Below, one piece after another: positions 1-64,000 of a stretch of DNA of 64,000 bases. Position 1 is the stretch's first letter. Each line of letters starts with the position of its first letter. The stretch covers positions 1 through 64,000 of IMG/VR virus record IMGVR_UViG_3300045738_002140. One strand, written 5' to 3'. The position numbers were made by a program, and so were the translations under genes. This DNA is from a virus. The notes beneath the pieces are model-generated. The model saw nothing but the letters and a program-made list of their open reading frames with translations, searched no databases and was not told the DNA's origin.

Positions 1-72
1 GAGCCCGAAAAAGTCGAGGAGCCCGAGAAAGTCGAGGAGCCCGAGAAAGTCGAGGAGCCCGAAGGGGTAGAG
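1..72 (+). repeat. 18-bp tandem repeat coding for EPEKVE
   Basis: Four consecutive 18-bp units are seen. The first three differ only at single A/G third positions and the fourth is degenerate (EPEGVE). The unit length is a multiple of three, so changes in copy number keep the frame. The array may continue left of the window. Confidence 0.85.
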
Positions 73-240
73 GAGATCGCTGAGGAGCCTGAAAAGGCCC
101 CTGAGGAGCCTCAGGAGAGCTCAGAAGAGGCTCCCAAGGAAGAGGATGGGGAAGTGGCAGAAACGCCTCAGAAGGCCCCTGAGGAGCAACAAGAGGCATC
201 TGAGGAAACGCCAGAAGATAATTTAAAAGAAGGGGAATAA
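1..240 (+). CDS. C-terminal end of a Glu/Pro-rich repeat protein (partial)
   Basis: An open frame enters from the left edge and stops with TAA at 238-240. The visible 79 residues are almost entirely Glu, Pro, Lys, Ala and Gln, starting with a tandem EPEKVE hexapeptide and degenerating into EEP/APEE blocks, ending NLKEGE. Such a tail is very acidic and probably disordered. No fold or catalytic motif is visible, so the function cannot be named. It lies upstream of the tape measure on the same strand, in a place where virion structural genes are expected, and is separated from the next gene by a terminator. It could be the tail of a structural or head-decorating protein; that is only positional inference. 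Confidence 0.75.
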   Translation, partial: EPEKVEEPEKVEEPEKVEEPEGVEEIAEEPEKAPEEPQESSEEAPKEEDGEVAETPQKAPEEQQEASEETPEDNLKEGE

Positions 241-263
241 AATACAAATAGTTAAAAATCCTT

Positions 264-287
264 GCCCCATACTCTGGGGCTTTTTTT
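264..287 (+). terminator. Rho-independent terminator
   Basis: A GCCCC/GGGGC stem with a 7-nt loop is followed directly by seven T residues. It lies 23 bases after the stop of the repeat protein and should end that transcript. The stem resembles the terminator at 59664-59693. Confidence 0.8.
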
Positions 288-327
288 ATATATGAGGCTA
301 GAAAAACCACAACTGAGGACAGCATAC

Positions 328-1308
328 ATGGACATTGTTAAGGGGTACTCTCCTGCCCTTAGCGAAAAGTTTGGCTCTTTTTATATAAAGCACATAGACT
401 ATGAATGTACAGAAGATCTAGATGAAGTAAAAGAAAAGCTATTTAAAAAGGCCACGAAAGAGGGACTACCTGACGCAAAGCAAAGAGAAAAAGATATAAT
501 AAAAGAAGGCTTTTGGTCTGAAGAAAAAGACAAAAAGATAAAAGAATTAAAAGAATTTTTATCGAGACTAAAAGAAACCAAGGCTAAGGTATTGCTCCAA
601 AAAGAAATAGACTCAATCAACAAAGACATAAAAATAACAGAAAAAGAACTAGAGGAGCTAATCCTAGAGAAGCTAGAGCTTATGGGGTATACAGCAGAGG
701 TTTATACCGCAAAGAAAGTAAACGAATACTATCTTAGAACAACCTCATTCAAAGACAAGGATCTAAAGACAAAACTTTTGTCAGATGAAGAATTTGATTA
801 CCTTCAGGATCCAGATGTCGCTGACCTTACAAAGGCCTTCGGAAAATATTCCGAACGATTTGAAGAAGAAAATATAAAAAGAATTTCATTATGTCCTTAT
901 TTTCTTAATTTCTTTTCCTTATCAGAAGATAATCCTATGGTTTTCTATGGTAAACCGGTGGTTGAATTAACCTTCAATCAGGTAGATTTATTTAGCTATG
1001 GAAGATATTTCAAGAGCATGATCCAAGGTATGAGGCGCCCACTTACAGAATCGGAGCTAGACGATCCAGACAAAATTATAGACCTATTTAATTCAAGCCA
1101 AAACGCAGAGAAGGTAACTAATAAGACTCAGAAAAAAGAAGGAAAAGGAAAAGCAACAAGCATAGTCGGCGCAACAAAAGAAGATATGGAAAGAATGGGT
1201 ATCTCTTCTGACGAAATTAAGGCTCCGGGCGTAAGCCTGCACGCTGAAGCAGCCAAAAAGGGCGGAAACTTAAGCATGGAAGATCTCATAAAGTTACATG
1301 GAGCTTAA
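328..1308 (+). CDS. Hypothetical protein in tail assembly chaperone position
   Basis: The 326-residue product is not recognised by sequence. The frame is open from a TTG at 262, but that start lies in the terminator stem. ATG 292 has no ribosome-binding site, whereas ATG 328 has TGAGGA nine bases upstream, so 328 is preferred. Residues 30-130 are highly charged and likely helical or coiled coil (long Lys/Glu runs). The middle is more hydrophobic (PYFLNFF, VFYGKPVVELTF). The C-terminus has a low-complexity KKEGKGKA stretch and ends MEDLIKLHGA. It sits immediately before the tape measure, the place of tail assembly chaperones (lambda G/GT) in siphoviruses. I found no convincing slippery site or frameshifted extension, so this role is inferred from position only. 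Confidence 0.6.
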   Translation: MDIVKGYSPALSEKFGSFYIKHIDYECTEDLDEVKEKLFKKATKEGLPDAKQREKDIIKEGFWSEEKDKKIKELKEFLSRLKETKAKVLLQKEIDSINKDIKITEKELEELILEKLELMGYTAEVYTAKKVNEYYLRTTSFKDKDLKTKLLSDEEFDYLQDPDVADLTKAFGKYSERFEEENIKRISLCPYFLNFFSLSEDNPMVFYGKPVVELTFNQVDLFSYGRYFKSMIQGMRRPLTESELDDPDKIIDLFNSSQNAEKVTNKTQKKEGKGKATSIVGATKEDMERMGISSDEIKAPGVSLHAEAAKKGGNLSMEDLIKLHGA

Positions 1309-1315
1309 ATAATTA

Positions 1316-1322
1316 AGTGTAA
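1316..1322 (+). promoter_or_regulatory. AGTGTAA box before tape measure gene (candidate late promoter element)
   Basis: AAGTGTAA lies 20 bases before the tape measure ATG, followed by AGAAGGAAAAAGGAG as a strong ribosome-binding region. The same box and spacing occur before the genes starting at 21384 (minus) and 22297 (plus). It may be a phage-specific late promoter element; there is no proof of transcription. Confidence 0.4.
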
Positions 1323-1342
1323 TTATAGAAGGAAAAAGGAGA

Positions 1343-4300
1343 ATGGCTGAATTACCGACAACTTTAAGAGTAGGCGTAACAATAGACCGGGCATCGCTTT
1401 CTAGAGCAGAAAGAGATGTCCAAAGGTCTTTCAGGAATATTCAAAAATTAGCCAAGTCTGGCAAGCTCCTTGGATCGGCCTATACCGCACCGTTAGGTCG
1501 CATAACGCATTCCGCAGACGAATTTACCAAATCCCTAGAAGCCTCAAATGCTCGTGTCCTTGCGTTCGGAGCTTCCGCTGGCGCAATCTATGCTGTTGAA
1601 GCAGCTTTCTCCGCATTAGTTAGAAAAACAATAGAAGTTGAAAAATCACTTAAGGACATAAACGTAATCCTAGGACTAACAAGCTCAGACCTCAGGGGCT
1701 TTAGTCGAGACCTTTTTAAGATAGCTGGAGAAACGGGACAATCTTTCGCTGAGCTCGCTAAGTCTGCTACAGAATTTTCAAGACAGGGACTAGGCGCAGC
1801 AGAGACCCTGAGGAGAACTAGGGACGCAATGATTCTTGCTCGCTTAGCCGGTATGGACGTGATAGCTTCTACAGAGGCTCTAACTGCGGCCATGAACACC
1901 TTCAATGATACCGCGTTAACCTCGACTGTGATCGTCAACAAGCTCGCTAATGTTGATGCTAAGTTTGCTGTTAGCTCAGAAGATTTAGCCGAAGCCATAA
2001 AGCGCGTGGGTAGCTCTGCTATTGCTGCCGGGGTAAGCTTTGATTCCCTGTTGGCAACCATAACCGCAGCCCAACAAAAAACTGCTAGAGGCGGAAGAGT
2101 AATCGGTAATAGCTTTAAGACAATTTTTACTAGAATACAAAGGCCTAGGGTCATTAAGCAGCTTCAGGACATGGGCGTAGCCGTAAAAGACATGTCTGGC
2201 AACATGAAGCCCGCAATGGAGATTCTTCAGAACTTTGCTAGTACGTACGACAACCTAAGTGATTCCCAAAAAGCACTCACTGCAGAGATGCTCGGTGGCG
2301 TTTTCCAAGTAAACGTACTGAAGGCTACAATGTCTGATTTAAGTTCAGAATATTCTATATATAGCCAAGCCCTTAAGGTCGCAGCTAACACGACTAACGA
2401 GGCAGTAGACAGAAATGAAGAATTAAACAAAACCCTTGCTGCATTGCTCAATGAAACACTGAACAATGTAACTGCGTTCGCTGCGGCCATAGGAAAAACA
2501 TCGGTTGGTCCAGCGATAGAAAAAATCTTAGGTACAATTAATTCAATAATTGAAGCCTTTACCATCAAGGACCCAGAAAGCTGGGGGGCCAAACTTGGGG
2601 AAGGTTTGTTGTCTGGAATAGGGAAGGTCCTTTCTGGTCCGGGTCTTATTTTATTAGCTGCGCTTCTTGCTAAGATAGGTGCTAACTTTTTGAAATTTAC
2701 AATCAAGGCGGTCCAAACATTCACTGGATTAAATGCAGCTGCTCAGGAGCAAGCGAGCATACAGACGGTAATACAAAACATTTTAATAAAAAATCCAGAA
2801 ATTATTAACAAAGCCACAGCAAGTGCAGAAGGTCTTCTGGCTGTAGAAAACGCAATGCTTAAGGTGATGCAAAGCCAGAATACGGCCATGGCTAGTGCAG
2901 CCACGCTGAGCGCAAGTATGGCTGCGAACCTTACCGCCGCTACAAAATTGGGCGGTGGTCGAGTTGGAGGCAAGAAGGGGGCAAAGGCTTCTGGGGGGTT
3001 CATTCCTAACTTCGCAATGAAAACAGCCGACAGAACAGAAGCTATTGGAGCGATGGTTAACGGATACGAGGCCGGAGAAACCAAGAGGGCCCACATAAAG
3101 GGCATAGGTCAGATAATATACAACTCAAAAGAAACAAAAAAAGACGTAGGGCTTGGACAAGACGCCATACTTCCACCGAAGAACAGCTTGGGAGCAGATA
3201 GATATAAAAAAGCTTTCGAACAGATGCACGGGTATGACCCATATACAGCGTCTGGGGGCTTTGTGCCAAATTTCACCGCGCCAAAAACAAAACCAAAAAC
3301 TGCGGCGGGCAGCTTAACTGTCCCTTCTTCTCAGTTCGGTGGGGTTGCTCTTATTGTATCAAAAGATCTAGGTTTTGGAAAATTAGGGTTTACCAAGGAA
3401 GCTCTTGCTAAGGGCAAAATAACGGTTCCTGATAGCATGATGGGTATAAAAAGCAAACAAGGAAAAAGTGGGGACGTATTAAATGTTACAGGCATAAGAC
3501 AATACGTTCCACAGAGCCTTAGCCATGGGGATATTTCAGACAAATCGAAAAACAGCAGATTCGACGATATGATTAAGCAGCCCCTTGGGGGCGCAGTAAG
3601 GGCAATAGCTCAAAAATTATTAAAGCCTGCCACCAAGGAAAATTTTCCAAACATAAACAAAATAATGAAGCTTGTCAAAAAAGACAAGTCAGGATACCCT
3701 CAATTTGCTGGTAGAATTTTTGAAGCGGCAATCAATACTGCTATATGGTCAAAAGACATGGCTGGATCGAATACGTGGGATCATAATCCAAATCAATTTT
3801 CTGGGAATAACAAAGCCGTCACGGATGCTCTTATAGGAAATAAAGGCAAAGGTAGGGTGGGTGTTCATATCGCTTCCAATAAATACATTGATTCTAAGTT
3901 ATCTGGGCTGGGAAGTGACGCCGCCTTAAAGAGCATGAGGGGCAAACTTACCGGAACAGCCCAAATCAGAAACTCAATCCAGCAGAAACTTAATGCTGTT
4001 GCAAAGACCTCTGCAGTCGCACAGAAAAAGGGGTCATTGACGCCAAACGTAGCCATCACAAAGAAGGGCGTGGTTAAGTCCGGGAAATGGGCCTCTGCAG
4101 GATTTATTCCAAACTTCGCAGACGGATTGGCAGCGGCAGTACAAAGAGAAGCAGCTTCCCCGGGGATTGCGGAAGGGCAAGTGAAAGTCGGTCACGACAA
4201 AAGACTTTATGCTTCTGGTGGACTAGGTGTTTTCAATTCCACAGAAGGAAATCTTGGCAATGCAATAGACAGTCATATGTCTATGGGCAAAAATATAAAT

Positions 4301-7300
4301 GCAATTCAAAAAGCTGGCGCATCAGGCGGGTTTATTCCAAACTTCGCAGGGGAACATCCTCTAAATCAATGGTTAAGATCGTCTGCAGGAATACGTACAG
4401 AGAAAGACCCAACAGGAGCAAAGGGCCTTGGAAGAACCGATCTGGCAAAGATGCAAAAAGCCTTTGACAACCTCAACAAGGCAGTAGAGAAGGGCCCGGG
4501 AGCAATCGATAAGGCCTACAAAAACTTCAGAAAATTTGGATCAGCGGCAGGGCTAAGTAGGCATGAAATGAGCAGCTTCCACAAGAGCCTGAGGACAATG
4601 ACTTCACAGCTTACGGAACAAGCCAAGATAAGAAAAACCAATATAACCGCTGCCAAGTCAACAGGAAAAGCTCTCGAAAGACTAAAGGGAACAACTATTG
4701 CGACTTCGACTGCAACTGAGGGAACGGCAAGAAGGGCAGCCGCCACTAAAGCTGCCGTGTCCGGGAGAGGAGCAGCTGCTGCAGCCGGAGGGGGCGGAAT
4801 GGGCGGTATGGGAATGATGGCCGCTTTCATGTTGCCGTCTATGCTAACAGGAATGGTGGGCGGCGCAACGAGTACCGCAGTTCCGGGACAAGGAGCAGTG
4901 AACACAAACAGGATAATGGATGCAATCTCTGGAGGTGTTATGAAGGGCATGGTTAGTCACATGGTTGCTGGTGCATTGGGCGATGCCATGAAAAAGGGAT
5001 TTGAAGGACTAGGCAAAAAGGGAATGACAGCAGGTCAGGTTGGTTCCATGACTGGGTCAAGGGGCTTTTCTGGTTCGCGCTTGACTGCAGCCGCAAGAGC
5101 CAGACAAGCAGGCGGAGCGGCACAAGGCATGATGGGCCGAGCGGGCACGAGCATGTTGGCTACCAAGGTAGGGGGTAAGGTGGCTTCTCAGGCTTTTAAG
5201 GCCGTTCCCTACGTCGGTTGGGCCATTGCTGTAGCTGACATTACAAGCGAATTAGCTGATGTTTTTGACCAATGGAATGTCAATGTAAGGGCAGCGGAAG
5301 GGAATTTGGCTCAAGCTAATTTCGAACTTACAAAAACTTCAGAAACATTTAATGAATTTTTCAAGATATCCGCAGACCTAAACGAGATGACGCAAGGGTA
5401 CAAAAAACCTGATCCTTTCGTTATAGAAGAAATGAAGTCTAGGCAAATGGAAACATTAGACAGAATGGATCCAAAAAACAGACAAGCAATGATTGGCGCA
5501 ATGAAGAGGGGCGCAAGCACAAAAGAGCTAGAACACATTGCCAAACGGGCAACGGAAGACGCAAAAAGAGAAACTGACTACGGGAAAGTTAAGCTTTATG
5601 CTCATAGGATGCGGTCGGCGGAGAGCAAAAAAACCGGAGAGTTTTCGGTCGCTGCAGGCAATGATCTGTTGGGAAAGGTAACCAAGGCAGGTATAACAGG
5701 GACAGGTATTAACATAGCAAAAGACATGGCCAGAACTATATCAAGGATGCCTTTTGAGACCATCATGCCCAGTGGAGCTGTGGGACCTAACGTAGACCTA
5801 ATATCACGTCAGAATACAATTGGCGGAGAAAAAGTGACGCTCGGGAATGCGGTTACAACCTTCAACGCCGGCGATACAGATGACGAAATGGTTGACGCCG
5901 CTAAAGCGCTTTTCTCTAGCGGGTCGTGGACGGGGGGCTGGAAGGACAGCTTTAAGAAGCTTCAAGAAATAATGGACAAATCTGCCGATCTGGGTAACTG
6001 GGAAGATGAAGTGGGCGAGGTATCAACCCAATTCTATAAACAATTCGATCTAATTTTGGAAGCTATGGGCAAGGAAAACCCAGCAACTAAAGCCGCCGTG
6101 CTTAAAATAAGAGGGAACATGAAGCTTTTGAATACAGAAGACACGGAGGGGTCCGCAACGGTGTTGTACGAGATGCTTACAGAACTAAACAGATCATTTA
6201 ATAAGGGGGCAGGCGACCTCGCGGAATATCAAATAGCCCTTAAGCTTCACAACGAAAGACTAGCTCAAACTAGAAAGAATGTAGTAAATTTTTCAGACAG
6301 GATGTTTGCAATGTCAAAAGTTCTTCAGGACTTTACGAACCAAATGAGTTTTAATATAAACGTTACGAAAATGTCGACTAAGGCTGAAATGGATCGAGCG
6401 AACATGATGGAGAAGTTCGCAGGAAAGAAAGCGGGAATGTTTGGAAACGACTTGGCAATGACTCAATTTAACGCTGACGTTGCTTTTAGGCAGCTCGATA
6501 GGCAGGAGGTAGCCAATGAGCAGGGGGAAAGAATGAGCTCTACTGTCGGAGTAACAAAAGCAATGAGTGAGTTTGCTGGTAAGTTTGCGAAGGTCAGCGG
6601 CAGAATGGGTCAATTTGGTTTGTCTCCGTCCAAACTAACAGAAAAAGAAAGATTAGCTTGGGATGCCCTCGCAGACATGGAGGGTTTGACCGACAGCTTT
6701 TCAGGAGGTTTCGTAAAGGGGCAGGTCCATTTGAATGAGTTTATTACCGGGCTGGAAAATAGCAATAAAATGATGTCCGGAATCTATACTGGGGCTATCC
6801 ACCCGAGTGCGGCTGGGGTACCGGCCGAATTAAAGCAGTTTACCAAAGAAGACAAGGGACTAAAAGAGAGACTGAACGCCCAGCAACATCTGGTAAAAAG
6901 CCTCAAGCAAATTTCAGCAGACGGAAGGGCAAATCTAGAGCTCAACCAAAGAAGCACCAACATAGAAAGAAAAAATGTTTATGACCGAATGAAGGAAGGA
7001 ATGGAGGTTCAGAGAATCCAGAGGGAAGTTTCTTGGGGCGGAGGATTCCAAGCGAACCTGATGGCTACCAGCCTTGACCACGCCTTCAAGATTCAGGACA
7101 AGGCGAACCTTGTTAAGCACTTCGGCTCAGACTCCGCTGTCGGCAAACAATTACAAGCAGAAACAGATTTCGCCATGTCCAAGCAACTAAAAACCCTTGG
7201 TTATAGGGAAAGCGATATTGATCCAACCGCGAAGAAGAGAATGATACAAACAAGTGCGGAAAATATGATGCGACTTGGTAAAATGTATGGAATAAAAATG

Positions 7301-10300
7301 GATCCTGAGGTCGCAGCAAGAAGGGCGGCGATGCAGTTTCAGGCGACCTTCAAGGAGGAAAGCCCCGCAGAATTAATCAGAAGATACCTTCAAGACAATG
7401 TTGCCCCCATGGAGGCTATGAAGAAAATGGGAGATGCCGCTGTAGGTAGTGGAATTTTTGTTGTACCCGGAAAAGGCGCCATAATGCAATCGTATGGCCC
7501 ACAAGCTGGAGGAAAATCTTCGAGAACTAGCCCCGGTCCGGGATCGGGGGGTTCCGCACAGGGGACTAACGTAGCCGGTACCATCAGTGGAGCCGGTTCG
7601 AGCACTTCCACCTTTTTGTCATCCGTTTCCCAAGCGCTGGCGCGCGCCGCCAAGGTGTTTCAAGCCGGCGCCAGTGCGCAAAGCAGCCAAGGTATGAGCC
7701 AAGCATCCTCGCAACCCTCAGGACTAGCCACCGGTTCCGGGACGAGCCGCAGCAGACCACAAAGTCAGCGTGGGCAATCTGCAAACGCCAACCAAGCTGG
7801 TGCGGGAAATGCTCAATCTGCGGGAGGGTCAACACAACTTTCGCTAAGGCCTGACGGATCACCCAGACTAATGCCACCAATACCGAAGAAAAATAAATTC
7901 GATGTGGAATTGGTTGCTGCAGAACTATTTGAAGCTAGATTGTTGAAATTTGGATCAGTGGACTTTGATTCAAGTGCAAGGCCCTTTGATCCCGGCACTA
8001 GGGCGAGAAAAGACTTAGATTTTGAATTAAAAGAAGGGGATCAGGCTTTATTTCCGGAGAAAGCTATATCTCTAATTATGAGCCAACTAGAGCGGGGCGC
8101 TCCGGGACACTTCAAAGAAGGGATAACTGACTTTACCGAAGAGGTAAAGAAATGGCTTAGAGAGCAATATGACCTTGGCCCAGAACAGCCTACGGCGCCA
8201 ATGGTTGGTCCGATAAATAAACCCGGCTCACCTACTGGACCTAAAAAAGGTGGTGGTGGAACTGGCGCTGCCGGTGCCGTATTTGGAATGGCAATGGCAA
8301 TGCGAAACCTTCCAGAGTTCAAGGACCTAGACCCAATGGCTCAACTTAAGCTTGCAGATGAAGTATTTAAACAATATGGACCCGGCGGCATTTGGTTCTT
8401 TTCGGATCCGGCAGCAAGACAGCTTTTACCCCTTATGTTAAATAAGAGCGGGGTTAGTCTTCCCAGAGGCTTCAGCTCAACAGGGGGTGGCGGTGGTAAA
8501 AGCGGTGGAGGTAAATTAAGAGTCGTGCCCACCAGACCGAACAAAAGCCAGCTCCCCAGTGGGGGCGGAAACACTGCTGCCACGGGTGCCGCCAAAGGCA
8601 AAGGGAAACCAGCGCACGTACCGAATTGGGAATCAACGGGGGTGACGATCCTCACGGAGGAAATGCAGCGAGATCCGCATAACGAATGGTACGATCACGC
8701 TAAGTTCGGACCTCGACACCTTAATCCCGCATGGAAAGGTGGGCGTATCAAAGGCTCTGACGGGAAAATTAAAAATTATCCGAAGTATAAGAAGCCGACC
8801 AAGAAACAATCGAGTTTGGGTTCTTCGTCGACCACCATGACCACCTCAACCGGGGCTTCGTTGGGCATTCATTCACCAAGCCCGCAATCGTCTCTCGACA
8901 TTCCTAATTTGTTAAATCAAATAGCGGTTGCTACTGCGGCATCAGTAGAATTATTGAAAAAAATAGAACCCCATCTTCACGGAAGCCAAGGAATAGGGGC
9001 ATCTGGGGTCTCTATAAACAATGCCCTAAACACGGGTGGAGTTATTCCAAATGTACTCGGGCAGATGAAAAAGGACACCGCTATCTTTGCTCAAGTGACT
9101 CCAAATATAAAGAAAATAGGAGATATACAAAGAGCTACCCACCTCGGTAGACTTGGTGCGGCGGGCGCAACGGCCGCAAAAGAATATGGCATTACTCAGT
9201 TGCCGGGCAAATGGACAGATCCAAACAATGTCGCGGCTGGCCCCACGAAACACGATGATCTGCAAGCATGGTTCGACTTGATAAAAAAAGAAATGGGTGC
9301 GGAATTATTTGATTCGATTTTTGAGGGAATAGGCGCACACAGAGGCCCGGCAGGGGCCGTAATCAAGCCCGGCACCCCGGGTCTCTCCAGTATACCAACA
9401 ATGCAGAATGCCGCGGGCGACAAGTTGGTAGATTGGAAAGAGTTAGACAAGATTCTGGTATCTCATTCAACGCGTATAAGAAAGGAAGTAGAAGCCGCAC
9501 ACAAACACGCGATTATGGCTGCCCCATTCCCGGACACTACGGGGCCATACGGACGCCCGGTTGGGGCAACGCAGGCTGGTAGCTTAAAGACTGGTATAGA
9601 CGATACAGTAGATGGCAAAGTTGTCGGTCCGGCGGCCGACACCACCGGCCTTGGCGGCGCGTTGGGTAGATTCTTCAGGTTGATGTTTGGAAAAAACAAA
9701 GGGCCCCTGACGCCAAAGCAGGGTTTCGTAACCCCGGGTGGAAAACCTGCTGTAGGGGAATACGAGGATACTCCCTTGTCCTACTCATCAGGCACTAAAG
9801 GGTTGTTGGAATTTTTCAGGAAAAATAGTTCCAAGTTTGACGCGGATGTAATTGCAGATGTCGTAAAAGCTATTGAAGCAAGAATGCCCGCAAACCAAGA
9901 AAAAATCAAACTCCAAACAACGTTAGACAAAATTCTAGACGAAGGATTCCGAGGGAAGGGGCGCTCCGGAGGTTATGGTTCACCCGAAATGAGATTCGAT
10001 TCCTCTGGCCGTGACGATCCCGAATCGTTCAAGGATTTTGAAAAAGCTAGAGATCTTTGGATAAAGACAATTGAAGAACTAAAGAAAAAAATTAAAGACC
10101 TTCCCGACACAAAGCAGCCCGAAGAAGTGAGGGTGGATACCAGCACAAGAAGTATGTTGATTGGAAGTATGCAAAAGCAGCACGGCATCGGCGGCTCAAG
10201 CCAACTTACAGACGCTAGTGCTATAGCCGACAAATTCAAAAGCCTTACCACAGAGGACAAAAGCCGAGACCTCATGGCGGGTGGAGGATTCACTGCGCAG

Positions 10301-12178
10301 AGTCGACTAATAGATATGCAGTGGAAAGCAAGCTCGGCGATCGCTTCATCTAACATATCAGTAGAAGAACAGATAAAACTATACGAAAAGCTCGCCAAGT
10401 CCTCCACGGATCTTACCAATTCTAAATTGACAGAGACACAACAGATAACTGAATTTGGTCACGTAGTCGCAACGGCGATGAGAGAAATCGCAGCAGAGCA
10501 ACTAAGAAGAGGAGAAATAAGCACTGGCGAATATAGACAGCAAATAGGTGCAGAAAACGAAGCGGCCATACGAAACAGTCAATATGGTGGAAAGAATATG
10601 GGAAGATCTTTCGGCGGAGCATTACTCTATGACAATAAGGATATGCTAAGGGACTTCGACATGTTGATCGGGTCTTTGGCCGTTAACCTCAGGGATGGAG
10701 TAACAAACGCCTTCGAGGAGGCCATATATGGATCCAAAAAACTCAAGGAGGCATTTGCCGATATGTTTAAGGATCTTGCTAAGTCAATCCTTAGCGGTAT
10801 GATGAAGATGGCTTTCCAGAGATTGTTCGGGGCAATGGCTGGCGCAGCCATGGGAACTGGATCGGGTTGGGCACGAGGAGGACTCGTAGAAGGAGGATCA
10901 GGGGTTAGGGATGACGTACCGGCCAGATTAATGGGCGGAGAATTCGTTGTAAAAAAATCCATGGTAGACAAATATGGATCAGGATTTCTTGCCGCGCTTA
11001 ACTCAGGGTCCATACGAACAGCAGCGGGAGGGGGATCTTCCGAAGGCGCGGGATATAACGACTCAAAAACAGGAAAAGTTAAATACGAAGATGGCGAACA
11101 ACACCCGATGGCGAATAGGTATGTGTATAATAATCCAACAAAGCCCACAGAGGGACACTTTGAAGTTGACCCAAGAATGTCAGCCTATGCTTTGACTGAC
11201 CCAGATAATCCGCAAAACGATCTCAAGTTTGAGAGATATGAAAATCTGACTAATTACATAGAAGAAAAAGAAGAGTACGAAAAGATGAAGGCCGAAGCGC
11301 TGCAGCAATTTGAAGACAACAAGAGAAGACAAGCAAGAGGAGCATTGATACAAACAGCTATGACTTTTGCCATCATGGGCCTAGCTAATAAAATTACGAG
11401 TTGGCAGGCAGGAAAAAATAATGACGTCGTAGCAAAATATAACCGAGGAGAAACACTAACCCCCAAGGAAATGAAGAGGCTAGAGGGTGCGGTCAATGGA
11501 CCATTAGGGCGACATATGGATCCAACGGTAAGAGCAAATCTTCGAGAGGATTTTTCTGTCCACGGCGGTAGCGAAGGGAACATGGGGGGCTTTAATAGGA
11601 ATTTCAGAGCTAACAATGATCTGATGCCCGGAGGAGGCAAGATAAACGCTAGGTACGTACCCGGCTCATGGGGCGGTGGAACAGGGGCCACAGGTCCAAG
11701 AGGGGATACGGTTGGGGACTTTTTCGGTGGGAAAGATTGGACGCAAAAAAGTTATTTTCATAATCCAACAGGGGCTAAGGCGTTTAAACCGCAGGCCCAT
11801 GGAGGAATACACCCGTCCGACAATATTCCCGCAATGTTAACTGGTGGGGAGTTTGTGATGAACAAGGGCGTTGTCGACAAATACGGCATAGACTTCTTCA
11901 ATAGGCTAAATCAAGGAAACGTTTCAGCCTTCCAATCCGGAGGCCTAGTGGGCGGAAGTGATGCCTCTCCTGTCGCCGGCGGAGGCGCAGGGGAAATGAC
12001 CAACAACATCACTATCACGGTGAATATTGACAAGGACGGAAATACGAACTCAAATACAGAGGGCGGAACAGATGAGAGCAGCGGAAAACAACTCGCAAAG
12101 AGGGTTCACCAAGTTGTTATCGGAACCCTCATTGAAGAGAAGCGTCCCGGCGGTCTTCTGTATGGTGCGGGGGTCTAG
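1343..12178 (+). CDS. Tail tape measure protein, 3611 aa
   Basis: This is the tape measure, which sits in the tail tube and sets tail length. Residues about 40-390 match the pattern of the TP901-type tape measure core (VEKSLKDINVILGL, GETGQSFAELAKSATEFSRQG, SFKTIFTRIQRP). Hydrophobic helices are visible near 428-452 and 1152-1173, as expected for a protein that may enter the host membrane. SGGFIPNF-type motifs recur. Near the C-terminus are two copies (about 3177 and 3486) of the GG...DDVPARLMGGEFVV...VDKYG motif common at tape measure ends. Gly/Ser/Ala-rich linkers fill 2040-2170. At 3611 residues it is about four times lambda gpH. The start has a strong AAGGAAAAAGGAG site. It converges on the next gene with a 4-base overlap of stop codons. 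Confidence 0.95.
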   Translation: MAELPTTLRVGVTIDRASLSRAERDVQRSFRNIQKLAKSGKLLGSAYTAPLGRITHSADEFTKSLEASNARVLAFGASAGAIYAVEAAFSALVRKTIEVEKSLKDINVILGLTSSDLRGFSRDLFKIAGETGQSFAELAKSATEFSRQGLGAAETLRRTRDAMILARLAGMDVIASTEALTAAMNTFNDTALTSTVIVNKLANVDAKFAVSSEDLAEAIKRVGSSAIAAGVSFDSLLATITAAQQKTARGGRVIGNSFKTIFTRIQRPRVIKQLQDMGVAVKDMSGNMKPAMEILQNFASTYDNLSDSQKALTAEMLGGVFQVNVLKATMSDLSSEYSIYSQALKVAANTTNEAVDRNEELNKTLAALLNETLNNVTAFAAAIGKTSVGPAIEKILGTINSIIEAFTIKDPESWGAKLGEGLLSGIGKVLSGPGLILLAALLAKIGANFLKFTIKAVQTFTGLNAAAQEQASIQTVIQNILIKNPEIINKATASAEGLLAVENAMLKVMQSQNTAMASAATLSASMAANLTAATKLGGGRVGGKKGAKASGGFIPNFAMKTADRTEAIGAMVNGYEAGETKRAHIKGIGQIIYNSKETKKDVGLGQDAILPPKNSLGADRYKKAFEQMHGYDPYTASGGFVPNFTAPKTKPKTAAGSLTVPSSQFGGVALIVSKDLGFGKLGFTKEALAKGKITVPDSMMGIKSKQGKSGDVLNVTGIRQYVPQSLSHGDISDKSKNSRFDDMIKQPLGGAVRAIAQKLLKPATKENFPNINKIMKLVKKDKSGYPQFAGRIFEAAINTAIWSKDMAGSNTWDHNPNQFSGNNKAVTDALIGNKGKGRVGVHIASNKYIDSKLSGLGSDAALKSMRGKLTGTAQIRNSIQQKLNAVAKTSAVAQKKGSLTPNVAITKKGVVKSGKWASAGFIPNFADGLAAAVQREAASPGIAEGQVKVGHDKRLYASGGLGVFNSTEGNLGNAIDSHMSMGKNINAIQKAGASGGFIPNFAGEHPLNQWLRSSAGIRTEKDPTGAKGLGRTDLAKMQKAFDNLNKAVEKGPGAIDKAYKNFRKFGSAAGLSRHEMSSFHKSLRTMTSQLTEQAKIRKTNITAAKSTGKALERLKGTTIATSTATEGTARRAAATKAAVSGRGAAAAAGGGGMGGMGMMAAFMLPSMLTGMVGGATSTAVPGQGAVNTNRIMDAISGGVMKGMVSHMVAGALGDAMKKGFEGLGKKGMTAGQVGSMTGSRGFSGSRLTAAARARQAGGAAQGMMGRAGTSMLATKVGGKVASQAFKAVPYVGWAIAVADITSELADVFDQWNVNVRAAEGNLAQANFELTKTSETFNEFFKISADLNEMTQGYKKPDPFVIEEMKSRQMETLDRMDPKNRQAMIGAMKRGASTKELEHIAKRATEDAKRETDYGKVKLYAHRMRSAESKKTGEFSVAAGNDLLGKVTKAGITGTGINIAKDMARTISRMPFETIMPSGAVGPNVDLISRQNTIGGEKVTLGNAVTTFNAGDTDDEMVDAAKALFSSGSWTGGWKDSFKKLQEIMDKSADLGNWEDEVGEVSTQFYKQFDLILEAMGKENPATKAAVLKIRGNMKLLNTEDTEGSATVLYEMLTELNRSFNKGAGDLAEYQIALKLHNERLAQTRKNVVNFSDRMFAMSKVLQDFTNQMSFNINVTKMSTKAEMDRANMMEKFAGKKAGMFGNDLAMTQFNADVAFRQLDRQEVANEQGERMSSTVGVTKAMSEFAGKFAKVSGRMGQFGLSPSKLTEKERLAWDALADMEGLTDSFSGGFVKGQVHLNEFITGLENSNKMMSGIYTGAIHPSAAGVPAELKQFTKEDKGLKERLNAQQHLVKSLKQISADGRANLELNQRSTNIERKNVYDRMKEGMEVQRIQREVSWGGGFQANLMATSLDHAFKIQDKANLVKHFGSDSAVGKQLQAETDFAMSKQLKTLGYRESDIDPTAKKRMIQTSAENMMRLGKMYGIKMDPEVAARRAAMQFQATFKEESPAELIRRYLQDNVAPMEAMKKMGDAAVGSGIFVVPGKGAIMQSYGPQAGGKSSRTSPGPGSGGSAQGTNVAGTISGAGSSTSTFLSSVSQALARAAKVFQAGASAQSSQGMSQASSQPSGLATGSGTSRSRPQSQRGQSANANQAGAGNAQSAGGSTQLSLRPDGSPRLMPPIPKKNKFDVELVAAELFEARLLKFGSVDFDSSARPFDPGTRARKDLDFELKEGDQALFPEKAISLIMSQLERGAPGHFKEGITDFTEEVKKWLREQYDLGPEQPTAPMVGPINKPGSPTGPKKGGGGTGAAGAVFGMAMAMRNLPEFKDLDPMAQLKLADEVFKQYGPGGIWFFSDPAARQLLPLMLNKSGVSLPRGFSSTGGGGGKSGGGKLRVVPTRPNKSQLPSGGGNTAATGAAKGKGKPAHVPNWESTGVTILTEEMQRDPHNEWYDHAKFGPRHLNPAWKGGRIKGSDGKIKNYPKYKKPTKKQSSLGSSSTTMTTSTGASLGIHSPSPQSSLDIPNLLNQIAVATAASVELLKKIEPHLHGSQGIGASGVSINNALNTGGVIPNVLGQMKKDTAIFAQVTPNIKKIGDIQRATHLGRLGAAGATAAKEYGITQLPGKWTDPNNVAAGPTKHDDLQAWFDLIKKEMGAELFDSIFEGIGAHRGPAGAVIKPGTPGLSSIPTMQNAAGDKLVDWKELDKILVSHSTRIRKEVEAAHKHAIMAAPFPDTTGPYGRPVGATQAGSLKTGIDDTVDGKVVGPAADTTGLGGALGRFFRLMFGKNKGPLTPKQGFVTPGGKPAVGEYEDTPLSYSSGTKGLLEFFRKNSSKFDADVIADVVKAIEARMPANQEKIKLQTTLDKILDEGFRGKGRSGGYGSPEMRFDSSGRDDPESFKDFEKARDLWIKTIEELKKKIKDLPDTKQPEEVRVDTSTRSMLIGSMQKQHGIGGSSQLTDASAIADKFKSLTTEDKSRDLMAGGGFTAQSRLIDMQWKASSAIASSNISVEEQIKLYEKLAKSSTDLTNSKLTETQQITEFGHVVATAMREIAAEQLRRGEISTGEYRQQIGAENEAAIRNSQYGGKNMGRSFGGALLYDNKDMLRDFDMLIGSLAVNLRDGVTNAFEEAIYGSKKLKEAFADMFKDLAKSILSGMMKMAFQRLFGAMAGAAMGTGSGWARGGLVEGGSGVRDDVPARLMGGEFVVKKSMVDKYGSGFLAALNSGSIRTAAGGGSSEGAGYNDSKTGKVKYEDGEQHPMANRYVYNNPTKPTEGHFEVDPRMSAYALTDPDNPQNDLKFERYENLTNYIEEKEEYEKMKAEALQQFEDNKRRQARGALIQTAMTFAIMGLANKITSWQAGKNNDVVAKYNRGETLTPKEMKRLEGAVNGPLGRHMDPTVRANLREDFSVHGGSEGNMGGFNRNFRANNDLMPGGGKINARYVPGSWGGGTGATGPRGDTVGDFFGGKDWTQKSYFHNPTGAKAFKPQAHGGIHPSDNIPAMLTGGEFVMNKGVVDKYGIDFFNRLNQGNVSAFQSGGLVGGSDASPVAGGGAGEMTNNITITVNIDKDGNTNSNTEGGTDESSGKQLAKRVHQVVIGTLIEEKRPGGLLYGAGV
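2987..4347 (+). repeat. Dispersed SGGFIPNF motif repeats inside the tape measure
   Basis: The octapeptide appears at about 2990-3016 (SGGFIPNFA), 3250-3276 (SGGFVPNFT), 4093-4120 (SAGFIPNFA) and 4321-4347 (SGGFIPNFA), with a diverged copy near 9034 (TGGVIPNVL). The copies are separated by unrelated sequence, so this is a repeated short motif and not a tandem array. Its role is unknown. Confidence 0.8.
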
Positions 12179-12957
12179 GGGGAAGACGGTTTTTCTGAGA
12201 TCAAGGCGGAGTTGGAAATCTTAGCTATGTCGTGTATAGACTCTGTCATGTTCTGTGGTAGCTCAGCCTTCACTATCGCTTGTTTTTTTGTTTTTGCATT
12301 TTCATCGTTTGGGGGGGCAACAAGCACATTCGGTCGTCTCAGATATCCGCACCCCGGGTTTGCAATTATTATATTTGTTATTCTGCCATTTTCTACTTCC
12401 GCATATGCTTCCGCTTTAAATCCAAAAAAAGCGTCGCAAGGGGGGACTATGTCTATAGGTGGTGGATTTTTGTATCCTTCTCCTCCATCAAAAATAATAA
12501 ATCCAAAAATGTTATTGAATGGACTATAATCTTTTAAGTCTTGCAGGTCTGTTATTTCATCAAATCTTAAATTATCCGGAAGATCTCTTAGGAAGTTCTT
12601 TAAAGTTATAATTTTTTCTGTGCATTCTTCACATTTCTTTTCGAGAGAGATCATAAATGCAAGGTCTAGCTCCTTGAGGAGAAAATCTCTTTTTCTTTTT
12701 ATTGCTGCTGTTTTTTCGATAATCACGTTGTGTCTCTCGTCAAAGCTTAGTGCTCCTCTCTCGTCTACGCTGTACGCATCTGCAGTTACTCCTTCGCTTT
12801 GTCTTTTGTCGTGTTCTAGGAAGAAGTGTTTTTTTATTTTCAAGTTTCCGTAAAGCTGCTCCACCCTCTTGAGGGCTTCCTGCTCATGTGTTTCTATGGA
12901 AAAAGATAGATTCTTTTTCGTACCGTCTTCGAGAAATATGATTAAATTATTATTCAT
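12175..12957 (-). CDS. Tail-fibre-assembly-like protein with GxGYxxPP motifs
   Basis: The product is 260 residues from ATG 12957, two bases after the stop of the J-like gene. The longer frame would start inside that gene and is not preferred. Residues about 85-125 (KRKRDFLLKELDLAF... FLRDLPDNLRF) follow the R..LL...D...L.D.P layout of small phage tail-fibre assembly proteins (DUF4376-like). The C-terminal half has two GxGYxxPP elements (GGEGYKNPPPIDIV, NPGCGYLRRPNVLV), a beta-repeat motif common in phage fibre and baseplate proteins. As last gene of the tip operon it probably folds or attaches a receptor-binding part. The family match is by motif layout only. Confidence 0.55.
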   Translation of the reverse strand: MNNNLIIFLEDGTKKNLSFSIETHEQEALKRVEQLYGNLKIKKHFFLEHDKRQSEGVTADAYSVDERGALSFDERHNVIIEKTAAIKRKRDFLLKELDLAFMISLEKKCEECTEKIITLKNFLRDLPDNLRFDEITDLQDLKDYSPFNNIFGFIIFDGGEGYKNPPPIDIVPPCDAFFGFKAEAYAEVENGRITNIIIANPGCGYLRRPNVLVAPPNDENAKTKKQAIVKAELPQNMTESIHDIAKISNSALISEKPSSP

Positions 12958-12958
12958 T

Positions 12959-15900
12959 TTAACATCCTGCAGCGATATTGTTCTCCCAATCGTTGGTCTC
13001 ATTTAAGGCTGCGCTCTTGCTTATCACTCTAAAATAGGCTTCATCTAAATAGCTTGCATCTATGAGCTTGCCCATGTGCACATCAAAATATGTTGTGGTT
13101 TTCGCCATACCCCCGAAACCTTGTCCGAAGCCAGCGGGGTGATGCTCGTATTCAGGGTTGCTTTGAAGAAGGGGATAACCCTCTCCCCACCCGTACTCGG
13201 TGCCTGATCCGTCTGGGTCGGGGTCCATCCAAGAATTAGGCTGGTCCTCTCCATCTGGGGAAGAGTATATGGTTCTTGCAAAATTAACGAATGAGTCGTT
13301 TGGTAATCTATATGTGGCGTTTCTTGCATTGCTTCCTATCACGGCATAATCTGCGTCAGGAGGGGTTGCGTCGGTAGCAATATGTACCCTGAACCTCTTA
13401 AAGTCTTTCCCTGCTGTCATATTGGCATAAGTAACGGGGCTGGCGGATTTCAGGCCACCTTCGAGATAGGCCTGAACAAAGCCGCAATAATAAGAGACAA
13501 CAGGCCCCGGGACGTATTCTCCGGCCGCGTTCAGTTTAAGTATTCTGTAGAACCAGTACGGACCGTAAAATTGTTCTTCTAGGTTCGAACATTCAAATCT
13601 TCTAAATCCATAAAGCCCTTGACTTGCTCCGTATTCATTAGCCGGCCCGTTTGGAGGGATCTCTTCTACACACGTTATGCCTCTGCCTATCCAGTCTCCG
13701 TTTTTCTTGAGCCTTATCCATATGTTCGTCCCCTGCCCAACTAGTCCATACAGTGTGTCTGTGGAAAATGTTATTTTTACTTTATTGGATATTTGCATCT
13801 CTTGCTCTTCATGATAGGATTCGTCTAACCTGTCCCTGCCTAGCGAAAAGTTATCAAGAAAGCCCATACATATATTAAGTTCTTGAGCGAGCCTTATTGT
13901 GTCTCTTTTGGGGGTTACTGTTATCGGGTTGTCTTCAGTCGTAAACTTCATTGCCTCAACCCCTCCCAGCAGCGAACCATCGGTTTTTACTACATACCCG
14001 TCACTGTTAACCTGTTTGCCTGCGATATCCGATGCGGGGTCAATGTTGGTGGTCGTAGGCCACGCGTAGACATAGCCTCCAGCAACATCTCCGCCAGAGC
14101 ATGACCATTCCGAATGGTCTATTTTTGTGAACAGTATTCTTATGTCTCTGTTGAGCTCTATGTTTTGTACTGAGCAAGTCCAATTGGCTGTGGGGCATTC
14201 CGTGAGGGTTTCCCAGTCTGTGAGGATGGGGGCGGGTATTAACTTGTCGTGCACCCTGTGTATATCGTATCCGTCTGCATTGCTCCAAGCTCCCGTAGAT
14301 GGATCTCCAGAATATGTTGATAGAATGCCTCCGGATGAGCTATTTAGATATTCATCATGGGCCTCAACTACTATATCGAATTCTCTCCTTGGGCCGCCGG
14401 GTACGGAAAGATGCTCTGCAAAGCCTAGTGTGAAAAACATTGTGCCTTGCTCTGCGGCTGGCCTAAAGCTCCTTATCTCATAGAAGATCGTGCTGTGCGG
14501 AGTATTGTTACTCGATGGTTCCCTGAGGGTTATCCTGTATGAAAGGTTACTGCTAAACGAGGACCCCTCTATGATTGATGCTAGCCAAGAAAAAGACAAA
14601 CCATTGGCTGGGTCGTTCGGAACCTCTTCTTTGGGGCACTCTTCGGAATCGGGGATTGTTGAGTCACCAGTTATTCTTCTGCCTGCAAGGTTGTCGTCCA
14701 CGTCTGATGAGAATCCTAAACCGTGGATAGTAATGTCTTCTATCGGTCTTACGTCTGATACGTGTTGAGTATCGTTGACGCTATAGGTTGAATGAAAACC
14801 CTGAACGTTAACTGCGAAAACCCTAAATCTATAGTGTCCTTCCTTGCTGGGGATAAAAGTTCCATGATGCCCTGCACCGTTATCCCAATGTGGTGTTCCG
14901 ATTAGGAACTCTGGGTTTGGTATTTTTTGGTTGTTTGCGCCGCCGGCCGAGCTGGAGCTGTCATTTATTGTTGAAAGCCACGAGGAGACACCTAGTTCGG
15001 CAAGGGTGTATCTTGCATCGAAATCTTGCGCAATCCAATGTTCTGGTGCTGATCCAGTTCCTGCGAACTTTAAATAAACATAATAAGTATTTAATCCCTT
15101 TCTGCAGGTTGCGTTAGCATTGGAGCTACAGTGGATCATTTTATATTTAATTTCTTTAGTGTGGCAGTTCGTGCATGGCGAATGAACGCTCAATTGCACG
15201 CTTGAGTTTCCTTCTATAGATGGGGTAAAGGTAACAGTCGAATCCTCGAAGCTAAGCCCGTGCTCTACGGAGTTGTATTTTTCTTCGTTATATTCTATAC
15301 CCGCAACATTGAATTTATTTGCCTCTGCTTCTTCAACGGATATTATCCTGTAGAGACTCGTTGTGCTCATTGCTTCCTCAAAGTCTGAAGCGTTGTAGTC
15401 TGTGCCTACCGGCTCTATCATCCAAACGCAACCTTGTTCTATGGTATAATCTGTATCATTAAAGGTCTCGCTTATAACAATAGCGTCGTGCTTTGTCCAT
15501 GGGTTTCCGATGCTGGTCCCCGGCACCACTGATGACCCTTGAAAGGTATGGCTCTGTATTTGCGGACGTCTTATGTCGTCTAGATCATCGCTGCTGCTTA
15601 TGTCTACGATGGCCGGATCGTAATTGTAGGACGGGGTTAATAGGGTCAGTTTATATGTCCTGTTGTCATCTATTGTGTCTGAGATTTCTCCCTTTGGGCA
15701 ATCAAAAATAATGGTCGTTGTCCCGCTGGCTACGCTGTAAGACGCTATCCTCCCCGCTCTTCTTTTGGTGTTCCTGTTGGAGTCGGAAACGTTTATGACG
15801 TCCCCGGGTTTTAGGAAGGAGGCCTCTATGCCTGCCGTAAAGCTTACGCTTTCGGTTTCTAGATTTTCTGTAAAGATAACCCATCTTCCTAGCCTTGCTG

Positions 15901-17518
15901 CTTGCCCTCTGCTGGTGCAGCCGAAGGCTGCCATTTCGGTTTCTCTTATTCCGTATTTTCTTATTCCATCTACGTCTTCTGCGTATTCTATTGCTGGCTT
16001 GTAAAAATTTTCTTTATCATTGTAGCGTATTATAGCTACTGTATGTCGTACTTTTGTGCTGCTATTTTGGTAAGCAAAATTTCCATCTTCTACGCTTGCA
16101 TTAGTAAATTGATAAACCGCTTCCTTTGGGGCGTCTTGTATCGCATAAATGTGTCCTGCGGAATAATAGGCCATACCCCTAAAAATAGAAGAGATATCAT
16201 TTACAACCTTGAACGCCTCTGCTCTCGTCGTTATGTAAAGATTGCATGTGAATCTTGGCTCAAAACCGCCAAAGCCATCTGCAACCATCTGGTCGCAGTA
16301 TCTAGCTATTTCGTATAACGTCCACTTATCAACTAAGTTTGGGTTTATATTTTTTCCAAGGCCGTATCTTCTGTTGGTTATAAGGTCATAAAAAATCCAA
16401 GCGGGGTTGTCTGTATAATAAGGTACAGCGTTTCCATCTCCTGCGGTTGTTTCTCCTTTAAATAATCCGTTCCAAACTGGACCAGAAGCTGGACCAGAGT
16501 ATGTTTTCATTATGTGATCATAATTACTGGGAATTTTCACCCTCATTCCTTCTGTTTCAAAGGCTCGATCAGGAATAGAACTAAAATATTCTCCTTGGAA
16601 CTTGGAGCCAACTAAGGCTGCGTTTGGGTATGCAAATTTAAGCCCATATATTTCCGTTATGCTGTCTACAAATGTTACATTTTTTATGTCTGTAGTTTCT
16701 GCTTCTACTGTTACTCTTTCTAGTTTTATTTCCCACCCCAAGAAGGAGTTTGCTTGGGTCAAGTCTACGTTGTCTTGGTCAATGTATTGTAGGGTAACCC
16801 TTACTGACTTTATAAAACCAGCAGTAGATTTTCCTTTTATTGTGTATAGGGACCCTTCTGGCGGGGCAAGATATGCCACGCCCTCTGCTGTGCCGTCATT
16901 AAAGATGGGCTTGTATTTTATGTCAAACTGTACAGCTGTGTCTTTTATGTCTCCAATCTTCTCCCAAACTTCTCTTTCTATTGCGTATAGAGCATTTACT
17001 TTTATATTAACTTCTATTTTGGCACATTCTGGATTTAGTATTCTGTAAATCTTTGGAAAAACCGAACCCGTAAGCACACCTTCTCTTGCTGTTGGGCCTC
17101 TTAGTCTTTCGCTTATGGTTCTTGTTCTTGTGGTTTCTGGGCTAACGCCTCCACCCACGTCTAGCTTTCCGTTTGGCTCCCCTTCTGTGTCGTATATTTC
17201 AAATTGTTGAAAGTTCGCTAATCCCTGAGCATCTACAACTGGAACCTGATTCCAGTAAATGGACCTATAGGTTCCTTTTGGGTTTGTGCTGCCCACGCCT
17301 TTAGCCCATGAGGTATATTGGTAACCGCTTACCCCTAGGTCTGTGTCTATCGAATAGCCTATCTGGCCCTCTTCGGCTTTGAACTTGTGTTCGCCACTTA
17401 TCAAGCCTTGAATTAATCCTTCAGACAAAAGATCGATAGTGTCTATCCTTGTCACAGAATAGGCCCTTACGGTCTGTCCGTCGATAACGTGTTCTATGCC
17501 TTCTGATACTTCTTCCAT
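12959..17518 (-). CDS. J: Tail tip attachment protein, lambda J-like
   Basis: The 1519-residue protein is the central tail fibre and host-specificity protein of lambda-type tails (lambda gpJ is 1132 aa). The N-terminal IDLLSEGLIQGLISGEHKF matches the J hallmark at the tube-proximal end. It is followed by the conserved tip body, for example WIFYDLITNRRYGLG and AFKVVNDISSIFRGMAYYSAG at about 380-460. The distal part, about 800-1500, is Ser/Thr/Gly-rich with beta and fibronectin-like character and is the likely receptor-contact region; it is longer than in lambda. It follows I and K directly, exactly as in the lambda operon. The start ATG 17518 is four bases after the stop of the I-like gene. 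Confidence 0.92.
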   Translation of the reverse strand: MEEVSEGIEHVIDGQTVRAYSVTRIDTIDLLSEGLIQGLISGEHKFKAEEGQIGYSIDTDLGVSGYQYTSWAKGVGSTNPKGTYRSIYWNQVPVVDAQGLANFQQFEIYDTEGEPNGKLDVGGGVSPETTRTRTISERLRGPTAREGVLTGSVFPKIYRILNPECAKIEVNIKVNALYAIEREVWEKIGDIKDTAVQFDIKYKPIFNDGTAEGVAYLAPPEGSLYTIKGKSTAGFIKSVRVTLQYIDQDNVDLTQANSFLGWEIKLERVTVEAETTDIKNVTFVDSITEIYGLKFAYPNAALVGSKFQGEYFSSIPDRAFETEGMRVKIPSNYDHIMKTYSGPASGPVWNGLFKGETTAGDGNAVPYYTDNPAWIFYDLITNRRYGLGKNINPNLVDKWTLYEIARYCDQMVADGFGGFEPRFTCNLYITTRAEAFKVVNDISSIFRGMAYYSAGHIYAIQDAPKEAVYQFTNASVEDGNFAYQNSSTKVRHTVAIIRYNDKENFYKPAIEYAEDVDGIRKYGIRETEMAAFGCTSRGQAARLGRWVIFTENLETESVSFTAGIEASFLKPGDVINVSDSNRNTKRRAGRIASYSVASGTTTIIFDCPKGEISDTIDDNRTYKLTLLTPSYNYDPAIVDISSSDDLDDIRRPQIQSHTFQGSSVVPGTSIGNPWTKHDAIVISETFNDTDYTIEQGCVWMIEPVGTDYNASDFEEAMSTTSLYRIISVEEAEANKFNVAGIEYNEEKYNSVEHGLSFEDSTVTFTPSIEGNSSVQLSVHSPCTNCHTKEIKYKMIHCSSNANATCRKGLNTYYVYLKFAGTGSAPEHWIAQDFDARYTLAELGVSSWLSTINDSSSSAGGANNQKIPNPEFLIGTPHWDNGAGHHGTFIPSKEGHYRFRVFAVNVQGFHSTYSVNDTQHVSDVRPIEDITIHGLGFSSDVDDNLAGRRITGDSTIPDSEECPKEEVPNDPANGLSFSWLASIIEGSSFSSNLSYRITLREPSSNNTPHSTIFYEIRSFRPAAEQGTMFFTLGFAEHLSVPGGPRREFDIVVEAHDEYLNSSSGGILSTYSGDPSTGAWSNADGYDIHRVHDKLIPAPILTDWETLTECPTANWTCSVQNIELNRDIRILFTKIDHSEWSCSGGDVAGGYVYAWPTTTNIDPASDIAGKQVNSDGYVVKTDGSLLGGVEAMKFTTEDNPITVTPKRDTIRLAQELNICMGFLDNFSLGRDRLDESYHEEQEMQISNKVKITFSTDTLYGLVGQGTNIWIRLKKNGDWIGRGITCVEEIPPNGPANEYGASQGLYGFRRFECSNLEEQFYGPYWFYRILKLNAAGEYVPGPVVSYYCGFVQAYLEGGLKSASPVTYANMTAGKDFKRFRVHIATDATPPDADYAVIGSNARNATYRLPNDSFVNFARTIYSSPDGEDQPNSWMDPDPDGSGTEYGWGEGYPLLQSNPEYEHHPAGFGQGFGGMAKTTTYFDVHMGKLIDASYLDEAYFRVISKSAALNETNDWENNIAAGC

Positions 17519-17522
17519 GGCT

Positions 17523-18188
17523 TTATGATGTTATGTTGCTTCCTTCATCTTCGGAGTCTCTGTATATTATATCATAAGACGCGCCTACTACTTGGGACCC
17601 TATCATTAATTTTCCATATAGCACAGGGACCGGACCACCTTCGTTCACTGTGTTCTGCGGGCCGTTAAAAAGATATGATGATCTTTTGTTAACTTGTTGT
17701 ATTTCTCTAAAGTCTTCGAATTCTGGAGGCTCCGTTAACATGCTGGAAATTCCTTGGAATATAAGTCCTGCCCCCATAACGGCCATCCCTACTCCCCATC
17801 CAAAAAAGAGGCCACCAATCATCAGGATAACACCGATTATGATTAGCAGGGTTTCCCAGAAGCCTGAGTCTGACCCTTCCACGACGGGTATAATATCTAT
17901 ACTCTTTATGTTTTTTCTTTTTAGGGTTAGCTCTGAGTTTTTTATGCTTTCTGGTTCGTCTACTGAGAGCTCGTGTTTTTCTTGATTTATTATATCTTCG
18001 TTGTTTACAAGCACTCTATATTTTATGTTCTTTTTTTCATTTTTAAGTAAATTTTTATAAAGTTTTCTACCACTGCATATTTCAATAGCGTGAAGTGCTT
18101 CGCTAACACTGCCAATTGCCATGTCAAAGGTTTTTCCTACCTTGTCTCCAAGGACTCCGTGGAGTGTTATTTTTGTTAAGGATTTCAT
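17523..18188 (-). CDS. I: Tail assembly protein, lambda I-like
   Basis: The 221-residue protein resembles lambda gpI. Residues 1-105 form a ubiquitin-like beta-grasp region. Residues 108-150 are a glycine-rich hydrophobic stretch (ETLLIIIGVILMIGGLFFGW) that could insert in a membrane. The C-terminal signature YLFNGPQNTVNEGGPVPVLYG, followed by MIGSQVV, is nearly diagnostic for gpI. gpI acts in tail-tip assembly with gpK and gpJ. The ATG shares one base with the stop of the K-like gene (TAATG), so translation is probably coupled. Confidence 0.9.
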   Translation of the reverse strand: MKSLTKITLHGVLGDKVGKTFDMAIGSVSEALHAIEICSGRKLYKNLLKNEKKNIKYRVLVNNEDIINQEKHELSVDEPESIKNSELTLKRKNIKSIDIIPVVEGSDSGFWETLLIIIGVILMIGGLFFGWGVGMAVMGAGLIFQGISSMLTEPPEFEDFREIQQVNKRSSYLFNGPQNTVNEGGPVPVLYGKLMIGSQVVGASYDIIYRDSEDEGSNITS

Positions 18189-18934
18189 TATATTAAATTT
18201 TTGTGCCTTATTATGTAGGAGGTTCTTCTCTTGAAGGAGTCCGTGTATTCTTCTACTAAGGAATATTTTCCCCTTGGCTGATGAAGCATTAGTCCGTTGT
18301 CGAGGTAAATGGAAATATGCTCTGTGTGTTTTAAAAATTTAAATAGAATACAATCATATTTATTGAGCTTTATCTCTGGGGTTGGTGGTCCTTCGTGAAT
18401 CCTAATGAACCCCTCTTTTTCGTAATTTGAATCATAGAGCAATGGGGTTTCGTCCTGCCATTTTTCATCTCTATAATAATCATTTATATTTATATTTAAT
18501 TCCGTTCTAAAAAAATCTCTAAAAACAGAAAAACAATCCATCTTTCCCATTTCAAATTCTCTCCCTATATACGAAGGGCACTGCGAAGATTGGGTCGGCA
18601 AAGGATACTCGCTGAAACAATCCCCTTTCACGGAGTAAAGAATAGACTTCAGTTCAAGCCCTTCGCTGCTTTGTTTGTCTAGCTCAGAAAAACCATTTTC
18701 GCTTTTGGGGTGAGAGTGATAGCACGCTATAATGGTTCCTGTTCTGCTGGCAAAGAGGTAGTCCGAGGGGGAAATGGTGAAGTGGTGTTCTGGATTTTCG
18801 GATATGTTTTTGCATTGGAAAGCTTCTAATGTTTTGGAAGAATGATTAGCAACAACAAGCCCGCAACATTCGTTTGGGTAAGCCTCAAGTGAATGGGCTT
18901 TGATTTGTTTTTTTATTTCTTTGTCTAAGGTCAT
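18188..18934 (-). CDS. K: Tail tip peptidase, lambda K-like (JAMM plus NlpC/P60)
   Basis: The 248-residue protein carries two domains. Residues 1-110 are a JAMM/Mov34 metallopeptidase, with Glu22 and the zinc motif His73-Ser-His75 ... Ser83 ... Asp86. Residues 125-245 are an NlpC/P60 cysteine peptidase with Cys134 in KMDCFSVF and His206 in EHISIYLDNG. This is the domain order of lambda gpK, which is needed for tail-tip assembly and is thought to cut cell wall during DNA entry. All expected catalytic residues can be seen. It lies between the L-like and I-like genes as in lambda, with four bases to the L-like stop. Confidence 0.92.
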   Translation of the reverse strand: MTLDKEIKKQIKAHSLEAYPNECCGLVVANHSSKTLEAFQCKNISENPEHHFTISPSDYLFASRTGTIIACYHSHPKSENGFSELDKQSSEGLELKSILYSVKGDCFSEYPLPTQSSQCPSYIGREFEMGKMDCFSVFRDFFRTELNININDYYRDEKWQDETPLLYDSNYEKEGFIRIHEGPPTPEIKLNKYDCILFKFLKHTEHISIYLDNGLMLHQPRGKYSLVEEYTDSFKRRTSYIIRHKNLI

Positions 18935-18938
18935 TTTA

Positions 18939-20252
18939 TTATCTGTTTATTCCGGGCCAGCCGCCAAATGGTAAGTGGTTTCCTCCGGTTGCAGACTTGT
19001 ACGGGTTGCTGGCGCTGTCGCCCGTAAAAGTGCCCGCCGCCCATCTGGCTTTACATCCCTTAAGTGTTTTGGAGCAAGTGTCTGGTGCCCAATATTTTGA
19101 GTTAGGGGGTGGCTCGTTCGAAGGAACACTTGTTGAACTGCATGTCCAGTTTTCGGCGTCGGTGCAATCCCAAAACTTAGCTACATAATAATAATTTATC
19201 CCACCTACGGTTATGTAAACAACTGTCTTGGGGGCGTAGGCTACATTTTTTTGCCAACAACTTGGTTTGCTTGCTGCCGCTCCCGGGCCATAGTAATCAT
19301 CGGAATTTAATCTTTTGTTTCGGACTACCCCTTCGTTTCCTCCCAGCAATTCGTCTTTTTCATTTGCGACTGGGGGAGCTGAATTGGGAAGTTTGGCATT
19401 TTTCCCATGGACCTTTTTCCAGTTGGCTACGGTATTGCATTGGTTGTTGTTGTTGTCGACTCCATATTCGTAGCAACAGCCTTCCCCTCTGTATTGGAAG
19501 GTGCATCTTTTCTCGGCTATAAGTCTTGAGGGAAGAACCATACCGTCTAGTTCAAGAATTGAGGACAGCTCGAATTCTAGGGCTTGTTTATTTTCCATTG
19601 ATTTTCTATCAATAAAATATACATCCCTTGGGAGCTCCGCATAAGAATCAGGGGTATGATCTTCGGGAACGTTGTCTACTTTGGTTTTTGCGGGTTGGAT
19701 AATGTTATCGTCCGCGTCTGTAAAATAAAAATTTTTATTATCTAAATATTTTGCAAATGTTCTTATCCTTGTTACTTTTGCGTTTGAAAGGTCGCCAAGG
19801 TCTTTCATGAGGCCTTTAAATATACTCATAAACTCTACGCCCTGTTCGCTCACCGTGATTGAAAGCTTAGGCCTTGGCAGTGTTCCTTTTGAACTCACTT
19901 CGAAGCCTGTCGCCATAATGGGTGCGGCAATGTATTTTCTTTGATTAGTTCCGCACCTTAGGTTCGGGTTTGACGACGTTGGGCAGGGCTCTGCTCCCCA
20001 CCATATTTCCGGAGCAAGGGTTGCTCCAGACCCGACCATAGCTTTCATCGTGTTTATGTTATTGTGAAAATAAAATTTCATATCTGGAATGCTTGAGAAG
20101 TCTGTCCCTAGGCGAATATTTTTAGCTAAAGTCTCATCGATGGCTATCTCAGAAAGATCTATTTCAAACAAAGTAATCAGGGGAGACTGTAGGAGCCTTG
20201 AGGCTTCTTCCTGTACCCTTTTCGTTGATGTTCTGGCTTGTTCTTTATTCAT
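18939..20252 (-). CDS. L: Minor tail protein, lambda L-like, with inserted carbohydrate-binding-like module
   Basis: The 437-residue protein matches lambda gpL (232 aa). It has the N-terminal beta region, then ELSSILELDGMVLPSRLI and the cysteine motif CTFQYRGEGCCYEYG (Cys250, Cys259, Cys260), with Cys393 and Cys400 in the C-terminal CSKTLKGCKARW and LPFGGWPG block. In lambda these cysteines bind an iron-sulphur cluster. Between the two cysteine blocks, about 332-389, is an extra aromatic module (CWQKNVAYAPKTVVYI... YWAPD) with the W...Y..G..V.Y...Y layout of CBM5/12 chitin-binding-like modules, which explains the extra length. It overlaps the M-like stop by one base. Confidence 0.88.
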   Translation of the reverse strand: MNKEQARTSTKRVQEEASRLLQSPLITLFEIDLSEIAIDETLAKNIRLGTDFSSIPDMKFYFHNNINTMKAMVGSGATLAPEIWWGAEPCPTSSNPNLRCGTNQRKYIAAPIMATGFEVSSKGTLPRPKLSITVSEQGVEFMSIFKGLMKDLGDLSNAKVTRIRTFAKYLDNKNFYFTDADDNIIQPAKTKVDNVPEDHTPDSYAELPRDVYFIDRKSMENKQALEFELSSILELDGMVLPSRLIAEKRCTFQYRGEGCCYEYGVDNNNNQCNTVANWKKVHGKNAKLPNSAPPVANEKDELLGGNEGVVRNKRLNSDDYYGPGAAASKPSCWQKNVAYAPKTVVYITVGGINYYYVAKFWDCTDAENWTCSSTSVPSNEPPPNSKYWAPDTCSKTLKGCKARWAAGTFTGDSASNPYKSATGGNHLPFGGWPGINR

Positions 20253-20836
20253 TATTTAATATAAAAGTTAGCTTTCTCTTCAAACGACGCTGAGACAGTA
20301 TAATCATTATAAAAATTATAAGAAGATGACCAGCTTTTGCACACAAAAACTCTAGGCGGCGCATAATCTGCACCACTTGCCACGTCTTCGACCTCCGGCG
20401 TATCAAATGGGGCAGGGACGGCAAACAGGAAAGGGCTTACCCCTTTTCTCGCGTGCAGAAAATGAAGTATCGCGGTTGATTCGTCGATGCCCCTTTTGTC
20501 AAATTTTAAGTCAAGCGTTATGAGTTTGTCGTTTAATCCGTCCTTTATTCTTTGTTCTACCCCTCTCCCTCCGTACTGCTGGGTCCTCGTCCTTGGCTCT
20601 AGCCTTACCGAAGAGTCGTATGATGGTGTCCATAGAAACTTTGGAAACAATGTACTGTGTGATGTTCTAACCATTCCTTTCCAGTAGTCGGAGGTTTCTG
20701 TCGGCACGCATGATTCGCAATTAAGAAGGTACGTGTATGACATGTACCAATAATGTCCAGCATGCGAAACTATATCATGAGGCTTATAGTTCCTGTTGCT
20801 GTCCCAGCCTTCTATGTTATATATTGAAGATGACAT
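20252..20836 (-). CDS. M: Minor tail protein, lambda M-like (paralogue 2)
   Basis: The 194-residue product has a C-terminal lambda gpM domain (about 70-194), with RTQQYGGRGVEQRIKDGLN, ILHFLHARKGVSPFLFAVP and FVCKSWSSS corresponding to FGDGYEQ, FL and CKSW of gpM. Residues 1-55 (SIYNIEGWDSNRNYKPHDIV... YWKGM) look like a CBM5/12-type aromatic module. It is a clear duplicate of the next gene upstream, with which it shares one base at the TAATG junction. Its gpM signature is more degenerate, so it may have a specialised role in the tip. Confidence 0.85.
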   Translation of the reverse strand: MSSSIYNIEGWDSNRNYKPHDIVSHAGHYWYMSYTYLLNCESCVPTETSDYWKGMVRTSHSTLFPKFLWTPSYDSSVRLEPRTRTQQYGGRGVEQRIKDGLNDKLITLDLKFDKRGIDESTAILHFLHARKGVSPFLFAVPAPFDTPEVEDVASGADYAPPRVFVCKSWSSSYNFYNDYTVSASFEEKANFYIK

Positions 20837-21384
20837 TATGACACCACCTCCTCAAAAGATGCTGATATGGAATGATTATCATGAAAAACAAAAGTACTAT
20901 CCCAGCTTCTACATATAAAAAGTCTATTGGATGAATATGGAACGGGCGCTCTGTAAACAAAGGATTCTGTGGCGTTCCTTTGGTCCAGAAAATGAAGTAT
21001 TGCCGCCGCCTCCCTTTCGTTCCTGTCGTCAAACTTAAGATTTATTTTAATGGTTAAATTGTTTATTCCTTCTGGAGAGGTCTGTTCATAGCCATCTCCG
21101 AATTGTATGGTATTTATTTTCGGCTCAGAGTTTACCACGGCAGAATACGATGGGTTCCAAGAAAAGTCTGGTTTAGTGAGGGAGTTGTGGGTCGTATATC
21201 CGCCCCATACTGCTTGCTGCGAGTTGCCGGGCGTGGGGGCGTATGTGTTATCTGGCCCTGTATAATAAAAATAACGACCACTGTCTTGTTCTGCGCCCCC
21301 ACAGGGCCCACAGACCACTATGTCATTTTTTACGTAGCTGCTTGAGCCTGCTACAAAATTGTCTATGTCATATATCGAAGCCAT
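20836..21384 (-). CDS. M: Minor tail protein, lambda M-like (paralogue 1)
   Basis: The 182-residue product starts at ATG 21384, preceded by AAGGAAAAAGGA; the longer frame to 21459 has no ribosome-binding site. The chosen N-terminus MASIYDI aligns with MSSSIYNI of the paralogue, supporting this start. Residues about 80-182 carry the gpM signature almost unchanged (IQFGDGYEQTSPEGIN, AAILHFLDQRNATESFVY, FICRSWDS). The N-terminal 70 residues form an aromatic, carbohydrate-binding-like module with a Cys-Gly-Pro-Cys pair. It is the first gene of the tail-tip operon and is preceded by the AGTGTAA box. Confidence 0.88.
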   Translation of the reverse strand: MASIYDIDNFVAGSSSYVKNDIVVCGPCGGAEQDSGRYFYYTGPDNTYAPTPGNSQQAVWGGYTTHNSLTKPDFSWNPSYSAVVNSEPKINTIQFGDGYEQTSPEGINNLTIKINLKFDDRNEREAAAILHFLDQRNATESFVYRAPVPYSSNRLFICRSWDSTFVFHDNHSISASFEEVVS

Positions 21385-21404
21385 ATTCCTTTTTCCTTTC
21401 TTGT

Positions 21405-21411
21405 TTACACT
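21405..21411 (-). promoter_or_regulatory. AGTGTAA box before the tail-tip operon (candidate late promoter element)
   Basis: On the minus strand AAGTGTAA lies 20 bases before ATG 21384 and is followed by AAGAAAGGAAAAAGGA. Box, spacing and Shine-Dalgarno wording match those before 1343 and 22297. Confidence 0.4.
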
Positions 21412-21415
21412 TTTA

Positions 21416-21444
21416 TTGGCTTTAGCAATGAAAAACAATATAAT
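21416..21444 (+). promoter_or_regulatory. Sigma70-like promoter of the 21451 glycosyltransferase gene
   Basis: TTGGCT, 17 bases, then a perfect TATAAT, then only six bases to ATG 21451. There is no Shine-Dalgarno sequence, so the transcript would start at or next to the start codon. Confidence 0.5.
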
Positions 21445-21450
21445 ATTCAA

Positions 21451-22269
21451 ATGGCCCACACGTTCAAAAAGCCAAAAAAACCAATAGAAAGCCTTTTGGA
21501 AAGGCTCGAAAAGTTTAAAAAACTAAACATAAAAGCAGAGAAAAAACACTGGTCTTCTCGCGGGTTTCAGGTCGTTATCTCCGCTTACAATGCTGAGCCT
21601 TATCTTTCGAAAGCCCTGCTAAGCATAGAGAGGTGCATGTCTGGGCAAAATTGGGTTCTGTTGTTTGGGAATGACGCTTGCGAGGACTCGACAATGGAAA
21701 TAGTAAATGACTTTAGGTCTTATTGTAGCGCTAGTGTATTCGAGGCACATTCATTCAAAAAGGCTAAGAATGTTGCACAAGCAAAGAACAGAATAATCAA
21801 ACAAATCAACGACTACAGAGACAAATATCCAGCGATATTACTCTGCGATGCTGACGATATAGTTTGTGAAGATCGAGCCGAAGGCCTCCTAAACGAAGCC
21901 TTCGAAAAAAACAGCAAGTTTATGGTTGGGGACTGGATAGAAGAGCATGAGGGGGAAGAAAAAGAAGTCTATCATGAAGCCATTCGAAACACCAAGACGA
22001 TAAAGTTTGGGCCTTGGTCAACGCTTATACACGAAAGCCTTATCCCTGAGGATGGGCTATTTTTTTATGAGGGAATAGACGCTCACGAAGACCTTCTCTT
22101 GTGGTATGAGCTAAAAAAAGCAGAAGTAAAAATGGGATCGGCCAATGGGGTTTTGTCCTGTAGGTATATAAGAAGAATAGGTAGCGTCTCTTGCCCCAAA
22201 GATAAGGGTAAAAAAAACAAAATATGGGAAGATTACACTAGGTTGAGAGGGGAAGTGTACAAGCTGTAG
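21451..22269 (+). CDS. Family 2 glycosyltransferase
   Basis: The 272-residue protein has a GT-A fold: FQVVISAYNAEPYLSKAL for the nucleotide-binding first strand, LLFGNDACEDST, and the metal-binding Asp-Ala-Asp in LLCDADDIV. It should transfer a sugar from a nucleotide donor; donor and acceptor cannot be told. It has a basic N-terminal extension of about 35 residues (KKPKKPIESLLERLEKF). It stands alone between the divergent tail-tip operon and the IPT/TIG genes and has its own sigma70-like promoter with almost no leader. A role in decorating virion proteins is a guess from position. Confidence 0.85.
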   Translation: MAHTFKKPKKPIESLLERLEKFKKLNIKAEKKHWSSRGFQVVISAYNAEPYLSKALLSIERCMSGQNWVLLFGNDACEDSTMEIVNDFRSYCSASVFEAHSFKKAKNVAQAKNRIIKQINDYRDKYPAILLCDADDIVCEDRAEGLLNEAFEKNSKFMVGDWIEEHEGEEKEVYHEAIRNTKTIKFGPWSTLIHESLIPEDGLFFYEGIDAHEDLLLWYELKKAEVKMGSANGVLSCRYIRRIGSVSCPKDKGKKNKIWEDYTRLRGEVYKL

Positions 22270-22274
22270 TGTAA
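22268..22274 (+). promoter_or_regulatory. AGTGTAA box before the IPT/TIG gene group (candidate late promoter element)
   Basis: TAGTGTAA lies 22 bases before ATG 22297 and overlaps the stop of the glycosyltransferase gene. ATAAGGAAAAAGGA follows as ribosome-binding site. It is the third example of this box in front of virion genes. Confidence 0.4.
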
Positions 22275-22296
22275 TTAAGCATAAGGAAAAAGGATA

Positions 22297-23607
22297 ATGT
22301 CATTCGAACCAGTAGATAAGCCGCCCAAAAAGTATTTAGAGGCAAGGAATATCCCGGTGCTTTTTGCCCCAAGCTATCTTTATCTTCACAGAGACACGTG
22401 GGTCTACCCGGATCCCACCCTTGGTCTTGAGTTTGATTCGACCGGCGGTGATGTGGTGTGGAGGGCTGAATCCATTCTGGCAAACTCTGTAGAAATCTCG
22501 TCTTCTACTTCGCTCAGCAACAAATATATTACCGAACGTAGGCCGGGACAGGGGACTAGCGCTAAACGTTCTGCCGAGGGAAAGATACAATTAAATTACT
22601 ACCTGACCGGAGTGGACCCACTCAAGAGATACTATTTTGATCAAGAAACAGAAGCTCTCCGAGGCACGCATGGTGACGCTTCTGTTATGAAAAATCTAAA
22701 ACTAGGAGGCGAAGGGTACCACCCCAACATGATTTTCAAGATAGGAGAAAACGTAATCAGAAGTGGGTACCTTTCTTCCTATTCGATGACCGCAAAACCA
22801 AACCAGCCCATATCTGTAAATGCAAGTATTTCTTTTTTTCACGGCTTGGATATCGTTTCTCCCAATTCAGTAAATCCATTTCCGGAGCATTACTGGATAA
22901 CTTCAAATCCAGACCAGATAAGATATTTAAGTTACGACGACGTGACAATAGAAACCACCTCTCCCCACCCCATTTCCATTGACAACATATTAAGTCTAAG
23001 TTATTCTTTTGAGTCTACGATAACCCCCTCTATAGAAATAGGACAACTTTTTCCAAACGAGATAAGATACGGCGAGAAAAAAATATCAATGGATATAAAA
23101 ACGCACGCCACAGGAATACATCTCGCTCATTCTGGCGAAGCAGCTAACCTTAGGATGAAAACCCACCACCCCGATCCAGACCATGACCATACTGTGGGTA
23201 TAGCACAAGGTAACCTTAAGGATTATTATGATTTATTTGAAGTGGATGGCGTCATAACTTCAAAAAAAATTGATATACAGGCTCATGGCGAAGCCGAGGG
23301 GAGCATAACTCTATCACAAGATACAGTCGGGGAGGCCCCTTCTCTTTCGTACTGGGCTAACACCGGGTCGCAATCAGCTGTTTACCCGGGAGAATATTTT
23401 CATATTTGGGGCAAGAATTTAGAGAACATAACGGACATAGAAATTCAAGGGCGAAACGCTGAGATAAGTGGTGTTCACACCTCTGATCATATTTTTTATG
23501 TGAAGGTCCCAGACGATTCGTTTGGCGCGCAGAAAATAATTGCTTATAGCATAGGCGGCACATCTAACATCCTAAATTTTTATATAACTCCTAGGCCTAT
23601 ATCATGA
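22297..23607 (+). CDS. Virion structural protein with C-terminal IPT/TIG domain
   Basis: The 436-residue product is beta-rich. Residues 1-350 hold no motif I recognise, but strand patterns such as RYGEKKISMDIKTHATG and the all-beta look recall tail-tube or major tail proteins. Residues about 355-436 (SAVYPGEYFHIWGKNLENITDIEI... FGAQKIIAYSIGG) form one Ig-like IPT/TIG domain. A tube or collar protein with an Ig-like display domain fits the pattern of lambda gpV, but this is inference. It is first in a run of four coupled genes and overlaps the next by ATGA. A strong Shine-Dalgarno (AAGGAAAAAGGA) supports high expression. Confidence 0.6.
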   Translation: MSFEPVDKPPKKYLEARNIPVLFAPSYLYLHRDTWVYPDPTLGLEFDSTGGDVVWRAESILANSVEISSSTSLSNKYITERRPGQGTSAKRSAEGKIQLNYYLTGVDPLKRYYFDQETEALRGTHGDASVMKNLKLGGEGYHPNMIFKIGENVIRSGYLSSYSMTAKPNQPISVNASISFFHGLDIVSPNSVNPFPEHYWITSNPDQIRYLSYDDVTIETTSPHPISIDNILSLSYSFESTITPSIEIGQLFPNEIRYGEKKISMDIKTHATGIHLAHSGEAANLRMKTHHPDPDHDHTVGIAQGNLKDYYDLFEVDGVITSKKIDIQAHGEAEGSITLSQDTVGEAPSLSYWANTGSQSAVYPGEYFHIWGKNLENITDIEIQGRNAEISGVHTSDHIFYVKVPDDSFGAQKIIAYSIGGTSNILNFYITPRPIS

Positions 23608-25187
23608 TTGGATTCGACACAAATACAGGAAATATAGGTGACCGGATATCCATAACTGGAAATAATTTGATTAATATAACTAGGGTTTTGTTTTCGTCTA
23701 CGGAATCTAATTTTGAATCAATAGATAAAAATTTAATTTATGCAACTGTCCCAAAGGGCGCTGCTTGGGGTTATTCTTGGGTTATCAATGATAATGTATT
23801 AACATATGAATCTGGAAATGCGAGCGGTGTTTCTGGCTCTATTACTACAGGAATAAGCGGTCAAAGCTCAGAAAAATTTGCGCCAGCACCCGTCATAAGC
23901 TTCTTCTATCCTGTGGTAGGAATCTCTGGGGAAACCGTAGAGATCACTGGGGATTCATTGTCGGGTATAACGGGCGCATCCATAAACAATATAAGTTGCG
24001 GCTTCGCGGTGTCTTCGAACTCTGGGGTGTCATTGACTGTCCCCTCTGGCAATACCTACGGACCCATAACTCTGTCTGGACAGTCTGGGCTGAGTCATTC
24101 TACGGTAGGGTATTTTTCTCCTGAAGTAAAAATGACTGGGTTTAGTTTAGAGAGCGGAAACACTGGGGACTCTTTGGGAATATATGGGCAATACTTTTTT
24201 GATGAATTAATTTCTGGTTTCCATGATACAGGAAACATGTATGAATTATATGTCGCCGATGGAGATTCTTCTGGTGCGGGAGATAAGTATTATATACGGC
24301 AAAGTGGATACCTCACAGGGTCTGGCCATCTTGCCCCGAACATTACCCTTTACAGGAATCAAGATTATTATTTTGGCACGCTTCACCCTTCTAATTCTGG
24401 GTATAGTTTTAGTGTTTCTCATTTTGTGGATGGAATACATCAGGTCCCCGGGTTTACTTCAAATTATTCTGGCTTTTCCCACTATGAAGGCGCTATAAAG
24501 CTGACTTTGTATAATGACGCTCCGGATATTTTATATTATTATGATAGTAACTATACTGGAATGGGCGGAAGCGGGTATTTCAGAATTATGGACCCAAACG
24601 GATTTTCAGTTTTCTTCAATAAGAATGATAAGTCGGAAGTTTATTCTCAATTTTTAAAAACAAACAACACAACTTTATCTGGATCTATTCCGATGGGGGC
24701 AAGGACTGGTCCAGTCTACGTTGAAAAACATAAGGGCATTGGAGAGGGCATTTTTTATTCTACTGGAATTTTTGTTGTAAATCAAGGGCTACCAGAGATA
24801 TATAATAGAAATACCATTACCGGTAGACCAGCTGACGCTTATTATGGCGGGACTAGGATAGCTGTAAGCGGGAGAAACATATCTAACAGCACTGGGATAA
24901 GGCTAATAGGGAGCGAAGTGGCAATCTATCCGGGGACGGGACAGCCAAACCCGTATGAAAATGAGGGCACTTTTTTGGGGGGAGACTCTTTTGGGAATGA
25001 TGTTATTTCTTTTGATTTGCCGACCGCAGACAATTTCCCTCACGACAGTACGCCGGCTTCTCCAGCTAGACTTTATGGGGTACAGGTAGAAACGCCTATA
25101 GGGAATGCGCTTTGGGAGGACGCTTTATTTATTATGAAGGACCCCATAAATCAAGGATCAGGATTAGGGGAGATAGGATTTTTATAA
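23604..25187 (+). CDS. IPT/TIG repeat virion protein
   Basis: The 527-residue protein begins directly with an IPT/TIG repeat (GNIGDRISITGNNLINITRVLF). More repeats start near residues 108 (GISGETVEITGDSLSGITGA), 188 (GNTGDSLGIYGQYF) and 405 (YYGGTRIAVSGRNISNSTGI), the last ones spaced by longer insertions rich in Tyr, Gly and Ser. Such Ig-like folds are stalk or receptor-contact modules in phage appendages. There is no signal peptide or catalytic motif. Coupling to both neighbours (ATGA before, one base before the next ATG) suggests a fixed-ratio complex. Confidence 0.7.
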   Translation: MIGFDTNTGNIGDRISITGNNLINITRVLFSSTESNFESIDKNLIYATVPKGAAWGYSWVINDNVLTYESGNASGVSGSITTGISGQSSEKFAPAPVISFFYPVVGISGETVEITGDSLSGITGASINNISCGFAVSSNSGVSLTVPSGNTYGPITLSGQSGLSHSTVGYFSPEVKMTGFSLESGNTGDSLGIYGQYFFDELISGFHDTGNMYELYVADGDSSGAGDKYYIRQSGYLTGSGHLAPNITLYRNQDYYFGTLHPSNSGYSFSVSHFVDGIHQVPGFTSNYSGFSHYEGAIKLTLYNDAPDILYYYDSNYTGMGGSGYFRIMDPNGFSVFFNKNDKSEVYSQFLKTNNTTLSGSIPMGARTGPVYVEKHKGIGEGIFYSTGIFVVNQGLPEIYNRNTITGRPADAYYGGTRIAVSGRNISNSTGIRLIGSEVAIYPGTGQPNPYENEGTFLGGDSFGNDVISFDLPTADNFPHDSTPASPARLYGVQVETPIGNALWEDALFIMKDPINQGSGLGEIGFL

Positions 25188-25188
25188 C

Positions 25189-27126
25189 ATGGCATTAAAA
25201 AGTGGAATAGCTGGAGATAAGGTGACCGTTACTGGGTCGGGAATATATAATCACCCTGACGTAGCTATATATTTTAACTCTATATTGGGTGGCAAGGCCA
25301 ACGTGGTATCTGGATCTCTTAGTAATACGCACGACTCCGTAGACCTCCTGATTCCCAATAACCTACCTAGGGACAACACACTCATATTATATAATGGGGT
25401 AAATTATGCTTCTGGAACGGGGTTTAGATTCATAGATGTTCCTAACATATCTAGCTTTGGTCCGCAAACAGGCGCATACTGGGGAGAGTCAGCAAGCATA
25501 AGTGGTTCAAATTTTATCAATGTATCTAAAATAAAAATATCCGAACAAGAAGTGACAAACTTTTCTGTACAAGGAGAAACCGGTGCAAGCTTTATAATTC
25601 CACCGGGAACAAATTCTGGACCGATATCAATTTTCGCTACCGGAGGGTCAGACAGTACATTAAGCGGGCAGTCTGGGGTAGGCTTTACCGGCTTCCTTGA
25701 CGTAAGGACTCCGCCAACACTTATTCATGGGTTTTCTCCTGAGTTTGGCAATCCGGGCACAACCGTGTTTGTGTCTGGTATTTCATTGCATGACACAAGC
25801 AAAATAGAATTTAGTGGAAGAGGGGGTCTGCCGGTGTTTTTGAATAATCCGATAAGCTCTGGAAATACATCTTCTCCTACGAGTGCGTTTACTGGCATAG
25901 AGACTACAGGGATTATATTTAATATACCGCATGATATTAAAGCTAAAGAAAAATTTAAGTTACTAAATATAACCGGAGGACAAATACACGAAGAAACTCA
26001 ATCGCCTAATGTTTTGCATTCTGTGTATACGGGAATAGATATTATTTCTCCGACCTCTGGAAAATACCAAGACATCATAAGCGTGTCTGGTACAGAGTTA
26101 ACCGGCGTCGAGTTCTTGTTCAAGGGGTATTGGCCGTTTACTGGAGAAAGCACATATATTGCTGCTACAGAAAAAACCTTTGTCGACGGAACGGGCGCTT
26201 ATATAAAAGTCCCAAGAGAAATTTGTTTTTCTCCTATATTAATAAGCGGAGAAAATGTATTAGAAGAATCCAATCAAAATTTTCAACCACTGCCCACCAT
26301 ATCAGGGATAGAAGTGAGCAGTTTGATAGTGGGAGAAGTCTTTCGTCTTACTGGGGTAAACGCCGGTCAAGCCGCCCCATTACTGGGGGTAACTGGGAAT
26401 TCTTTAAATGGAAAGAATTTAAGTTTTTCTTCACACCAAAAAGACGTTACAGTTAACTATGAATTTAATGGAGCTCCAACCGGAAGCCGATTAGGAACAA
26501 GGGGCGAACCGTATAGCGACCACTTCGGAAACATAGGAATAGATATATCTATGATTACGGGGGATTATCCTAATAGTGTGGCCACGGGGCTAACTATAAT
26601 AACGGGAATTATAAACAATACATTTATTGGATCAGGTTTTCCGTTTTTAGTACCCGATAATCAAATATTTTCGAGAGATTTTCATCAAGGAAATTCCAGC
26701 ATTCGCACGTATCGTCCCCCTGCCTACGGAGATGCAGGTCAGTCTTTTAAGATAGAGGCCTTTATTAAGGATATTGCTTCAAGACCTTTTTTTGGAATTT
26801 TGGAAAATATAACAGGGGAAGCTATAGAAATATCGGGAAGGGCACCAGAAATAAGTGGCATAACCCCTCTCGCAGGGAACGAAAATACCCTCATAAGCAT
26901 AAAGGGGAGCTACTTTAATAATGCTACGGGGGTAAAAATTACATCAAATTCAAATGAATGTATTGTTTCTTCTGGGCAATGGGTAAGTGGAATAAAAAGA
27001 ACCAACCCCCACAATTACGAATTTACTCACGATTATATCAACTACATAGGAATCAACTTTTGCACAGGCTTCTCTCTAGGAACATCTGGAGCAATAACAA
27101 TTTTAGATTATCATCATAAGGCTTAG
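25189..27126 (+). CDS. IPT/TIG repeat virion protein
   Basis: The 645-residue protein starts inside an IPT-like unit (SGIAGDKVTVTGSGIYN). Further units begin near 90 (AYWGESASISGSNFINVSKI), 182 (FGNPGTTVFVSGISLHDTSKI), 290 (GKYQDIISVSGTELTGVEF) and 565 (GNENTLISIKGSYFNNATGV). Most have the V.ISG..L/F.N.T.I signature that closes strand B of the Ig-like fold. It appears to be an elongated appendage protein; no enzyme motif is visible. It lies two bases after the previous stop and four before the next gene. Confidence 0.7.
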   Translation: MALKSGIAGDKVTVTGSGIYNHPDVAIYFNSILGGKANVVSGSLSNTHDSVDLLIPNNLPRDNTLILYNGVNYASGTGFRFIDVPNISSFGPQTGAYWGESASISGSNFINVSKIKISEQEVTNFSVQGETGASFIIPPGTNSGPISIFATGGSDSTLSGQSGVGFTGFLDVRTPPTLIHGFSPEFGNPGTTVFVSGISLHDTSKIEFSGRGGLPVFLNNPISSGNTSSPTSAFTGIETTGIIFNIPHDIKAKEKFKLLNITGGQIHEETQSPNVLHSVYTGIDIISPTSGKYQDIISVSGTELTGVEFLFKGYWPFTGESTYIAATEKTFVDGTGAYIKVPREICFSPILISGENVLEESNQNFQPLPTISGIEVSSLIVGEVFRLTGVNAGQAAPLLGVTGNSLNGKNLSFSSHQKDVTVNYEFNGAPTGSRLGTRGEPYSDHFGNIGIDISMITGDYPNSVATGLTIITGIINNTFIGSGFPFLVPDNQIFSRDFHQGNSSIRTYRPPAYGDAGQSFKIEAFIKDIASRPFFGILENITGEAIEISGRAPEISGITPLAGNENTLISIKGSYFNNATGVKITSNSNECIVSSGQWVSGIKRTNPHNYEFTHDYINYIGINFCTGFSLGTSGAITILDYHHKA

Positions 27127-27129
27127 ATC

Positions 27130-28842
27130 ATGCACGACCCTTTGGGAAACTTTAATTTTACTATAGTTCCAGACGCAGAAGTCTCTGGGTTTTATCCTCA
27201 CATGGGGACTACGGGATCTAAGGTGACAATAACTGGCGAGTCACTTAAGTATACAACTGGTGTTGCCCTTGTCGACGATTTTCACGATGAGGCACAATTA
27301 GCTTCGTGGAGCCTTCATGAAGGGGACTCGTATTGGGGGGGTACTGATGTAATAAGTGGAACTATACCCTATATAACCTCCCATATAGGGTCTAGGGATT
27401 CATTTGCTATAAGGGTTTATTCTAGCTTAGGGCATACCACCCCGGGAATGGCCCCGGGAGGGGCGGAGTCTTCGGATCGATTCAAGGTAATAGAGCCTAC
27501 GTGCACATTCTTTTGCGATGCAGACTTCAGTGGTTCCTTAAAAGTCAGGGATATACCTTATGATGGTTTGCAAACGGGCTTCCTCGCCAAGGACGAAGAT
27601 GGAAATATAGTATTCAGACAATTAAATGTACAGGGAGTGACTGATTTTAATGCAGCCTCAATTACATTAAGCGCCGGTAGTGGCTTAGTGGGGGGCGGAG
27701 ACCTAACCCAATCTAGGACATTCGACATAGGGGCAGGCACGGGGATTATAGTAAAAGATAACGACATTCATGTAGACACCGGAAATTTTTCGGTTACGGG
27801 TGATAGTTATTTTGATATAGTCCTTACATCTGGCCTACACTCTTCTTCTCATGGGCCTAACGGAGATAGGGTTTACATGACGGATTCTTTAGAGTTAAGT
27901 GTCGGGGCGGGCACGGGAATTATCGTTACAGATACAGACATACACATAGATACTGGCCAAATTCTATCAACAACCGAAGCAGACTCACGATTCCTGCAAA
28001 CGGGGGACGGCTATTTCAACGTAAATGCTGGGCCCGGACTCACTGGCGATATAAAGGTCTACATGGGGGAAGCTCTCGATTTGGGTGTGTTCGTGGATGG
28101 GGAAACCATAAACTTTACTGGTTCTCAGGGGGACGAGATTGGTGCATTCACTGTCATGGATGGAGGCATCACTCCTGAAAAGGTAAGCTTTTGGGACGAA
28201 TTGGTTCTTAAAACTGGAGAGCAATTCATAAGTGGAAATAAATATTTCCATGGAACAGGAACCTTTACTAATCTTTTTGTTCAGGGGTTGTTAACCGCTA
28301 CCGGGGATGGAATATGGGTATCGGATTTATCTATATCGGGGAAGTTAAATCACCCTTCGGCAACTGGAAAATATGTTAGAATGACAGGCATAAGGTGGAA
28401 TGATACTTTCTCTACAACAGAGAAAATAGACTATCAGGACCCGCAGAGCACAGAAGGGGCAGAGATTACGGGTTTATCTATATCACCTAGCGAATCTGGG
28501 CATTCTTTGATAATAGATACAGAGCTGAACTTAAGCGCGGGCAACAATTCTGAAGCCATAATAGCTCTGTTCAAGGATGATGAGGCCACCCCAAGGAGAG
28601 CTTGGTCAAACAACATATATGCTAGAGAGTATGGACAAGTAGTTAGGATGAGGCACGTACACGTAGTAGAAACGACAGGGGAACAGTCTTGGAAGATAAG
28701 GGTAGGAAGAAGGCTGAATCAAAACGGAACAATTTACTTGAACAGGACCCACTATTACGGAGCTAATGGTCCGAGCAACGTGCTAGGAGGAAAAGCGTAT
28801 TCTAATATGACAATAGAAGAAATAAGAGAGTATAAGGAATAA
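27130..28842 (+). CDS. Tail fibre-like protein with N-terminal IPT/TIG domain
   Basis: The 570-residue protein begins with one IPT/TIG unit (GTTGSKVTITGESLKYTTGV, residues 21-100). From about 175 it changes to fibre-type sequence: LSAGSGLVGGGDLTQSRTFD is a motif widespread in phage tail fibres, and GAGTGIIVKDNDIHVDTG is repeated as GAGTGIIVTDTDIHIDTG. These are trimeric beta-structure signatures. The last 150 residues, about 420-570, form a compact beta domain (WKIRVGRRLNQNGTIYLNR) that is a likely receptor-binding tip. It is the final large gene of the group and is followed by an XkdW-like gene, usual beside fibre genes. Confidence 0.75.
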   Translation: MHDPLGNFNFTIVPDAEVSGFYPHMGTTGSKVTITGESLKYTTGVALVDDFHDEAQLASWSLHEGDSYWGGTDVISGTIPYITSHIGSRDSFAIRVYSSLGHTTPGMAPGGAESSDRFKVIEPTCTFFCDADFSGSLKVRDIPYDGLQTGFLAKDEDGNIVFRQLNVQGVTDFNAASITLSAGSGLVGGGDLTQSRTFDIGAGTGIIVKDNDIHVDTGNFSVTGDSYFDIVLTSGLHSSSHGPNGDRVYMTDSLELSVGAGTGIIVTDTDIHIDTGQILSTTEADSRFLQTGDGYFNVNAGPGLTGDIKVYMGEALDLGVFVDGETINFTGSQGDEIGAFTVMDGGITPEKVSFWDELVLKTGEQFISGNKYFHGTGTFTNLFVQGLLTATGDGIWVSDLSISGKLNHPSATGKYVRMTGIRWNDTFSTTEKIDYQDPQSTEGAEITGLSISPSESGHSLIIDTELNLSAGNNSEAIIALFKDDEATPRRAWSNNIYAREYGQVVRMRHVHVVETTGEQSWKIRVGRRLNQNGTIYLNRTHYYGANGPSNVLGGKAYSNMTIEEIREYKE

Positions 28843-28843
28843 A

Positions 28844-29173
28844 ATGGACATATCAAAAATATTAGAAATTAAATATCCAGATCATGAATGGTCCCTAAGG
28901 GGCAACGGTTATGAAAATCTAACTTGGTCTAACAACAACTCTCTTGCTAAACCAACTGAGGAGGAGCTTACTGACATCTGGGAAGAGGGGGAGTTCCAGA
29001 ACAGCATCCTTCTAGAAGGGGTTCGAAACAGCAGACGAGTAGAGATTATGAACGCTTGGCCTATTGAATCTCAATTCGAAGCGCTAACAGAGAGCTCCAT
29101 GGGGAGACCTGAAAAATTAAATGAATTAATAAATTTTATTATAGAAACGAAAGAAAAATATCCTAAGCCTTAG
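28844..29173 (+). CDS. Small XkdW-like tail-associated protein
   Basis: The 109-residue protein has the pattern of small proteins encoded after tail-fibre genes: ILEIKYPDHEWSLRGNGYE, then W and KPTEEELTDIWEE, resembling the XkdW family (K-P-T-x-E-E-L near the middle). The exact function of that family is not known; a fibre assembly or attachment role is usually assumed. It starts one base after the fibre-like gene and converges with the minus-strand gene at 29163, overlapping it by 11 bases. Confidence 0.6.
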   Translation: MDISKILEIKYPDHEWSLRGNGYENLTWSNNNSLAKPTEEELTDIWEEGEFQNSILLEGVRNSRRVEIMNAWPIESQFEALTESSMGRPEKLNELINFIIETKEKYPKP

Positions 29174-29912
29174 CTATTTTATTCATTCTTTCTATTAGTT
29201 CAAAAATTTTAATATTTGGTATCTGGTCTATGTCTGACATGCTCTCTGCCTCTGGGTAGTCTTCTCTGAGCAATCTGTTTTTTACGTTATCAAACGAGAC
29301 ACCTTTTTCTTTCATTAGGGCCTTCAGCAAAAACTTAGGGTCTGCTTGCATTTCTCGCGTGGGCTCGTTGCCCATCTTGGCGTCACCCATTTCTTCTTGG
29401 GAAACGATGTGAATTTTGAGAAAATTTCTTACGCATCTTACGAAAGCCCTGTTCTCTGCGATGGGGCCTAAAAAGTTTTTAGCAAAACTTTTGGTATTAT
29501 TCGGAGACGCATCACCTATTGAAGAGAAGGTAACGCTCCTGCCTTCTGTTTCAAAATTAGGAATCCACGATATGCTGCATGTTACTACGACGTAGTCTGG
29601 TGATGGGGAGGTCACTGTATACGCCACGTTTGTGTAGCCCCTTATCTGCGCTAACTCCTTGATTCCGCCAAGTAGGATAAGTAGGTCTTTGTCTTCTAGC
29701 TTTGTTACGTCTATCGTTGATGTCTTTTGGCGATTAGATACAAGGTATTCTTGTTTAACCATCTTCCTCCAGTCTATGAGGCCCTCTTCGGTAAAGAGAT
29801 ATTCTATTGAAGCATCGTCGATCAAGCCGTGCTCATTTCTCGAGAAAACCTTTGGTGGCGTACAGGAAGAGTTCTCATCTTTCTGCGCGAAGCCTATATT
29901 TTTTTTGGGCAT
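29163..29912 (-). CDS. Hypothetical protein, possible Rad52/ERF-type annealing protein
   Basis: The 249-residue protein is not firmly recognised. Residues about 75-165 combine a strand-rich part (YVVVTCSISW, SVTFSSIGDAS) with a helix carrying AENRAFVRCVRNFLKI. Single-strand annealing proteins of the Rad52/ERF/Sak type show a similar order of strands followed by an A-x-x-R-A-x-x-R-A helix, so a recombination role is possible. The C-terminal 60 residues look like a separate helical unit. It has its own sigma70-like promoter directly before ATG 29912 and no Shine-Dalgarno. A profile comparison with Rad52-like families would settle this. Confidence 0.45.
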   Translation of the reverse strand: MPKKNIGFAQKDENSSCTPPKVFSRNEHGLIDDASIEYLFTEEGLIDWRKMVKQEYLVSNRQKTSTIDVTKLEDKDLLILLGGIKELAQIRGYTNVAYTVTSPSPDYVVVTCSISWIPNFETEGRSVTFSSIGDASPNNTKSFAKNFLGPIAENRAFVRCVRNFLKIHIVSQEEMGDAKMGNEPTREMQADPKFLLKALMKEKGVSFDNVKNRLLREDYPEAESMSDIDQIPNIKIFELIERMNKIAKA

Positions 29913-29917
29913 ATATT

Positions 29918-29945
29918 ATATTACTATAAAAACCAATAAAGTCAA
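29918..29945 (-). promoter_or_regulatory. Sigma70-like promoter of the 29912 gene
   Basis: TTGACT, 16 bases, TAATAT, then five bases to the ATG. A perfect TATAAT also overlaps, at 19-base spacing. No ribosome-binding site is present, so a leaderless mRNA is likely. Confidence 0.5.
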
Positions 29946-31129
29946 GCGTCTTTTTTAAGAATGTAATAATCTTGAATCTCTTTCCAGAAGGATTTGTCGT
30001 CTATTATTTTCTGGGGCTTGTAGTCAAAGCCTTCGATCTCTTTGCCTTTATGCCAAGCGGCTACGCTGGGGTATATTTTGCCTTTTGAGATGAGAAACTT
30101 GTTTGATTTATAGTAAAGATTGTCTATTCCTTCGCTCTTTATTTTTTCTATGTCTTCCTTTTTGGGGTGACCTTTTGGCAGGATGACGTTATGGTCCATG
30201 TAGTCTATCTTTATTTCATTTAGTTCTTTTTTATCCATTTCAGATAAAAGAATTGGCCTCACTCCGCCTAGCCTAATAAGGCTCTCTACGAATTGGGGGT
30301 CGTGGTTGTCTTTTTCTATAAGGTAAACTATTTGTTTTATCTTGTCTTTAAATTTTTTTATTATATCTAAAGAGATAGGCTTATTGGTCAGTATGGAGCA
30401 GGGGGTTTTCAGCAATTGATTAACTAAGATGTCCTCGTCAAAATGCAAGTCCATTCTCATGATAATAGAATCAATTAACATCCCTTGTATATTAATTGTT
30501 GAGTGTGGCACGGATTGTACGTTCTTGGGTAGGTAGTTGGGCCCTCTCGTCACGGTGGTATAGCCATAGTCATAATCTATATCTAGTAGAGATAGGACGC
30601 TTTTTGCTATTTCTTCTGGTTTTATTGAGTTGATTGACTTCGGGTTTTCTTCGGTTGCGTAGCTCGGCTTTTTGCCCTCCCTGTCTGGCTCTAGTAATAT
30701 TTGGTTTTGTTTTTCTCCCCAGTAGGGGCTCGCTTGGCTTGGGTAAATATTAGAATAAAGCGCCACCATTTTTTTGTTGTAAGAAGAGGCTATATGGACG
30801 GGGAAGCTGTCTGCGCCTAGGTGTAGCATGGAGTTTCTTATTAGGTAAGCTGCTTGGCCTATGCTCGTTGTACCTTGGGTGCTTCTGCATTTGTTTATTT
30901 GAGGATCTTCTTTGGTTCCTATTTGTAGTATTTCAATTCCGTTTTCCGATAGGGGCTCATAGATTATGTCTATGACCTCTTGCCAAAAATCATAACATTT
31001 AGAATCAAATTTACTTCTGGGGTGGAGGGTTATGTATTTTTCCATGTCGTGTGGAAAAAACTTTTCCAAAATATAAGGCTTGTCTATTTTGGCTCCGCTT
31101 CCTAGCGCATATCTTTCTATTAAGTGCAT
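29942..31129 (-). CDS. C-terminal half of a split GT9 (heptosyltransferase-like) enzyme with extra domain
   Basis: The 395-residue protein begins abruptly with HLIERYALGSGAK, which in GT9 enzymes lies in the middle (the H-x-V-E-R-Y element). It continues with the donor-binding C-lobe: ITLHPRSKFDSKCYDFW, GTTSIGQAAYLIRNSMLHLG, ADSFPVHIASSYNKKMVALY and an SPYWG end (residues 35-140). The GT9 N-lobe is missing here, but an N-lobe ending at the matching point is found at the end of the 31813-33729 protein. Residues 175-395 form another unit of unknown function. GT9 enzymes transfer heptose from ADP-heptose. Activity would need association with the other half; alternatively this is a remnant. Confidence 0.7.
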   Translation of the reverse strand: MHLIERYALGSGAKIDKPYILEKFFPHDMEKYITLHPRSKFDSKCYDFWQEVIDIIYEPLSENGIEILQIGTKEDPQINKCRSTQGTTSIGQAAYLIRNSMLHLGADSFPVHIASSYNKKMVALYSNIYPSQASPYWGEKQNQILLEPDREGKKPSYATEENPKSINSIKPEEIAKSVLSLLDIDYDYGYTTVTRGPNYLPKNVQSVPHSTINIQGMLIDSIIMRMDLHFDEDILVNQLLKTPCSILTNKPISLDIIKKFKDKIKQIVYLIEKDNHDPQFVESLIRLGGVRPILLSEMDKKELNEIKIDYMDHNVILPKGHPKKEDIEKIKSEGIDNLYYKSNKFLISKGKIYPSVAAWHKGKEIEGFDYKPQKIIDDKSFWKEIQDYYILKKDA

Positions 31130-31130
31130 T

Positions 31131-31811
31131 TTATCTAAAGTCTATTCCGTATTTGGGCAAAAAAGCATGTCTTATCTCCACCTTCGGGGTGACATAAATT
31201 TTGTATCCGATCTTTCTTGCTTTTTCGAAGAAGGGTATGTGTTCATTTTTCTGGTGGTATGGATCGTATCTTAGGCCGGGCCCAGCTACGAGGGGTTCAC
31301 CCACCCCGATTCCTCCGAACTGGTGTTCTCTGTATATATCCGCTGGCATAAGGAAGCATGTACCGACAGAGGAAACCGATTGAAGGTCTTCGTCTGGTAG
31401 GCTATTGTATGGCTGCTTGTAATCAAAACATTTTCCGTCTAGATCCACAAAACAAGAGATATCATAAAACCTTTTAAACGGCCAAGTTTCATTCTCCTCT
31501 ATAAAAACATATGGAGCAACAACATGTTGATCAGTAAGCGACAGAAGCTTTTGAATTATATCTTTATCAAACTCTACTATATCTGTGTCAATCCAGAAAA
31601 CGTGAGTATGGTCGTCTTTTAGGTGCTTGTCTATAGCGTTATTGCGGGCGTTAGATTCAGCGGCCCATGGCCCTTGGAAGGACGACACGGCCTCATCATA
31701 AACCACGACCTCTTTATCTTCATAAGATAATTCATTTGCGATTCTTTCGGCATTCTTTACCCATGCCTCTGGTCCGTTTGGTCTAAGCAATAGTGGAACT
31801 AAAATTTTCAT
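31131..31811 (-). CDS. Family 2-like glycosyltransferase lying between the two GT9 halves
   Basis: The 226-residue protein starts at ATG 31811, one base after the stop of the upstream gene; the longer frame to 31829 runs into that gene. MKILVPLLLRPNGPEAWVKN is followed by AESNARNNAIDKHL and an Asp-Thr-Asp metal motif in HVFWIDTDIV at about residue 77, giving a GT-A glycosyltransferase. GTCFLMPADIYREHQFGG and the late RHAFLP His-containing segment are typical of GT-A acceptor sites. It starts and ends within a few bases of its neighbours, exactly in the break between the GT9 halves, which suggests insertion of this gene split an older enzyme. Confidence 0.75.
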   Translation of the reverse strand: MKILVPLLLRPNGPEAWVKNAERIANELSYEDKEVVVYDEAVSSFQGPWAAESNARNNAIDKHLKDDHTHVFWIDTDIVEFDKDIIQKLLSLTDQHVVAPYVFIEENETWPFKRFYDISCFVDLDGKCFDYKQPYNSLPDEDLQSVSSVGTCFLMPADIYREHQFGGIGVGEPLVAGPGLRYDPYHQKNEHIPFFEKARKIGYKIYVTPKVEIRHAFLPKYGIDFR

Positions 31812-31812
31812 A

Positions 31813-33729
31813 TTAATATTTAAGGTCAAAAGCTATTTTATCTTTAGCATTATGTTGGTAATCAAACATCCTTTGGGTTCCTGAATAGGGTAGGAATGCC
31901 ACTTCGAAAAATCCCTTATGGTCTCCTTGGCCCTCTAGCCATAGAAGGCTATCCATTTGGGATATGTACGGTATAATTTTGTGCACATATTTGTTGCCTT
32001 GTAGTACCTCAAAGTTTTTCTTGTTTGTCGCAACATAAAGATTATAATCTGGGTATTGTTCTCTTAAGGATTTAAAAAGGCTTGTCGAGAGAAAGACGTC
32101 CCCTATGCTGTCGGGCATAACGTACAGCATCCTTTTGCCTTCGTCGTCTTTGTCGAGGATTTCCTCAAATTTCATTTCTTTTTTACTCTCTTCGTCTTGG
32201 GCGACTTTTCTGAAGTAGTTTTCTACGTCTGCCCTTGTTCTTCCTTTAGAAATTTCTTGTGTCCAGTACTTGTGTCCTTCGTCGGCTTCGTCTACTTTCA
32301 TGTTTAGTATGTGTTCGTACAAGTAGATTAACCATTTGTCGTCTTCTTTTATTTCTGGTATAACTGCTGTGGGGTCTTTGGGTCTTCCCTTTATGGGGAA
32401 ATCATATTTTACTAAATCGAATTTTTTTATTTCTTGCTCTATAAAATTGCCTATTGTCTTTGGGGAATAGTTGTCTAGTGTCCACTGTCTGGCTTTTTCT
32501 CCCATCTCTCTTAGGGGTTTGGGCTTCATGAAATATACCTTACGTATATTTTTAGCTATAGCATATGGTTTTGTTGAAGCCTTGATGAACTCTGTGTTGT
32601 GCTCTCTGTACTCTGCCCAGTCTAGGGCAAGTGACCCCGCTGGGCTTTCGCACATTTCTTCCCCGCAGCTATAGTCTGTTACTAGGGTAACTAGCTCTGT
32701 AAGCTTGGCTTCTTGTATTGGTATTTCTTGTCCTCCCGATGTAAACGGGTGGCAGTATACATCCATAAGGTTATATACTTCATTAAGTTGTTCTTCTGTC
32801 ACCCCCAAGCCTACGTTAGTAGTTCCTCTGCACTTTTTGTTTCCACAGCTATCGCAGTCTTGGTCTTGCCCTGTAAAGTTTTGTATTTTATATGAAAGAC
32901 ATTGGTTGCATACATAGGTGGTGAATATTTCTTTTTTGTCTATTTTATATTCGTCTGATAAGCGCAGGATGTTCCACCCTTCTCCGAAATGAGTATGCAG
33001 CAAGAGTCCGGTGGGCCGTTTTTTGTCATAATATTTATCTTTCCAAATTTTATATCCCTCTAGAAGATTTGGCACAGATTTCCTTAGTTGATTTCTAAAA
33101 ACAAAACCAATCATGAAGATGTCCTGCGGGAGGCCATGTCTTTTCCTTAGCTCTTTTCTCTCGTTGTCTTTTAATCTAAAGAAATAAGAGTCATCTACTG
33201 CCCCGTGGACTGTCTTTACGTGTTTATGCCCTAGCTTGTGTAGGGCTTTTGTCGCGAAGTTTGACCATATCCAGTAGTTTTTTATTTTGGGGGCTTTTTC
33301 TATGGCCGATGGGAGTATGGGTAGGGAGTCTAGGGTTGTCCAAATCACAGAATTAATTTTATTAAACCAAGGCTTATCTATTGAAAAGTCAACACCCCAT
33401 ATATCTTGGGCAGCAATATATATGTCTGGCTTTTCTTGCTCGATCACCTTATCAAGATAATGCGCCCCGTAAGCAGCCATTCTGGCTACGTTTGGGTCTT
33501 TGTTGAGGTTTTTCAGTTCCTCTTGACTGTCCGGTAGGCACCCTAGAGATTGCCAAGGGGTTCTCGCTAGTTGTGGATTTGACCAATTTAACCCGCAGCA
33601 ATAATGAACTAGGTCGTACTTTCCTGTATTGTGAAGGTAAGTAAGAATGGCCTTCGCATTTCTGCCAAAGCCTGTCTTAGCAAGGGAAAAATCGCTTTGA
33701 AATACTATTTTCTTTTTTCTGTTGGACAT
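31813..33729 (-). CDS. GT4 glycosyltransferase with zinc-ribbon insertion fused to a GT9 N-lobe
   Basis: The 638-residue protein has three parts. Residues 1-440 are a GT-B fold of the GT4 type (TGFGRNAKAIL, TVHGAVDDSYF, then PIQEAKLTELVTLVTD with the E...E pattern near 336-340). Inside it, residues 270-300 hold four cysteines as Cys274-x2-Cys277 and Cys292-x2-Cys295, an apparent zinc ribbon. Residues about 533-638 are a GT9 N-lobe (MLYVMPDSIGDVFLSTSLF, KSLREQYPDYNLYVAT) that stops at IAFDLKY, just where the next GT9 half would continue. It is followed immediately by the inserted GT2-like gene. Activity is expected for the GT4 part; the GT9 half needs a partner. Confidence 0.72.
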   Translation of the reverse strand: MSNRKKKIVFQSDFSLAKTGFGRNAKAILTYLHNTGKYDLVHYCCGLNWSNPQLARTPWQSLGCLPDSQEELKNLNKDPNVARMAAYGAHYLDKVIEQEKPDIYIAAQDIWGVDFSIDKPWFNKINSVIWTTLDSLPILPSAIEKAPKIKNYWIWSNFATKALHKLGHKHVKTVHGAVDDSYFFRLKDNERKELRKRHGLPQDIFMIGFVFRNQLRKSVPNLLEGYKIWKDKYYDKKRPTGLLLHTHFGEGWNILRLSDEYKIDKKEIFTTYVCNQCLSYKIQNFTGQDQDCDSCGNKKCRGTTNVGLGVTEEQLNEVYNLMDVYCHPFTSGGQEIPIQEAKLTELVTLVTDYSCGEEMCESPAGSLALDWAEYREHNTEFIKASTKPYAIAKNIRKVYFMKPKPLREMGEKARQWTLDNYSPKTIGNFIEQEIKKFDLVKYDFPIKGRPKDPTAVIPEIKEDDKWLIYLYEHILNMKVDEADEGHKYWTQEISKGRTRADVENYFRKVAQDEESKKEMKFEEILDKDDEGKRMLYVMPDSIGDVFLSTSLFKSLREQYPDYNLYVATNKKNFEVLQGNKYVHKIIPYISQMDSLLWLEGQGDHKGFFEVAFLPYSGTQRMFDYQHNAKDKIAFDLKY

Positions 33730-33732
33730 ATT

Positions 33733-34281
33733 CTACCACGGTATCCCGTCTCCTTCGTCGTCTTGTTTGTCGTCTTGTTTGTCTTCCTCTAGGTCTACGA
33801 CTTTAACGGGTTCTTCCTCTTCATTATTTTGAGGAAGAGTCATGGTTTTATCCAAAAAAACTTCTAAATCATGTCTTAGCACCCTTGCTTCTGGGAAGGT
33901 GAAGCCAATGACAAAGCCAGTTTTTGCTGTCGAATCTTCTTTCTCTTGTTTATTTATGGAGAAAGAAAAGCCAACCTGTTTACCATCTCTAAGATAAGGG
34001 CTAAATTTAATTTGGAGAACTTGATTCTGGCTACTGTGGTAGGCCGAGAATTCCCTGTTAGATTCTATTGAGTCTATGAACCCACCAACCTCCATTCTGG
34101 AGAGCTTGGTGATTACTCTTCCTTTGGGGTTTTCTTTGTTCTTGGAGAAGGAGCCTATCTTTCTTTCGCTGTTCCATGAGGCCTGTTTTATTAAAGACGA
34201 CATGACTGAGCCATCTCTATTAAGCCAAAATGAGCAAGCAGATCCGGTGTTCTTGGCGTTTGGTTTATAAAATTGTATCAT
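33733..34281 (-). CDS. ssb: Single-stranded DNA-binding protein (probable)
   Basis: The 182-residue protein has a core at residues about 50-140 (ITKLSRMEVGGFIDSIESNR, EFSAYHSSQNQVLQIKFSPY, QVGFSFSINKQE) with strand patterns of a small beta-sheet DNA-binding domain. It is followed by a long acidic tail (NNEEEEPVKVVDLEEDKQDD) ending DGIPW. An acidic tail with a terminal aromatic is the protein-docking signal of bacterial and phage SSBs. The fold may be whirly or PC4-like rather than OB; I cannot decide this from sequence. It lies between glycosyltransferases and replication genes and has a near-consensus promoter just before the ATG. Confidence 0.65.
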   Translation of the reverse strand: MIQFYKPNAKNTGSACSFWLNRDGSVMSSLIKQASWNSERKIGSFSKNKENPKGRVITKLSRMEVGGFIDSIESNREFSAYHSSQNQVLQIKFSPYLRDGKQVGFSFSINKQEKEDSTAKTGFVIGFTFPEARVLRHDLEVFLDKTMTLPQNNEEEEPVKVVDLEEDKQDDKQDDEGDGIPW

Positions 34282-34286
34282 ACTTA

Positions 34287-34314
34287 ATAATATCAGGTTT
34301 ACTTAGAATGTCAA
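34287..34314 (-). promoter_or_regulatory. Near-consensus sigma70 promoter of the ssb gene
   Basis: TTGACA, 16 bases, TATTAT, then five bases to ATG 34281. The -35 box lies inside the end of the epimerase gene. With so short a distance the transcript would begin at the start codon. Confidence 0.6.
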
Positions 34315-35214
34315 CTCATTTCTTAAATAATCTTTAAGTTTTTTTGTGGCTTTCCAGCCAAGTATTTTTTTCGCTTTTGTTACGTCTGCGAGCGTATGTC
34401 TTGCTTCGCCAACTCTTGTTTCAATATGTTCTTTTTCGCCACCAATCATTTCGGCTAAGCTGTTTACGCTATACGATACGCCTGAGCCTATGTTGAATAC
34501 CTCTCCAAAGGCTTTTTTATTTTCAGTCATGAGGGCAAGGATGTTTGCGTTTACTACGTCTTCGACGTGGGTGAAGTCTCTGGTTTGTTCCCCGTCTCCT
34601 ACTACCGTCATGGGCGTACCGCCTTTATGTTGCTCTAGGAATAAGCCAACAACTGGAGCGTAGAGCCCCTTGAGCGGCTGCCTGTCTCCATAGACATTAA
34701 AGTACCTAAACACTATCGTTTCTAAGCCGCAGGAATCATTAAAAAATTTACATAAATTTTCTGATGCCAGCTTGCTTATAGAATAGGGGTTTAAGCAGTC
34801 CGTGGGCATGTCTTCTATAAGTGGTGGATCATTTTTTAGTCCGTATACAGAAGACGTAGATGAAAATACAAACCTCTTGACCCCGTTGTCTTTGCATGCC
34901 TGTAGCAAATTAGCGGTTCCTACGTAGTTTACTATGCAAACCTTGACGGGGTCATCTATGCTTTTTTGTATTCTTGCTTCGGCAGCTAGGTGAATCACAG
35001 CGTCTGGCTTTTCTCTGAGAAAAAGATGCTTGATGCCGTCTTGATGTTCTATGCTATTAAATAAATTTTTTACGCCACGCTTTTTCCAATAAAACTTTTC
35101 GTTTGACTCTGCGGATTCATTATCTACGCAAACAACATCATGGCCATCTTCATAAAGTCGGTCAACAATATGGCTGCCTATGAACCCCGCACCACCTGTA
35201 ACTATTATTTTCAT
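34303..35214 (-). CDS. NAD-dependent sugar-nucleotide epimerase/dehydratase, GalE-like
   Basis: The 303-residue protein is an extended short-chain dehydrogenase: TGGAGFIGS cofactor loop at 7-15, HLAAEARIQKSIDDP, FSSTSSVYG and the catalytic Tyr-x3-Lys in NPYSISKLASE. It should bind NAD and epimerise or dehydrate a nucleotide sugar, with UDP-glucose 4-epimerase relatives the nearest in layout. It starts by ATGA overlap with the end of the polymerase gene, although its job is sugar metabolism. Its substrate cannot be fixed from sequence; it probably supplies the glycosyltransferases downstream on the same strand. Confidence 0.85.
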   Translation of the reverse strand: MKIIVTGGAGFIGSHIVDRLYEDGHDVVCVDNESAESNEKFYWKKRGVKNLFNSIEHQDGIKHLFLREKPDAVIHLAAEARIQKSIDDPVKVCIVNYVGTANLLQACKDNGVKRFVFSSTSSVYGLKNDPPLIEDMPTDCLNPYSISKLASENLCKFFNDSCGLETIVFRYFNVYGDRQPLKGLYAPVVGLFLEQHKGGTPMTVVGDGEQTRDFTHVEDVVNANILALMTENKKAFGEVFNIGSGVSYSVNSLAEMIGGEKEHIETRVGEARHTLADVTKAKKILGWKATKKLKDYLRNELTF

Positions 35215-37853
35215 TCTTTAAGCTCGGATAATTTAGTATATATTTTTAAATCTTGAATTGTCATTTTGTCAGCAAAGACCACTCCATCTTTTTTTGAGCC
35301 CGCCACATAAACAATATTGTTTTCTTTAGGAAGTGCCCCGTTGGAGTCTTTGCATTGGGATAAAAGTTTTCTGTTTTTTGTGTCAAAAATCATTACCTGC
35401 ATGTGGCCCGTCTCGTCAGAGACTGTGCATTTATAATAATCATTACCGTTTTTTGAGGTTCCTTTCCAATTTTTTTTGCCTACATACCCAACAAATTTTG
35501 TTCTAGCGCTATCTTGCATGTCTTCTAGGTCAGAAATATAATTTAAATTTAATATTTCTGATTGAAAAATAGAGCGAAGAGATTGTCCGTGAGTATATCC
35601 AAGTAATTTATTTTCATAATACCAATTAGCAAAATTTTCATATTTGCTATTTTGTCTATATATTTGAACGTATGGTATATATTTTCTCTTGATAGTATTA
35701 TATCTGGATTCTTTTATAAAGGGTTTTTCGTCTCCTTCCTGCGGAGTCTTTAATATGTTTATGATATTGATAAGGTCATTGTCTTTTTTAGACGCTAAGG
35801 CTAAGCACCTTTGCTTTTCCCTGTTCGTAAGAATTTTCCATAGCTGAGACTCTAGTACGACCTTGCTTCTAGACTGAGAGTAGCCCCCCTCTAGGGCTCC
35901 GGCCTGTATGAGCGCTGACAGTGTTCCTATGTTGAGGTTAGCTTCCTCTGCTGATTGAAAAATTTCAAATTTATTTGTATATTCCTCTTCTGGTCTGAAC
36001 TTTTTAATTTTGTCCATTGATTTCTCTGATATGCCCTTTATCGAAAGAAGCCCAAACCTTATGTCGTTTCCTTCAATAAAGAAGTCGTCTTTTGATTTAA
36101 CTATATGTGGCCTTAAGAGCCTCATACCAAAAGAATAAAGTTCTTTTTGTACATAAGAAATTTCCTCCGTTGAGTCTGGCTCGTGCTTGGTCATTCTAAG
36201 TAGCTCCAAGAAAAATTCTTTTGGGTAATTAAACTTAAGATAAACCGTAATCGCCGAAAGGGCAGCGTAGGCTATCGAGTGAGACTTGTTAAATGAATAA
36301 TTTGCAGAGTCCTCTAGCACCTTCCAGAGTATGTCTCCGATTTTTTCGTCTAGTTTGTTATCTTCTATCTTTTGTTTGATTTTTTTCTTCCACTTGCGGA
36401 CTTCGGACACCTTTTTCTTGCCCACGATTCGCCTTAGCATTTCCGCTTCGTCTAAGGTGAATCCAACTTTGTTGGCCATTTTCATTAGCTGTTCTTGGTA
36501 TAGCGCCACGCCACCTGTTGACGACAAAATGTCATCAAAGAAGGGGTGTATGGCTTCGTATTCTGCGCCGTTCGCCCAGTCAGCATATGTTTGTTCAAAC
36601 TGTAATGCGCCGGGTCTAGCTATGGCCAACACGGCGCTAAGTTGTTCTAGATTTTTGGGCTTAATGTTTTTGCACACTTTGTATGCCACATCTGCTTCTA
36701 TCTGAAAAAGCCCATGCTTGGACCTTAGGTCTTGAAGGTGTGAGTATATTTTATCATATGATTTTTTATTGTCTCCGTTTACATAGTCGAGAAGGTCTTC
36801 TTTTTTGACACCTATCCTTTTGCACACCTTAGCGACAACGGATACGCACCTTAGTCCTAGTACGTCTAGCTTTACATTGAACAGGGACATCCAATTCATG
36901 TCGTATGAAGAAACAGTGCTTATCTTATCTGAACATAGCTCGGTTGGGCAAGTGTCTTCTAGGTCGTCGTACGAAAGAGCAATGGCTGACGGGTGTACGC
37001 TTTTGTTTTTAATTAGATTTCTTAACTTAAGGGCTATTGAATAAACTTCGTCATGTTCCTCGCACCACTCTTTGAATTCTGGAACTTCTGAGTACGCCTG
37101 TTCTATGTCTGTAACGTTTCCATAGATTTTAGGGATCATGGAGGACACCCTGTTCATCTCAGACTCGTTAAGCGGAATACCTATGTCTCCCTTAGACGTA
37201 TGCCCTGCTATTTTGCCGCATTCTTTTATTAAAAGTTTTGAGCTAAGCGTGTTTAGGGTTAATATTTTTGAGGTTTTCCCTTTGAACTTTGTCCCTAGGT
37301 GGTCTAGGACCTTGTGTCTGTCGTAATAACAGATGTCTAAATCAATGTCAGCCATGAGTGATCCATCTAGATATACAACTCCGTCATGTACTTCTTTTTT
37401 GGCTCTAACTTTTGAAACAAACCTTTCAAAAAATAGTCCGTGCTTAATTGGGTCAATTCCCGTTACTTCAATTAAATAAAGTATAAGGCTTCCTGCGGCG
37501 CTTCCTCTTCCTAGCCCTTTTTCGATGTTGTTTTTATCACAAAAGCGACACACATACCACACTAAAAGAATATAATCAATGAAATCTAAATCTTTTAAGG
37601 TTTCGAGTTCGTGCTTTGCTCGATCCCTGTAAGCTTTGATTTCGCTTTTCTTTAGCTTGGGAGCAACTTTTTCTTTAAATGTTTTGGCCGAAAGGATGCG
37701 AAGGAAGTCGTAGTTGGTGCAATCTTCGCTTGCTCCTATAGCTCTTTTCTCTTCGAGGTCTATTTGGAATGAGGGCAACCTAACCCCGTGCATGGGAAAG
37801 GAATACCCTTTTAATTTTTTATCCAGTGTATTGTTCAAATTTCTATTTGCCAT
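35211..37853 (-). CDS. dnaE: DNA polymerase III alpha, polymerase core and OB domain (no PHP)
   Basis: The 880-residue protein is the family C replicative polymerase without its N-terminal PHP domain. GLGRGSAAGSLILYL at 114-126 is the palm glycine loop. DIDLDICYYDR gives catalytic Asp169 and Asp171, and KLDVLGLR gives the third Asp near residue 333. FNKSHSIAYAALS belongs to the beta-binding and helix-hairpin part. Residues about 775-870 form an OB domain (TKFVGYVGKKNW, QVMIFDT). With the PHP gene two positions upstream the total is about 1130 residues, normal for DnaE. It overlaps the exonuclease gene by 19 bases. All catalytic acids are present, so it should be active. Confidence 0.93.
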   Translation of the reverse strand: MANRNLNNTLDKKLKGYSFPMHGVRLPSFQIDLEEKRAIGASEDCTNYDFLRILSAKTFKEKVAPKLKKSEIKAYRDRAKHELETLKDLDFIDYILLVWYVCRFCDKNNIEKGLGRGSAAGSLILYLIEVTGIDPIKHGLFFERFVSKVRAKKEVHDGVVYLDGSLMADIDLDICYYDRHKVLDHLGTKFKGKTSKILTLNTLSSKLLIKECGKIAGHTSKGDIGIPLNESEMNRVSSMIPKIYGNVTDIEQAYSEVPEFKEWCEEHDEVYSIALKLRNLIKNKSVHPSAIALSYDDLEDTCPTELCSDKISTVSSYDMNWMSLFNVKLDVLGLRCVSVVAKVCKRIGVKKEDLLDYVNGDNKKSYDKIYSHLQDLRSKHGLFQIEADVAYKVCKNIKPKNLEQLSAVLAIARPGALQFEQTYADWANGAEYEAIHPFFDDILSSTGGVALYQEQLMKMANKVGFTLDEAEMLRRIVGKKKVSEVRKWKKKIKQKIEDNKLDEKIGDILWKVLEDSANYSFNKSHSIAYAALSAITVYLKFNYPKEFFLELLRMTKHEPDSTEEISYVQKELYSFGMRLLRPHIVKSKDDFFIEGNDIRFGLLSIKGISEKSMDKIKKFRPEEEYTNKFEIFQSAEEANLNIGTLSALIQAGALEGGYSQSRSKVVLESQLWKILTNREKQRCLALASKKDNDLINIINILKTPQEGDEKPFIKESRYNTIKRKYIPYVQIYRQNSKYENFANWYYENKLLGYTHGQSLRSIFQSEILNLNYISDLEDMQDSARTKFVGYVGKKNWKGTSKNGNDYYKCTVSDETGHMQVMIFDTKNRKLLSQCKDSNGALPKENNIVYVAGSKKDGVVFADKMTIQDLKIYTKLSELKE

Positions 37854-38473
37854 TTAAGTTTATCCCATACTTTTACGTTAAGGTCTAGGTCATAAAGTGC
37901 ATCATGTCTTTTCGTCTTGTCTACGAAAATATCAAAATCTTTAGATAGGGCGTCTAGGTTCGTTTTTATGCCCTTCGTTCTCTTGTGGTTCATCCTGTAC
38001 TGGTACTCCACAAGGGACTCTTTTCCGTCGTAAAAGATCCCGTTTTTTATCCCTTTTGCTAGAGCATTAGTGTCTATGAGCTTTGGCAAAAGATGCTTCC
38101 AATCTTTCCCCATGTATTGATAATAATCTTTTATTAAAAAAATGTCAAAGCCTATGATGTTATGCCCTAGGATATGGTCCGCCTCGTCCAGCCAGCTTTG
38201 CATTGTTGGAAAAATCTCTTCTGGGCTGAGCCCTTTTTCTTTGATTACCTTCGGGTTGTAGTTCGTTATTCTTGCTGCTTCGCTGCCAATTTTTAAATCT
38301 GTATCCCATTTAATGAAGAAGTTTTTTTCGGCTATTTTTTTCTTTCCTTTTATCTTTATCATTGCTACTTGCCACGGCAAGTTGTGGACAAAGCTAAGGC
38401 ATAGGTTGAAAGTCTCTAGGTCTATAAAGACCAAGGTCTTGTCTTCGTCAAATCTCAAAAGATGCTCGTCCAT
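37835..38473 (-). CDS. dnaQ: DnaQ-type DEDDh 3'-5' exonuclease (proofreading)
   Basis: The 212-residue protein contains all five DEDDh residues: Asp18 and Glu20 in FIDLETF, Asp110 in GHNIIGFDIF, and His190 and Asp195 in RHDALYDLD. It should remove mismatched 3' ends for the phage polymerase. It sits between the PHP gene and the polymerase core gene; it starts at a TAATG junction and overlaps the polymerase gene by 19 bases, so the three are made together. The order PHP, exonuclease, polymerase recalls PolC, in which the exonuclease is inserted into the PHP domain. Confidence 0.92.
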   Translation of the reverse strand: MDEHLLRFDEDKTLVFIDLETFNLCLSFVHNLPWQVAMIKIKGKKKIAEKNFFIKWDTDLKIGSEAARITNYNPKVIKEKGLSPEEIFPTMQSWLDEADHILGHNIIGFDIFLIKDYYQYMGKDWKHLLPKLIDTNALAKGIKNGIFYDGKESLVEYQYRMNHKRTKGIKTNLDALSKDFDIFVDKTKRHDALYDLDLNVKVWDKLKWQIEI

Positions 38474-39225
38474 TATTTTTCTTTCCAGCTTTCAAAGCAG
38501 AATTCCTTTGAGGTCATATGGTCAAAGTTTGGTCTATCTAGGGTTGTCCTTTTACTTATGCACCTAAAAGTAAGATAGGACTTAAAATCGTCCCTAAGGT
38601 TATAGTATATACTTTTGGCGTCAAGTATCTCATATTTTCCTTTGCAAAAATTTAGTATTTTTTCTTTTATAAAAACGTCTATAAAATTTTCATTATCTTC
38701 CTTGAAGAAAATGGGCTCAGTGAAGTCAAAATCGGGCTTACAAATAGAATCGTAAAGCGAATTCTTGTGGAGAAAAGAGTCATAGAAGGGAACGCAAAGC
38801 GTAACGTGCTTGTCGTCCCACATCTCTTTTAAATTTTTAAAATCGATTCTAGGCTCATAATAAAAACCTACCTTGGCTGCTAATGTATAAATTTTTATTA
38901 GCCTTTTATACCCTTCGTCATCGTTGGCGAAGATAACGTATTTACAAGACCTATGCAGTTCCTCTGCGTTTTTGGCAGACATGTCATTGCAAATAGTAAT
39001 CCTCAAACCAAAGTTAAACTTAAGCTTTTCGGAAGAAGAGTTCTTGTATGCCTGCAAAAAACCACTCATATTATCTTCTACTAAATGGAAGACTCCTAGG
39101 TCATTCTTTTTGGCTATACTTATTATGGAGTCTGGGCCGGTTTCTTGCTCGTCCTCTGGGCTCTCTAGGGTCAGTATGCTCTTGCCTAGGGAGTAGTGAC
39201 TTTTGAATAGCGGCAAGACGGACAT
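38473..39225 (-). CDS. Free-standing PHP domain of DNA polymerase III alpha
   Basis: The 250-residue protein matches the N-terminal part of DnaE: LPLFKSHYSLGKSILTL corresponds to the H-x-H-S-x-YS start of PHP. DSIISIAKKNDLGVFHLVED... NFGLRITI and YVIFANDDEGYKRLIKIYTLA follow the PHP order. The usual first metal ligands are changed (Phe-Lys-Ser-His in place of His-x-His), so metal-dependent activity is doubtful and a structural role is more likely, as in E. coli DnaE. The protein ends where the polymerase core would continue, after which the exonuclease gene intervenes. It is first in a replication transcript with its own promoter just before the ATG. Confidence 0.8.
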   Translation of the reverse strand: MSVLPLFKSHYSLGKSILTLESPEDEQETGPDSIISIAKKNDLGVFHLVEDNMSGFLQAYKNSSSEKLKFNFGLRITICNDMSAKNAEELHRSCKYVIFANDDEGYKRLIKIYTLAAKVGFYYEPRIDFKNLKEMWDDKHVTLCVPFYDSFLHKNSLYDSICKPDFDFTEPIFFKEDNENFIDVFIKEKILNFCKGKYEILDAKSIYYNLRDDFKSYLTFRCISKRTTLDRPNFDHMTSKEFCFESWKEK

Positions 39226-39232
39226 CTACTAA

Positions 39233-39260
39233 ATAGTAACCTATAAATAAAAAAAGTCAA
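39233..39260 (-). promoter_or_regulatory. Sigma70-like promoter of the PHP-exonuclease-polymerase run
   Basis: TTGACT, 16 bases, TACTAT, then seven bases to ATG 39225. No Shine-Dalgarno is present between the -10 box and the start codon. Confidence 0.5.
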
Positions 39261-39262
39261 GC

Positions 39263-40300
39263 CTAAAAATCGAAAGGGTCTTTTCCTTGCTTGTGTGCGG
39301 GGCATCCATCGTAGTGTTTTTTATGTATGGACTGCTCTTTCTTTGGCTTGGGTAGCTCTTCCTCGCTTAGGGCGCTGGAGACTATGTTGTTGTCTTTATC
39401 CGTAAGAATATAATACTCAAAATCGAATTTAAATGGACAGTGCCACATAAGCGCCCCGTTCTTCTTAAGCTGGCCCTTTCTTTTGGCGAAACCACAATTA
39501 AGCGGCCCCTTGAAGCCTCCGTTTTTCGGGGGCATGGGCTGATCTGAGGCAAAGTTAGTTTCAGCTACGTCACTATTAAAATTATTTATAATTTTAAAAA
39601 CATGAGACAAGTAGTATTCTAACCCATTAAGCTGTGACTCCTTAAAGTTAAGTTCTTGAACGGGTTTTCTGGGAAATTTAAGGAAAAGAAAATTAATTAC
39701 AGGCTTGAGCTTGGGCCAGATCTTTGTCGCGGCTAGGCTGTAGATTAGCCCTTGAAGGTTGGAGTCTAGGTCTTCTCCTGCGAATTTTCTCTTACTTGTT
39801 TTGTAGTCTGATATTACGATTTTTTTATCTTTGTCGTAGGTCGCTGTTTTGTCCATGTAGCCCATCACTTTGTACGGTGGGTCTTCGTTTTCTATGAGAA
39901 ATTCGTACTCTGGTTCAAGAAGCTTGCCCCCTTTGCAGAAAAAATCATTTTTAAGTGCTACGAGGATCATGTCGCTGCAAAGCTCGTAGTGGTCTTCCTC
40001 TAGCAGAAGCTGCTCTCCTTCATTTGAGGTCAGGAGTTCGTGCTTTTTGAGGAATTTTCTTACTATTTTGTCTACTGGTTTGCTTGCTTTTATGTGCCCT
40101 TCTTTGGTTATTGAATTAAAGTGTTTTTTGTGCCTTTTTTTAAGCAAAAGTTCTAAGATAAGGTGGCACACAGTGCCCCGTAATGCGCCAGAATTGCCCT
40201 TCTCAGGCAGTTTGAGGTAGTATTTGCACCAATACAGCCAAGAGCACGACTCAAGGGTCTTTATGCGCGATGCAGATAGTATGCTTTCTTTTTTATTCAT
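39263..40300 (-). CDS. Cas4/RecB-like PD-(D/E)XK nuclease with iron-sulphur cysteines
   Basis: The 345-residue protein has the RecB-nuclease signature: His46 in TVCHLILELL, Asp150 in MGYMDKTA, Asp165-Tyr-Lys167 in ISDYKTSKRK, followed by the QGLIYSLA helix. Cys19 near the N-terminus with Cys269, Cys288 and Cys333 near the C-terminus matches the one-plus-three cysteine plan of Cas4/AddB nucleases holding a 4Fe-4S cluster. It is expected to cut DNA ends during recombination or replication. It overlaps the primase gene by eight bases. No CRISPR array or cas1/cas2 is present, so a CRISPR role is unlikely. Confidence 0.82.
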   Translation of the reverse strand: MNKKESILSASRIKTLESCSWLYWCKYYLKLPEKGNSGALRGTVCHLILELLLKKRHKKHFNSITKEGHIKASKPVDKIVRKFLKKHELLTSNEGEQLLLEEDHYELCSDMILVALKNDFFCKGGKLLEPEYEFLIENEDPPYKVMGYMDKTATYDKDKKIVISDYKTSKRKFAGEDLDSNLQGLIYSLAATKIWPKLKPVINFLFLKFPRKPVQELNFKESQLNGLEYYLSHVFKIINNFNSDVAETNFASDQPMPPKNGGFKGPLNCGFAKRKGQLKKNGALMWHCPFKFDFEYYILTDKDNNIVSSALSEEELPKPKKEQSIHKKHYDGCPAHKQGKDPFDF

Positions 40301-41219
40301 TACAGTTTGCCTCGTTCGCCCACTCTTCGATCTCTTGGTCGTTCATTTCCCCAAAGTCCTTTTGCTGTGGGAGGTGAACGGAGACCTGATCGGGGTCAAA
40401 ATACTTAAGCATTTTTTTGTGCACTTTTCGGGCCGCTTCGTTGCCTGCGTTGTTGTTTTCGGAGTCGTTATTAAATGCAACAATGATTTTGCTCATGTCA
40501 AATTTCAAGAAAGTATTAATCATAGACACGCTAACGTCTAGGCCAAACGTGACCATAACATTATGGTGTCCGCACGTCCATAATGCCAACATATCTCCTA
40601 TGCTTTCTACTAGGATAACTTTCTTTTTGTTTCTTATAATCTTGTGGTTAAAAAACAAGGGGTAATTCCATTTGCTTTTATCTCCGTAGTGTTTCCATTT
40701 TGGAATCTTGGAGCCCTCTTCTATTTTGTGTAGATATCTACCGCTTATTCCTATTAGTTCTTCTTTCCAGTTAAAGATGGGAAAAACATATCTGTCTTTC
40801 ATTTTGCCTTTTTCCGTCATCTCTCCGCCTCTAAAAATTCTAACGATTTCTTCTGGCACTCCTCTGTCTATCCAGTATTTGTGTCTAGGTAAAATTTTAT
40901 CTAGTGGTTCTTTTGAGAAGACTCTTTGGGTTCTAATCTTCGGTTGATGCTTCTGTACCTTGTCGTCGCTTTCTCCGTGTCCGTTGGATAGCCATTTCTT
41001 TGCCTCTTCTGCGCTCTTGAGCTTGAGCGAGAGCTTGACTAGATCGTGAAAAGATCCGCTAATGTTCTTGCTAAAATCTATGAAGTAGCCGCTGTCTTTT
41101 CTTACGCTTAAAACAGTATTGCTACTTGAATCCCTGTATATGGGCTTCATTCTTAGCTCTCTTCCATTGTCTATGATGTTGGAGTAGCCAATTTCACTTA
41201 ATATGTTTTTATAATCCAT
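40293..41219 (-). CDS. dnaG: DNA primase, TOPRIM type
   Basis: The 308-residue protein has an N-terminal region resembling a zinc-binding primase domain without its zinc ligands (PIYRDSSSNTVLSVRKDSGYFIDFSKN) and a central SGRYLHK segment. It ends in a TOPRIM domain with the acidic residue in VILVESIGDMLAL and a metal-site region in VAFNNDSENNNAGNEAA. It should synthesise RNA primers for the phage fork together with the DnaB-like helicase encoded directly upstream (one-base overlap). It is about half the length of bacterial DnaG and lacks a recognisable helicase-binding tail. Confidence 0.85.
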   Translation of the reverse strand: MDYKNILSEIGYSNIIDNGRELRMKPIYRDSSSNTVLSVRKDSGYFIDFSKNISGSFHDLVKLSLKLKSAEEAKKWLSNGHGESDDKVQKHQPKIRTQRVFSKEPLDKILPRHKYWIDRGVPEEIVRIFRGGEMTEKGKMKDRYVFPIFNWKEELIGISGRYLHKIEEGSKIPKWKHYGDKSKWNYPLFFNHKIIRNKKKVILVESIGDMLALWTCGHHNVMVTFGLDVSVSMINTFLKFDMSKIIVAFNNDSENNNAGNEAARKVHKKMLKYFDPDQVSVHLPQQKDFGEMNDQEIEEWANEANCNE

Positions 41220-42718
41220 TATTCTAGAAGGAAGTCTCCGTCATCTTCGCTTATGTCTGAGACGTCTGCGACGCCATCTTCTCTTCTCACTATATCCTCT
41301 AATGTGCCCTTCTCTTCTACTTTAAAATTTCGTATATTAAAATTAAGATAATTTGGCTCTGCTCTTTGAGAGCCGTCTTCTAGGGTCCTTGTAACCATAT
41401 CTCTAAAGCCTGCCGCATCTCTCCCTTGGTATCTAGAGGCAACACATATTAATTTGTGTGTGCCGAAATCTACACCTGTCCTATTGTCTAGATGTTGTTC
41501 GTCTGCTGTCTTGCTTCTAAATATAAAAATATTTCCACCAAACCAAGCTAGTCTATCTGAGCCCGCCAAGGTGGACATATCATCGACAACCTGAGAGCCT
41601 CTTCGGCCCCTGTTCTCCGCTGTTCTGTTCAGTTGGTTGGCTGTCAAGAGGGCTGCCTCGGTTTCCATGCAGCAAGATTTGAGCAGGCTTATCTTGTCTC
41701 CTATGGCTTGGTATTCTTTGTTAAAATCAGACAAGTTTTCACTAGTTATTTTTAAATAGTCGTACACAACAAGGAAGGGGTTCCCTCTTCCTACGTGTTC
41801 ATATTTAAATCTTCTTATCAGGGAGCAAACCTTATCTGAAGACATGTTGCCAACATAGATATGAAAAATATCATGACCCTCCTTGAGGGCTTCGCAGCCT
41901 CTAACCTTTTTAACCATCTCTTCGTTTTTTCTCCAGTTGCCCGACTCGAGCCACCAAGGGTTAATGTCTGTAAGGGCTGCTGATCTTCTGAATTTAACCT
42001 CTTCCGTTGCCATCTCTGTGTCCAAAAAAAGGACCTTACAGTTATTAATTTTTGCGACCCCAAAGGCTACTTCGTTTAGGAATGTGCTTTTGCCCTGCTT
42101 TGGCCTAGAGGCGATTGCGAAAGCCTGCCCAATTCTTAGGCCACCATACAGTCGGTTAAGGCTTTTGAAGGGGGTCGCTAGGCCAATTTCCTTGACCGGA
42201 TTGTTGCCCCTGTCCTCTAGGAGATCGAGTAGGCCCTCCGTCAGCTTGACTGGCTCTTCGCTCTCCGTGTAGCTGTCTACCAGCTTATTGCAAATTTTAT
42301 CTGCGCTCTCTATGATCTGCGAGCACTCCTTGTCTCCATTTTTACGCATGGATTCTTTTAGCTCTTCCCCGATCTTTTCGTAGTCTCTTCTTAGGCTGTA
42401 TTTTTTAAGATCTTTTACCGATTGGATTACTGCACTCCTTTTGATTTGAGTGAAGGCTATGCCGTCTATGTACTCATAGATATCCAAGTCTCCGTTGTAT
42501 TTTATCCCCCAGTTTTTGAGCTGGTCGGCCAAAATTACCTTGTCTGCCTTCTCGTTTTTTAGAAGTGACTTTCTTAGGACACAGAAAATAGTATAATGAA
42601 CTTCGCTGAAAAAATCTGACTCTGATAGGAACTTATCGACCTCTGGGAAAACATCGGGATGATTGATTAAGCCGCCAAGAACATGCTTTTCTAGTTGTAG
42701 TGAATATATATTGCTCAT
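41219..42718 (-). CDS. dnaB: Replicative DNA helicase, DnaB-like
   Basis: The 499-residue protein has the DnaB plan. The N-terminal helical domain (EKHVLGGLINHPDVF, about 1-110) is followed by a linker and a RecA-type motor, with Walker A SRPKQGKST at 204-212, Walker B in FLVVYDYLK, LLTANQLNR (DnaB motif 3) and the GSDRLAWFGG segment. It should be the hexameric fork helicase and recruit the primase encoded next. The acidic C-terminus (DISEDDGDFLLE) is extra. Its GGAG ribosome-binding site lies inside one arm of an inverted repeat in the leader, so translation may be controlled by RNA structure. Confidence 0.93.
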   Translation of the reverse strand: MSNIYSLQLEKHVLGGLINHPDVFPEVDKFLSESDFFSEVHYTIFCVLRKSLLKNEKADKVILADQLKNWGIKYNGDLDIYEYIDGIAFTQIKRSAVIQSVKDLKKYSLRRDYEKIGEELKESMRKNGDKECSQIIESADKICNKLVDSYTESEEPVKLTEGLLDLLEDRGNNPVKEIGLATPFKSLNRLYGGLRIGQAFAIASRPKQGKSTFLNEVAFGVAKINNCKVLFLDTEMATEEVKFRRSAALTDINPWWLESGNWRKNEEMVKKVRGCEALKEGHDIFHIYVGNMSSDKVCSLIRRFKYEHVGRGNPFLVVYDYLKITSENLSDFNKEYQAIGDKISLLKSCCMETEAALLTANQLNRTAENRGRRGSQVVDDMSTLAGSDRLAWFGGNIFIFRSKTADEQHLDNRTGVDFGTHKLICVASRYQGRDAAGFRDMVTRTLEDGSQRAEPNYLNFNIRNFKVEEKGTLEDIVRREDGVADVSDISEDDGDFLLE

Positions 42719-42724
42719 GTTTAT

Positions 42725-42785
42725 GATAGCTCCGCGAAGGGATTGAATCTATCATTTTAAAGAGACAATGTGTCGCGGATCTATC
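42725..42785 (-). promoter_or_regulatory. Inverted repeat in the dnaB leader covering the ribosome-binding site
   Basis: Arms 42725-42737 and 42773-42785 pair over 13 bases with one mismatch (GATAGATCCGCGA against TCGCGGAGCTATC), with a 35-base loop. The downstream arm contains the GGAG that would serve ATG 42718. TTGACT at 42811-42816 could be a -35 box, but the matching -10 box is weak. Confidence 0.5.
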
Positions 42786-42812
42786 AAAAGGTAAGATAAA
42801 AGACCAAAAAAG

Positions 42813-43106
42813 TCAAGCGAAATCATCGCCTTCTTCTGGCTCTCTTTCTTCGGGGTCGTCTTCTGGGTCTAGGTTTTCACTCAGGTCGAAAGATCTTGCT
42901 GTGAGCTCTATATTGAGGCCCTCCACAGCCTTCCCCCAGTTTTCAATGTAATATTGAAGGGCCATGGCGTATGTGGGATTGTCGAAGTCGCTATGGACTT
43001 GGGGTAACCCGTCGGTATCTAGGCTAAATAAAATATAACCGCCATTAGAGCATTCATTTATTTGGCCCAGTATCGCTTGGGGGAATACAAACTTTTTGTT
43101 GTCCAC
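42813..43106 (-). CDS. Hypothetical small protein with acidic tail
   Basis: The 97-residue protein is not recognised. Residues 1-70 look like a compact domain (FPQAILGQINECSNGGYILF, YAMALQYYIENWG) and the last 25 residues are nearly all Asp, Glu and Pro (DPEDDPEEREPEEGDDFA). It lies between a nuclease-like gene and the helicase leader, reading in the same direction. Acidic tails of this kind often dock to replication proteins or mimic DNA, but nothing more can be said. Confidence 0.6.
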   Translation of the reverse strand: MDNKKFVFPQAILGQINECSNGGYILFSLDTDGLPQVHSDFDNPTYAMALQYYIENWGKAVEGLNIELTARSFDLSENLDPEDDPEEREPEEGDDFA

Positions 43107-43120
43107 GACAACATTACACC

Positions 43121-43540
43121 CTAAAGAATGGAAACACTAAATGTTTTTAGTATGTATTCTGCTGATAATTTATTAATGTCTTCCTCTTCTATCTCTAGTA
43201 TTTTAAAATTATTTAATTCAAGCCACTCTCTTTTTTGGCAGTCTCTTTTAATTGAGTTAAGGTAGTTTGACGCAGAGTTTTTGTGGAAAAATTTATTGAA
43301 TTCACTGTGTTGTCTTCCTTGTACCTCGACGGCAATTTTTTTAGTTGCGTTTAGTATATCGACCTTCATCAACGTCCCGTACACAGGGAATTCTTCATAT
43401 ACAATTTGGTTTTTCCAGTAGGTTTTTAGGAATTGCTTAACTTTGAATTGTATTTTAGATCTGGATTTTTTGTTCCAGTCTATTAAAAACCTTGAAACAT
43501 TCCTGCTTCGTAGTTTTCCTTTTATGTCATACAGCCTCAT
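43121..43540 (-). CDS. Small PD-(D/E)XK-like endonuclease (probable)
   Basis: The 139-residue basic protein has the core of a Vsr/DUF559-type nuclease: VDILNATKKIAVEVQGRQH supplies the Asp and the Glu-Val-Gln of a PD-(D/E)XK site at about 64-82. It is followed by RDCQKREWLELNNFKILEI, the usual R...K..WL...G/F.VL.I helix-strand end. It may be a homing or repair endonuclease. It lies directly after the tmRNA on the same strand, starting six bases beyond the CCA end, a typical position for mobile endonuclease genes, though the tmRNA appears intact. Confidence 0.6.
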   Translation of the reverse strand: MRLYDIKGKLRSRNVSRFLIDWNKKSRSKIQFKVKQFLKTYWKNQIVYEEFPVYGTLMKVDILNATKKIAVEVQGRQHSEFNKFFHKNSASNYLNSIKRDCQKREWLELNNFKILEIEEEDINKLSAEYILKTFSVSIL

Positions 43541-43545
43541 TAAAT

Positions 43546-43974
43546 TGGTGGAAGCGGCGGGAGTCGAACCCGCGTCTTTAAAGCCATCGGCTCAAATGTA
43601 CTACAAGCTTAGTCGGTGTTAATGCTCGCTTGGCGTGTCACCGACAAACGGCCTACGCGAGGTTGTAAGGGATGTATAAATTTTATACTGGGCTCCCTTA
43701 CGTGCTCCAGTTTTTTGCTCGCTATCGACGCCCTAGCTCCTTAACGAGCATCCAGAGTAGGACGGGGTAGGTTATTCTACCAGCAAGAGGGCTTCATCCT
43801 CTACAAAACCGAACTTGGCGAGAATCTCGTCAGCTTCGGCTAGTGAAGGGGCCATCTCCATGTCAACATTAGTGTTGGCATTTATGTTTTTTTGATAGAT
43901 GTTTTTAAGAGGCCAACCATCATCCTCTGCTTGCAATTTGGCGTAAGGTTCTAAATCGAATCCAGTACGCTCCC
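43546..43974 (-). ncRNA. ssrA: tmRNA (ssrA) with an unusually long tag frame
   Basis: The 5' end GGGAGCG at 43974 pairs with CGCTTCC before ACCA at 43546, forming the alanine tRNA-like acceptor stem with one G-U pair. CTGGATTCGA follows the 5' end and GACGCGGGTTCGACTCCCGC precedes the 3' acceptor, both as in E. coli ssrA. GGTTGGCCTC.TAAAAA, AATAACCT and AAGCTTGTAGTAC are further ssrA landmarks. The CCA is encoded. The resume codon is probably GCC at 43879-43877, with the conserved A four bases before it. The tag frame then runs 35 codons (starts ANTNVDMEMA, ends EDEALLLVE) to TAA at 43772. E. coli has 10 codons ending ALAA. A consensus promoter stands directly upstream. Confidence 0.93.
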
Positions 43975-43981
43975 GTATATT

Positions 43982-44009
43982 ATTATACACAATTATTTAT
44001 TTTCGTCAA
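43982..44009 (-). promoter_or_regulatory. ssrA: Sigma70 promoter of the tmRNA
   Basis: TTGACG, 16 bases, perfect TATAAT, then seven bases to the first G of the tmRNA. The RNA 5' end is fixed by the acceptor stem, so this promoter calibrates the -10 to +1 distance used by similar promoters in the window. Confidence 0.8.
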
Positions 44010-44024
44010 GTTCTTTTATTTACG

Positions 44025-44144
44025 TCATTTCCAGTTGTCTTTGTTCGTTAAGTCACTAATTTTTTTATTGCACCAAAGCAAAACTATGATGCCAACAATT
44101 ATATTAGCCACAAAGATAGTTACTCCTAGCTCTGCGTCGTCCAT
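44025..44144 (-). CDS. 39-aa single-span membrane protein
   Basis: A short frame from ATG 44144 to TGA encodes DDAELGVTIFVANIIVGIIV followed by LLWCNKKISDLTNKDNWK. Residues 8-24 form one transmembrane helix with an acidic start and a basic end. GGGGAGAG lies about six bases before the ATG, a good ribosome-binding site, and the stop of the preceding gene is two bases away. It is too short to assign; small phage membrane proteins can act in lysis, membrane targeting or host takeover. It ends just before the tmRNA promoter. Confidence 0.55.
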   Translation of the reverse strand: MDDAELGVTIFVANIIVGIIVLLWCNKKISDLTNKDNWK

Positions 44145-44146
44145 AA

Positions 44147-44473
44147 TTACTCTCCCCGGCTAAGAGTTTTGCCGTAGTCAATCAGGTAAAGGTCGTGCGT
44201 TGCCGCCGCAGTCTCGTCGATGATGTCTGCAAATTCAAACATCTCAATCGCTGGCATGTTGTTCTCGCCGTACTTACCGGCTGGCAAGTCCGAATACTTC
44301 GGCACAACGCCTTCGCGGAGCAACGCAATCTTCTTTGCGCTATCTCTGTTGTTCATGGCCTCCATGCCATCATTGGACAGGTCGAGTTCTTTGACTCTTG
44401 TCTGTGTTTCTGCGATATTTTTTTCAAGTCGCTTGATATGGTTGCTAAAAGCAATTTCTGTTTTGTTGTTCAT
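44147..44473 (-). CDS. Hypothetical protein, 108 aa
   Basis: Not recognised. The N-terminal 50 residues look like a helical or coiled-coil segment (NHIKRLEKNIAETQTRVKEL) and the rest is a mixed region (KYSDLPAGKYGENNMPAIEM, ADIIDETAAATHDLYLID). There is no signal peptide or membrane span. It lies between the sugar kinase gene and the tiny membrane protein on the same strand, with ten bases before and two after, and appears to be co-transcribed with them. No good Shine-Dalgarno is seen before ATG 44473. Confidence 0.6.
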   Translation of the reverse strand: MNNKTEIAFSNHIKRLEKNIAETQTRVKELDLSNDGMEAMNNRDSAKKIALLREGVVPKYSDLPAGKYGENNMPAIEMFEFADIIDETAAATHDLYLIDYGKTLSRGE

Positions 44474-44483
44474 AAATTATTGG

Positions 44484-45251
44484 TTAAACCGTTCTTACCC
44501 CTCTCTTTGAGACCACTTTTGTCGCACACTCATTGGCGTAGTTTATCGCTGTTTCTGCATCACCCACCCTTGTCATGGATACTGCTAGTGCAGCTAGGAA
44601 TGTGTCTCCTGCGCCCGACAAATCTTGAGTGACTACTTTCTCTGGTGGCGGATATATTTTACCCATATATTTGCACCCTTTATGCCCTAGGGTTACAATT
44701 ATTTGGTCTGGCCTAGTATAAGTTGATGTCTCCGCTCTGTCTGGTATTAAGTGGTGCCTTAAGTGGGGATTAACTTCAAGCTCGTGCTCGTTTATTTTTA
44801 GAAACTTCAAATTAACAGGCAAATCACAGCGGAGTTTAACTTTGTTGCTATCTAAATAAACATTATCATGATATTGGCATATATCCCTAATGCCACACCT
44901 GCGAAGAAATCCCTTGCCGTAGTCTGAAACTAAAACTGCATCATATTCGCCCCAAGGTACATTTTTGTAACTAAACTCGTCTTCAGCGGCGTCATTTTCG
45001 TCTATTCGAAGTAACATTTGATTTGTTTTAATGTCCACATACCTAGTCTTAAGTATTTCATTAGACTGAGTGATCAGGTCGCATTCTACTCCAAGCGCTT
45101 TTACATTTGCTTGCACATTGGCCGCCATGCCGCCATTGGTTTTCTCTTTTACAGGGACAAATACCGGGACAGGAGCCTCTGGGCACATCCTGTCACATTT
45201 GCCGTAAATAAATATGTCTTTGCAGCTATCTCCTATTGCTAGAAATTTCAT
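44484..45251 (-). CDS. PfkB-type sugar kinase, HldE kinase-domain-like (heptose 7-phosphate kinase)
   Basis: The 255-residue protein is a ribokinase/PfkB fold. The N-terminal GDSCKDIFIYGKCDRMCPEA followed by PVPVF matches the HldE/RfaE1 kinase signature (D...YG...R.SPEAPVPV). The catalytic loop SGAGDTFLAAL at 212-222 contains base Asp216. HldE kinases phosphorylate D-glycero-D-manno-heptose 7-phosphate at C1 on the way to ADP-heptose. It is shorter than the usual 320-residue kinase domain and is not fused to the adenylyltransferase domain, which is encoded separately at 45759. It overlaps the next nucleotidyltransferase gene by ATGA. Substrate is inferred from the motif and neighbours. Confidence 0.8.
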   Translation of the reverse strand: MKFLAIGDSCKDIFIYGKCDRMCPEAPVPVFVPVKEKTNGGMAANVQANVKALGVECDLITQSNEILKTRYVDIKTNQMLLRIDENDAAEDEFSYKNVPWGEYDAVLVSDYGKGFLRRCGIRDICQYHDNVYLDSNKVKLRCDLPVNLKFLKINEHELEVNPHLRHHLIPDRAETSTYTRPDQIIVTLGHKGCKYMGKIYPPPEKVVTQDLSGAGDTFLAALAVSMTRVGDAETAINYANECATKVVSKRGVRTV

Positions 45252-45658
45252 TTTAATTTATTTATACACACTTTTTTTCTGAGGGCTGAGGTTGACCAGT
45301 CATGGCTTCTCCTATGATAATATATATCAATGTTCAAAAAATCTCCAGTAAATTTTTTTCCTTCATAGTCGCTTCCTAGTATTCTGATGTCTGGCTCGAG
45401 TATTTTGAGCCATTCTATTAGTTCTTTTTCTGTGTTGTATACTACGACTTCGTCAACATAGCGTATCGCTTCAAGCTGAATCATTCTCTCGGGAAAAGAT
45501 TGTATGGGTTTGTTTTTTTCTGGCCTGTCTATGGTGGGGTCTGTCTGTAGCGCAACGATAAGGTGGTCACACTGAAGGCAGGCGTCTTTTAGCATCAGGC
45601 AATGACCCGCGTGCAGCATGTCGAAGCAGCTGGCAACTATACCAACCTTAGTGCTCAC
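45248..45658 (-). CDS. Cytidylyltransferase-like nucleotidyltransferase (TagD/GCT type)
   Basis: The 136-residue protein has the family signature: SCFDMLHAGH with His16 and His19, then DHLIVALQTDPTIDRP. The C-terminal RRSHDWSTSALRKKV corresponds to the ISTTxLRKK motif. Enzymes of this size join CTP or ATP to a phosphorylated small alcohol or sugar, for example glycerol 3-phosphate cytidylyltransferase. It sits between a heptose-kinase-like gene (ATGA overlap) and tRNA-Gly, with a second related enzyme beyond the tRNA, so it probably activates a sugar or polyol phosphate for the glycan pathway. The exact substrate is unknown. Confidence 0.8.
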   Translation of the reverse strand: MSTKVGIVASCFDMLHAGHCLMLKDACLQCDHLIVALQTDPTIDRPEKNKPIQSFPERMIQLEAIRYVDEVVVYNTEKELIEWLKILEPDIRILGSDYEGKKFTGDFLNIDIYYHRRSHDWSTSALRKKVCINKLK

Positions 45659-45685
45659 TTTTTTCCTTGTATATTATTCATATTA

Positions 45686-45759
45686 TGGAGCGAGCGAAGG
45701 GGATCGAACCCTCATCAAGAGCTTGGAAGGCTCCCGCACTACCGTTGTGCTACACTCGC
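45686..45759 (-). tRNA. tRNA-Gly (UCC)
   Basis: A complete cloverleaf of 74 bases is seen: acceptor GCGAGTG/CGCTCGC with one G-U pair, anticodon loop CTTCCAA giving UCC, T-arm GAGGG-TTCGATC-CCCTT, and encoded CCA. It reads GGA/GGG. Its first base is also the last base of the TAG stop of the upstream gene. Confidence 0.95.
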
Positions 45760-46190
45760 TATATTTTTTTAAGTCCTGTGTATTCTGAGGAGGAGCGAAT
45801 CTTTTGTCCTAGTCCATCAACCATTTCTATTTTTAATTCTTTGCATACTTTTGCTTCTGGTATTTCTTCTTCTGTTCTGTCTCCTCCATTAGCAAAAATA
45901 TCAGGCTTGCATAGCCTGAGCGATTCGCAAACTGTTTGGTCTTCGTCAACAGCAAGGAATGCTTCGTCTACGCACCTGAGGGCACGGACTATCTTAAGGC
46001 GATCCTCTTCTTTCATAAATGATTTACCTTTCTTTAGGGAAGCCTGTTTGTCTGTGTTAACTATGACTACGAGCTTAGTAAAGAAGGGCTTGTCTCCTAA
46101 GGCTGCTGCTTGTTCAAGATATTCTAGGTGTCCCACGTGGAGGGGGTCAAAGTAGCCGCTTACTGCGATGGTTATAAGTCTTGCTTCCAT
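45759..46190 (-). CDS. HldE adenylyltransferase-domain-like nucleotidyltransferase
   Basis: The 143-residue protein starts at ATG 46190; the longer frame runs back into the hdc gene. GYFDPLHVGHLEYL at 12-25 is the H-x-G-H nucleotide-binding motif. VIVNTDKQASLKKGKSFM, EEDRLKIVRALRCVDEAF and PDIFANGGDR follow the HldE C-terminal (RfaE2) order, where FAKGGDY is usual. Such enzymes adenylylate heptose 1-phosphate to give ADP-heptose. The C-terminal IRSSSEYT takes the place of the family's S-S-T-x-I motif. With the kinase at 44484 it would make up a split HldE. The TAG stop shares one base with tRNA-Gly. Confidence 0.8.
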   Translation of the reverse strand: MEARLITIAVSGYFDPLHVGHLEYLEQAAALGDKPFFTKLVVIVNTDKQASLKKGKSFMKEEDRLKIVRALRCVDEAFLAVDEDQTVCESLRLCKPDIFANGGDRTEEEIPEAKVCKELKIEMVDGLGQKIRSSSEYTGLKKI

Positions 46191-46195
46191 AATGT

Positions 46196-47293
46196 TCACG
46201 CTACGTCTTTCACTATTGAATCTATAGTTGCGTTTGTTACTTGAGGCATGCAGATGAGGTGGGCGGTGTTCTTCTCTACTGCTAGTTTCCATTTTCTGCT
46301 AATTTTTTCATCTGGCCTAGGGAAAACTACTGTAATCGCGTGGTCATTTTTCCAAGCTTTCACCCCTGCTTCGTTAAACTTTGAAACAGCATACTCTGCG
46401 GTTCTTGTGCACCGCCTGACTATTCTTTTGAAGCCGTTGAAGCCGTGTTTTTTTATAGCATACCATAAGAGAATGGGGGTGAACCCATTTCTCGAGCCGC
46501 TGAGTGTACTGTCTAATGAGCCCACATACTCTACATCCCTAGAAACCCTGCCGACGTTACTTTTAAGTGCAAGAACTACGCCGCAGGGAATAGGCGAACC
46601 TATAAATTTGTGTCCACTTATGGATATGCTTTGAACCCCTGTTGTAAAATCAAATTTAGGAGAGCCCTCAATGAAGGGCAGCGTCATCCCTGCTAGGGCC
46701 GCATCAACATGTATATAATATTCCGGTATTGCTAATTGTTCTAGTACCTTTTTTATTTCTGTTATATCGTCGAACCCCTCTTTCATTGTCGTGCCTATGT
46801 TTGCAAAAATAACAGGAGGTGCAGAGCGCCAAGTGGAGAGCATGTTCCTGAAGTCGTCATAATCCATTTCTCCGTTACGTCTTGATTTAATCATGACGTT
46901 TTCCATGTTCAATACCCTTATGTTTTTGCTCACGCTATAGTGGGTGTCTTGGGAATAGTAGACTACCCCCTTGGGGTAAAGTTCCCTAGCTAAGTAAAGT
47001 CCATATAAATTGCCTTCCGTTCCACCATTGGTAACATATCCCCAGTAATTATCAGAAGGAGCGTTGTGAAGCTCTGCGAACCAATGCAGCACCTCTTGTT
47101 CGAATTCTCTGGAGTCTAGCCCATAGTAGCTTGAGGAAAATGGGTCTCCTACATTGTTAAGGGGGATAGACAAAAAATCAGATAGCTCAGAATAATCAAA
47201 AGAAGTATTTACAGGGTATCCTATAAACTTTTCTTTTTCTTCCTTCAAGCTTTCGTAAAACTTTTTAAGTTTTTTTATATCTGATTTGTTCAT
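46196..47293 (-). CDS. hdc: PLP-dependent histidine decarboxylase
   Basis: The 365-residue protein belongs to the group II PLP decarboxylases and resembles bacterial histidine decarboxylase in length (about 380 aa) and motifs. His118 in SQDTHYSVSK stacks on PLP, Asp197 in YIHVDAALAGM binds the ring nitrogen, and Lys229 in SISGHKFIGSPIPCG forms the Schiff base. FANIGTTMKEGFDD is also typical. It should turn histidine into histamine; related serine decarboxylases cannot be fully excluded. In bacteria such genes serve siderophore or polyamine-like routes. In this phage it stands among sugar genes. Its ATG shares the A of the encoded CCA end of tRNA-Arg. Confidence 0.85.
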   Translation of the reverse strand: MNKSDIKKLKKFYESLKEEKEKFIGYPVNTSFDYSELSDFLSIPLNNVGDPFSSSYYGLDSREFEQEVLHWFAELHNAPSDNYWGYVTNGGTEGNLYGLYLARELYPKGVVYYSQDTHYSVSKNIRVLNMENVMIKSRRNGEMDYDDFRNMLSTWRSAPPVIFANIGTTMKEGFDDITEIKKVLEQLAIPEYYIHVDAALAGMTLPFIEGSPKFDFTTGVQSISISGHKFIGSPIPCGVVLALKSNVGRVSRDVEYVGSLDSTLSGSRNGFTPILLWYAIKKHGFNGFKRIVRRCTRTAEYAVSKFNEAGVKAWKNDHAITVVFPRPDEKISRKWKLAVEKNTAHLICMPQVTNATIDSIVKDVA

Positions 47294-47369
47294 GGCACTC
47301 TCGCTGGGACTCGAACCCAGAACCCTCTGTTTAGAAGACAGATGCTCTATCCAATTGAGCTACGAGAGC
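47293..47369 (-). tRNA. tRNA-Arg (UCU)
   Basis: A 77-base cloverleaf is seen: acceptor GCTCTCG/CGAGAGT (G-U at the end), anticodon stem CTGT/ACAG with loop CTTCTAA giving UCU, T-arm CTGGG-TTCGAGT-CCCAG, and encoded CCA. It reads AGA/AGG, the Arg codons that dominate the phage genes. The last A is also the A of the hdc start codon. Confidence 0.95.
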
Positions 47370-47378
47370 ATAATCTTC

Positions 47379-48467
47379 TTAGAACTTTTTGAGGGTTTCT
47401 CTAAATTTATGAAATAAATATTTTCCTATCTCTTTGTTCTCCTCAAGGTATTTGCTAAAATTGTCTATGCCTTGGTGCTGTTTTCTGAACTCTAGTTCTG
47501 TTTTTTCTTTAACTTCTTCTATTATCTCGTCTGAGATGGTCACCCATGCCCCTTTGGCTGTGGCCATCCCCCACATAAGCATCATGTCTGCCACTTCTTT
47601 TTCTACCCAAATACTTTTTCCGTTTTTTCTTTCGTATCGAATGGGGTATCTTACGCCCACTCCTGTTTTTTCATTAGGGGTTTTCCTGAAAATAACTTTG
47701 CACCAATGACCAAGCTTGTCCCCTTTTCCGTTCGGCTGGGTAGAAATAATATCTTTAAGATAGCGTGGTTGAAACTCTAAAATCCAATCACTGTAATGCA
47801 ACATAGCGTTACCTCCGGATGCATTCGTCACTTGAGGGTCGGACTTTTCATAGGGATTAATTTTGATTGTGCTTCTTACTTGGGATATCATGTAGCAAAT
47901 GTGGCCTCTGGTTGATAAGCCGAGGGCCATTCTCCTAAGGAAGTCAGAGCTCAGTAGTGCGCCCCCGCCTACTTTTAGGGCCTCTTCTGATCCTTTTTCT
48001 AAGTCTCCACGAGGGATGAGGGAATCCATGGAATCTATGATAAACATATATCGAGTATCTGATGGGTTGTCTTTGACCATCTGGCGCATAAGGTTTATTA
48101 CTGTTTCATAAACATTAGATTTAAACACAAACCATTTCTCTGGGGAAGTGTCTATGCCCATTCTTTCTATAAGGTCTTGGGATAATCTTCCTTCCGCTTT
48201 CACGTAGATGACCATGCTGTTTTCCATCTTCTGAAAGTTCTTGGCGAAGGCGAGACCACAGGAGGTTTTCCCCCCCTCGGTGACTCCTGTGGCTCGCACA
48301 ACGCCGGGCTTTATCCCGCCCCCCATTTCGATATCTAGCAAAAGACTTCCGCTAGATACCGCATAGATTCTTTCTTCTTCAAAATTATAATGATCCCCTT
48401 TATGCTGTTCAAGGTACGCGTCGATTTGCTGGAGGGGCGTAATATTATCTGTTTTCTTTTTTGTCAT
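47379..48467 (-). CDS. recA: RecA-family recombinase
   Basis: The 362-residue protein has a RecA core: SSGSLLLDIEMGGGIKPGVV, Walker A GVTEGGKTS at 61-69, Walker B-type FIIDSMDSLIP at about 142-152, and the DNA-binding loop-2 region ICYMISQVRSTIKIN. It should form filaments on single-stranded DNA and exchange strands in phage recombination and repair. The Walker A differs from the usual GPESSGKTT, so it is a diverged phage type closer to UvsX-like proteins. It is translated by ATGA coupling to the small gene before it and ends shortly before tRNA-Arg. Confidence 0.88.
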   Translation of the reverse strand: MTKKKTDNITPLQQIDAYLEQHKGDHYNFEEERIYAVSSGSLLLDIEMGGGIKPGVVRATGVTEGGKTSCGLAFAKNFQKMENSMVIYVKAEGRLSQDLIERMGIDTSPEKWFVFKSNVYETVINLMRQMVKDNPSDTRYMFIIDSMDSLIPRGDLEKGSEEALKVGGGALLSSDFLRRMALGLSTRGHICYMISQVRSTIKINPYEKSDPQVTNASGGNAMLHYSDWILEFQPRYLKDIISTQPNGKGDKLGHWCKVIFRKTPNEKTGVGVRYPIRYERKNGKSIWVEKEVADMMLMWGMATAKGAWVTISDEIIEEVKEKTELEFRKQHQGIDNFSKYLEENKEIGKYLFHKFRETLKKF

Positions 48468-48838
48468 TTTTTCTTAATCATGAATTCCATCAGGTTGGAC
48501 GGGGGGAGCTTGACTTCTGCGTCTTCTCCGATTTTTGTAGCATTAAGTTTAACTTCTGCTATTTTTTGAAGTGGAGCTTGGGCCCCTTTCATCTTCTGAG
48601 AGTGTTGACATAGGGACATGTTCCCCTCTGTTGTCAGAAACCAAGAAAGAGACGTGGGCCTTTCTTCGATGTATAGGGTTTTCCAGAACTTTTTTTCTGG
48701 GAATTTTTGGAGTAGCTTTTTGGCTATTTTAATTTCTTTTGGCCAATTTATGTTGTTCGCAGAATCGTCCCACCTAGTTTTGGAGACCAGCTTAGATACT
48801 ATCATTTTGCATTTTTGATGATTTGTTAGTTCAGCCAT
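48464..48838 (-). CDS. Hypothetical protein upstream of recA
   Basis: The 124-residue basic protein is not recognised. It appears mostly helical in the first 70 residues (WPKEIKIAKKLLQKFPEKKFW) with aromatic positions (TLYIEERPTSLSWFL), then a Lys-rich C-terminal third ending MEFMIKKK. It overlaps the gmd gene by eight bases and the recA gene by ATGA, so it is co-translated with recA. A role as accessory factor for recombination or helicase loading is a guess from this coupling only. Confidence 0.6.
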   Translation of the reverse strand: MAELTNHQKCKMIVSKLVSKTRWDDSANNINWPKEIKIAKKLLQKFPEKKFWKTLYIEERPTSLSWFLTTEGNMSLCQHSQKMKGAQAPLQKIAEVKLNATKIGEDAEVKLPPSNLMEFMIKKK

Positions 48839-49880
48839 CTAGTAGTCCTATGTCATATAGTACCATAGTTTTAACCAGATTGTCAAATGAAACTTTGGGT
48901 TTCCAGCCTAGTTCCTCGCGTATTGGGGAGGAGTCTCCAAGCAGAAGCTCTACGTCTGCTGGCCTATAAAACTTTTTGTTTATTTTCAACAAAGTGACTG
49001 AATCAGTGTTGCTTTCTTCATTTAGATTATAAGTTTCATTTAGGCCTTCCCCTTGCCAGTGGCCGTATATGTTGGCCGTTTCAAAGGCAAGCTCTACGAA
49101 TTCTCTGATCGAGTGCGCTTCTCCGCTTGACAGTATATAATCTTTAGGTTTGTCTTGGTTAAGCATTAGCCAAACACCTTCAACAAAGTCTCTGCTGTCG
49201 CTCCAGTCTCGCTTTGCGTCTAGGTTGCCGAGCTCTAACGGGGTGATTGATTCTCCGTTTTCTATTTGTTTGTTTATTCTTGCGACCGATTTAGTTATCT
49301 TTCTTGTCACAAACTCCTCGCCCCTTTTTGTCCCTTCGTGATTAAATAGAATGCCATGAATGGCATACAGGTTGTGGGACTCCTTGTAAACTTTGACTAA
49401 GTGTCTTGCTGCAGCCTTAGATGCACCGTATGGGCTTCTGGGTTTTATGGGGTGGTTTATGTCTTGCGGAGAGTAGTCTACGTCCCCCCATTCTTCGCTG
49501 CTTCCTGCGCTGTAAAAGCGGCAGTTGTCCTTGAACTTACGAAGGCCCTCTAGGCATCTAAGGACACCTATGGCGTTCACGTCCATGACTTGAAACGGCA
49601 TGTCCCAGCTGCAGCCAACGAAAGAGTTGGCCGCAAAGTTAACAAGGTAATCTGGTTGTATATCTTTTATAAGCCGGTCTATGCTAACGTCGTCAGAAAG
49701 ATCTCCATAAACAAGATGGAAATTAGCGTGGTCTTTAAAGGCTTGTATGTTGACGAAGTTAGGGTTAGCACTTCTGCGCATCATGCCGTAAACTTTTACG
49801 TCGGACACGTCTTGGAGTAGGTACTCCGCCATATTTGCCCCGTCTTGTCCGAGTATGCCTGTTATCAGTGCTTTTTTCAT
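48831..49880 (-). CDS. gmd: GDP-mannose 4,6-dehydratase
   Basis: The 349-residue protein is a clear Gmd. ALITGILGQDGANMAEYLL gives the NADP-binding loop, GDLSDDVSIDRLI and NFAANSFVGCSWDMP are family-specific, and SSEEWGDV with SPYGASKAA provides the catalytic Thr/Ser-Glu and Tyr-x3-Lys. LFNHEGTKRGEEFVTRKIT and GNLDAKRDW close the substrate site. It converts GDP-mannose to GDP-4-keto-6-deoxymannose, the entry to fucose, colitose, perosamine and rhamnose. The ColD-like gene at 51590 could use its product directly. It is three bases after the glycosyltransferase gene upstream. Confidence 0.95.
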   Translation of the reverse strand: MKKALITGILGQDGANMAEYLLQDVSDVKVYGMMRRSANPNFVNIQAFKDHANFHLVYGDLSDDVSIDRLIKDIQPDYLVNFAANSFVGCSWDMPFQVMDVNAIGVLRCLEGLRKFKDNCRFYSAGSSEEWGDVDYSPQDINHPIKPRSPYGASKAAARHLVKVYKESHNLYAIHGILFNHEGTKRGEEFVTRKITKSVARINKQIENGESITPLELGNLDAKRDWSDSRDFVEGVWLMLNQDKPKDYILSSGEAHSIREFVELAFETANIYGHWQGEGLNETYNLNEESNTDSVTLLKINKKFYRPADVELLLGDSSPIREELGWKPKVSFDNLVKTMVLYDIGLLDG

Positions 49881-49882
49881 GA

Positions 49883-50836
49883 CTAAAACTGTGGCCCCTC
49901 TTGTTCTTCCCCTTTGTCTGTTAGATATTTATTTATGGGGCCGATGTAGTCTGTTTCGGTTTGTTCTTTGTCTTTCGTATCTAAGTATATCCTAAAGCTC
50001 CAGTTAATTCTATTTTTATCTATTTCTTTAACAAAGTCTTGCCCTAGTACTTTGTATCTAAAGTAGTCTTTGAGGTTTACTTCTAGGTCGACGGCGTTTA
50101 TAAACTCGTCAGAAAAATCATTTTTTCTATAAAAATCTTCTAAGGAATCTAAAGTAGAAAGGTCTAGCCCCAGCGCCTTTTCGCAGTGAAGCCTAAACCT
50201 GAGTCGATTTGCTTCGTGAAAGTTGTGGACCTCTTGACCGAACCTCCCGTAAAGTAATTGGCAGTGATTTGACCGACCATAGACATAGTAGTATTTGGCT
50301 GGGTGAGCAAGTGCCGGTATAGCTGGGTCATCAAATCGGTTGCTACGTATGCATTTTTGTTTCTCTTCTTCTTCAAAAAATAAAACCTTAGACACTATAC
50401 CCTGAAGCCCCCAATGTGGGTTTGGAAAGAAAAACATATGATCAAAATATTTTGCTAAATGAATTTTGCTGTTCATGTTGATTGCCCCTATATTGTTCGA
50501 GTCAAGTTCTTCAATTTGTTCCCTTAAGGACGCTGCCCATTCTATGTTTACTCTGTCTGGGGAGTCTGCCAGAACAAACCAGTCTCCGTTGGACATGGTG
50601 CCCGCCCTCATGAATTCGTTCATCTGGAAGTCGTGGTCGTTCGTCCATTTTCTTCTTACTATTTTGCCTTGTTTTTTTCTATCATTCAAAAGTTCGTAGG
50701 TTCCGTCTTTGGAGAAGCCGTCAGTAAATACTAAGCCATCGAAGTGTTCCATAACCTCTGGGTTAGTCATCTCTTCTATATCCTTCAGCCTGTCTTGGGT
50801 TATCCCGCATAGCCATAGCCTTGGTTTGTTAATCAT
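49883..50836 (-). CDS. Family 2-like glycosyltransferase
   Basis: The 317-residue protein shows a GT-A layout without a textbook DxD: LWLCGITQDRLKDIEEM opens the fold, GLVFTDGFSKDGTYELL corresponds to the D.SxDGT strand, and WFVLADSPDRVN takes the place of the metal motif. A His-rich segment (VHNFHEANRLRFRLHCEK) follows near 210. Donor and acceptor are unknown. It overlaps the next glycosyltransferase by eight bases in a dense run of sugar genes. Because the metal motif is degenerate, it could be an inactive or unusual transferase. Confidence 0.65.
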   Translation of the reverse strand: MINKPRLWLCGITQDRLKDIEEMTNPEVMEHFDGLVFTDGFSKDGTYELLNDRKKQGKIVRRKWTNDHDFQMNEFMRAGTMSNGDWFVLADSPDRVNIEWAASLREQIEELDSNNIGAINMNSKIHLAKYFDHMFFFPNPHWGLQGIVSKVLFFEEEEKQKCIRSNRFDDPAIPALAHPAKYYYVYGRSNHCQLLYGRFGQEVHNFHEANRLRFRLHCEKALGLDLSTLDSLEDFYRKNDFSDEFINAVDLEVNLKDYFRYKVLGQDFVKEIDKNRINWSFRIYLDTKDKEQTETDYIGPINKYLTDKGEEQEGPQF

Positions 50837-51590
50837 AATTTAAATTTGGTTTTTGTTTGTTGTGTTTTTCGTAATAGTTTTCGTTAAACTCTAGCTCGCT
50901 CGTGTCGTAGTTCCATAGATAGCTGCAGAAATCCTCTCCCCATCTGTATTTTTGGTATTCGCATTTCATTTTGCTTGTTTCATTATTGAGCCAAGTCATG
51001 TGCCTTATGTGGGCTATGTGTCTGGGAATTTCTAGGTGCGACGTGACTTTATAATCTGAACCATCATTGTAAATAACATCGTCGTCATAATAAAGTCGAT
51101 CAATCCCGCCATTGCACTTCATGTTAAATATCCTTGGTGGGCAAAAGCCGTCCACCCAAGTGTTGTCATTAAATAGGTAGTTCTTAAAGTTTATACTAAA
51201 CCAAGTTATAAATTTATTGAATTCAACGAACTTTATTATTTGTTTAATTTGATCCACCGTGTAGATCTCATCTAGCCCCAGTAGCCACATGTAATCGACG
51301 TCTTGTTTTTTAAGGTAATCTAGGCATATACTCTTTGAGTCTGCTTCGTCTAGTGGCTTTCTCTCTATGTGTAAAAAATCAATAATTTTTTCGTCATTGA
51401 GTTCTTTGAGTATTGACTCGGTATCGTCTGAGGACTTAGGTGGAAAACCAAGCTCTTGGTTCTCTTTAAAGCATACGTGTACGACGCTAATGGTCGTGTC
51501 TGATTCTTCTTTAAATTCGCCCCAAGGCCTAAGGGCTTCTTCTAAATACTCTGCGCAGTTATAAGCTGAAGATATTATTCCTATTTTCAT
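50829..51590 (-). CDS. Family 2 glycosyltransferase
   Basis: The 253-residue protein begins MKIGIISSAYNCAEYLEEAL, a typical GT-A nucleotide-binding start. YMWLLGLDEIYTVDQ supplies the acidic metal-binding segment at about 97-111, and an aromatic His-rich part (RHIAHIRHMTWLN) near 200 may form the acceptor side. It is placed between the ColD-like gene (one-base overlap) and another glycosyltransferase. Substrate specificity cannot be predicted. Confidence 0.75.
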   Translation of the reverse strand: MKIGIISSAYNCAEYLEEALRPWGEFKEESDTTISVVHVCFKENQELGFPPKSSDDTESILKELNDEKIIDFLHIERKPLDEADSKSICLDYLKKQDVDYMWLLGLDEIYTVDQIKQIIKFVEFNKFITWFSINFKNYLFNDNTWVDGFCPPRIFNMKCNGGIDRLYYDDDVIYNDGSDYKVTSHLEIPRHIAHIRHMTWLNNETSKMKCEYQKYRWGEDFCSYLWNYDTSELEFNENYYEKHNKQKPNLNYD

Positions 51591-52780
51591 TATACTTGGT
51601 TTAAATAATCTGTTAGGTTTAGTATCTGGTCTTCTGACACTTGGCTGTGGAGTCCTACATATAATCCATTTTTGTGCAAATATTCTGCGTTCTTGAAGAG
51701 CTTGTAGTCTTCGTATTGCTTATAGCAGGTATGTCTTAGTATGTTGCCGCTAATTATTGGTCTGTATTCTATGTTTTTTTCTTTAAGATAATTTTTTATT
51801 AATTTTGATTTTCTTTTTTTGGATATAATTGGTAGACAAAACGGGACATTAACCCTATCGTTTACGTTGTCTGGCAATAGGTATTTACTTACGTCTAGGT
51901 TGGACGAATAGGTATTGTATAATTGTAGCCTATCGTAAGCATAGTCGTATATTCTCTTGAAATCTAAAAGCCCCATGAACGCCGCAATGTTTGTGCTTCT
52001 GTAGTTCCCACCGAGGGTATTAAAATCAAATGATGGATCGACTAGTTTGTTTGATAGGATTTTGGCATAGTCTTTAGACAAGTCGTATCTGTTGAGCTCT
52101 CTCGTAAGGCCATGACTCCTACCTAAAACATAAAAGACAAACTCCTCCTCGTCATTAGTGAAGATCATTCCTCCTTCTGATCCCGTGGTGGTCTGGTGGC
52201 CAAAGTATACGGAGGTGGAGGACGTCGGGCCAGAGCACACGTGTCTGTAGTCGTAGATATCTTCGTCGTAATATGAGCCAAAAGAGTTTTCGCAATTGTC
52301 TAGTTTTAATTGTACGCCGTACTTTTTGCATATGTTTTCGGCGCGAGGTATGTCTGGGGTAAGCCCTATAAGCGAAGTAAGGAAAACTGTATTTACTGAG
52401 TGGTTTTTAGCTTTAAGATAGTTTTCTAGTAGGTCTAGGTCAATAGAAAAATCTTTTAAATTTATATCAATAAATTTTGGTGTGAACCCATTGTTTATCC
52501 AAGGGCTAATAGAGGTTTGCCAAGTGACAGAGGGAAAAACTACTATTGGTTTTTTGGGATTAAGCCTCTTGGCGTATTGAGCTATCAATTCGTTGGCCGT
52601 GGACCCGCTGCTGACCATGAGTGCGTATTTAGATTTAGTATATTCTTTCCATCCCTCTTCATACTTTAGGACGTACTTGTCTTGAGTCCACCTGTTTGAT
52701 GGGTTAAGAAAAAATTTACAAATTTTAAGTCTATCTGACCAAGTAAAATTAGAATCATTTAAATGCCAGTTAAACTTCAT
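51590..52780 (-). CDS. DegT/AHBA-type PLP enzyme with His for Lys (ColD-like 3-dehydratase)
   Basis: The 396-residue protein has the fold of sugar aminotransferases: VSSGSTANELIAQYA, FPSVTWQTSISPWINNGFTP and LKLDNCENSFGS with Asp161. At the position of the PLP-binding Lys it has His195 in STSVYFGHQTTTGSEGG. A His there is the hallmark of ColD (GDP-4-keto-6-deoxymannose 3-dehydratase) and RfbH-type enzymes, which remove the C3 hydroxyl instead of transaminating. The substrate of ColD is the product of Gmd, encoded nearby. The likely product is therefore a 3,6-dideoxyhexose precursor such as colitose. Assignment as ColD itself is inferred. Confidence 0.8.
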   Translation of the reverse strand: MKFNWHLNDSNFTWSDRLKICKFFLNPSNRWTQDKYVLKYEEGWKEYTKSKYALMVSSGSTANELIAQYAKRLNPKKPIVVFPSVTWQTSISPWINNGFTPKFIDINLKDFSIDLDLLENYLKAKNHSVNTVFLTSLIGLTPDIPRAENICKKYGVQLKLDNCENSFGSYYDEDIYDYRHVCSGPTSSTSVYFGHQTTTGSEGGMIFTNDEEEFVFYVLGRSHGLTRELNRYDLSKDYAKILSNKLVDPSFDFNTLGGNYRSTNIAAFMGLLDFKRIYDYAYDRLQLYNTYSSNLDVSKYLLPDNVNDRVNVPFCLPIISKKRKSKLIKNYLKEKNIEYRPIISGNILRHTCYKQYEDYKLFKNAEYLHKNGLYVGLHSQVSEDQILNLTDYLNQV

Positions 52781-53660
52781 GACTCAGTATCCTTTCTGCC
52801 ACGCGATTGGGAAGGTACCACTCTGCAACCTCCTTGGCTTTTTCCATGTCAACTCCATCATGATCAAAATTGAGAACTTTTTCTTTGCAATCATCTGGAT
52901 TTTGAGCCTCGTAAAGTGGCAAAATGTCTCCCCATATTTCTCTTTTAATCGGTATGTCTGCGCTTAGGCATGGTGTTCCCATCAGGGCCCCCTCTATGGG
53001 TTGCATACCTAGGCCTGTGTATATTTCTGAGGCGATTAATAGATGGGCGTGTTTAATTAGGGTGTTGACATTTGCCCTGTCTAGCCAACCAAAATTTTTT
53101 ATTTTTATATCTGGAGCAACTGAGTTAAAAAGCTCTGGTGGGCAGGGTTCTCCAGAGACGAAGAGCTCAAAGTCTGTACCGTTTAAAGCCTGAACTACTG
53201 TCGATATGTTTTTTATGGGGTCCATCGGTCTACCAAAATAGTAAACATACGAGTGCCTTTCTCTTTCTTCGTAGTCGCGCTCACACGATAAGGCTGGTAT
53301 CCCTACGTGTCTTGAGTCTAGGCCGGTGTACTCTTTTAACACTCGGCTGGTTTCTTTTGAGATGGTCATCAACGAATCGCAATGTTCGTAGATTTTCTTT
53401 TCTTCGCTTAAAAGCTTTTCGTCGCAGATTCTAAATTCCCCATTGTGAACCCCATAGGACAAATCCAAAATTAAACAATACAGGGGTTTTCCTGAGCTTA
53501 TAGACTCTTCGTACGCAAGGTCTAGTTGAGATCTATCTATATTGAAAATGATGTCGTAGCCCCGTTTAACTATGGGGTGTCCGGATTTTCTCCACTCTTT
53601 CTCTAAGGACTCTAAGTATCCTCCCGGAGTTTTTTTGTATCCAAAAGTTTTTATTTTCAT
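52770..53660 (-). CDS. Family 4 glycosyltransferase
   Basis: The 296-residue GT-B protein shows the GT4 C-lobe: SYVYYFGRPMDPIKNISTVV, DFELFVSGEPCPP, KIKNFGWLDRANVNTLIKHA, and LGMQPIEGALMGTPCLSADI with the E...E-type region around 220-230. The N-lobe is short (about 130 residues), so the total is smaller than the usual 350-400. A retaining transfer from a nucleotide sugar is expected. It overlaps both neighbours (11 bases and ATGA). Confidence 0.8.
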   Translation of the reverse strand: MKIKTFGYKKTPGGYLESLEKEWRKSGHPIVKRGYDIIFNIDRSQLDLAYEESISSGKPLYCLILDLSYGVHNGEFRICDEKLLSEEKKIYEHCDSLMTISKETSRVLKEYTGLDSRHVGIPALSCERDYEERERHSYVYYFGRPMDPIKNISTVVQALNGTDFELFVSGEPCPPELFNSVAPDIKIKNFGWLDRANVNTLIKHAHLLIASEIYTGLGMQPIEGALMGTPCLSADIPIKREIWGDILPLYEAQNPDDCKEKVLNFDHDGVDMEKAKEVAEWYLPNRVAERILSHEV

Positions 53661-54763
53661 AGGCTATTAATCAGGCATTCAGAAACATAATCTATTTGGT
53701 TATTGGTTATTTCTGGGTAAATGGGTAGGCTTATTTCTCTTCGAGCTTGCCTTTCTGACTCTGGAAAGTCTCCCTTTTTGTGATTTAAATTTTTATAAGC
53801 TTTTTGGAGATGTATGGGTATGGGGTAATGTATTCCTGTTTGGACCCCCTTATCAAGCATTTTCTTGGCTACCTTGTCCCTGTGCGAAATAAAGACTGGA
53901 AAAAGGTGATACACGCACTTGTTGTCGGGGTTGATCTTGAGAAGCTGGATCTTCTTGTGTCCAGATAGGTTCTTTGTATATCTTTTTGCTGCTCTTATCC
54001 TTTTGTCTGTCCATTCGTTTATGTATTTTAGCTTTATGTTTAGCGCTGCCGCTTCTATTTCGCTCATTCTATAATTATTGCCCACTATCTCATGTTTATA
54101 TTTTTCGCTTTGCCCATGGTTAATAAAGGCTTTCATATACTCGAAAGCTACTTTCGAATTCGTAACTGCAGCGCCCCCTTCTCCGCATGTGCCTAGATTT
54201 TTACCGGGATAAAAGCTGAAGCACGTTATCAATGAGAACCAAGAAATTGGTGTGTCAAGTATTTCGGCTCCGTGCGCTTGAGCTGCGTCATGGACTAAGA
54301 ACTTCCCGCTCAGTTGGCAAAGCCTTGCGTATTCTACTAGGTTGCATGGATTGCCGTAAAGGCTGACGGGCATCACTATTTTTGTCTTGCCGTCTTCTAT
54401 CGCTGTTTCTGCTTTAGCTGCGTCCATTCCACCCGTCTTGTCGACGTCTATAAATTTGTGCCTAAGCTTGGGCATATAGGACACCGCTTCGCTTGTCGCT
54501 ATAAAACTATTTGGGGGAGTAACAACGTCCCCCTCTACTTTGAAACATGCTAACGCCGCATGTAACGCCGCGGTCCCGCTGCTCGTGGCGACGCAATACT
54601 TAACGTCACAATACTCTGAGAAATCTTCTTCGAATTTTTTGACCCTATCCCCAGCGGCGTAGCTGCCTGAGTCTACAATGCTGGAGACCTCTTCCATGAA
54701 TTCTTTTTTAAATAGCTTGTTCTGTTTGGGCAGATCTAAGAATTTAACATTCATTTTCTTCAT
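53657..54763 (-). CDS. DegT/DnrJ/EryC1 sugar aminotransferase
   Basis: The 368-residue protein is a PLP aminotransferase with all key residues: SSGTAALHAALAC for phosphate binding, Asp159 in FLVHDAAQAHGAE, and Lys188 in CFSFYPGKNLGTCGEGG. GNNYRMSEIEAAALNIKL is the conserved substrate loop. It should convert a keto sugar nucleotide to an amino sugar using glutamate. With the Gfo/Idh/MocA oxidoreductase at 56676 it fits the pathway in which C3 is oxidised and then aminated (WlbA/WlbE style). It overlaps the dehydratase-like gene upstream by 20 bases. Confidence 0.9.
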   Translation of the reverse strand: MKKMNVKFLDLPKQNKLFKKEFMEEVSSIVDSGSYAAGDRVKKFEEDFSEYCDVKYCVATSSGTAALHAALACFKVEGDVVTPPNSFIATSEAVSYMPKLRHKFIDVDKTGGMDAAKAETAIEDGKTKIVMPVSLYGNPCNLVEYARLCQLSGKFLVHDAAQAHGAEILDTPISWFSLITCFSFYPGKNLGTCGEGGAAVTNSKVAFEYMKAFINHGQSEKYKHEIVGNNYRMSEIEAAALNIKLKYINEWTDKRIRAAKRYTKNLSGHKKIQLLKINPDNKCVYHLFPVFISHRDKVAKKMLDKGVQTGIHYPIPIHLQKAYKNLNHKKGDFPESERQARREISLPIYPEITNNQIDYVSECLINSL

Positions 54764-55622
54764 ATCTTTTGAGTCCGTCTTCTAGCCTAATCGATTCTTC
54801 TCCGAGCAATTTATTCATCTTGCTCGTATCAAAAACGAGGTCTGTTTGTTTATAATGGGGTTTGGTGTACTGTATTTCTAGGTCTTTTTTGTATATTTTA
54901 ATTATTTTTTTTAAGATTTCTTTTATGGTAAGTGATCTTGATGAGCAAATGTTTATGGGGCCCTCATATTTTGTGAGGGGTAGGCTTTTGAGTATGAGGC
55001 TGCATACATCATCTACGTGAATCAGGCTTCTTTTGCTAAGCCCGTTTCCTGTTACTTGAGGGCTCTTGTTTTCTTTTATTCTTCTTATGGTTTCTGGTAT
55101 TATTTTTTTATATGACTCGTCCCCCTTCCCGTATACGTGACCTATTCTTAGTATTTGTAATGTAACGTCGTTTTCTTTTGCCCAAGCTTCAAGCATTTTT
55201 TCGCAGTACAATTTTGACCAGCCATATAAAGACGCTGGGGTTGTCTCTGTGTCCTCGTTAATGCGAGAGGTGTTTGTCCCTCTGTAAACATCGAGGGTGC
55301 TTGCAAATATTATTTTTTGGGGCTTATGTGGTAGTCTGTCTAGAAGGTATTGTGTATTTGTAATATTACTATTTGACTCCCTAGCTAAGTCAACCTCGTC
55401 TGGGGACTTTGGGGTGAATGCTCCAATGTGGAGGAGAGCGTATATATCTTCCCATGTTTTTTCGTAAGGCTTGGGGCAGCTTAGGCATGGCAATAGGTTA
55501 TATTTTTTGTTTTTTGTTTTTATCGGGATCACTCTATACTCTCTGGGGAATTTTTGAGAGATGAGCTCTGTTAGTCTTTTGCCTATGAAGCCACCCGTCC
55601 CTGTCACTAGGAGCTTTTTCAT
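54744..55622 (-). CDS. NAD-dependent epimerase/dehydratase
   Basis: The 292-residue protein is an extended SDR: VTGTGGFIGKRLTELI cofactor loop, ALLHIGAFTPK, FASTLDVYRG and the catalytic Tyr-Gly-Trp-Ser-Lys (YGWSKLYCEK). RSLIHVDDVCSLIL near 205 is the family motif before the substrate domain. It will reduce, epimerise or dehydrate a sugar nucleotide; given Gmd and a ColD-like enzyme, a ColC-like epimerase/reductase is one possibility. The specific reaction cannot be read from the sequence. Confidence 0.85.
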   Translation of the reverse strand: MKKLLVTGTGGFIGKRLTELISQKFPREYRVIPIKTKNKKYNLLPCLSCPKPYEKTWEDIYALLHIGAFTPKSPDEVDLARESNSNITNTQYLLDRLPHKPQKIIFASTLDVYRGTNTSRINEDTETTPASLYGWSKLYCEKMLEAWAKENDVTLQILRIGHVYGKGDESYKKIIPETIRRIKENKSPQVTGNGLSKRSLIHVDDVCSLILKSLPLTKYEGPINICSSRSLTIKEILKKIIKIYKKDLEIQYTKPHYKQTDLVFDTSKMNKLLGEESIRLEDGLKRYEENEC

Positions 55623-56683
55623 GGCTCAAGCATCTCTTCTTGTATCTCTTTTTCTGTGGTTAGCATGGGGCATGTGTCCATGTTTCTTAGCCATAGGAGC
55701 CCGTCTTCTAGCGGGTTTATCTTTTTGTCTAGCGTGGGGAACCTATTGTATAGCGCTATGTCTTTAAATATTTTAGGCATATTAAGTCCAGCTCGAGTAA
55801 AAAAGAGAGACGTTGTAAAGAATCTTGAAATATTTATCTCTGTTGGGTTGGGGGCTCCTTCGCTGTCGTAGGTCATGTCAACTCCATAAATTCCATGAGG
55901 TTTTTCGTCTATGGATAAGATGGAGTCTTGGGCCACAGTGTCTACACTCTCTGAGGAAAACGTTTCCCCAACCTTTGTAACTCCGGTTACTCCGGATAAT
56001 GTTCGGTTGCCTAGGTTCCAAGACCTTCTTTTTCTGGTTTGAGCAACAACTAAGTCTCCTTCATACCAAATAGACAACCAAGTAACGCTATTTTTTGTGA
56101 GTAGTTCTGCTGCTGTAAACTCACCCCATCCGCTAAATTTACTTATCCACTTCTCTGCAAAATCATAGTCTCCGGTTGGGAGCGCCCCCCTGCCTCCGCC
56201 CCCCACGTTGGCTCTTAACCAAATTTTACCATCATTGTTTCCTAGGGTTTCAAAGGCTTTCTTGAGGTCTTTTGTGTTCTTAACGGTGATGGTTTTAGGG
56301 ATTTTTATTCCTGACTTTTCCCATATGGTTGCAGACTTTCCTTTGTCTACGCAGTTCTCTATTACGTCGTGCGGGGGCATGAAAACCTTAGTTCCCGTAT
56401 CGGTTATGCTGTACCTGAGTTTCGAGGCTTCTAATATTTCTATGTCGTTTTGGAAGTGGATTAGTTCTGGCTTCTCTCTGTTTAAAAGTTTTATTAATGA
56501 CTTTTTGTATCCTTTTTCTGTGGCGCACGGGACTATGTATTTTCTGGCGGCAGCAGAAAGCATAAGGTCGCTTGAGTCGCAGTTCATTCCTATTATTTCT
56601 TCTTCGTGCCCTCCTGCAAAAAGGCACTCTATCACGTTCTCGGAGGGGGTGCCTCCGGCTCCGGCTATTAGTATTTTAGACAT
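55619..56683 (-). CDS. ATP-grasp enzyme, carbamoyl-phosphate synthetase-like
   Basis: The 354-residue protein has a Rossmann-like N-domain (ILIAGAGGTPSENVIECL) and an ATP-grasp domain with the glycine loop IWLRANVGGGGRGALPTG near 155. GEFTAAELLTKNSVTWLS and the late PNPTEINISRFFTTS segment provide the Glu/Asn metal-binding residues. Such stand-alone enzymes in glycan clusters ligate a carboxylate to an amine, for example adding an amino acid to an amino sugar; this is an inference. It is ATGA-coupled to the epimerase gene after it and overlaps the oxidoreductase gene before it. Confidence 0.8.
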   Translation of the reverse strand: MSKILIAGAGGTPSENVIECLFAGGHEEEIIGMNCDSSDLMLSAAARKYIVPCATEKGYKKSLIKLLNREKPELIHFQNDIEILEASKLRYSITDTGTKVFMPPHDVIENCVDKGKSATIWEKSGIKIPKTITVKNTKDLKKAFETLGNNDGKIWLRANVGGGGRGALPTGDYDFAEKWISKFSGWGEFTAAELLTKNSVTWLSIWYEGDLVVAQTRKRRSWNLGNRTLSGVTGVTKVGETFSSESVDTVAQDSILSIDEKPHGIYGVDMTYDSEGAPNPTEINISRFFTTSLFFTRAGLNMPKIFKDIALYNRFPTLDKKINPLEDGLLWLRNMDTCPMLTTEKEIQEEMLEP

Positions 56684-57653
56684 CGATTGGTTGCCCTTTA
56701 AGTTCTATGGATTTGTTGGTTGCCTCAATGAGTTCTACAACCCTTTTGCCAAGTTCGGGCCCTGAAATACACTCTCCTCCCTGTATACATTGACAGAAGT
56801 GTTTTATTTCTTCCTCTATGGCTTCTGAGTTGTCGAGCTTGGGGGAAAACATGTCTCCTGATCTGTAAGAGAAGACATTTTCGTCATAGCTTACCCCCTT
56901 GTCGTAGACCATAATTTTTTCTGAGGGTTTGTTATCGTCGTAAACCGCCATCTTCTCATCGCCGTTAAGTATTATTTGCCTCACCTTAATGGGAGAAAAC
57001 CAGCTGATGTGAATATGTGCAGAAAAGCCATCTTCGTAGGTTACGGATATGTTCGCCACGTCCGCATTTCCTTTCGGGGTGTGGGAAGCGCCGACAGCGG
57101 AGATTGTTTTTGGTTTTTTTTCTCCGACAAGATAGCTTAGTATAGAAAAATCGTGAGGGGCCAGATCCCAAACCACGTTAGAGTCTCTTTGGAATAATCC
57201 TAGATTAATTCTCACTGAATCGAAATGTTTAATCTCCCCCAAGGAACCATTTATTATTAGATTCTTTAGCTCTCTAACAGACGAGGTAAACAGGAATGTG
57301 TGTGCGACCATGAGCGCTAAGCCTTTCGCTTTGGCTATATTTTCTAGCACGCTGCATTCCTCGGAGCTCATGGCCATGGGTTTCTGTATTAGCACGCTCA
57401 CCCCGCTCTCTAGTACGTGCTTTGCGATTTTAAAATGGGTAGATATTGGCGTAGCTATTATTACTCCGTCTACATTTGAGTGTCTGCCTAGGGCAAGCTC
57501 TGCGTCGTCAAAGAACGCTGTGGCTGCTGGGATTTTTTTAAAAACCTCAACGTCTTTATCTACGATGAACTCTAAGTCAACGCCGTCAATTTTCTGGATA
57601 TTGCGAACAATGTTTGGGCCCCAGTAGCCGCATCCTATGAGTCCTAGTTTCAT
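56676..57653 (-). CDS. Gfo/Idh/MocA-family oxidoreductase
   Basis: The 325-residue protein starts at ATG 57653 in an ATGA junction; the longer frame to 57824 overlaps the upstream gene and gives only Arg/Lys-rich sequence. LGLIGCGYWGPNIVRNI is the dinucleotide loop, VDGVIIATPISTHFKIA and LIQKPMAMSSEEC carry the catalytic Glu-Lys-Pro type motif (Gln-Lys-Pro here), and DLAPHDFSILSYLVG gives the His-Asp pair. It should oxidise a sugar nucleotide, usually UDP-GlcNAc uronic acid, at C3 before the aminotransferase encoded at 53657 acts. Substrate is inferred. Confidence 0.88.
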   Translation of the reverse strand: MKLGLIGCGYWGPNIVRNIQKIDGVDLEFIVDKDVEVFKKIPAATAFFDDAELALGRHSNVDGVIIATPISTHFKIAKHVLESGVSVLIQKPMAMSSEECSVLENIAKAKGLALMVAHTFLFTSSVRELKNLIINGSLGEIKHFDSVRINLGLFQRDSNVVWDLAPHDFSILSYLVGEKKPKTISAVGASHTPKGNADVANISVTYEDGFSAHIHISWFSPIKVRQIILNGDEKMAVYDDNKPSEKIMVYDKGVSYDENVFSYRSGDMFSPKLDNSEAIEEEIKHFCQCIQGGECISGPELGKRVVELIEATNKSIELKGQPIDV

Positions 57654-58507
57654 TTTATTATTTGTTTTAGTTTTTCTTCGCCTATGTTCATGATTGATTT
57701 TCCTTCGTCCGTGAAGGCGGGGGGCGGCACTTTTCCGAACACTTCGTTTGTGTCTCCGTGATCCATGGAAAGGTGCATCCTTTGTATCGTCACGCACTGA
57801 AAGTGGTGGGCGTAAGAGCGACAATATACACCTGTGGTGAGGCCGAGTTTGCGGCAGTTGTTATACCAATCATAGTCCTCCCCTCCAGAGAGACCCACGT
57901 CTGTTCTGTATCGGGGGATCTTTTTCAGGGCTTCCTTTTTGATGTGATAGCACCCTGTCCAGAGTTGGCCTACGTGCGACACCGTTGGGAGCGTTAGTAT
58001 GTGTTTGTCTAAAAATGCCTGCTCTCCTTCCGGGTAGATTATTTTAAGGAATTTTAATATCTTGGCCTTGGACTCTGGGTGATCTAAGTATTTAGGCTTT
58101 AGTTTGTTATGTTGGGCTTTGTTGGCGTCGTTCCAGAACGGAACGTCGCCTTCTATGTGCAGTCCGAATGGGGTCCATGGGCTAGCGATATCTACTGGCC
58201 CGCCCTCAAGGAAGGGCGTTGACCACCCGGGAAACATGTAGTGGTCATTTGATATATACATTACATCTTGGCCTAGTCGCTCGCCCACATCCATAAGGTA
58301 GTTCACTGCATTTGATGAGCCATAATTATTGTCCAGCTTAAGAAGCGCGGTGTTGCTTGAGTCTATGTCCGTCTCGTCCAACCTGTCTTCGGACAGATTG
58401 TCCCACACAACCAAGTTGATTTCTTCTGGGGGTGTGTTCTTGTATATGGAGTCAATGCAAACCCTTGTGAACTCCGCGTGTCCGTATGTCAGTACTAATT
58501 GTATCAT
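57650..58507 (-). CDS. Family 2 glycosyltransferase
   Basis: The 285-residue protein has a GT-A fold: LVLTYGHAEFTRVCIDSIY at the N-terminus, NLVVWDNLSED, then VMYISNDHYMFPGWSTPF with Asn-Asp-His in the metal-motif position near 90. LSGGEDYDWYNNCRKLGLTT near 210 is the ED-type catalytic region of many GT2 enzymes. Short spacing to both neighbours (ATGA after, three bases before) places it in the glycan operon. Donor and acceptor are unknown. Confidence 0.82.
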   Translation of the reverse strand: MIQLVLTYGHAEFTRVCIDSIYKNTPPEEINLVVWDNLSEDRLDETDIDSSNTALLKLDNNYGSSNAVNYLMDVGERLGQDVMYISNDHYMFPGWSTPFLEGGPVDIASPWTPFGLHIEGDVPFWNDANKAQHNKLKPKYLDHPESKAKILKFLKIIYPEGEQAFLDKHILTLPTVSHVGQLWTGCYHIKKEALKKIPRYRTDVGLSGGEDYDWYNNCRKLGLTTGVYCRSYAHHFQCVTIQRMHLSMDHGDTNEVFGKVPPPAFTDEGKSIMNIGEEKLKQIIK

Positions 58508-58510
58508 ACA

Positions 58511-59320
58511 CTATTCATTCCATAGCCTTAGGTTGTGTTTGTAAACGGTATGTGTGGGCATATCTTCTTCTTTCGTCGGTATGTCATTTGTTTTTCCTGA
58601 CTCTATTTCCCAGTGGCTTTTCCAGAAGTTTTTGTTTCTTAACGCTCTGTCTGAAAAGTTTGCATACCCTAAATGAAATACAAAAAGGCCTTCGTTTTCT
58701 ATAAAATTTAAATATTCTTGCATAGAGTTTTTGCAGGAGTCTTTTGTTATGTGCGCTGACGAGCAAAGGCTTCCGTCTTTTTTTATTAATTCGCACGTGT
58801 CGCTTTTGGCTGTATCTACTTTTCCGTTGGGGAGCCTGCCGAAATCTACGGCCCCTCTATGTAGCCCGCCTTTGTGAAGGTACCATTTAAAATTCAAATT
58901 CATTTCATCATCCCACCTTATAGAATATGTGTCCCCCCAAAGGTTTAAGCTGGGGACTAGATAAGAATCAAAGTTGGAAAACCTCATCCTGTAGGCGAAC
59001 GTCTCCCACCTTTCTCTGTGCCTTATGGGGATTCGTTCGTCAAGATCTAAGTTAATTTTGAATTCTTGAGTTGTCGCTTGAAGTGCGGCGTTTTTTATTT
59101 TTCCGTCTAGAAGTGGGTCTTCATAGCTGAATTCGGTTTCTATTATCTTTAGGTTTCTTCTGTCTCTGGCTTCGTCCTTCAGTTTGCTGAGCGTGTCGTC
59201 TTCGCTCTCGTTGACAGCTATGACCACCTCGTTAGCAAAGAAACAAAAATTTTCTAAGGCTTTTCTGTAATCAAAATTATTCTTAATTAAGTTAAATGCA
59301 GAACTGTAAATAGATAGCAT
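58511..59320 (-). CDS. Family 2-like glycosyltransferase
   Basis: The 269-residue protein has IYSSAFNLIKNNFDYRKALE, then VVIAVNESEDDTLSKL and a clear Asp-Leu-Asp in FKINLDLDERIPI at about 90, so it is a GT-A transferase. Residues 170-215 contain three cysteines (TCEL, SLCSS, DSCKN). It is the first gene of this glycan run and has its own promoter with TATAAT only five bases before the ATG, overlapped by an inverted repeat. Confidence 0.75.
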   Translation of the reverse strand: MLSIYSSAFNLIKNNFDYRKALENFCFFANEVVIAVNESEDDTLSKLKDEARDRRNLKIIETEFSYEDPLLDGKIKNAALQATTQEFKINLDLDERIPIRHRERWETFAYRMRFSNFDSYLVPSLNLWGDTYSIRWDDEMNLNFKWYLHKGGLHRGAVDFGRLPNGKVDTAKSDTCELIKKDGSLCSSAHITKDSCKNSMQEYLNFIENEGLFVFHLGYANFSDRALRNKNFWKSHWEIESGKTNDIPTKEEDMPTHTVYKHNLRLWNE

Positions 59321-59321
59321 A

Positions 59322-59342
59322 CCATATTATAAACTAATATGG
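59322..59342. promoter_or_regulatory. Perfect 8-bp inverted repeat over the -10 box (operator candidate)
   Basis: CCATATTA and TAATATGG are separated by five bases. The palindrome covers the TATAAT box of the 59320 promoter, the normal position for a repressor site. Confidence 0.4.
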
Positions 59343-59353
59343 CAAAAAGGCAA
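59326..59353 (-). promoter_or_regulatory. Sigma70-like promoter of the 59320 glycosyltransferase gene
   Basis: TTGCCT, 16 bases, perfect TATAAT, then five bases to ATG 59320. No ribosome-binding site fits between, so a leaderless transcript is likely. Confidence 0.55.
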
Positions 59354-59359
59354 TTTTTT

Positions 59360-59644
59360 TTACTTTTTGAGGTTATCTATTTTCTCTTCTAGCCTGTCGA
59401 ATCTGTCGTTCATCCTTTCGGCGAAGACTCTGAAGTCGTCTTTGTTGACGTATTTATCTGGAAGTGAGAGAGCGAGATCCGTAACCTTGCCAGTGAGCTC
59501 CCTGTAGTCTTCTGTTTGTTTGACAAATAATGACTGGTGTTCGTCTTTCATTTCCTTAAGCTGTGTGAGGACTAGTCTAAAGACCCAGCCAGCTATAATG
59601 GCGAAAACACCAGTGATTATATCAATAAGGTTTGCAATCTCCAT
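59360..59644 (-). CDS. Small membrane protein with coiled-coil tail (holin- or spanin-like layout)
   Basis: The 94-residue product is read from ATG 59644; a TTG at 59665 would lie in the U-tract of the preceding terminator. Residues 3-25 form one membrane helix (ANLIDIITGVFAIIAGWVF). The rest is charged and helical, ending DRFDRLEEKIDNLKK, a coiled coil. LPDKYVNKDDF is a phrase seen in phage proteins near lysis genes. Holin-accessory or inner-membrane spanin roles are possible, given the lipoprotein next door, but no lysin is in the window, so this stays unproven. Confidence 0.6.
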   Translation of the reverse strand: MEIANLIDIITGVFAIIAGWVFRLVLTQLKEMKDEHQSLFVKQTEDYRELTGKVTDLALSLPDKYVNKDDFRVFAERMNDRFDRLEEKIDNLKK

Positions 59645-59663
59645 AACAATAGTAATTACACCC

Positions 59664-59693
59664 AAAAAAGAAAAGCCCCATAAAAAATGGGGC
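59664..59693 (-). terminator. Rho-independent terminator after the lipoprotein gene
   Basis: On the minus strand a GCCCCAT/ATGGGGC stem with a 5-nt loop is followed by TTTTCTTTTTT. It ends the lipoprotein transcript. The stem core GCCCC/GGGGC is the same as in the terminator at 264-287. Confidence 0.85.
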
Positions 59694-59717
59694 TTGGCGT
59701 AAGGTTTTTTATGTTGT

Positions 59718-59903
59718 TTACTTGTCGACCTTTACGCCAGCGCTAACAAGGGGCACCGTTAGGTTAACGTGGTTCCACCCTAACGATCCGCTTAGGCAGC
59801 TGTTTTTGTTAGCTTTTGGGCCAACGGTTACTGTGCTTGTGCAACCTGCCGCTGTACCTAAGAGAGCGACGGTAACAATGATGTATTTAAGTGTTTTCTT
59901 CAT
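59718..59903 (-). CDS. Small predicted lipoprotein
   Basis: The 61-residue product is read from ATG 59903; the longer frame begins upstream of the promoter. KKTLKYIIVTVALLGTAAGC is a signal peptide with a lipobox (Ala-Ala-Gly-Cys), so the mature protein of about 41 residues would be anchored by a lipidated Cys. The remainder (TSTVTVGPKANKNSCLSGSL) has no known domain. It forms a single-gene transcript between a sigma70-like promoter and a strong terminator. It could be an outer-membrane spanin or a surface-exclusion lipoprotein. Confidence 0.7.
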   Translation of the reverse strand: MKKTLKYIIVTVALLGTAAGCTSTVTVGPKANKNSCLSGSLGWNHVNLTVPLVSAGVKVDK

Positions 59904-59910
59904 TGAAATA

Positions 59911-59939
59911 ATCTTATCATCTAGTGGGCAAAAAGTCAA
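59911..59939 (-). promoter_or_regulatory. Sigma70-like promoter of the lipoprotein gene
   Basis: TTGACT, 17 bases, TAAGAT, then seven bases to ATG 59903, the same short distance as at the tmRNA. Confidence 0.5.
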
Positions 59940-59972
59940 ACTTAAAATTTATATTTAAAAAAATAATTATAT

Positions 59973-61193
59973 TTATGATTTATCATCGCGCGGCTTCTTA
60001 TCCTTTTCGGCTGGGACCTGAGAAGGGGCGGCCGCGGCCAGCGAGGTGACCGACAAGCCGACCTCGCGCAGGGATTTCCGCTCAGAACCATGGCTGCCTG
60101 CGCGGGTTCCTCCCCACCAGAATCTTGCTGGAAGGTAGTTTTCCATTTCTTCTACTACAATGCGGGAATAGTCTCGGGCAAACTGATCAAATGGCATTCC
60201 TTCTATGTCGAAGACCCCTTCAATCAGTGACTGAACTAACCCAATCAGAACCTTTTCTTCTTTCCCGTTCCAGAAATGACGATGACCAAAGGATGCCCTT
60301 ATTGAACCCCTTACGGTCCCCATCATCTTGTCGTAATCGCTTTTTTCAGTTATCTTCATATTGCTCCAGTTTGCTATGTATTCCTCTTTGGTCATGCGAT
60401 CGTAGTGATGGATGGCCGTTACGTCTATTAGCTGATTTGGGAGCCAAATATGGTTTGATACCGCTTTAGCAGCTCTGTAGAAATCGACATCGTGGAGTTT
60501 TTTGTCTAGTTTTTTGGCGCAAACATATGTCCAGTAAAGGGTATTCTCTGTTGCTCCATCACTGAGGGCTTTTTTGATGAGGTCAAGCCCATACTCTTCG
60601 AGTAGATCTTTTACTACCTGAGTGTTGAATTGACAGTGTGCAGCAATCAATGAGCTCGGTGGCGCCGTTAAGTTCAGGTGCTCAGATGCTGCCCGCCACC
60701 AATGATGCGTGGATCCGGCAGCGCCCGGCGGCTTTCCGACTGCGGTTTTGATTCGTCCATTAATAAAAAAATCTTTTACTTCACATTTGTTTGCGATATA
60801 TTGGTCACAGTCTATTATTTGCACAAATTCTGTATCGATGTGCTCATGGAGTAATAGTTTTAGGCCTTTTTGGCGCTGCCAGTGTTTACCTTTGTGAAAA
60901 GTGTGTGCCCATTTTTGACTGTCCTTCACAGGCTCGAAGAGGTGTCCGCGCTTTTGCTGCTTCCCATCGCTGCCTTGTCCATGATGAAGGAATCCGAGGT
61001 CAACATCACGGTCTTTTAATATTTTATACTCATGGGAAGTGGGAAGAGATTCAATATCGTTTGGGGTTACTACTAATATTTTGATGTCTTTCTTGTCGAC
61101 CAATCTCTCTATTGTGGGGATTACGCATTTCATTAGTCTAATTTCGTCTGTGGGGCCAGACATGACTGTAACTAGCGTTAGTCTTTTATTCAT
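59973..61193 (-). CDS. Glycosyltransferase-like protein
   Basis: The 406-residue protein resembles GT-A enzymes: LTLVTVMSGPTDEIRLMKCV at the N-terminus, DIKILVVTPND, and an Asp-Cys-Asp motif in VQIIDCDQYIANK at about residue 125 preceded by LLLHEHIDTEF. Later HHWWRAASEHLNL and GHRHFWNG segments are His/Trp-rich. The last 50 residues are low-complexity and Ala/Pro/Lys-rich, and the DNA coding them is visibly more GC-rich than its surroundings, suggesting a later addition. It follows nrdB by 18 bases. The acceptor is unknown. Confidence 0.65.
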   Translation of the reverse strand: MNKRLTLVTVMSGPTDEIRLMKCVIPTIERLVDKKDIKILVVTPNDIESLPTSHEYKILKDRDVDLGFLHHGQGSDGKQQKRGHLFEPVKDSQKWAHTFHKGKHWQRQKGLKLLLHEHIDTEFVQIIDCDQYIANKCEVKDFFINGRIKTAVGKPPGAAGSTHHWWRAASEHLNLTAPPSSLIAAHCQFNTQVVKDLLEEYGLDLIKKALSDGATENTLYWTYVCAKKLDKKLHDVDFYRAAKAVSNHIWLPNQLIDVTAIHHYDRMTKEEYIANWSNMKITEKSDYDKMMGTVRGSIRASFGHRHFWNGKEEKVLIGLVQSLIEGVFDIEGMPFDQFARDYSRIVVEEMENYLPARFWWGGTRAGSHGSERKSLREVGLSVTSLAAAAPSQVPAEKDKKPRDDKS

Positions 61194-61211
61194 ATTTTAT
61201 AAAATCTTTAT

Positions 61212-62222
61212 TTAGAAGTCATCTTCTAGGCTCCCTGAACTTTGATAGTCTTTTACTTTTCTTTCGAAAAAGTTGGTCATGGCCGTGGTGTCAACAACCT
61301 CGGACAACCAAGGGAATGGATTCTGGTCACTGTCAAATCGGAAATCAATACCTATGCCTTCAAGTCTCCTGTTACCGATATACTTCATGTAGTCCACAAA
61401 CATATCCGCGTTTAAGCCTAGGATTCCTCTCGGCAGAACGTCATGGGCGTATTGAATTTCGAGGTCTACGGCTTTTTTAATGTGTTCGACCGTTTCTTCT
61501 TCGAACTTCTTTGTCCACACCGATGGGTATTGTTTTTTTATTGTGTTAATTAGGTATGTCCCGAACTGTATGTGGAGGGTCTCGTCCCTTAGGGTATATC
61601 TAATCTGGTCTGAAAGTCCCGGTAATTTGTTTTGTCTACCCAGAGCGAGTAGCATGGCAAATCCACTAAAGAAAAATGTGCCCTCGCAAACAATGTAATA
61701 GGTTATGAGGTTGCGAAGAAACTCCCTTTTGCCTTCTGTTGTTTTTGTGGAAAAATCTTGCCTGTTGACATCTGTCGTGATCTCTATCAAAAAGTCGTCC
61801 TTGGCTTTAATGCTTGGAATATTAAGGTACGCCTCGTAAACCTCCGAGACCTTTAGCCCGTAGCTGTCGCAACAGGTTACTATCGTCCAGTTATGAAGGG
61901 ATTCTTCGTATGCTTGCCTGAGTATATATTGACTGCACTCCGCGTCAGTTATCCACCTGTTGACTGTAAGTAATAGGTTGTTTCCTACTAGGGACTCCGT
62001 GCTGGCAAAGAAGCCCAAGCAGCGCCTGACTAGGAGTTTTTCGTCTTTTGTTAGGGCGTCTGATTTCCATTGGTCAACATCGTCGCTCATGTTAATCTCG
62101 GACGGAGCCCAACTGTTGGCTACGCCCTTTAGGAATAAGTCCCATGCAAATTTATGTTTGTGCGGAAGTATTTGGTTTACCCCTCCGATTTCTTCCCCTA
62201 GTAGTAGCCCTGTTTTGTTCAT
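61212..62222 (-). CDS. nrdB: Ribonucleotide reductase beta subunit, class Ic-like, no radical Tyr
   Basis: The 336-residue protein starts at ATG 62222, sharing a base with the nrdA stop (TAATG). Metal ligands are Glu76 (STESLVG), Glu107 and His110 (YEESLH), Glu180 (IVCEGTFF), Glu214 and His217 (RDETLH). At His110+4, where class Ia has the radical Tyr, there is Ile114 (HNWTI). Glu in place of the first Asp and lack of Tyr are seen in class Ic enzymes such as Chlamydia, which has Phe there and a Mn/Fe cofactor. It should make dNTPs with NrdA. YQSSGSLEDDF at the C-terminus is the alpha-binding tail. Confidence 0.9.
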   Translation of the reverse strand: MNKTGLLLGEEIGGVNQILPHKHKFAWDLFLKGVANSWAPSEINMSDDVDQWKSDALTKDEKLLVRRCLGFFASTESLVGNNLLLTVNRWITDAECSQYILRQAYEESLHNWTIVTCCDSYGLKVSEVYEAYLNIPSIKAKDDFLIEITTDVNRQDFSTKTTEGKREFLRNLITYYIVCEGTFFFSGFAMLLALGRQNKLPGLSDQIRYTLRDETLHIQFGTYLINTIKKQYPSVWTKKFEEETVEHIKKAVDLEIQYAHDVLPRGILGLNADMFVDYMKYIGNRRLEGIGIDFRFDSDQNPFPWLSEVVDTTAMTNFFERKVKDYQSSGSLEDDF

Positions 62223-64000
62223 TATTGACAACTCTCGCATGAAGGATCTTGTATATTGCAGGCCGCTGGTTCTCCGTCCTGTGTCGCTTGGGTGAATGAT
62301 TTTTCGATTTTGCTTGCGGCTTCTGTTCTTAAGTAGTATGTGCTCTTAAGTCCCCTGTTTCTGGCGTGAATATAAAGGTCGTTCAAGAGTTTAAGAGATG
62401 TCTTATTGTTAAACAGGTTTAAGCTTTGGCCCATATCTATCCATTTTTGTCTCGCTGCGGCACCGTCTATCAAAATAAATTGATCCTGATCAAACGCTAC
62501 CCTGTATTGTCTCTTAAGTCCCTCGGGTAGCTCTCCGTTTAGGTCTGCAACATTTCCGTCTACGGCCTTGATCATTTCTATAAGATTTTTTGACCAAATA
62601 TTTAGTTTCTTACATTCTTTCACGAACCACTCGTTTGTTATCGTCAGGTTTCCCGATTTGTTTTCGTAGACGAAAAGGACAGAAAAATCAGGCTCAACAG
62701 AAGGAGAGCAACCTTGAATGTAAGATATAGTAGCAGTAGGAGCGACAGCCATAGTGTTACTGTTACGCATACCGTAAATCCCAATATCATCCCGTAAACT
62801 TTTCCAATCCACCTCAGAAACATATTCTTTGCCCTTATGGATGATAGGCTGTTGGTCCAAATAATCCATAAGTTTTTTATATGTATCTATGGGAAGAGAG
62901 CCCTTGCTCCACTTGGAGCCTTCGTAGGTTTGGTATTTTCCTCTTTCCTTTGCTAGTCTGTTTGAATTTAAGATACAATGATATGAAATAAATTCATAAA
63001 GTTCATCTGAGAATCTAACCGCCTCCTTCGACGAGAAGTCTATTCCATATGAGTGGAAAACGTCTGCCCATCCCATCGTGCCTGCTCCGACGGGTCTGTG
63101 TTTGTTGTTGGCTTTTTCTGCTTCTTTTGTGGGGTAGAAGTTCAGGTCTATAACGTTATCTAGCATGCGCATTTGGGTAGCTATGCTTTTAGCTAAAAGC
63201 CTGAGGTCTAGCTTTCCGCTCTCTTTAAGGTGGCTCTTGAGGTTTATGGAGCTCAGGTTGCACACCGCTGTCTCTCCTATTTCGGTCTTTTCCCCGTGCT
63301 TATATTTAGAGGCCTTGGTGTGTAAAAAAATTTCTGTACAAAGATTTGAGCTATTTATTATTCCTTCGTGTGAGTTTGAGTACCTTATATTGGCGTTGTC
63401 CTTGAACGTCATCCACGGGTGCCCTGTTTCGTAAAGGGATCTTAACATCTTCTTCCACAAAGATTTAGCTTTTATTATCTTATGGTTTTTAATTTCCCCC
63501 TCTTCCGCTAGTCTGCAATAATCTTTATATTTTTCATCAAACTTATCGCCGTAGGTGCCGTGAAGATCCTTTACGTCATTTGGGCTAAAGAGGTACCAGT
63601 CTTCGTTTCTTTCTACTTTTTGCAAAAAAAGATTTGGAATCCAATTGGCCGTATTGATATCGTGACAGCGACGACGCTCTTCTCCAGTGTTCTTCTTTAA
63701 GTCTAAGAATTCCTCTATATCTAGGTGCCAAGTTTCAAGGTACGCACATCCTGCGCCGGGGCGTTTGCCGCCTTGGTTAACCGCGACTAGGAGATCGTTA
63801 AATATCTTAAGCCACGGAACAAGACCGCTTGAGGTCCCGTTTGTCCCCTTTATGTAGGACCCTGACGCTCTAAAATTAGAGACATCCAATCCTAATCCGC
63901 CCGCGAACTTGGATTTCCTAGCTTCTTGCCACGCCCCTTCGAAAATTCCATCTATTGAGTCGTCGAAAGTATTAAGGTAACAAGAAGAAAGCTGAGAGCG
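62222..64000 (-). CDS. nrdA: Ribonucleotide reductase alpha subunit (partial, 5' end outside window)
   Basis: The frame is open to the right edge; the visible 592 residues start within RSQLSSCYLNTFDDS. The Cys of SSCYL is the first redox cysteine (Cys225 of E. coli). SNLCTE holds the Asn-x-Cys-x-Glu radical site, AVCNLSSINL the second redox cysteine, and the end (PAACNIQDPSCESCQ) the C-terminal shuttle cysteines. It reduces ribonucleotides to deoxyribonucleotides with NrdB, encoded next. A TTG at 63889 is not the start, since conserved NrdA sequence continues upstream of it. The specificity domain is beyond the window. Confidence 0.95.
   Translation of the reverse strand, partial: RSQLSSCYLNTFDDSIDGIFEGAWQEARKSKFAGGLGLDVSNFRASGSYIKGTNGTSSGLVPWLKIFNDLLVAVNQGGKRPGAGCAYLETWHLDIEEFLDLKKNTGEERRRCHDINTANWIPNLFLQKVERNEDWYLFSPNDVKDLHGTYGDKFDEKYKDYCRLAEEGEIKNHKIIKAKSLWKKMLRSLYETGHPWMTFKDNANIRYSNSHEGIINSSNLCTEIFLHTKASKYKHGEKTEIGETAVCNLSSINLKSHLKESGKLDLRLLAKSIATQMRMLDNVIDLNFYPTKEAEKANNKHRPVGAGTMGWADVFHSYGIDFSSKEAVRFSDELYEFISYHCILNSNRLAKERGKYQTYEGSKWSKGSLPIDTYKKLMDYLDQQPIIHKGKEYVSEVDWKSLRDDIGIYGMRNSNTMAVAPTATISYIQGCSPSVEPDFSVLFVYENKSGNLTITNEWFVKECKKLNIWSKNLIEMIKAVDGNVADLNGELPEGLKRQYRVAFDQDQFILIDGAAARQKWIDMGQSLNLFNNKTSLKLLNDLYIHARNRGLKSTYYLRTEAASKIEKSFTQATQDGEPAACNIQDPSCESCQ

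What the first reader, a model, noticed from the sequence alone, without database searches (positions are those of the whole stretch)
43772..43879. Phage tmRNA whose tag frame is 35 codons and ends LLLVE, not a LAA-type degron
The tmRNA is well supported at both ends and has the conserved A four bases before the predicted resume codon GCC. From there the tag reads ANTNVDMEMA ... EDEALLLVE, 35 codons. Tags in bacteria usually have about 10-15 codons and end in small hydrophobic residues (ALAA) read by ClpXP. Aligning AATAACCT with E. coli shows the first of two tandem TAA stops replaced by GAA, adding a final Glu. The phage RNA could rescue ribosomes without sending products to host proteases, or the tag may carry its own function.
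Basis: partly seen in the sequence, partly recalled or inferred. Interest (0 to 1): 0.85.

Follow-up and report, generated by a model that had tools for sequence, protein, structure and literature searches.

The report
Phage tmRNAs with conserved long tag
This virus of bacteria carries its own ribosome-rescue RNA, and it belongs to a large, apparently virus-only family whose protein tag holds a conserved helix-like stretch between the usual tag start and end, which suggests that phages have added a new recognition signal to a standard bacterial quality-control tag.

Summary
Window 43974-43546 (minus) is a one-piece tmRNA (Rfam RF00023, 134 bits). Its tag frame is 35 codons, ANTNVDMEMAPSLAEADEILAKFGFVEDEALLLVE, then TAA. 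The Glu end is a rare variant (this phage and one other IMG/VR contig); 43 of 54 distinct family tags end in Ala-Ala.

The larger finding is the family. About 84 viral contigs carry tmRNAs with 28-35-residue tags sharing a 16-residue module, APS[LV]xEADx[IV]LAx[FY]G[FYW]. In distant members the flanking RNA is no more alike than shuffled sequence, yet the module stays 62-88% identical in protein, with mostly synonymous changes, so the peptide is under selection. No tmRNA with the module was found in 84,980 bacterial and archaeal genomes (motif scan) or in sequenced phages.

Most likely it is a composite degron: an ordinary tag start, an inserted docking helix, and a variable tail ending in Ala-Ala for ClpXP. 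In this phage the Ala-Ala half is lost, so the module must act through another protease, or the tag is not degraded. Host and partner are unknown.

The parts
43546..43974 (-). one-piece tmRNA gene (ssrA), 429 nt, CCA encoded
   Evidence: RF00023 134.3 bits, model 1-374; 34 relatives aligned end to end
43982..44009 (-). promoter-like site TTGACG-16-TATAAT, 7 nt before the mature 5' end
   Evidence: 11 of 12 consensus matches; similar sites in 25 of 67 relatives against 9% of shuffled upstreams
43968..43974 (-). acceptor stem, 5' strand GGGAGCG (third base pairs G-U, the alanine identity pair)
   Evidence: G3-U kept 34/34; fourth pair A-U/G-C/C-G covaries
43550..43556 (-). acceptor stem, 3' strand CGCTTCC
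   Evidence: as above
43894..43927 (-). pseudoknot 1 (GAGG/CCTC and GATGG/CTATC)
   Evidence: Rfam alignment; second stem covaries; first stem changes to GGAG/CTCC in L073 and L108
43775..43879 (-). tag reading frame, 35 codons, resume codon GCC at 43879-43877
   Evidence: translation; same resume site in relatives
43805..43852 (-). conserved 16-residue module APSLAEADEILAKFGF
   Evidence: 54 distinct tags; protein-level selection; predicted helix 13-22 of the tag
43775..43780 (-). last two tag codons GTA GAA (Val-Glu), in the place of Ala-Ala in relatives
   Evidence: alignment A1; shared only with L007
43772..43774 (-). tag stop codon TAA
   Evidence: sequence; aligned with the stop of relatives
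43729..43764 (-). pseudoknot 2 stem region after the tag, highly conserved
   Evidence: columns 217-252 of A1 paired in nearly all sequences

Best explanation
It is a functional one-piece tmRNA carried by an uncultivated tailed phage and used with the host's SmpB and ribosomes. It belongs to a family of viral tmRNAs whose tag is a composite: a normal start (AN/AD...), a conserved 16-residue module predicted to form a capped helix with a hydrophobic face (Ser-x-x-Glu at its start, Phe-Gly-aromatic at its end), and a variable acidic tail that usually ends in Ala-Ala. Shown: RNA structure, frame, family, selection on the peptide, no module-bearing tmRNA found in cellular genomes. Inferred: the module is a docking helix for a host or phage protein (protease adaptor, unfoldase or other quality-control factor), which adds a second recognition signal to the ClpXP-type end, so that proteins tagged during infection are handled in a way that suits the phage. 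In this phage the Ala-Ala half has decayed to Val-Glu, so recognition would rest on the module, or degradation is weakened.
For: Rfam 134 bits. Acceptor and T-stem covariation, G3-U pair kept 34/34. 54 distinct tags of 28-35 residues share the module. Every further hit of an 11-residue motif scan of IMG/VR proved to be a tag: 9 new stretches, 7 of them above Rfam's cut-off and the other 2 cut by a stretch end. In distant members flanks are at shuffled identity (about 0.5) while module protein identity is 62-88%, with far fewer amino-acid changes than neutral simulation in most pairs. 43 of 54 distinct tags keep Ala-Ala although the tail before it varies in length and sequence; the terminal Ala-Ala is the main ClpXP determinant (PMC7652416). 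Tag profile: 12/12 viral records at 47-67 bits, no tmRNA in 793 bacterial genomes. AlphaFold2: helix 13-22, turn, helix 28-34, mean pLDDT 78.
Against: No partner, host or expression data. The module matches no Pfam or PHROG family, no PDB sequence and no fold, so docking is inference. This phage's own tag lacks the Ala-Ala end. No clpX was found in the 11 records tested; a ClpP-like protein occurs in 5, not in this one, and may be a capsid protease.
Confidence: 0.55

Rival explanations
1. Non-degradative tag: the phage RNA frees ribosomes but its products are spared, or are carried to a phage-useful place by the module.
For: The window and L007 end VE; L088, L098, L104, L283, L286 and L287 end LV; AV ends occur too. 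Ala-Ala is the main ClpXP determinant.
Against: 43 of 54 distinct tags keep Ala-Ala after a freely varying tail, which suggests that the degron end is selected in most of the family.
Confidence: 0.2
2. Protease switch: the long tag is read by another protease, such as Lon, through its internal residues, as in Mesoplasma florum.
For: M. florum has a long tag with an internal recognition region read by its own Lon (PMC9097571). A conserved internal module with a decaying end fits.
Against: The M. florum tag quoted there (AANKNEENTNEVPTFMLNAGQANYAFA) does not contain the module, by inspection; most family tags keep Ala-Ala; hosts are unknown.
Confidence: 0.17
3. The conserved stretch reflects RNA structure, not the peptide; the true tag is short or absent.
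For: RNAalifold pairs PK1's 5' strand with the ATT CTC codons of the tag (columns 50-55 with 154-159), and Ile ATT and Leu CTC codons are strongly preferred.
Against: That pairing competes with PK1 and is broken in two members; module third positions vary (entropy 1.15 against 0.26 and 0.39 at positions 1 and 2), pN/pS 0.26; serine switches between TCN and AGY codons; other frames are mostly closed.
Confidence: 0.05
4. Relic or decoy: a host tmRNA captured by the phage, now drifting or acting only as an SmpB sponge (as proposed for the DS6A fragment).
For: A shortened phage form that inhibits tmRNA is known (PMC4131195; PMC11915505).
Against: All domains are present and covary, the frame is open in all members, the peptide is selected, and the window has an 11/12 promoter.
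Confidence: 0.03

Closest known systems
Standard one-piece bacterial tmRNA (Rfam RF00023; E. coli ssrA, tag ANDENYALAA)
   Same: tRNA-like domain with G3-U pair and CCA, PK1, A at -4, resume GCC, stop, further pseudoknots; most relatives end Ala-Ala
   Different: tag 28-35 residues instead of about 10, with a conserved internal module; this member ends Val-Glu
Mesoplasma/Mycoplasma long tags read by Lon (M. florum, about 27 residues)
   Same: long tag with an internal recognition region
   Different: no module, not viral; the protease for this family is unknown
Known phage tmRNAs (Bxz1 group, Wildcat, Bacillus phage G, DS6A fragment; Melnitz two-piece tmRNA)
   Same: ssrA carried by a phage, normally without smpB
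   Different: no record in the INPHARED collection matched the module tag at meaningful E-value (best E 3); Melnitz is two-piece and SAR11-like
Carsonella tmRNA tag ending in lysine
   Different: decaying endosymbiont tmRNA; here the charged residue is acidic and the rest of the RNA is intact

Membership tests
tmRNA (RF00023) | covariance-model match over the whole model | tested here: met
   134.3 bits, positions 1-374, gathering score 47
tmRNA (RF00023) | alanine-type acceptor stem with G3-U pair and CCA end | tested here: met
   GU 34/34, CCA encoded in all 34, neighbouring pairs covary
tmRNA (RF00023) | PK1, A at -4 and resume codon opening a tag frame ended by a stop | tested here: met
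   rule from PMC2481249
tmRNA (RF00023) | SmpB partner | tested here: inconclusive
   no smpB in the 114 kb record nor in 25 of 26 other records; host SmpB presumed
tmRNA (RF00023) | charging with alanine, ribosome rescue and tagging | not testable with these tools
   needs biochemistry or mass spectrometry
ClpXP ssrA degron | C-terminal Ala-Ala carboxylate | tested here: not met
   window ends Val-Glu; met in 43 of 54 distinct family tags
Proposed viral module-tag tmRNA family | module APS[LV]xEADx[IV]LAx[FY]G[FYW] in the tag frame of a tmRNA | tested here: met
Proposed viral module-tag tmRNA family | absence of module-bearing tmRNAs from cellular genomes | tested here: met
   motif scan of genome contigs: 23 hits, none a tmRNA; profile negative in 793 genomes with 12/12 positive viral controls; divergent cellular forms could be missed
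Mollicute Lon-read long tags | M. florum tag sequence and Lon recognition | tested here: not met
   the quoted tag lacks the module by inspection; Lon recognition not testable here

The most novel reading that the evidence does not exclude
Many unrelated phages share a virus-specific docking helix built into the tmRNA tag, which redirects the products of ribosome rescue to a particular host or phage protein instead of, or besides, ClpXP: a viral takeover of the trans-translation output. The Val-Glu variant would be a form that relies wholly on the helix.
Probability: 0.4. Interest if true: 0.85.

Novelty: new variant of a known kind. Interest (0 to 1): 0.62.

Why it matters
tmRNA tags are usually seen as short, exchangeable degrons, and the tag template can be altered with little effect on tmRNA activity (PMC2481249). 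A tag module conserved as protein in phages that share few or no other detected genes means that something reads it. It makes a simple question testable: why phages bring their own tmRNA at all. The latest tmRNA database holds only 79 phage sequences, from RefSeq viruses (PMC11915505), and ARAGORN either misses these genes or starts many of the long tags too late, which may explain why the family seems not to have been described.

Tried and rejected
Lost tandem stop as the origin of the Glu: rejected by alignment. Sequencing error: unlikely, the same end occurs in L007. Independent small protein started at ATG before the module: rejected by inspection, since the residue before APS is Met, Phe or Leu in different members and the upstream frame is closed in many. 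Module borrowed from a phage protein: six-frame profile search of all held viral loci found it only in tmRNAs. Similarity to a UBA-like or ribosomal bL12 helix, suspected by eye: no support from Pfam, PDB profile or Foldseek. Isolated-phage relatives: none in INPHARED. Host from sequence: not resolved; heptose-type nucleotidyltransferase genes hint at a Gram-negative host.

Full report
What is there. The window is the first 64 kb of a 114,176-base IMG/VR virus record. On the minus strand, 43974-43546 is a complete one-piece tmRNA (RF00023, 134 bits), which ARAGORN misses. PK1 ends 14 nt before the resume codon GCC (43879), with A at -4, and the tag frame runs 35 codons to TAA. A promoter-like site TTGACG-16-TATAAT ends 7 nt before the mature 5' end. 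The phage has lambda-type tail genes, DnaB, a DnaE-type polymerase and RecA. It has no smpB.

The family. A scan of IMG/VR for the conserved tRNA-like 3' part, blind to the tag, already returned many tmRNAs with similar long tags. A scan for the tag motif gave 72 stretches. None lay in an ordinary protein gene; most have tmRNA features on one or both sides. Twelve of the most distant, checked with Rfam, are tmRNAs at 77-150 bits. A looser 11-residue motif gave 81 stretches, and the nine new ones are tags too: seven above Rfam's cut-off, two cut by a stretch end. L076 and L090 are cut by a stretch end, and L119 and L123 are below Rfam's cut-off, so these were not verified as whole tmRNAs. With the window, L040 and L130 the family stands at about 84 contigs; 54 distinct tags of 28-35 residues were fully read. 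By contrast 36 bacterial tags sampled here are 9-18 residues long, and the most frequent length is 10 (PMC11915505). Lengths of 8-35 are on record (PMC8012679), so length alone is not the novelty.

Virus-specific, as far as tested. The motif in 84,980 bacterial and archaeal genomes gave 23 hits, none in a tmRNA. A profile of the tags found nothing in 398 Pseudomonadota and only three weak hits (at most 23 bits) in long frames of 395 Bacteroidota, while it found 12 of 12 viral records at 47-67 bits. INPHARED gave no real match. A divergent cellular form could still have escaped, and hosts are unknown.

Selection acts on the peptide. Against the window, members such as L092, L084, L088, L080 and L112 have flanks at the identity of shuffled sequence (0.48-0.54) but modules 69-88% identical as protein. 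Substitutions are mostly synonymous: L092 has 18 nucleotide but 3 amino-acid differences, against 10.4 expected without constraint, never reached in 5000 simulations. Serine is kept through TCN/AGY switches. In the set found without reference to the tag, pS is 0.47 and pN 0.12, and other frames are mostly closed. Several distant members share no detected gene with this phage in the stretches held.

The end. In alignment A1 the window's GTA GAA TAA occupies the columns of Ala-Ala-stop in relatives, so the Glu is a substitution of the last Ala (GCA to GAA), not a read-through of a former stop. Ends across 54 distinct tags: AA 43, AV 4, VE 2, LV 2, VA, IA and TA 1 each. VE occurs only in the window and L007, whose tmRNAs are 97-99% alike in the parts compared while the nearest RecA gene is about 71% alike: either strong conservation or exchange of the tmRNA as a cassette.

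How it may work. Shown: a complete, covarying tmRNA with a conserved frame. Established knowledge: such an RNA, with SmpB, frees stalled ribosomes and tags the product; Ala-Ala at the end is the main signal for ClpXP (PMC7652416). Inferred: the module is a docking helix. It has a Ser-x-x-Glu cap, hydrophobic positions 4, 10, 11, 14 and 16, and Gly at the end; AlphaFold2 gives a helix over tag residues 13-22 and a second over 28-34, at moderate confidence. Because the tail between module and end varies but the end stays Ala-Ala in most members, I read the usual tag as a composite degron. For this phage the Ala-Ala signal is lost and the outcome is open.

Conclusion. The finding is sound, its explanation of the end is wrong, and the real interest is a previously unremarked family (in the papers searched) of viral tmRNAs with a conserved tag module.

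Noticed in passing
alignment A1 columns 269-375 (window about 43714-43612): The PK3/PK4 part comes as discrete alleles exchanged between family members: rank correlation of pairwise identity between the 5' part and PK3/4 is 0.12, e.g. L002 and L032 are 98% alike in the 5' part but 45% in PK3/4. Mosaic tmRNAs by recombination.
   Followed up: partly
window 43121-43540 (minus): A reading frame with homing/HNH-endonuclease similarity starts within 6 nt of the tmRNA 3' end; its homologue is found in many relatives, possibly linked to movement of the tmRNA.
   Followed up: partly
window 43858-43881 (minus): An inverted repeat (GCCAACA..TGTTGAC) could form a hairpin over the resume codon; pairs in this place are kept in most relatives.
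   Followed up: no
L129, L138, L150, L152, L153, L141, L198, L192, L014: Other viral tmRNAs have different long tags, e.g. AKTAKYKGHISARASLVEMTASVA, GNTFAKMATLGLTREASVVAA and GNNDSSLGSIQDLKYALANNLLAKQVEELVAA: further possible tag families.
   Followed up: no
L012, L015, L018, L024, L032: ARAGORN starts the 35-codon tags too late (at EADEIL...), so annotated long phage tags may often be truncated.
   Followed up: yes
L282:677-886 and L288:4644-4853: A group I intron lies directly after the Rfam-called tmRNA end in two family members.
   Followed up: no
L074, L112, L123: Pistol ribozymes lie within about 1.5 kb of the tag or tmRNA; L092, L112 and L119 also have abiF-RNA-like hits.
   Followed up: no
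records behind L007, L018, L024, L073, L079: A ClpP-family protein of about 250 residues is encoded; it may be a capsid protease, but a link to the tag was not tested.
   Followed up: no
L192 (record G026, 270,756 bases): A large phage with a different long tag carries its own smpB (E 9e-52).
   Followed up: no
window 1-72: Tandem 18-nt repeat encoding EPEKVE units.
   Followed up: no
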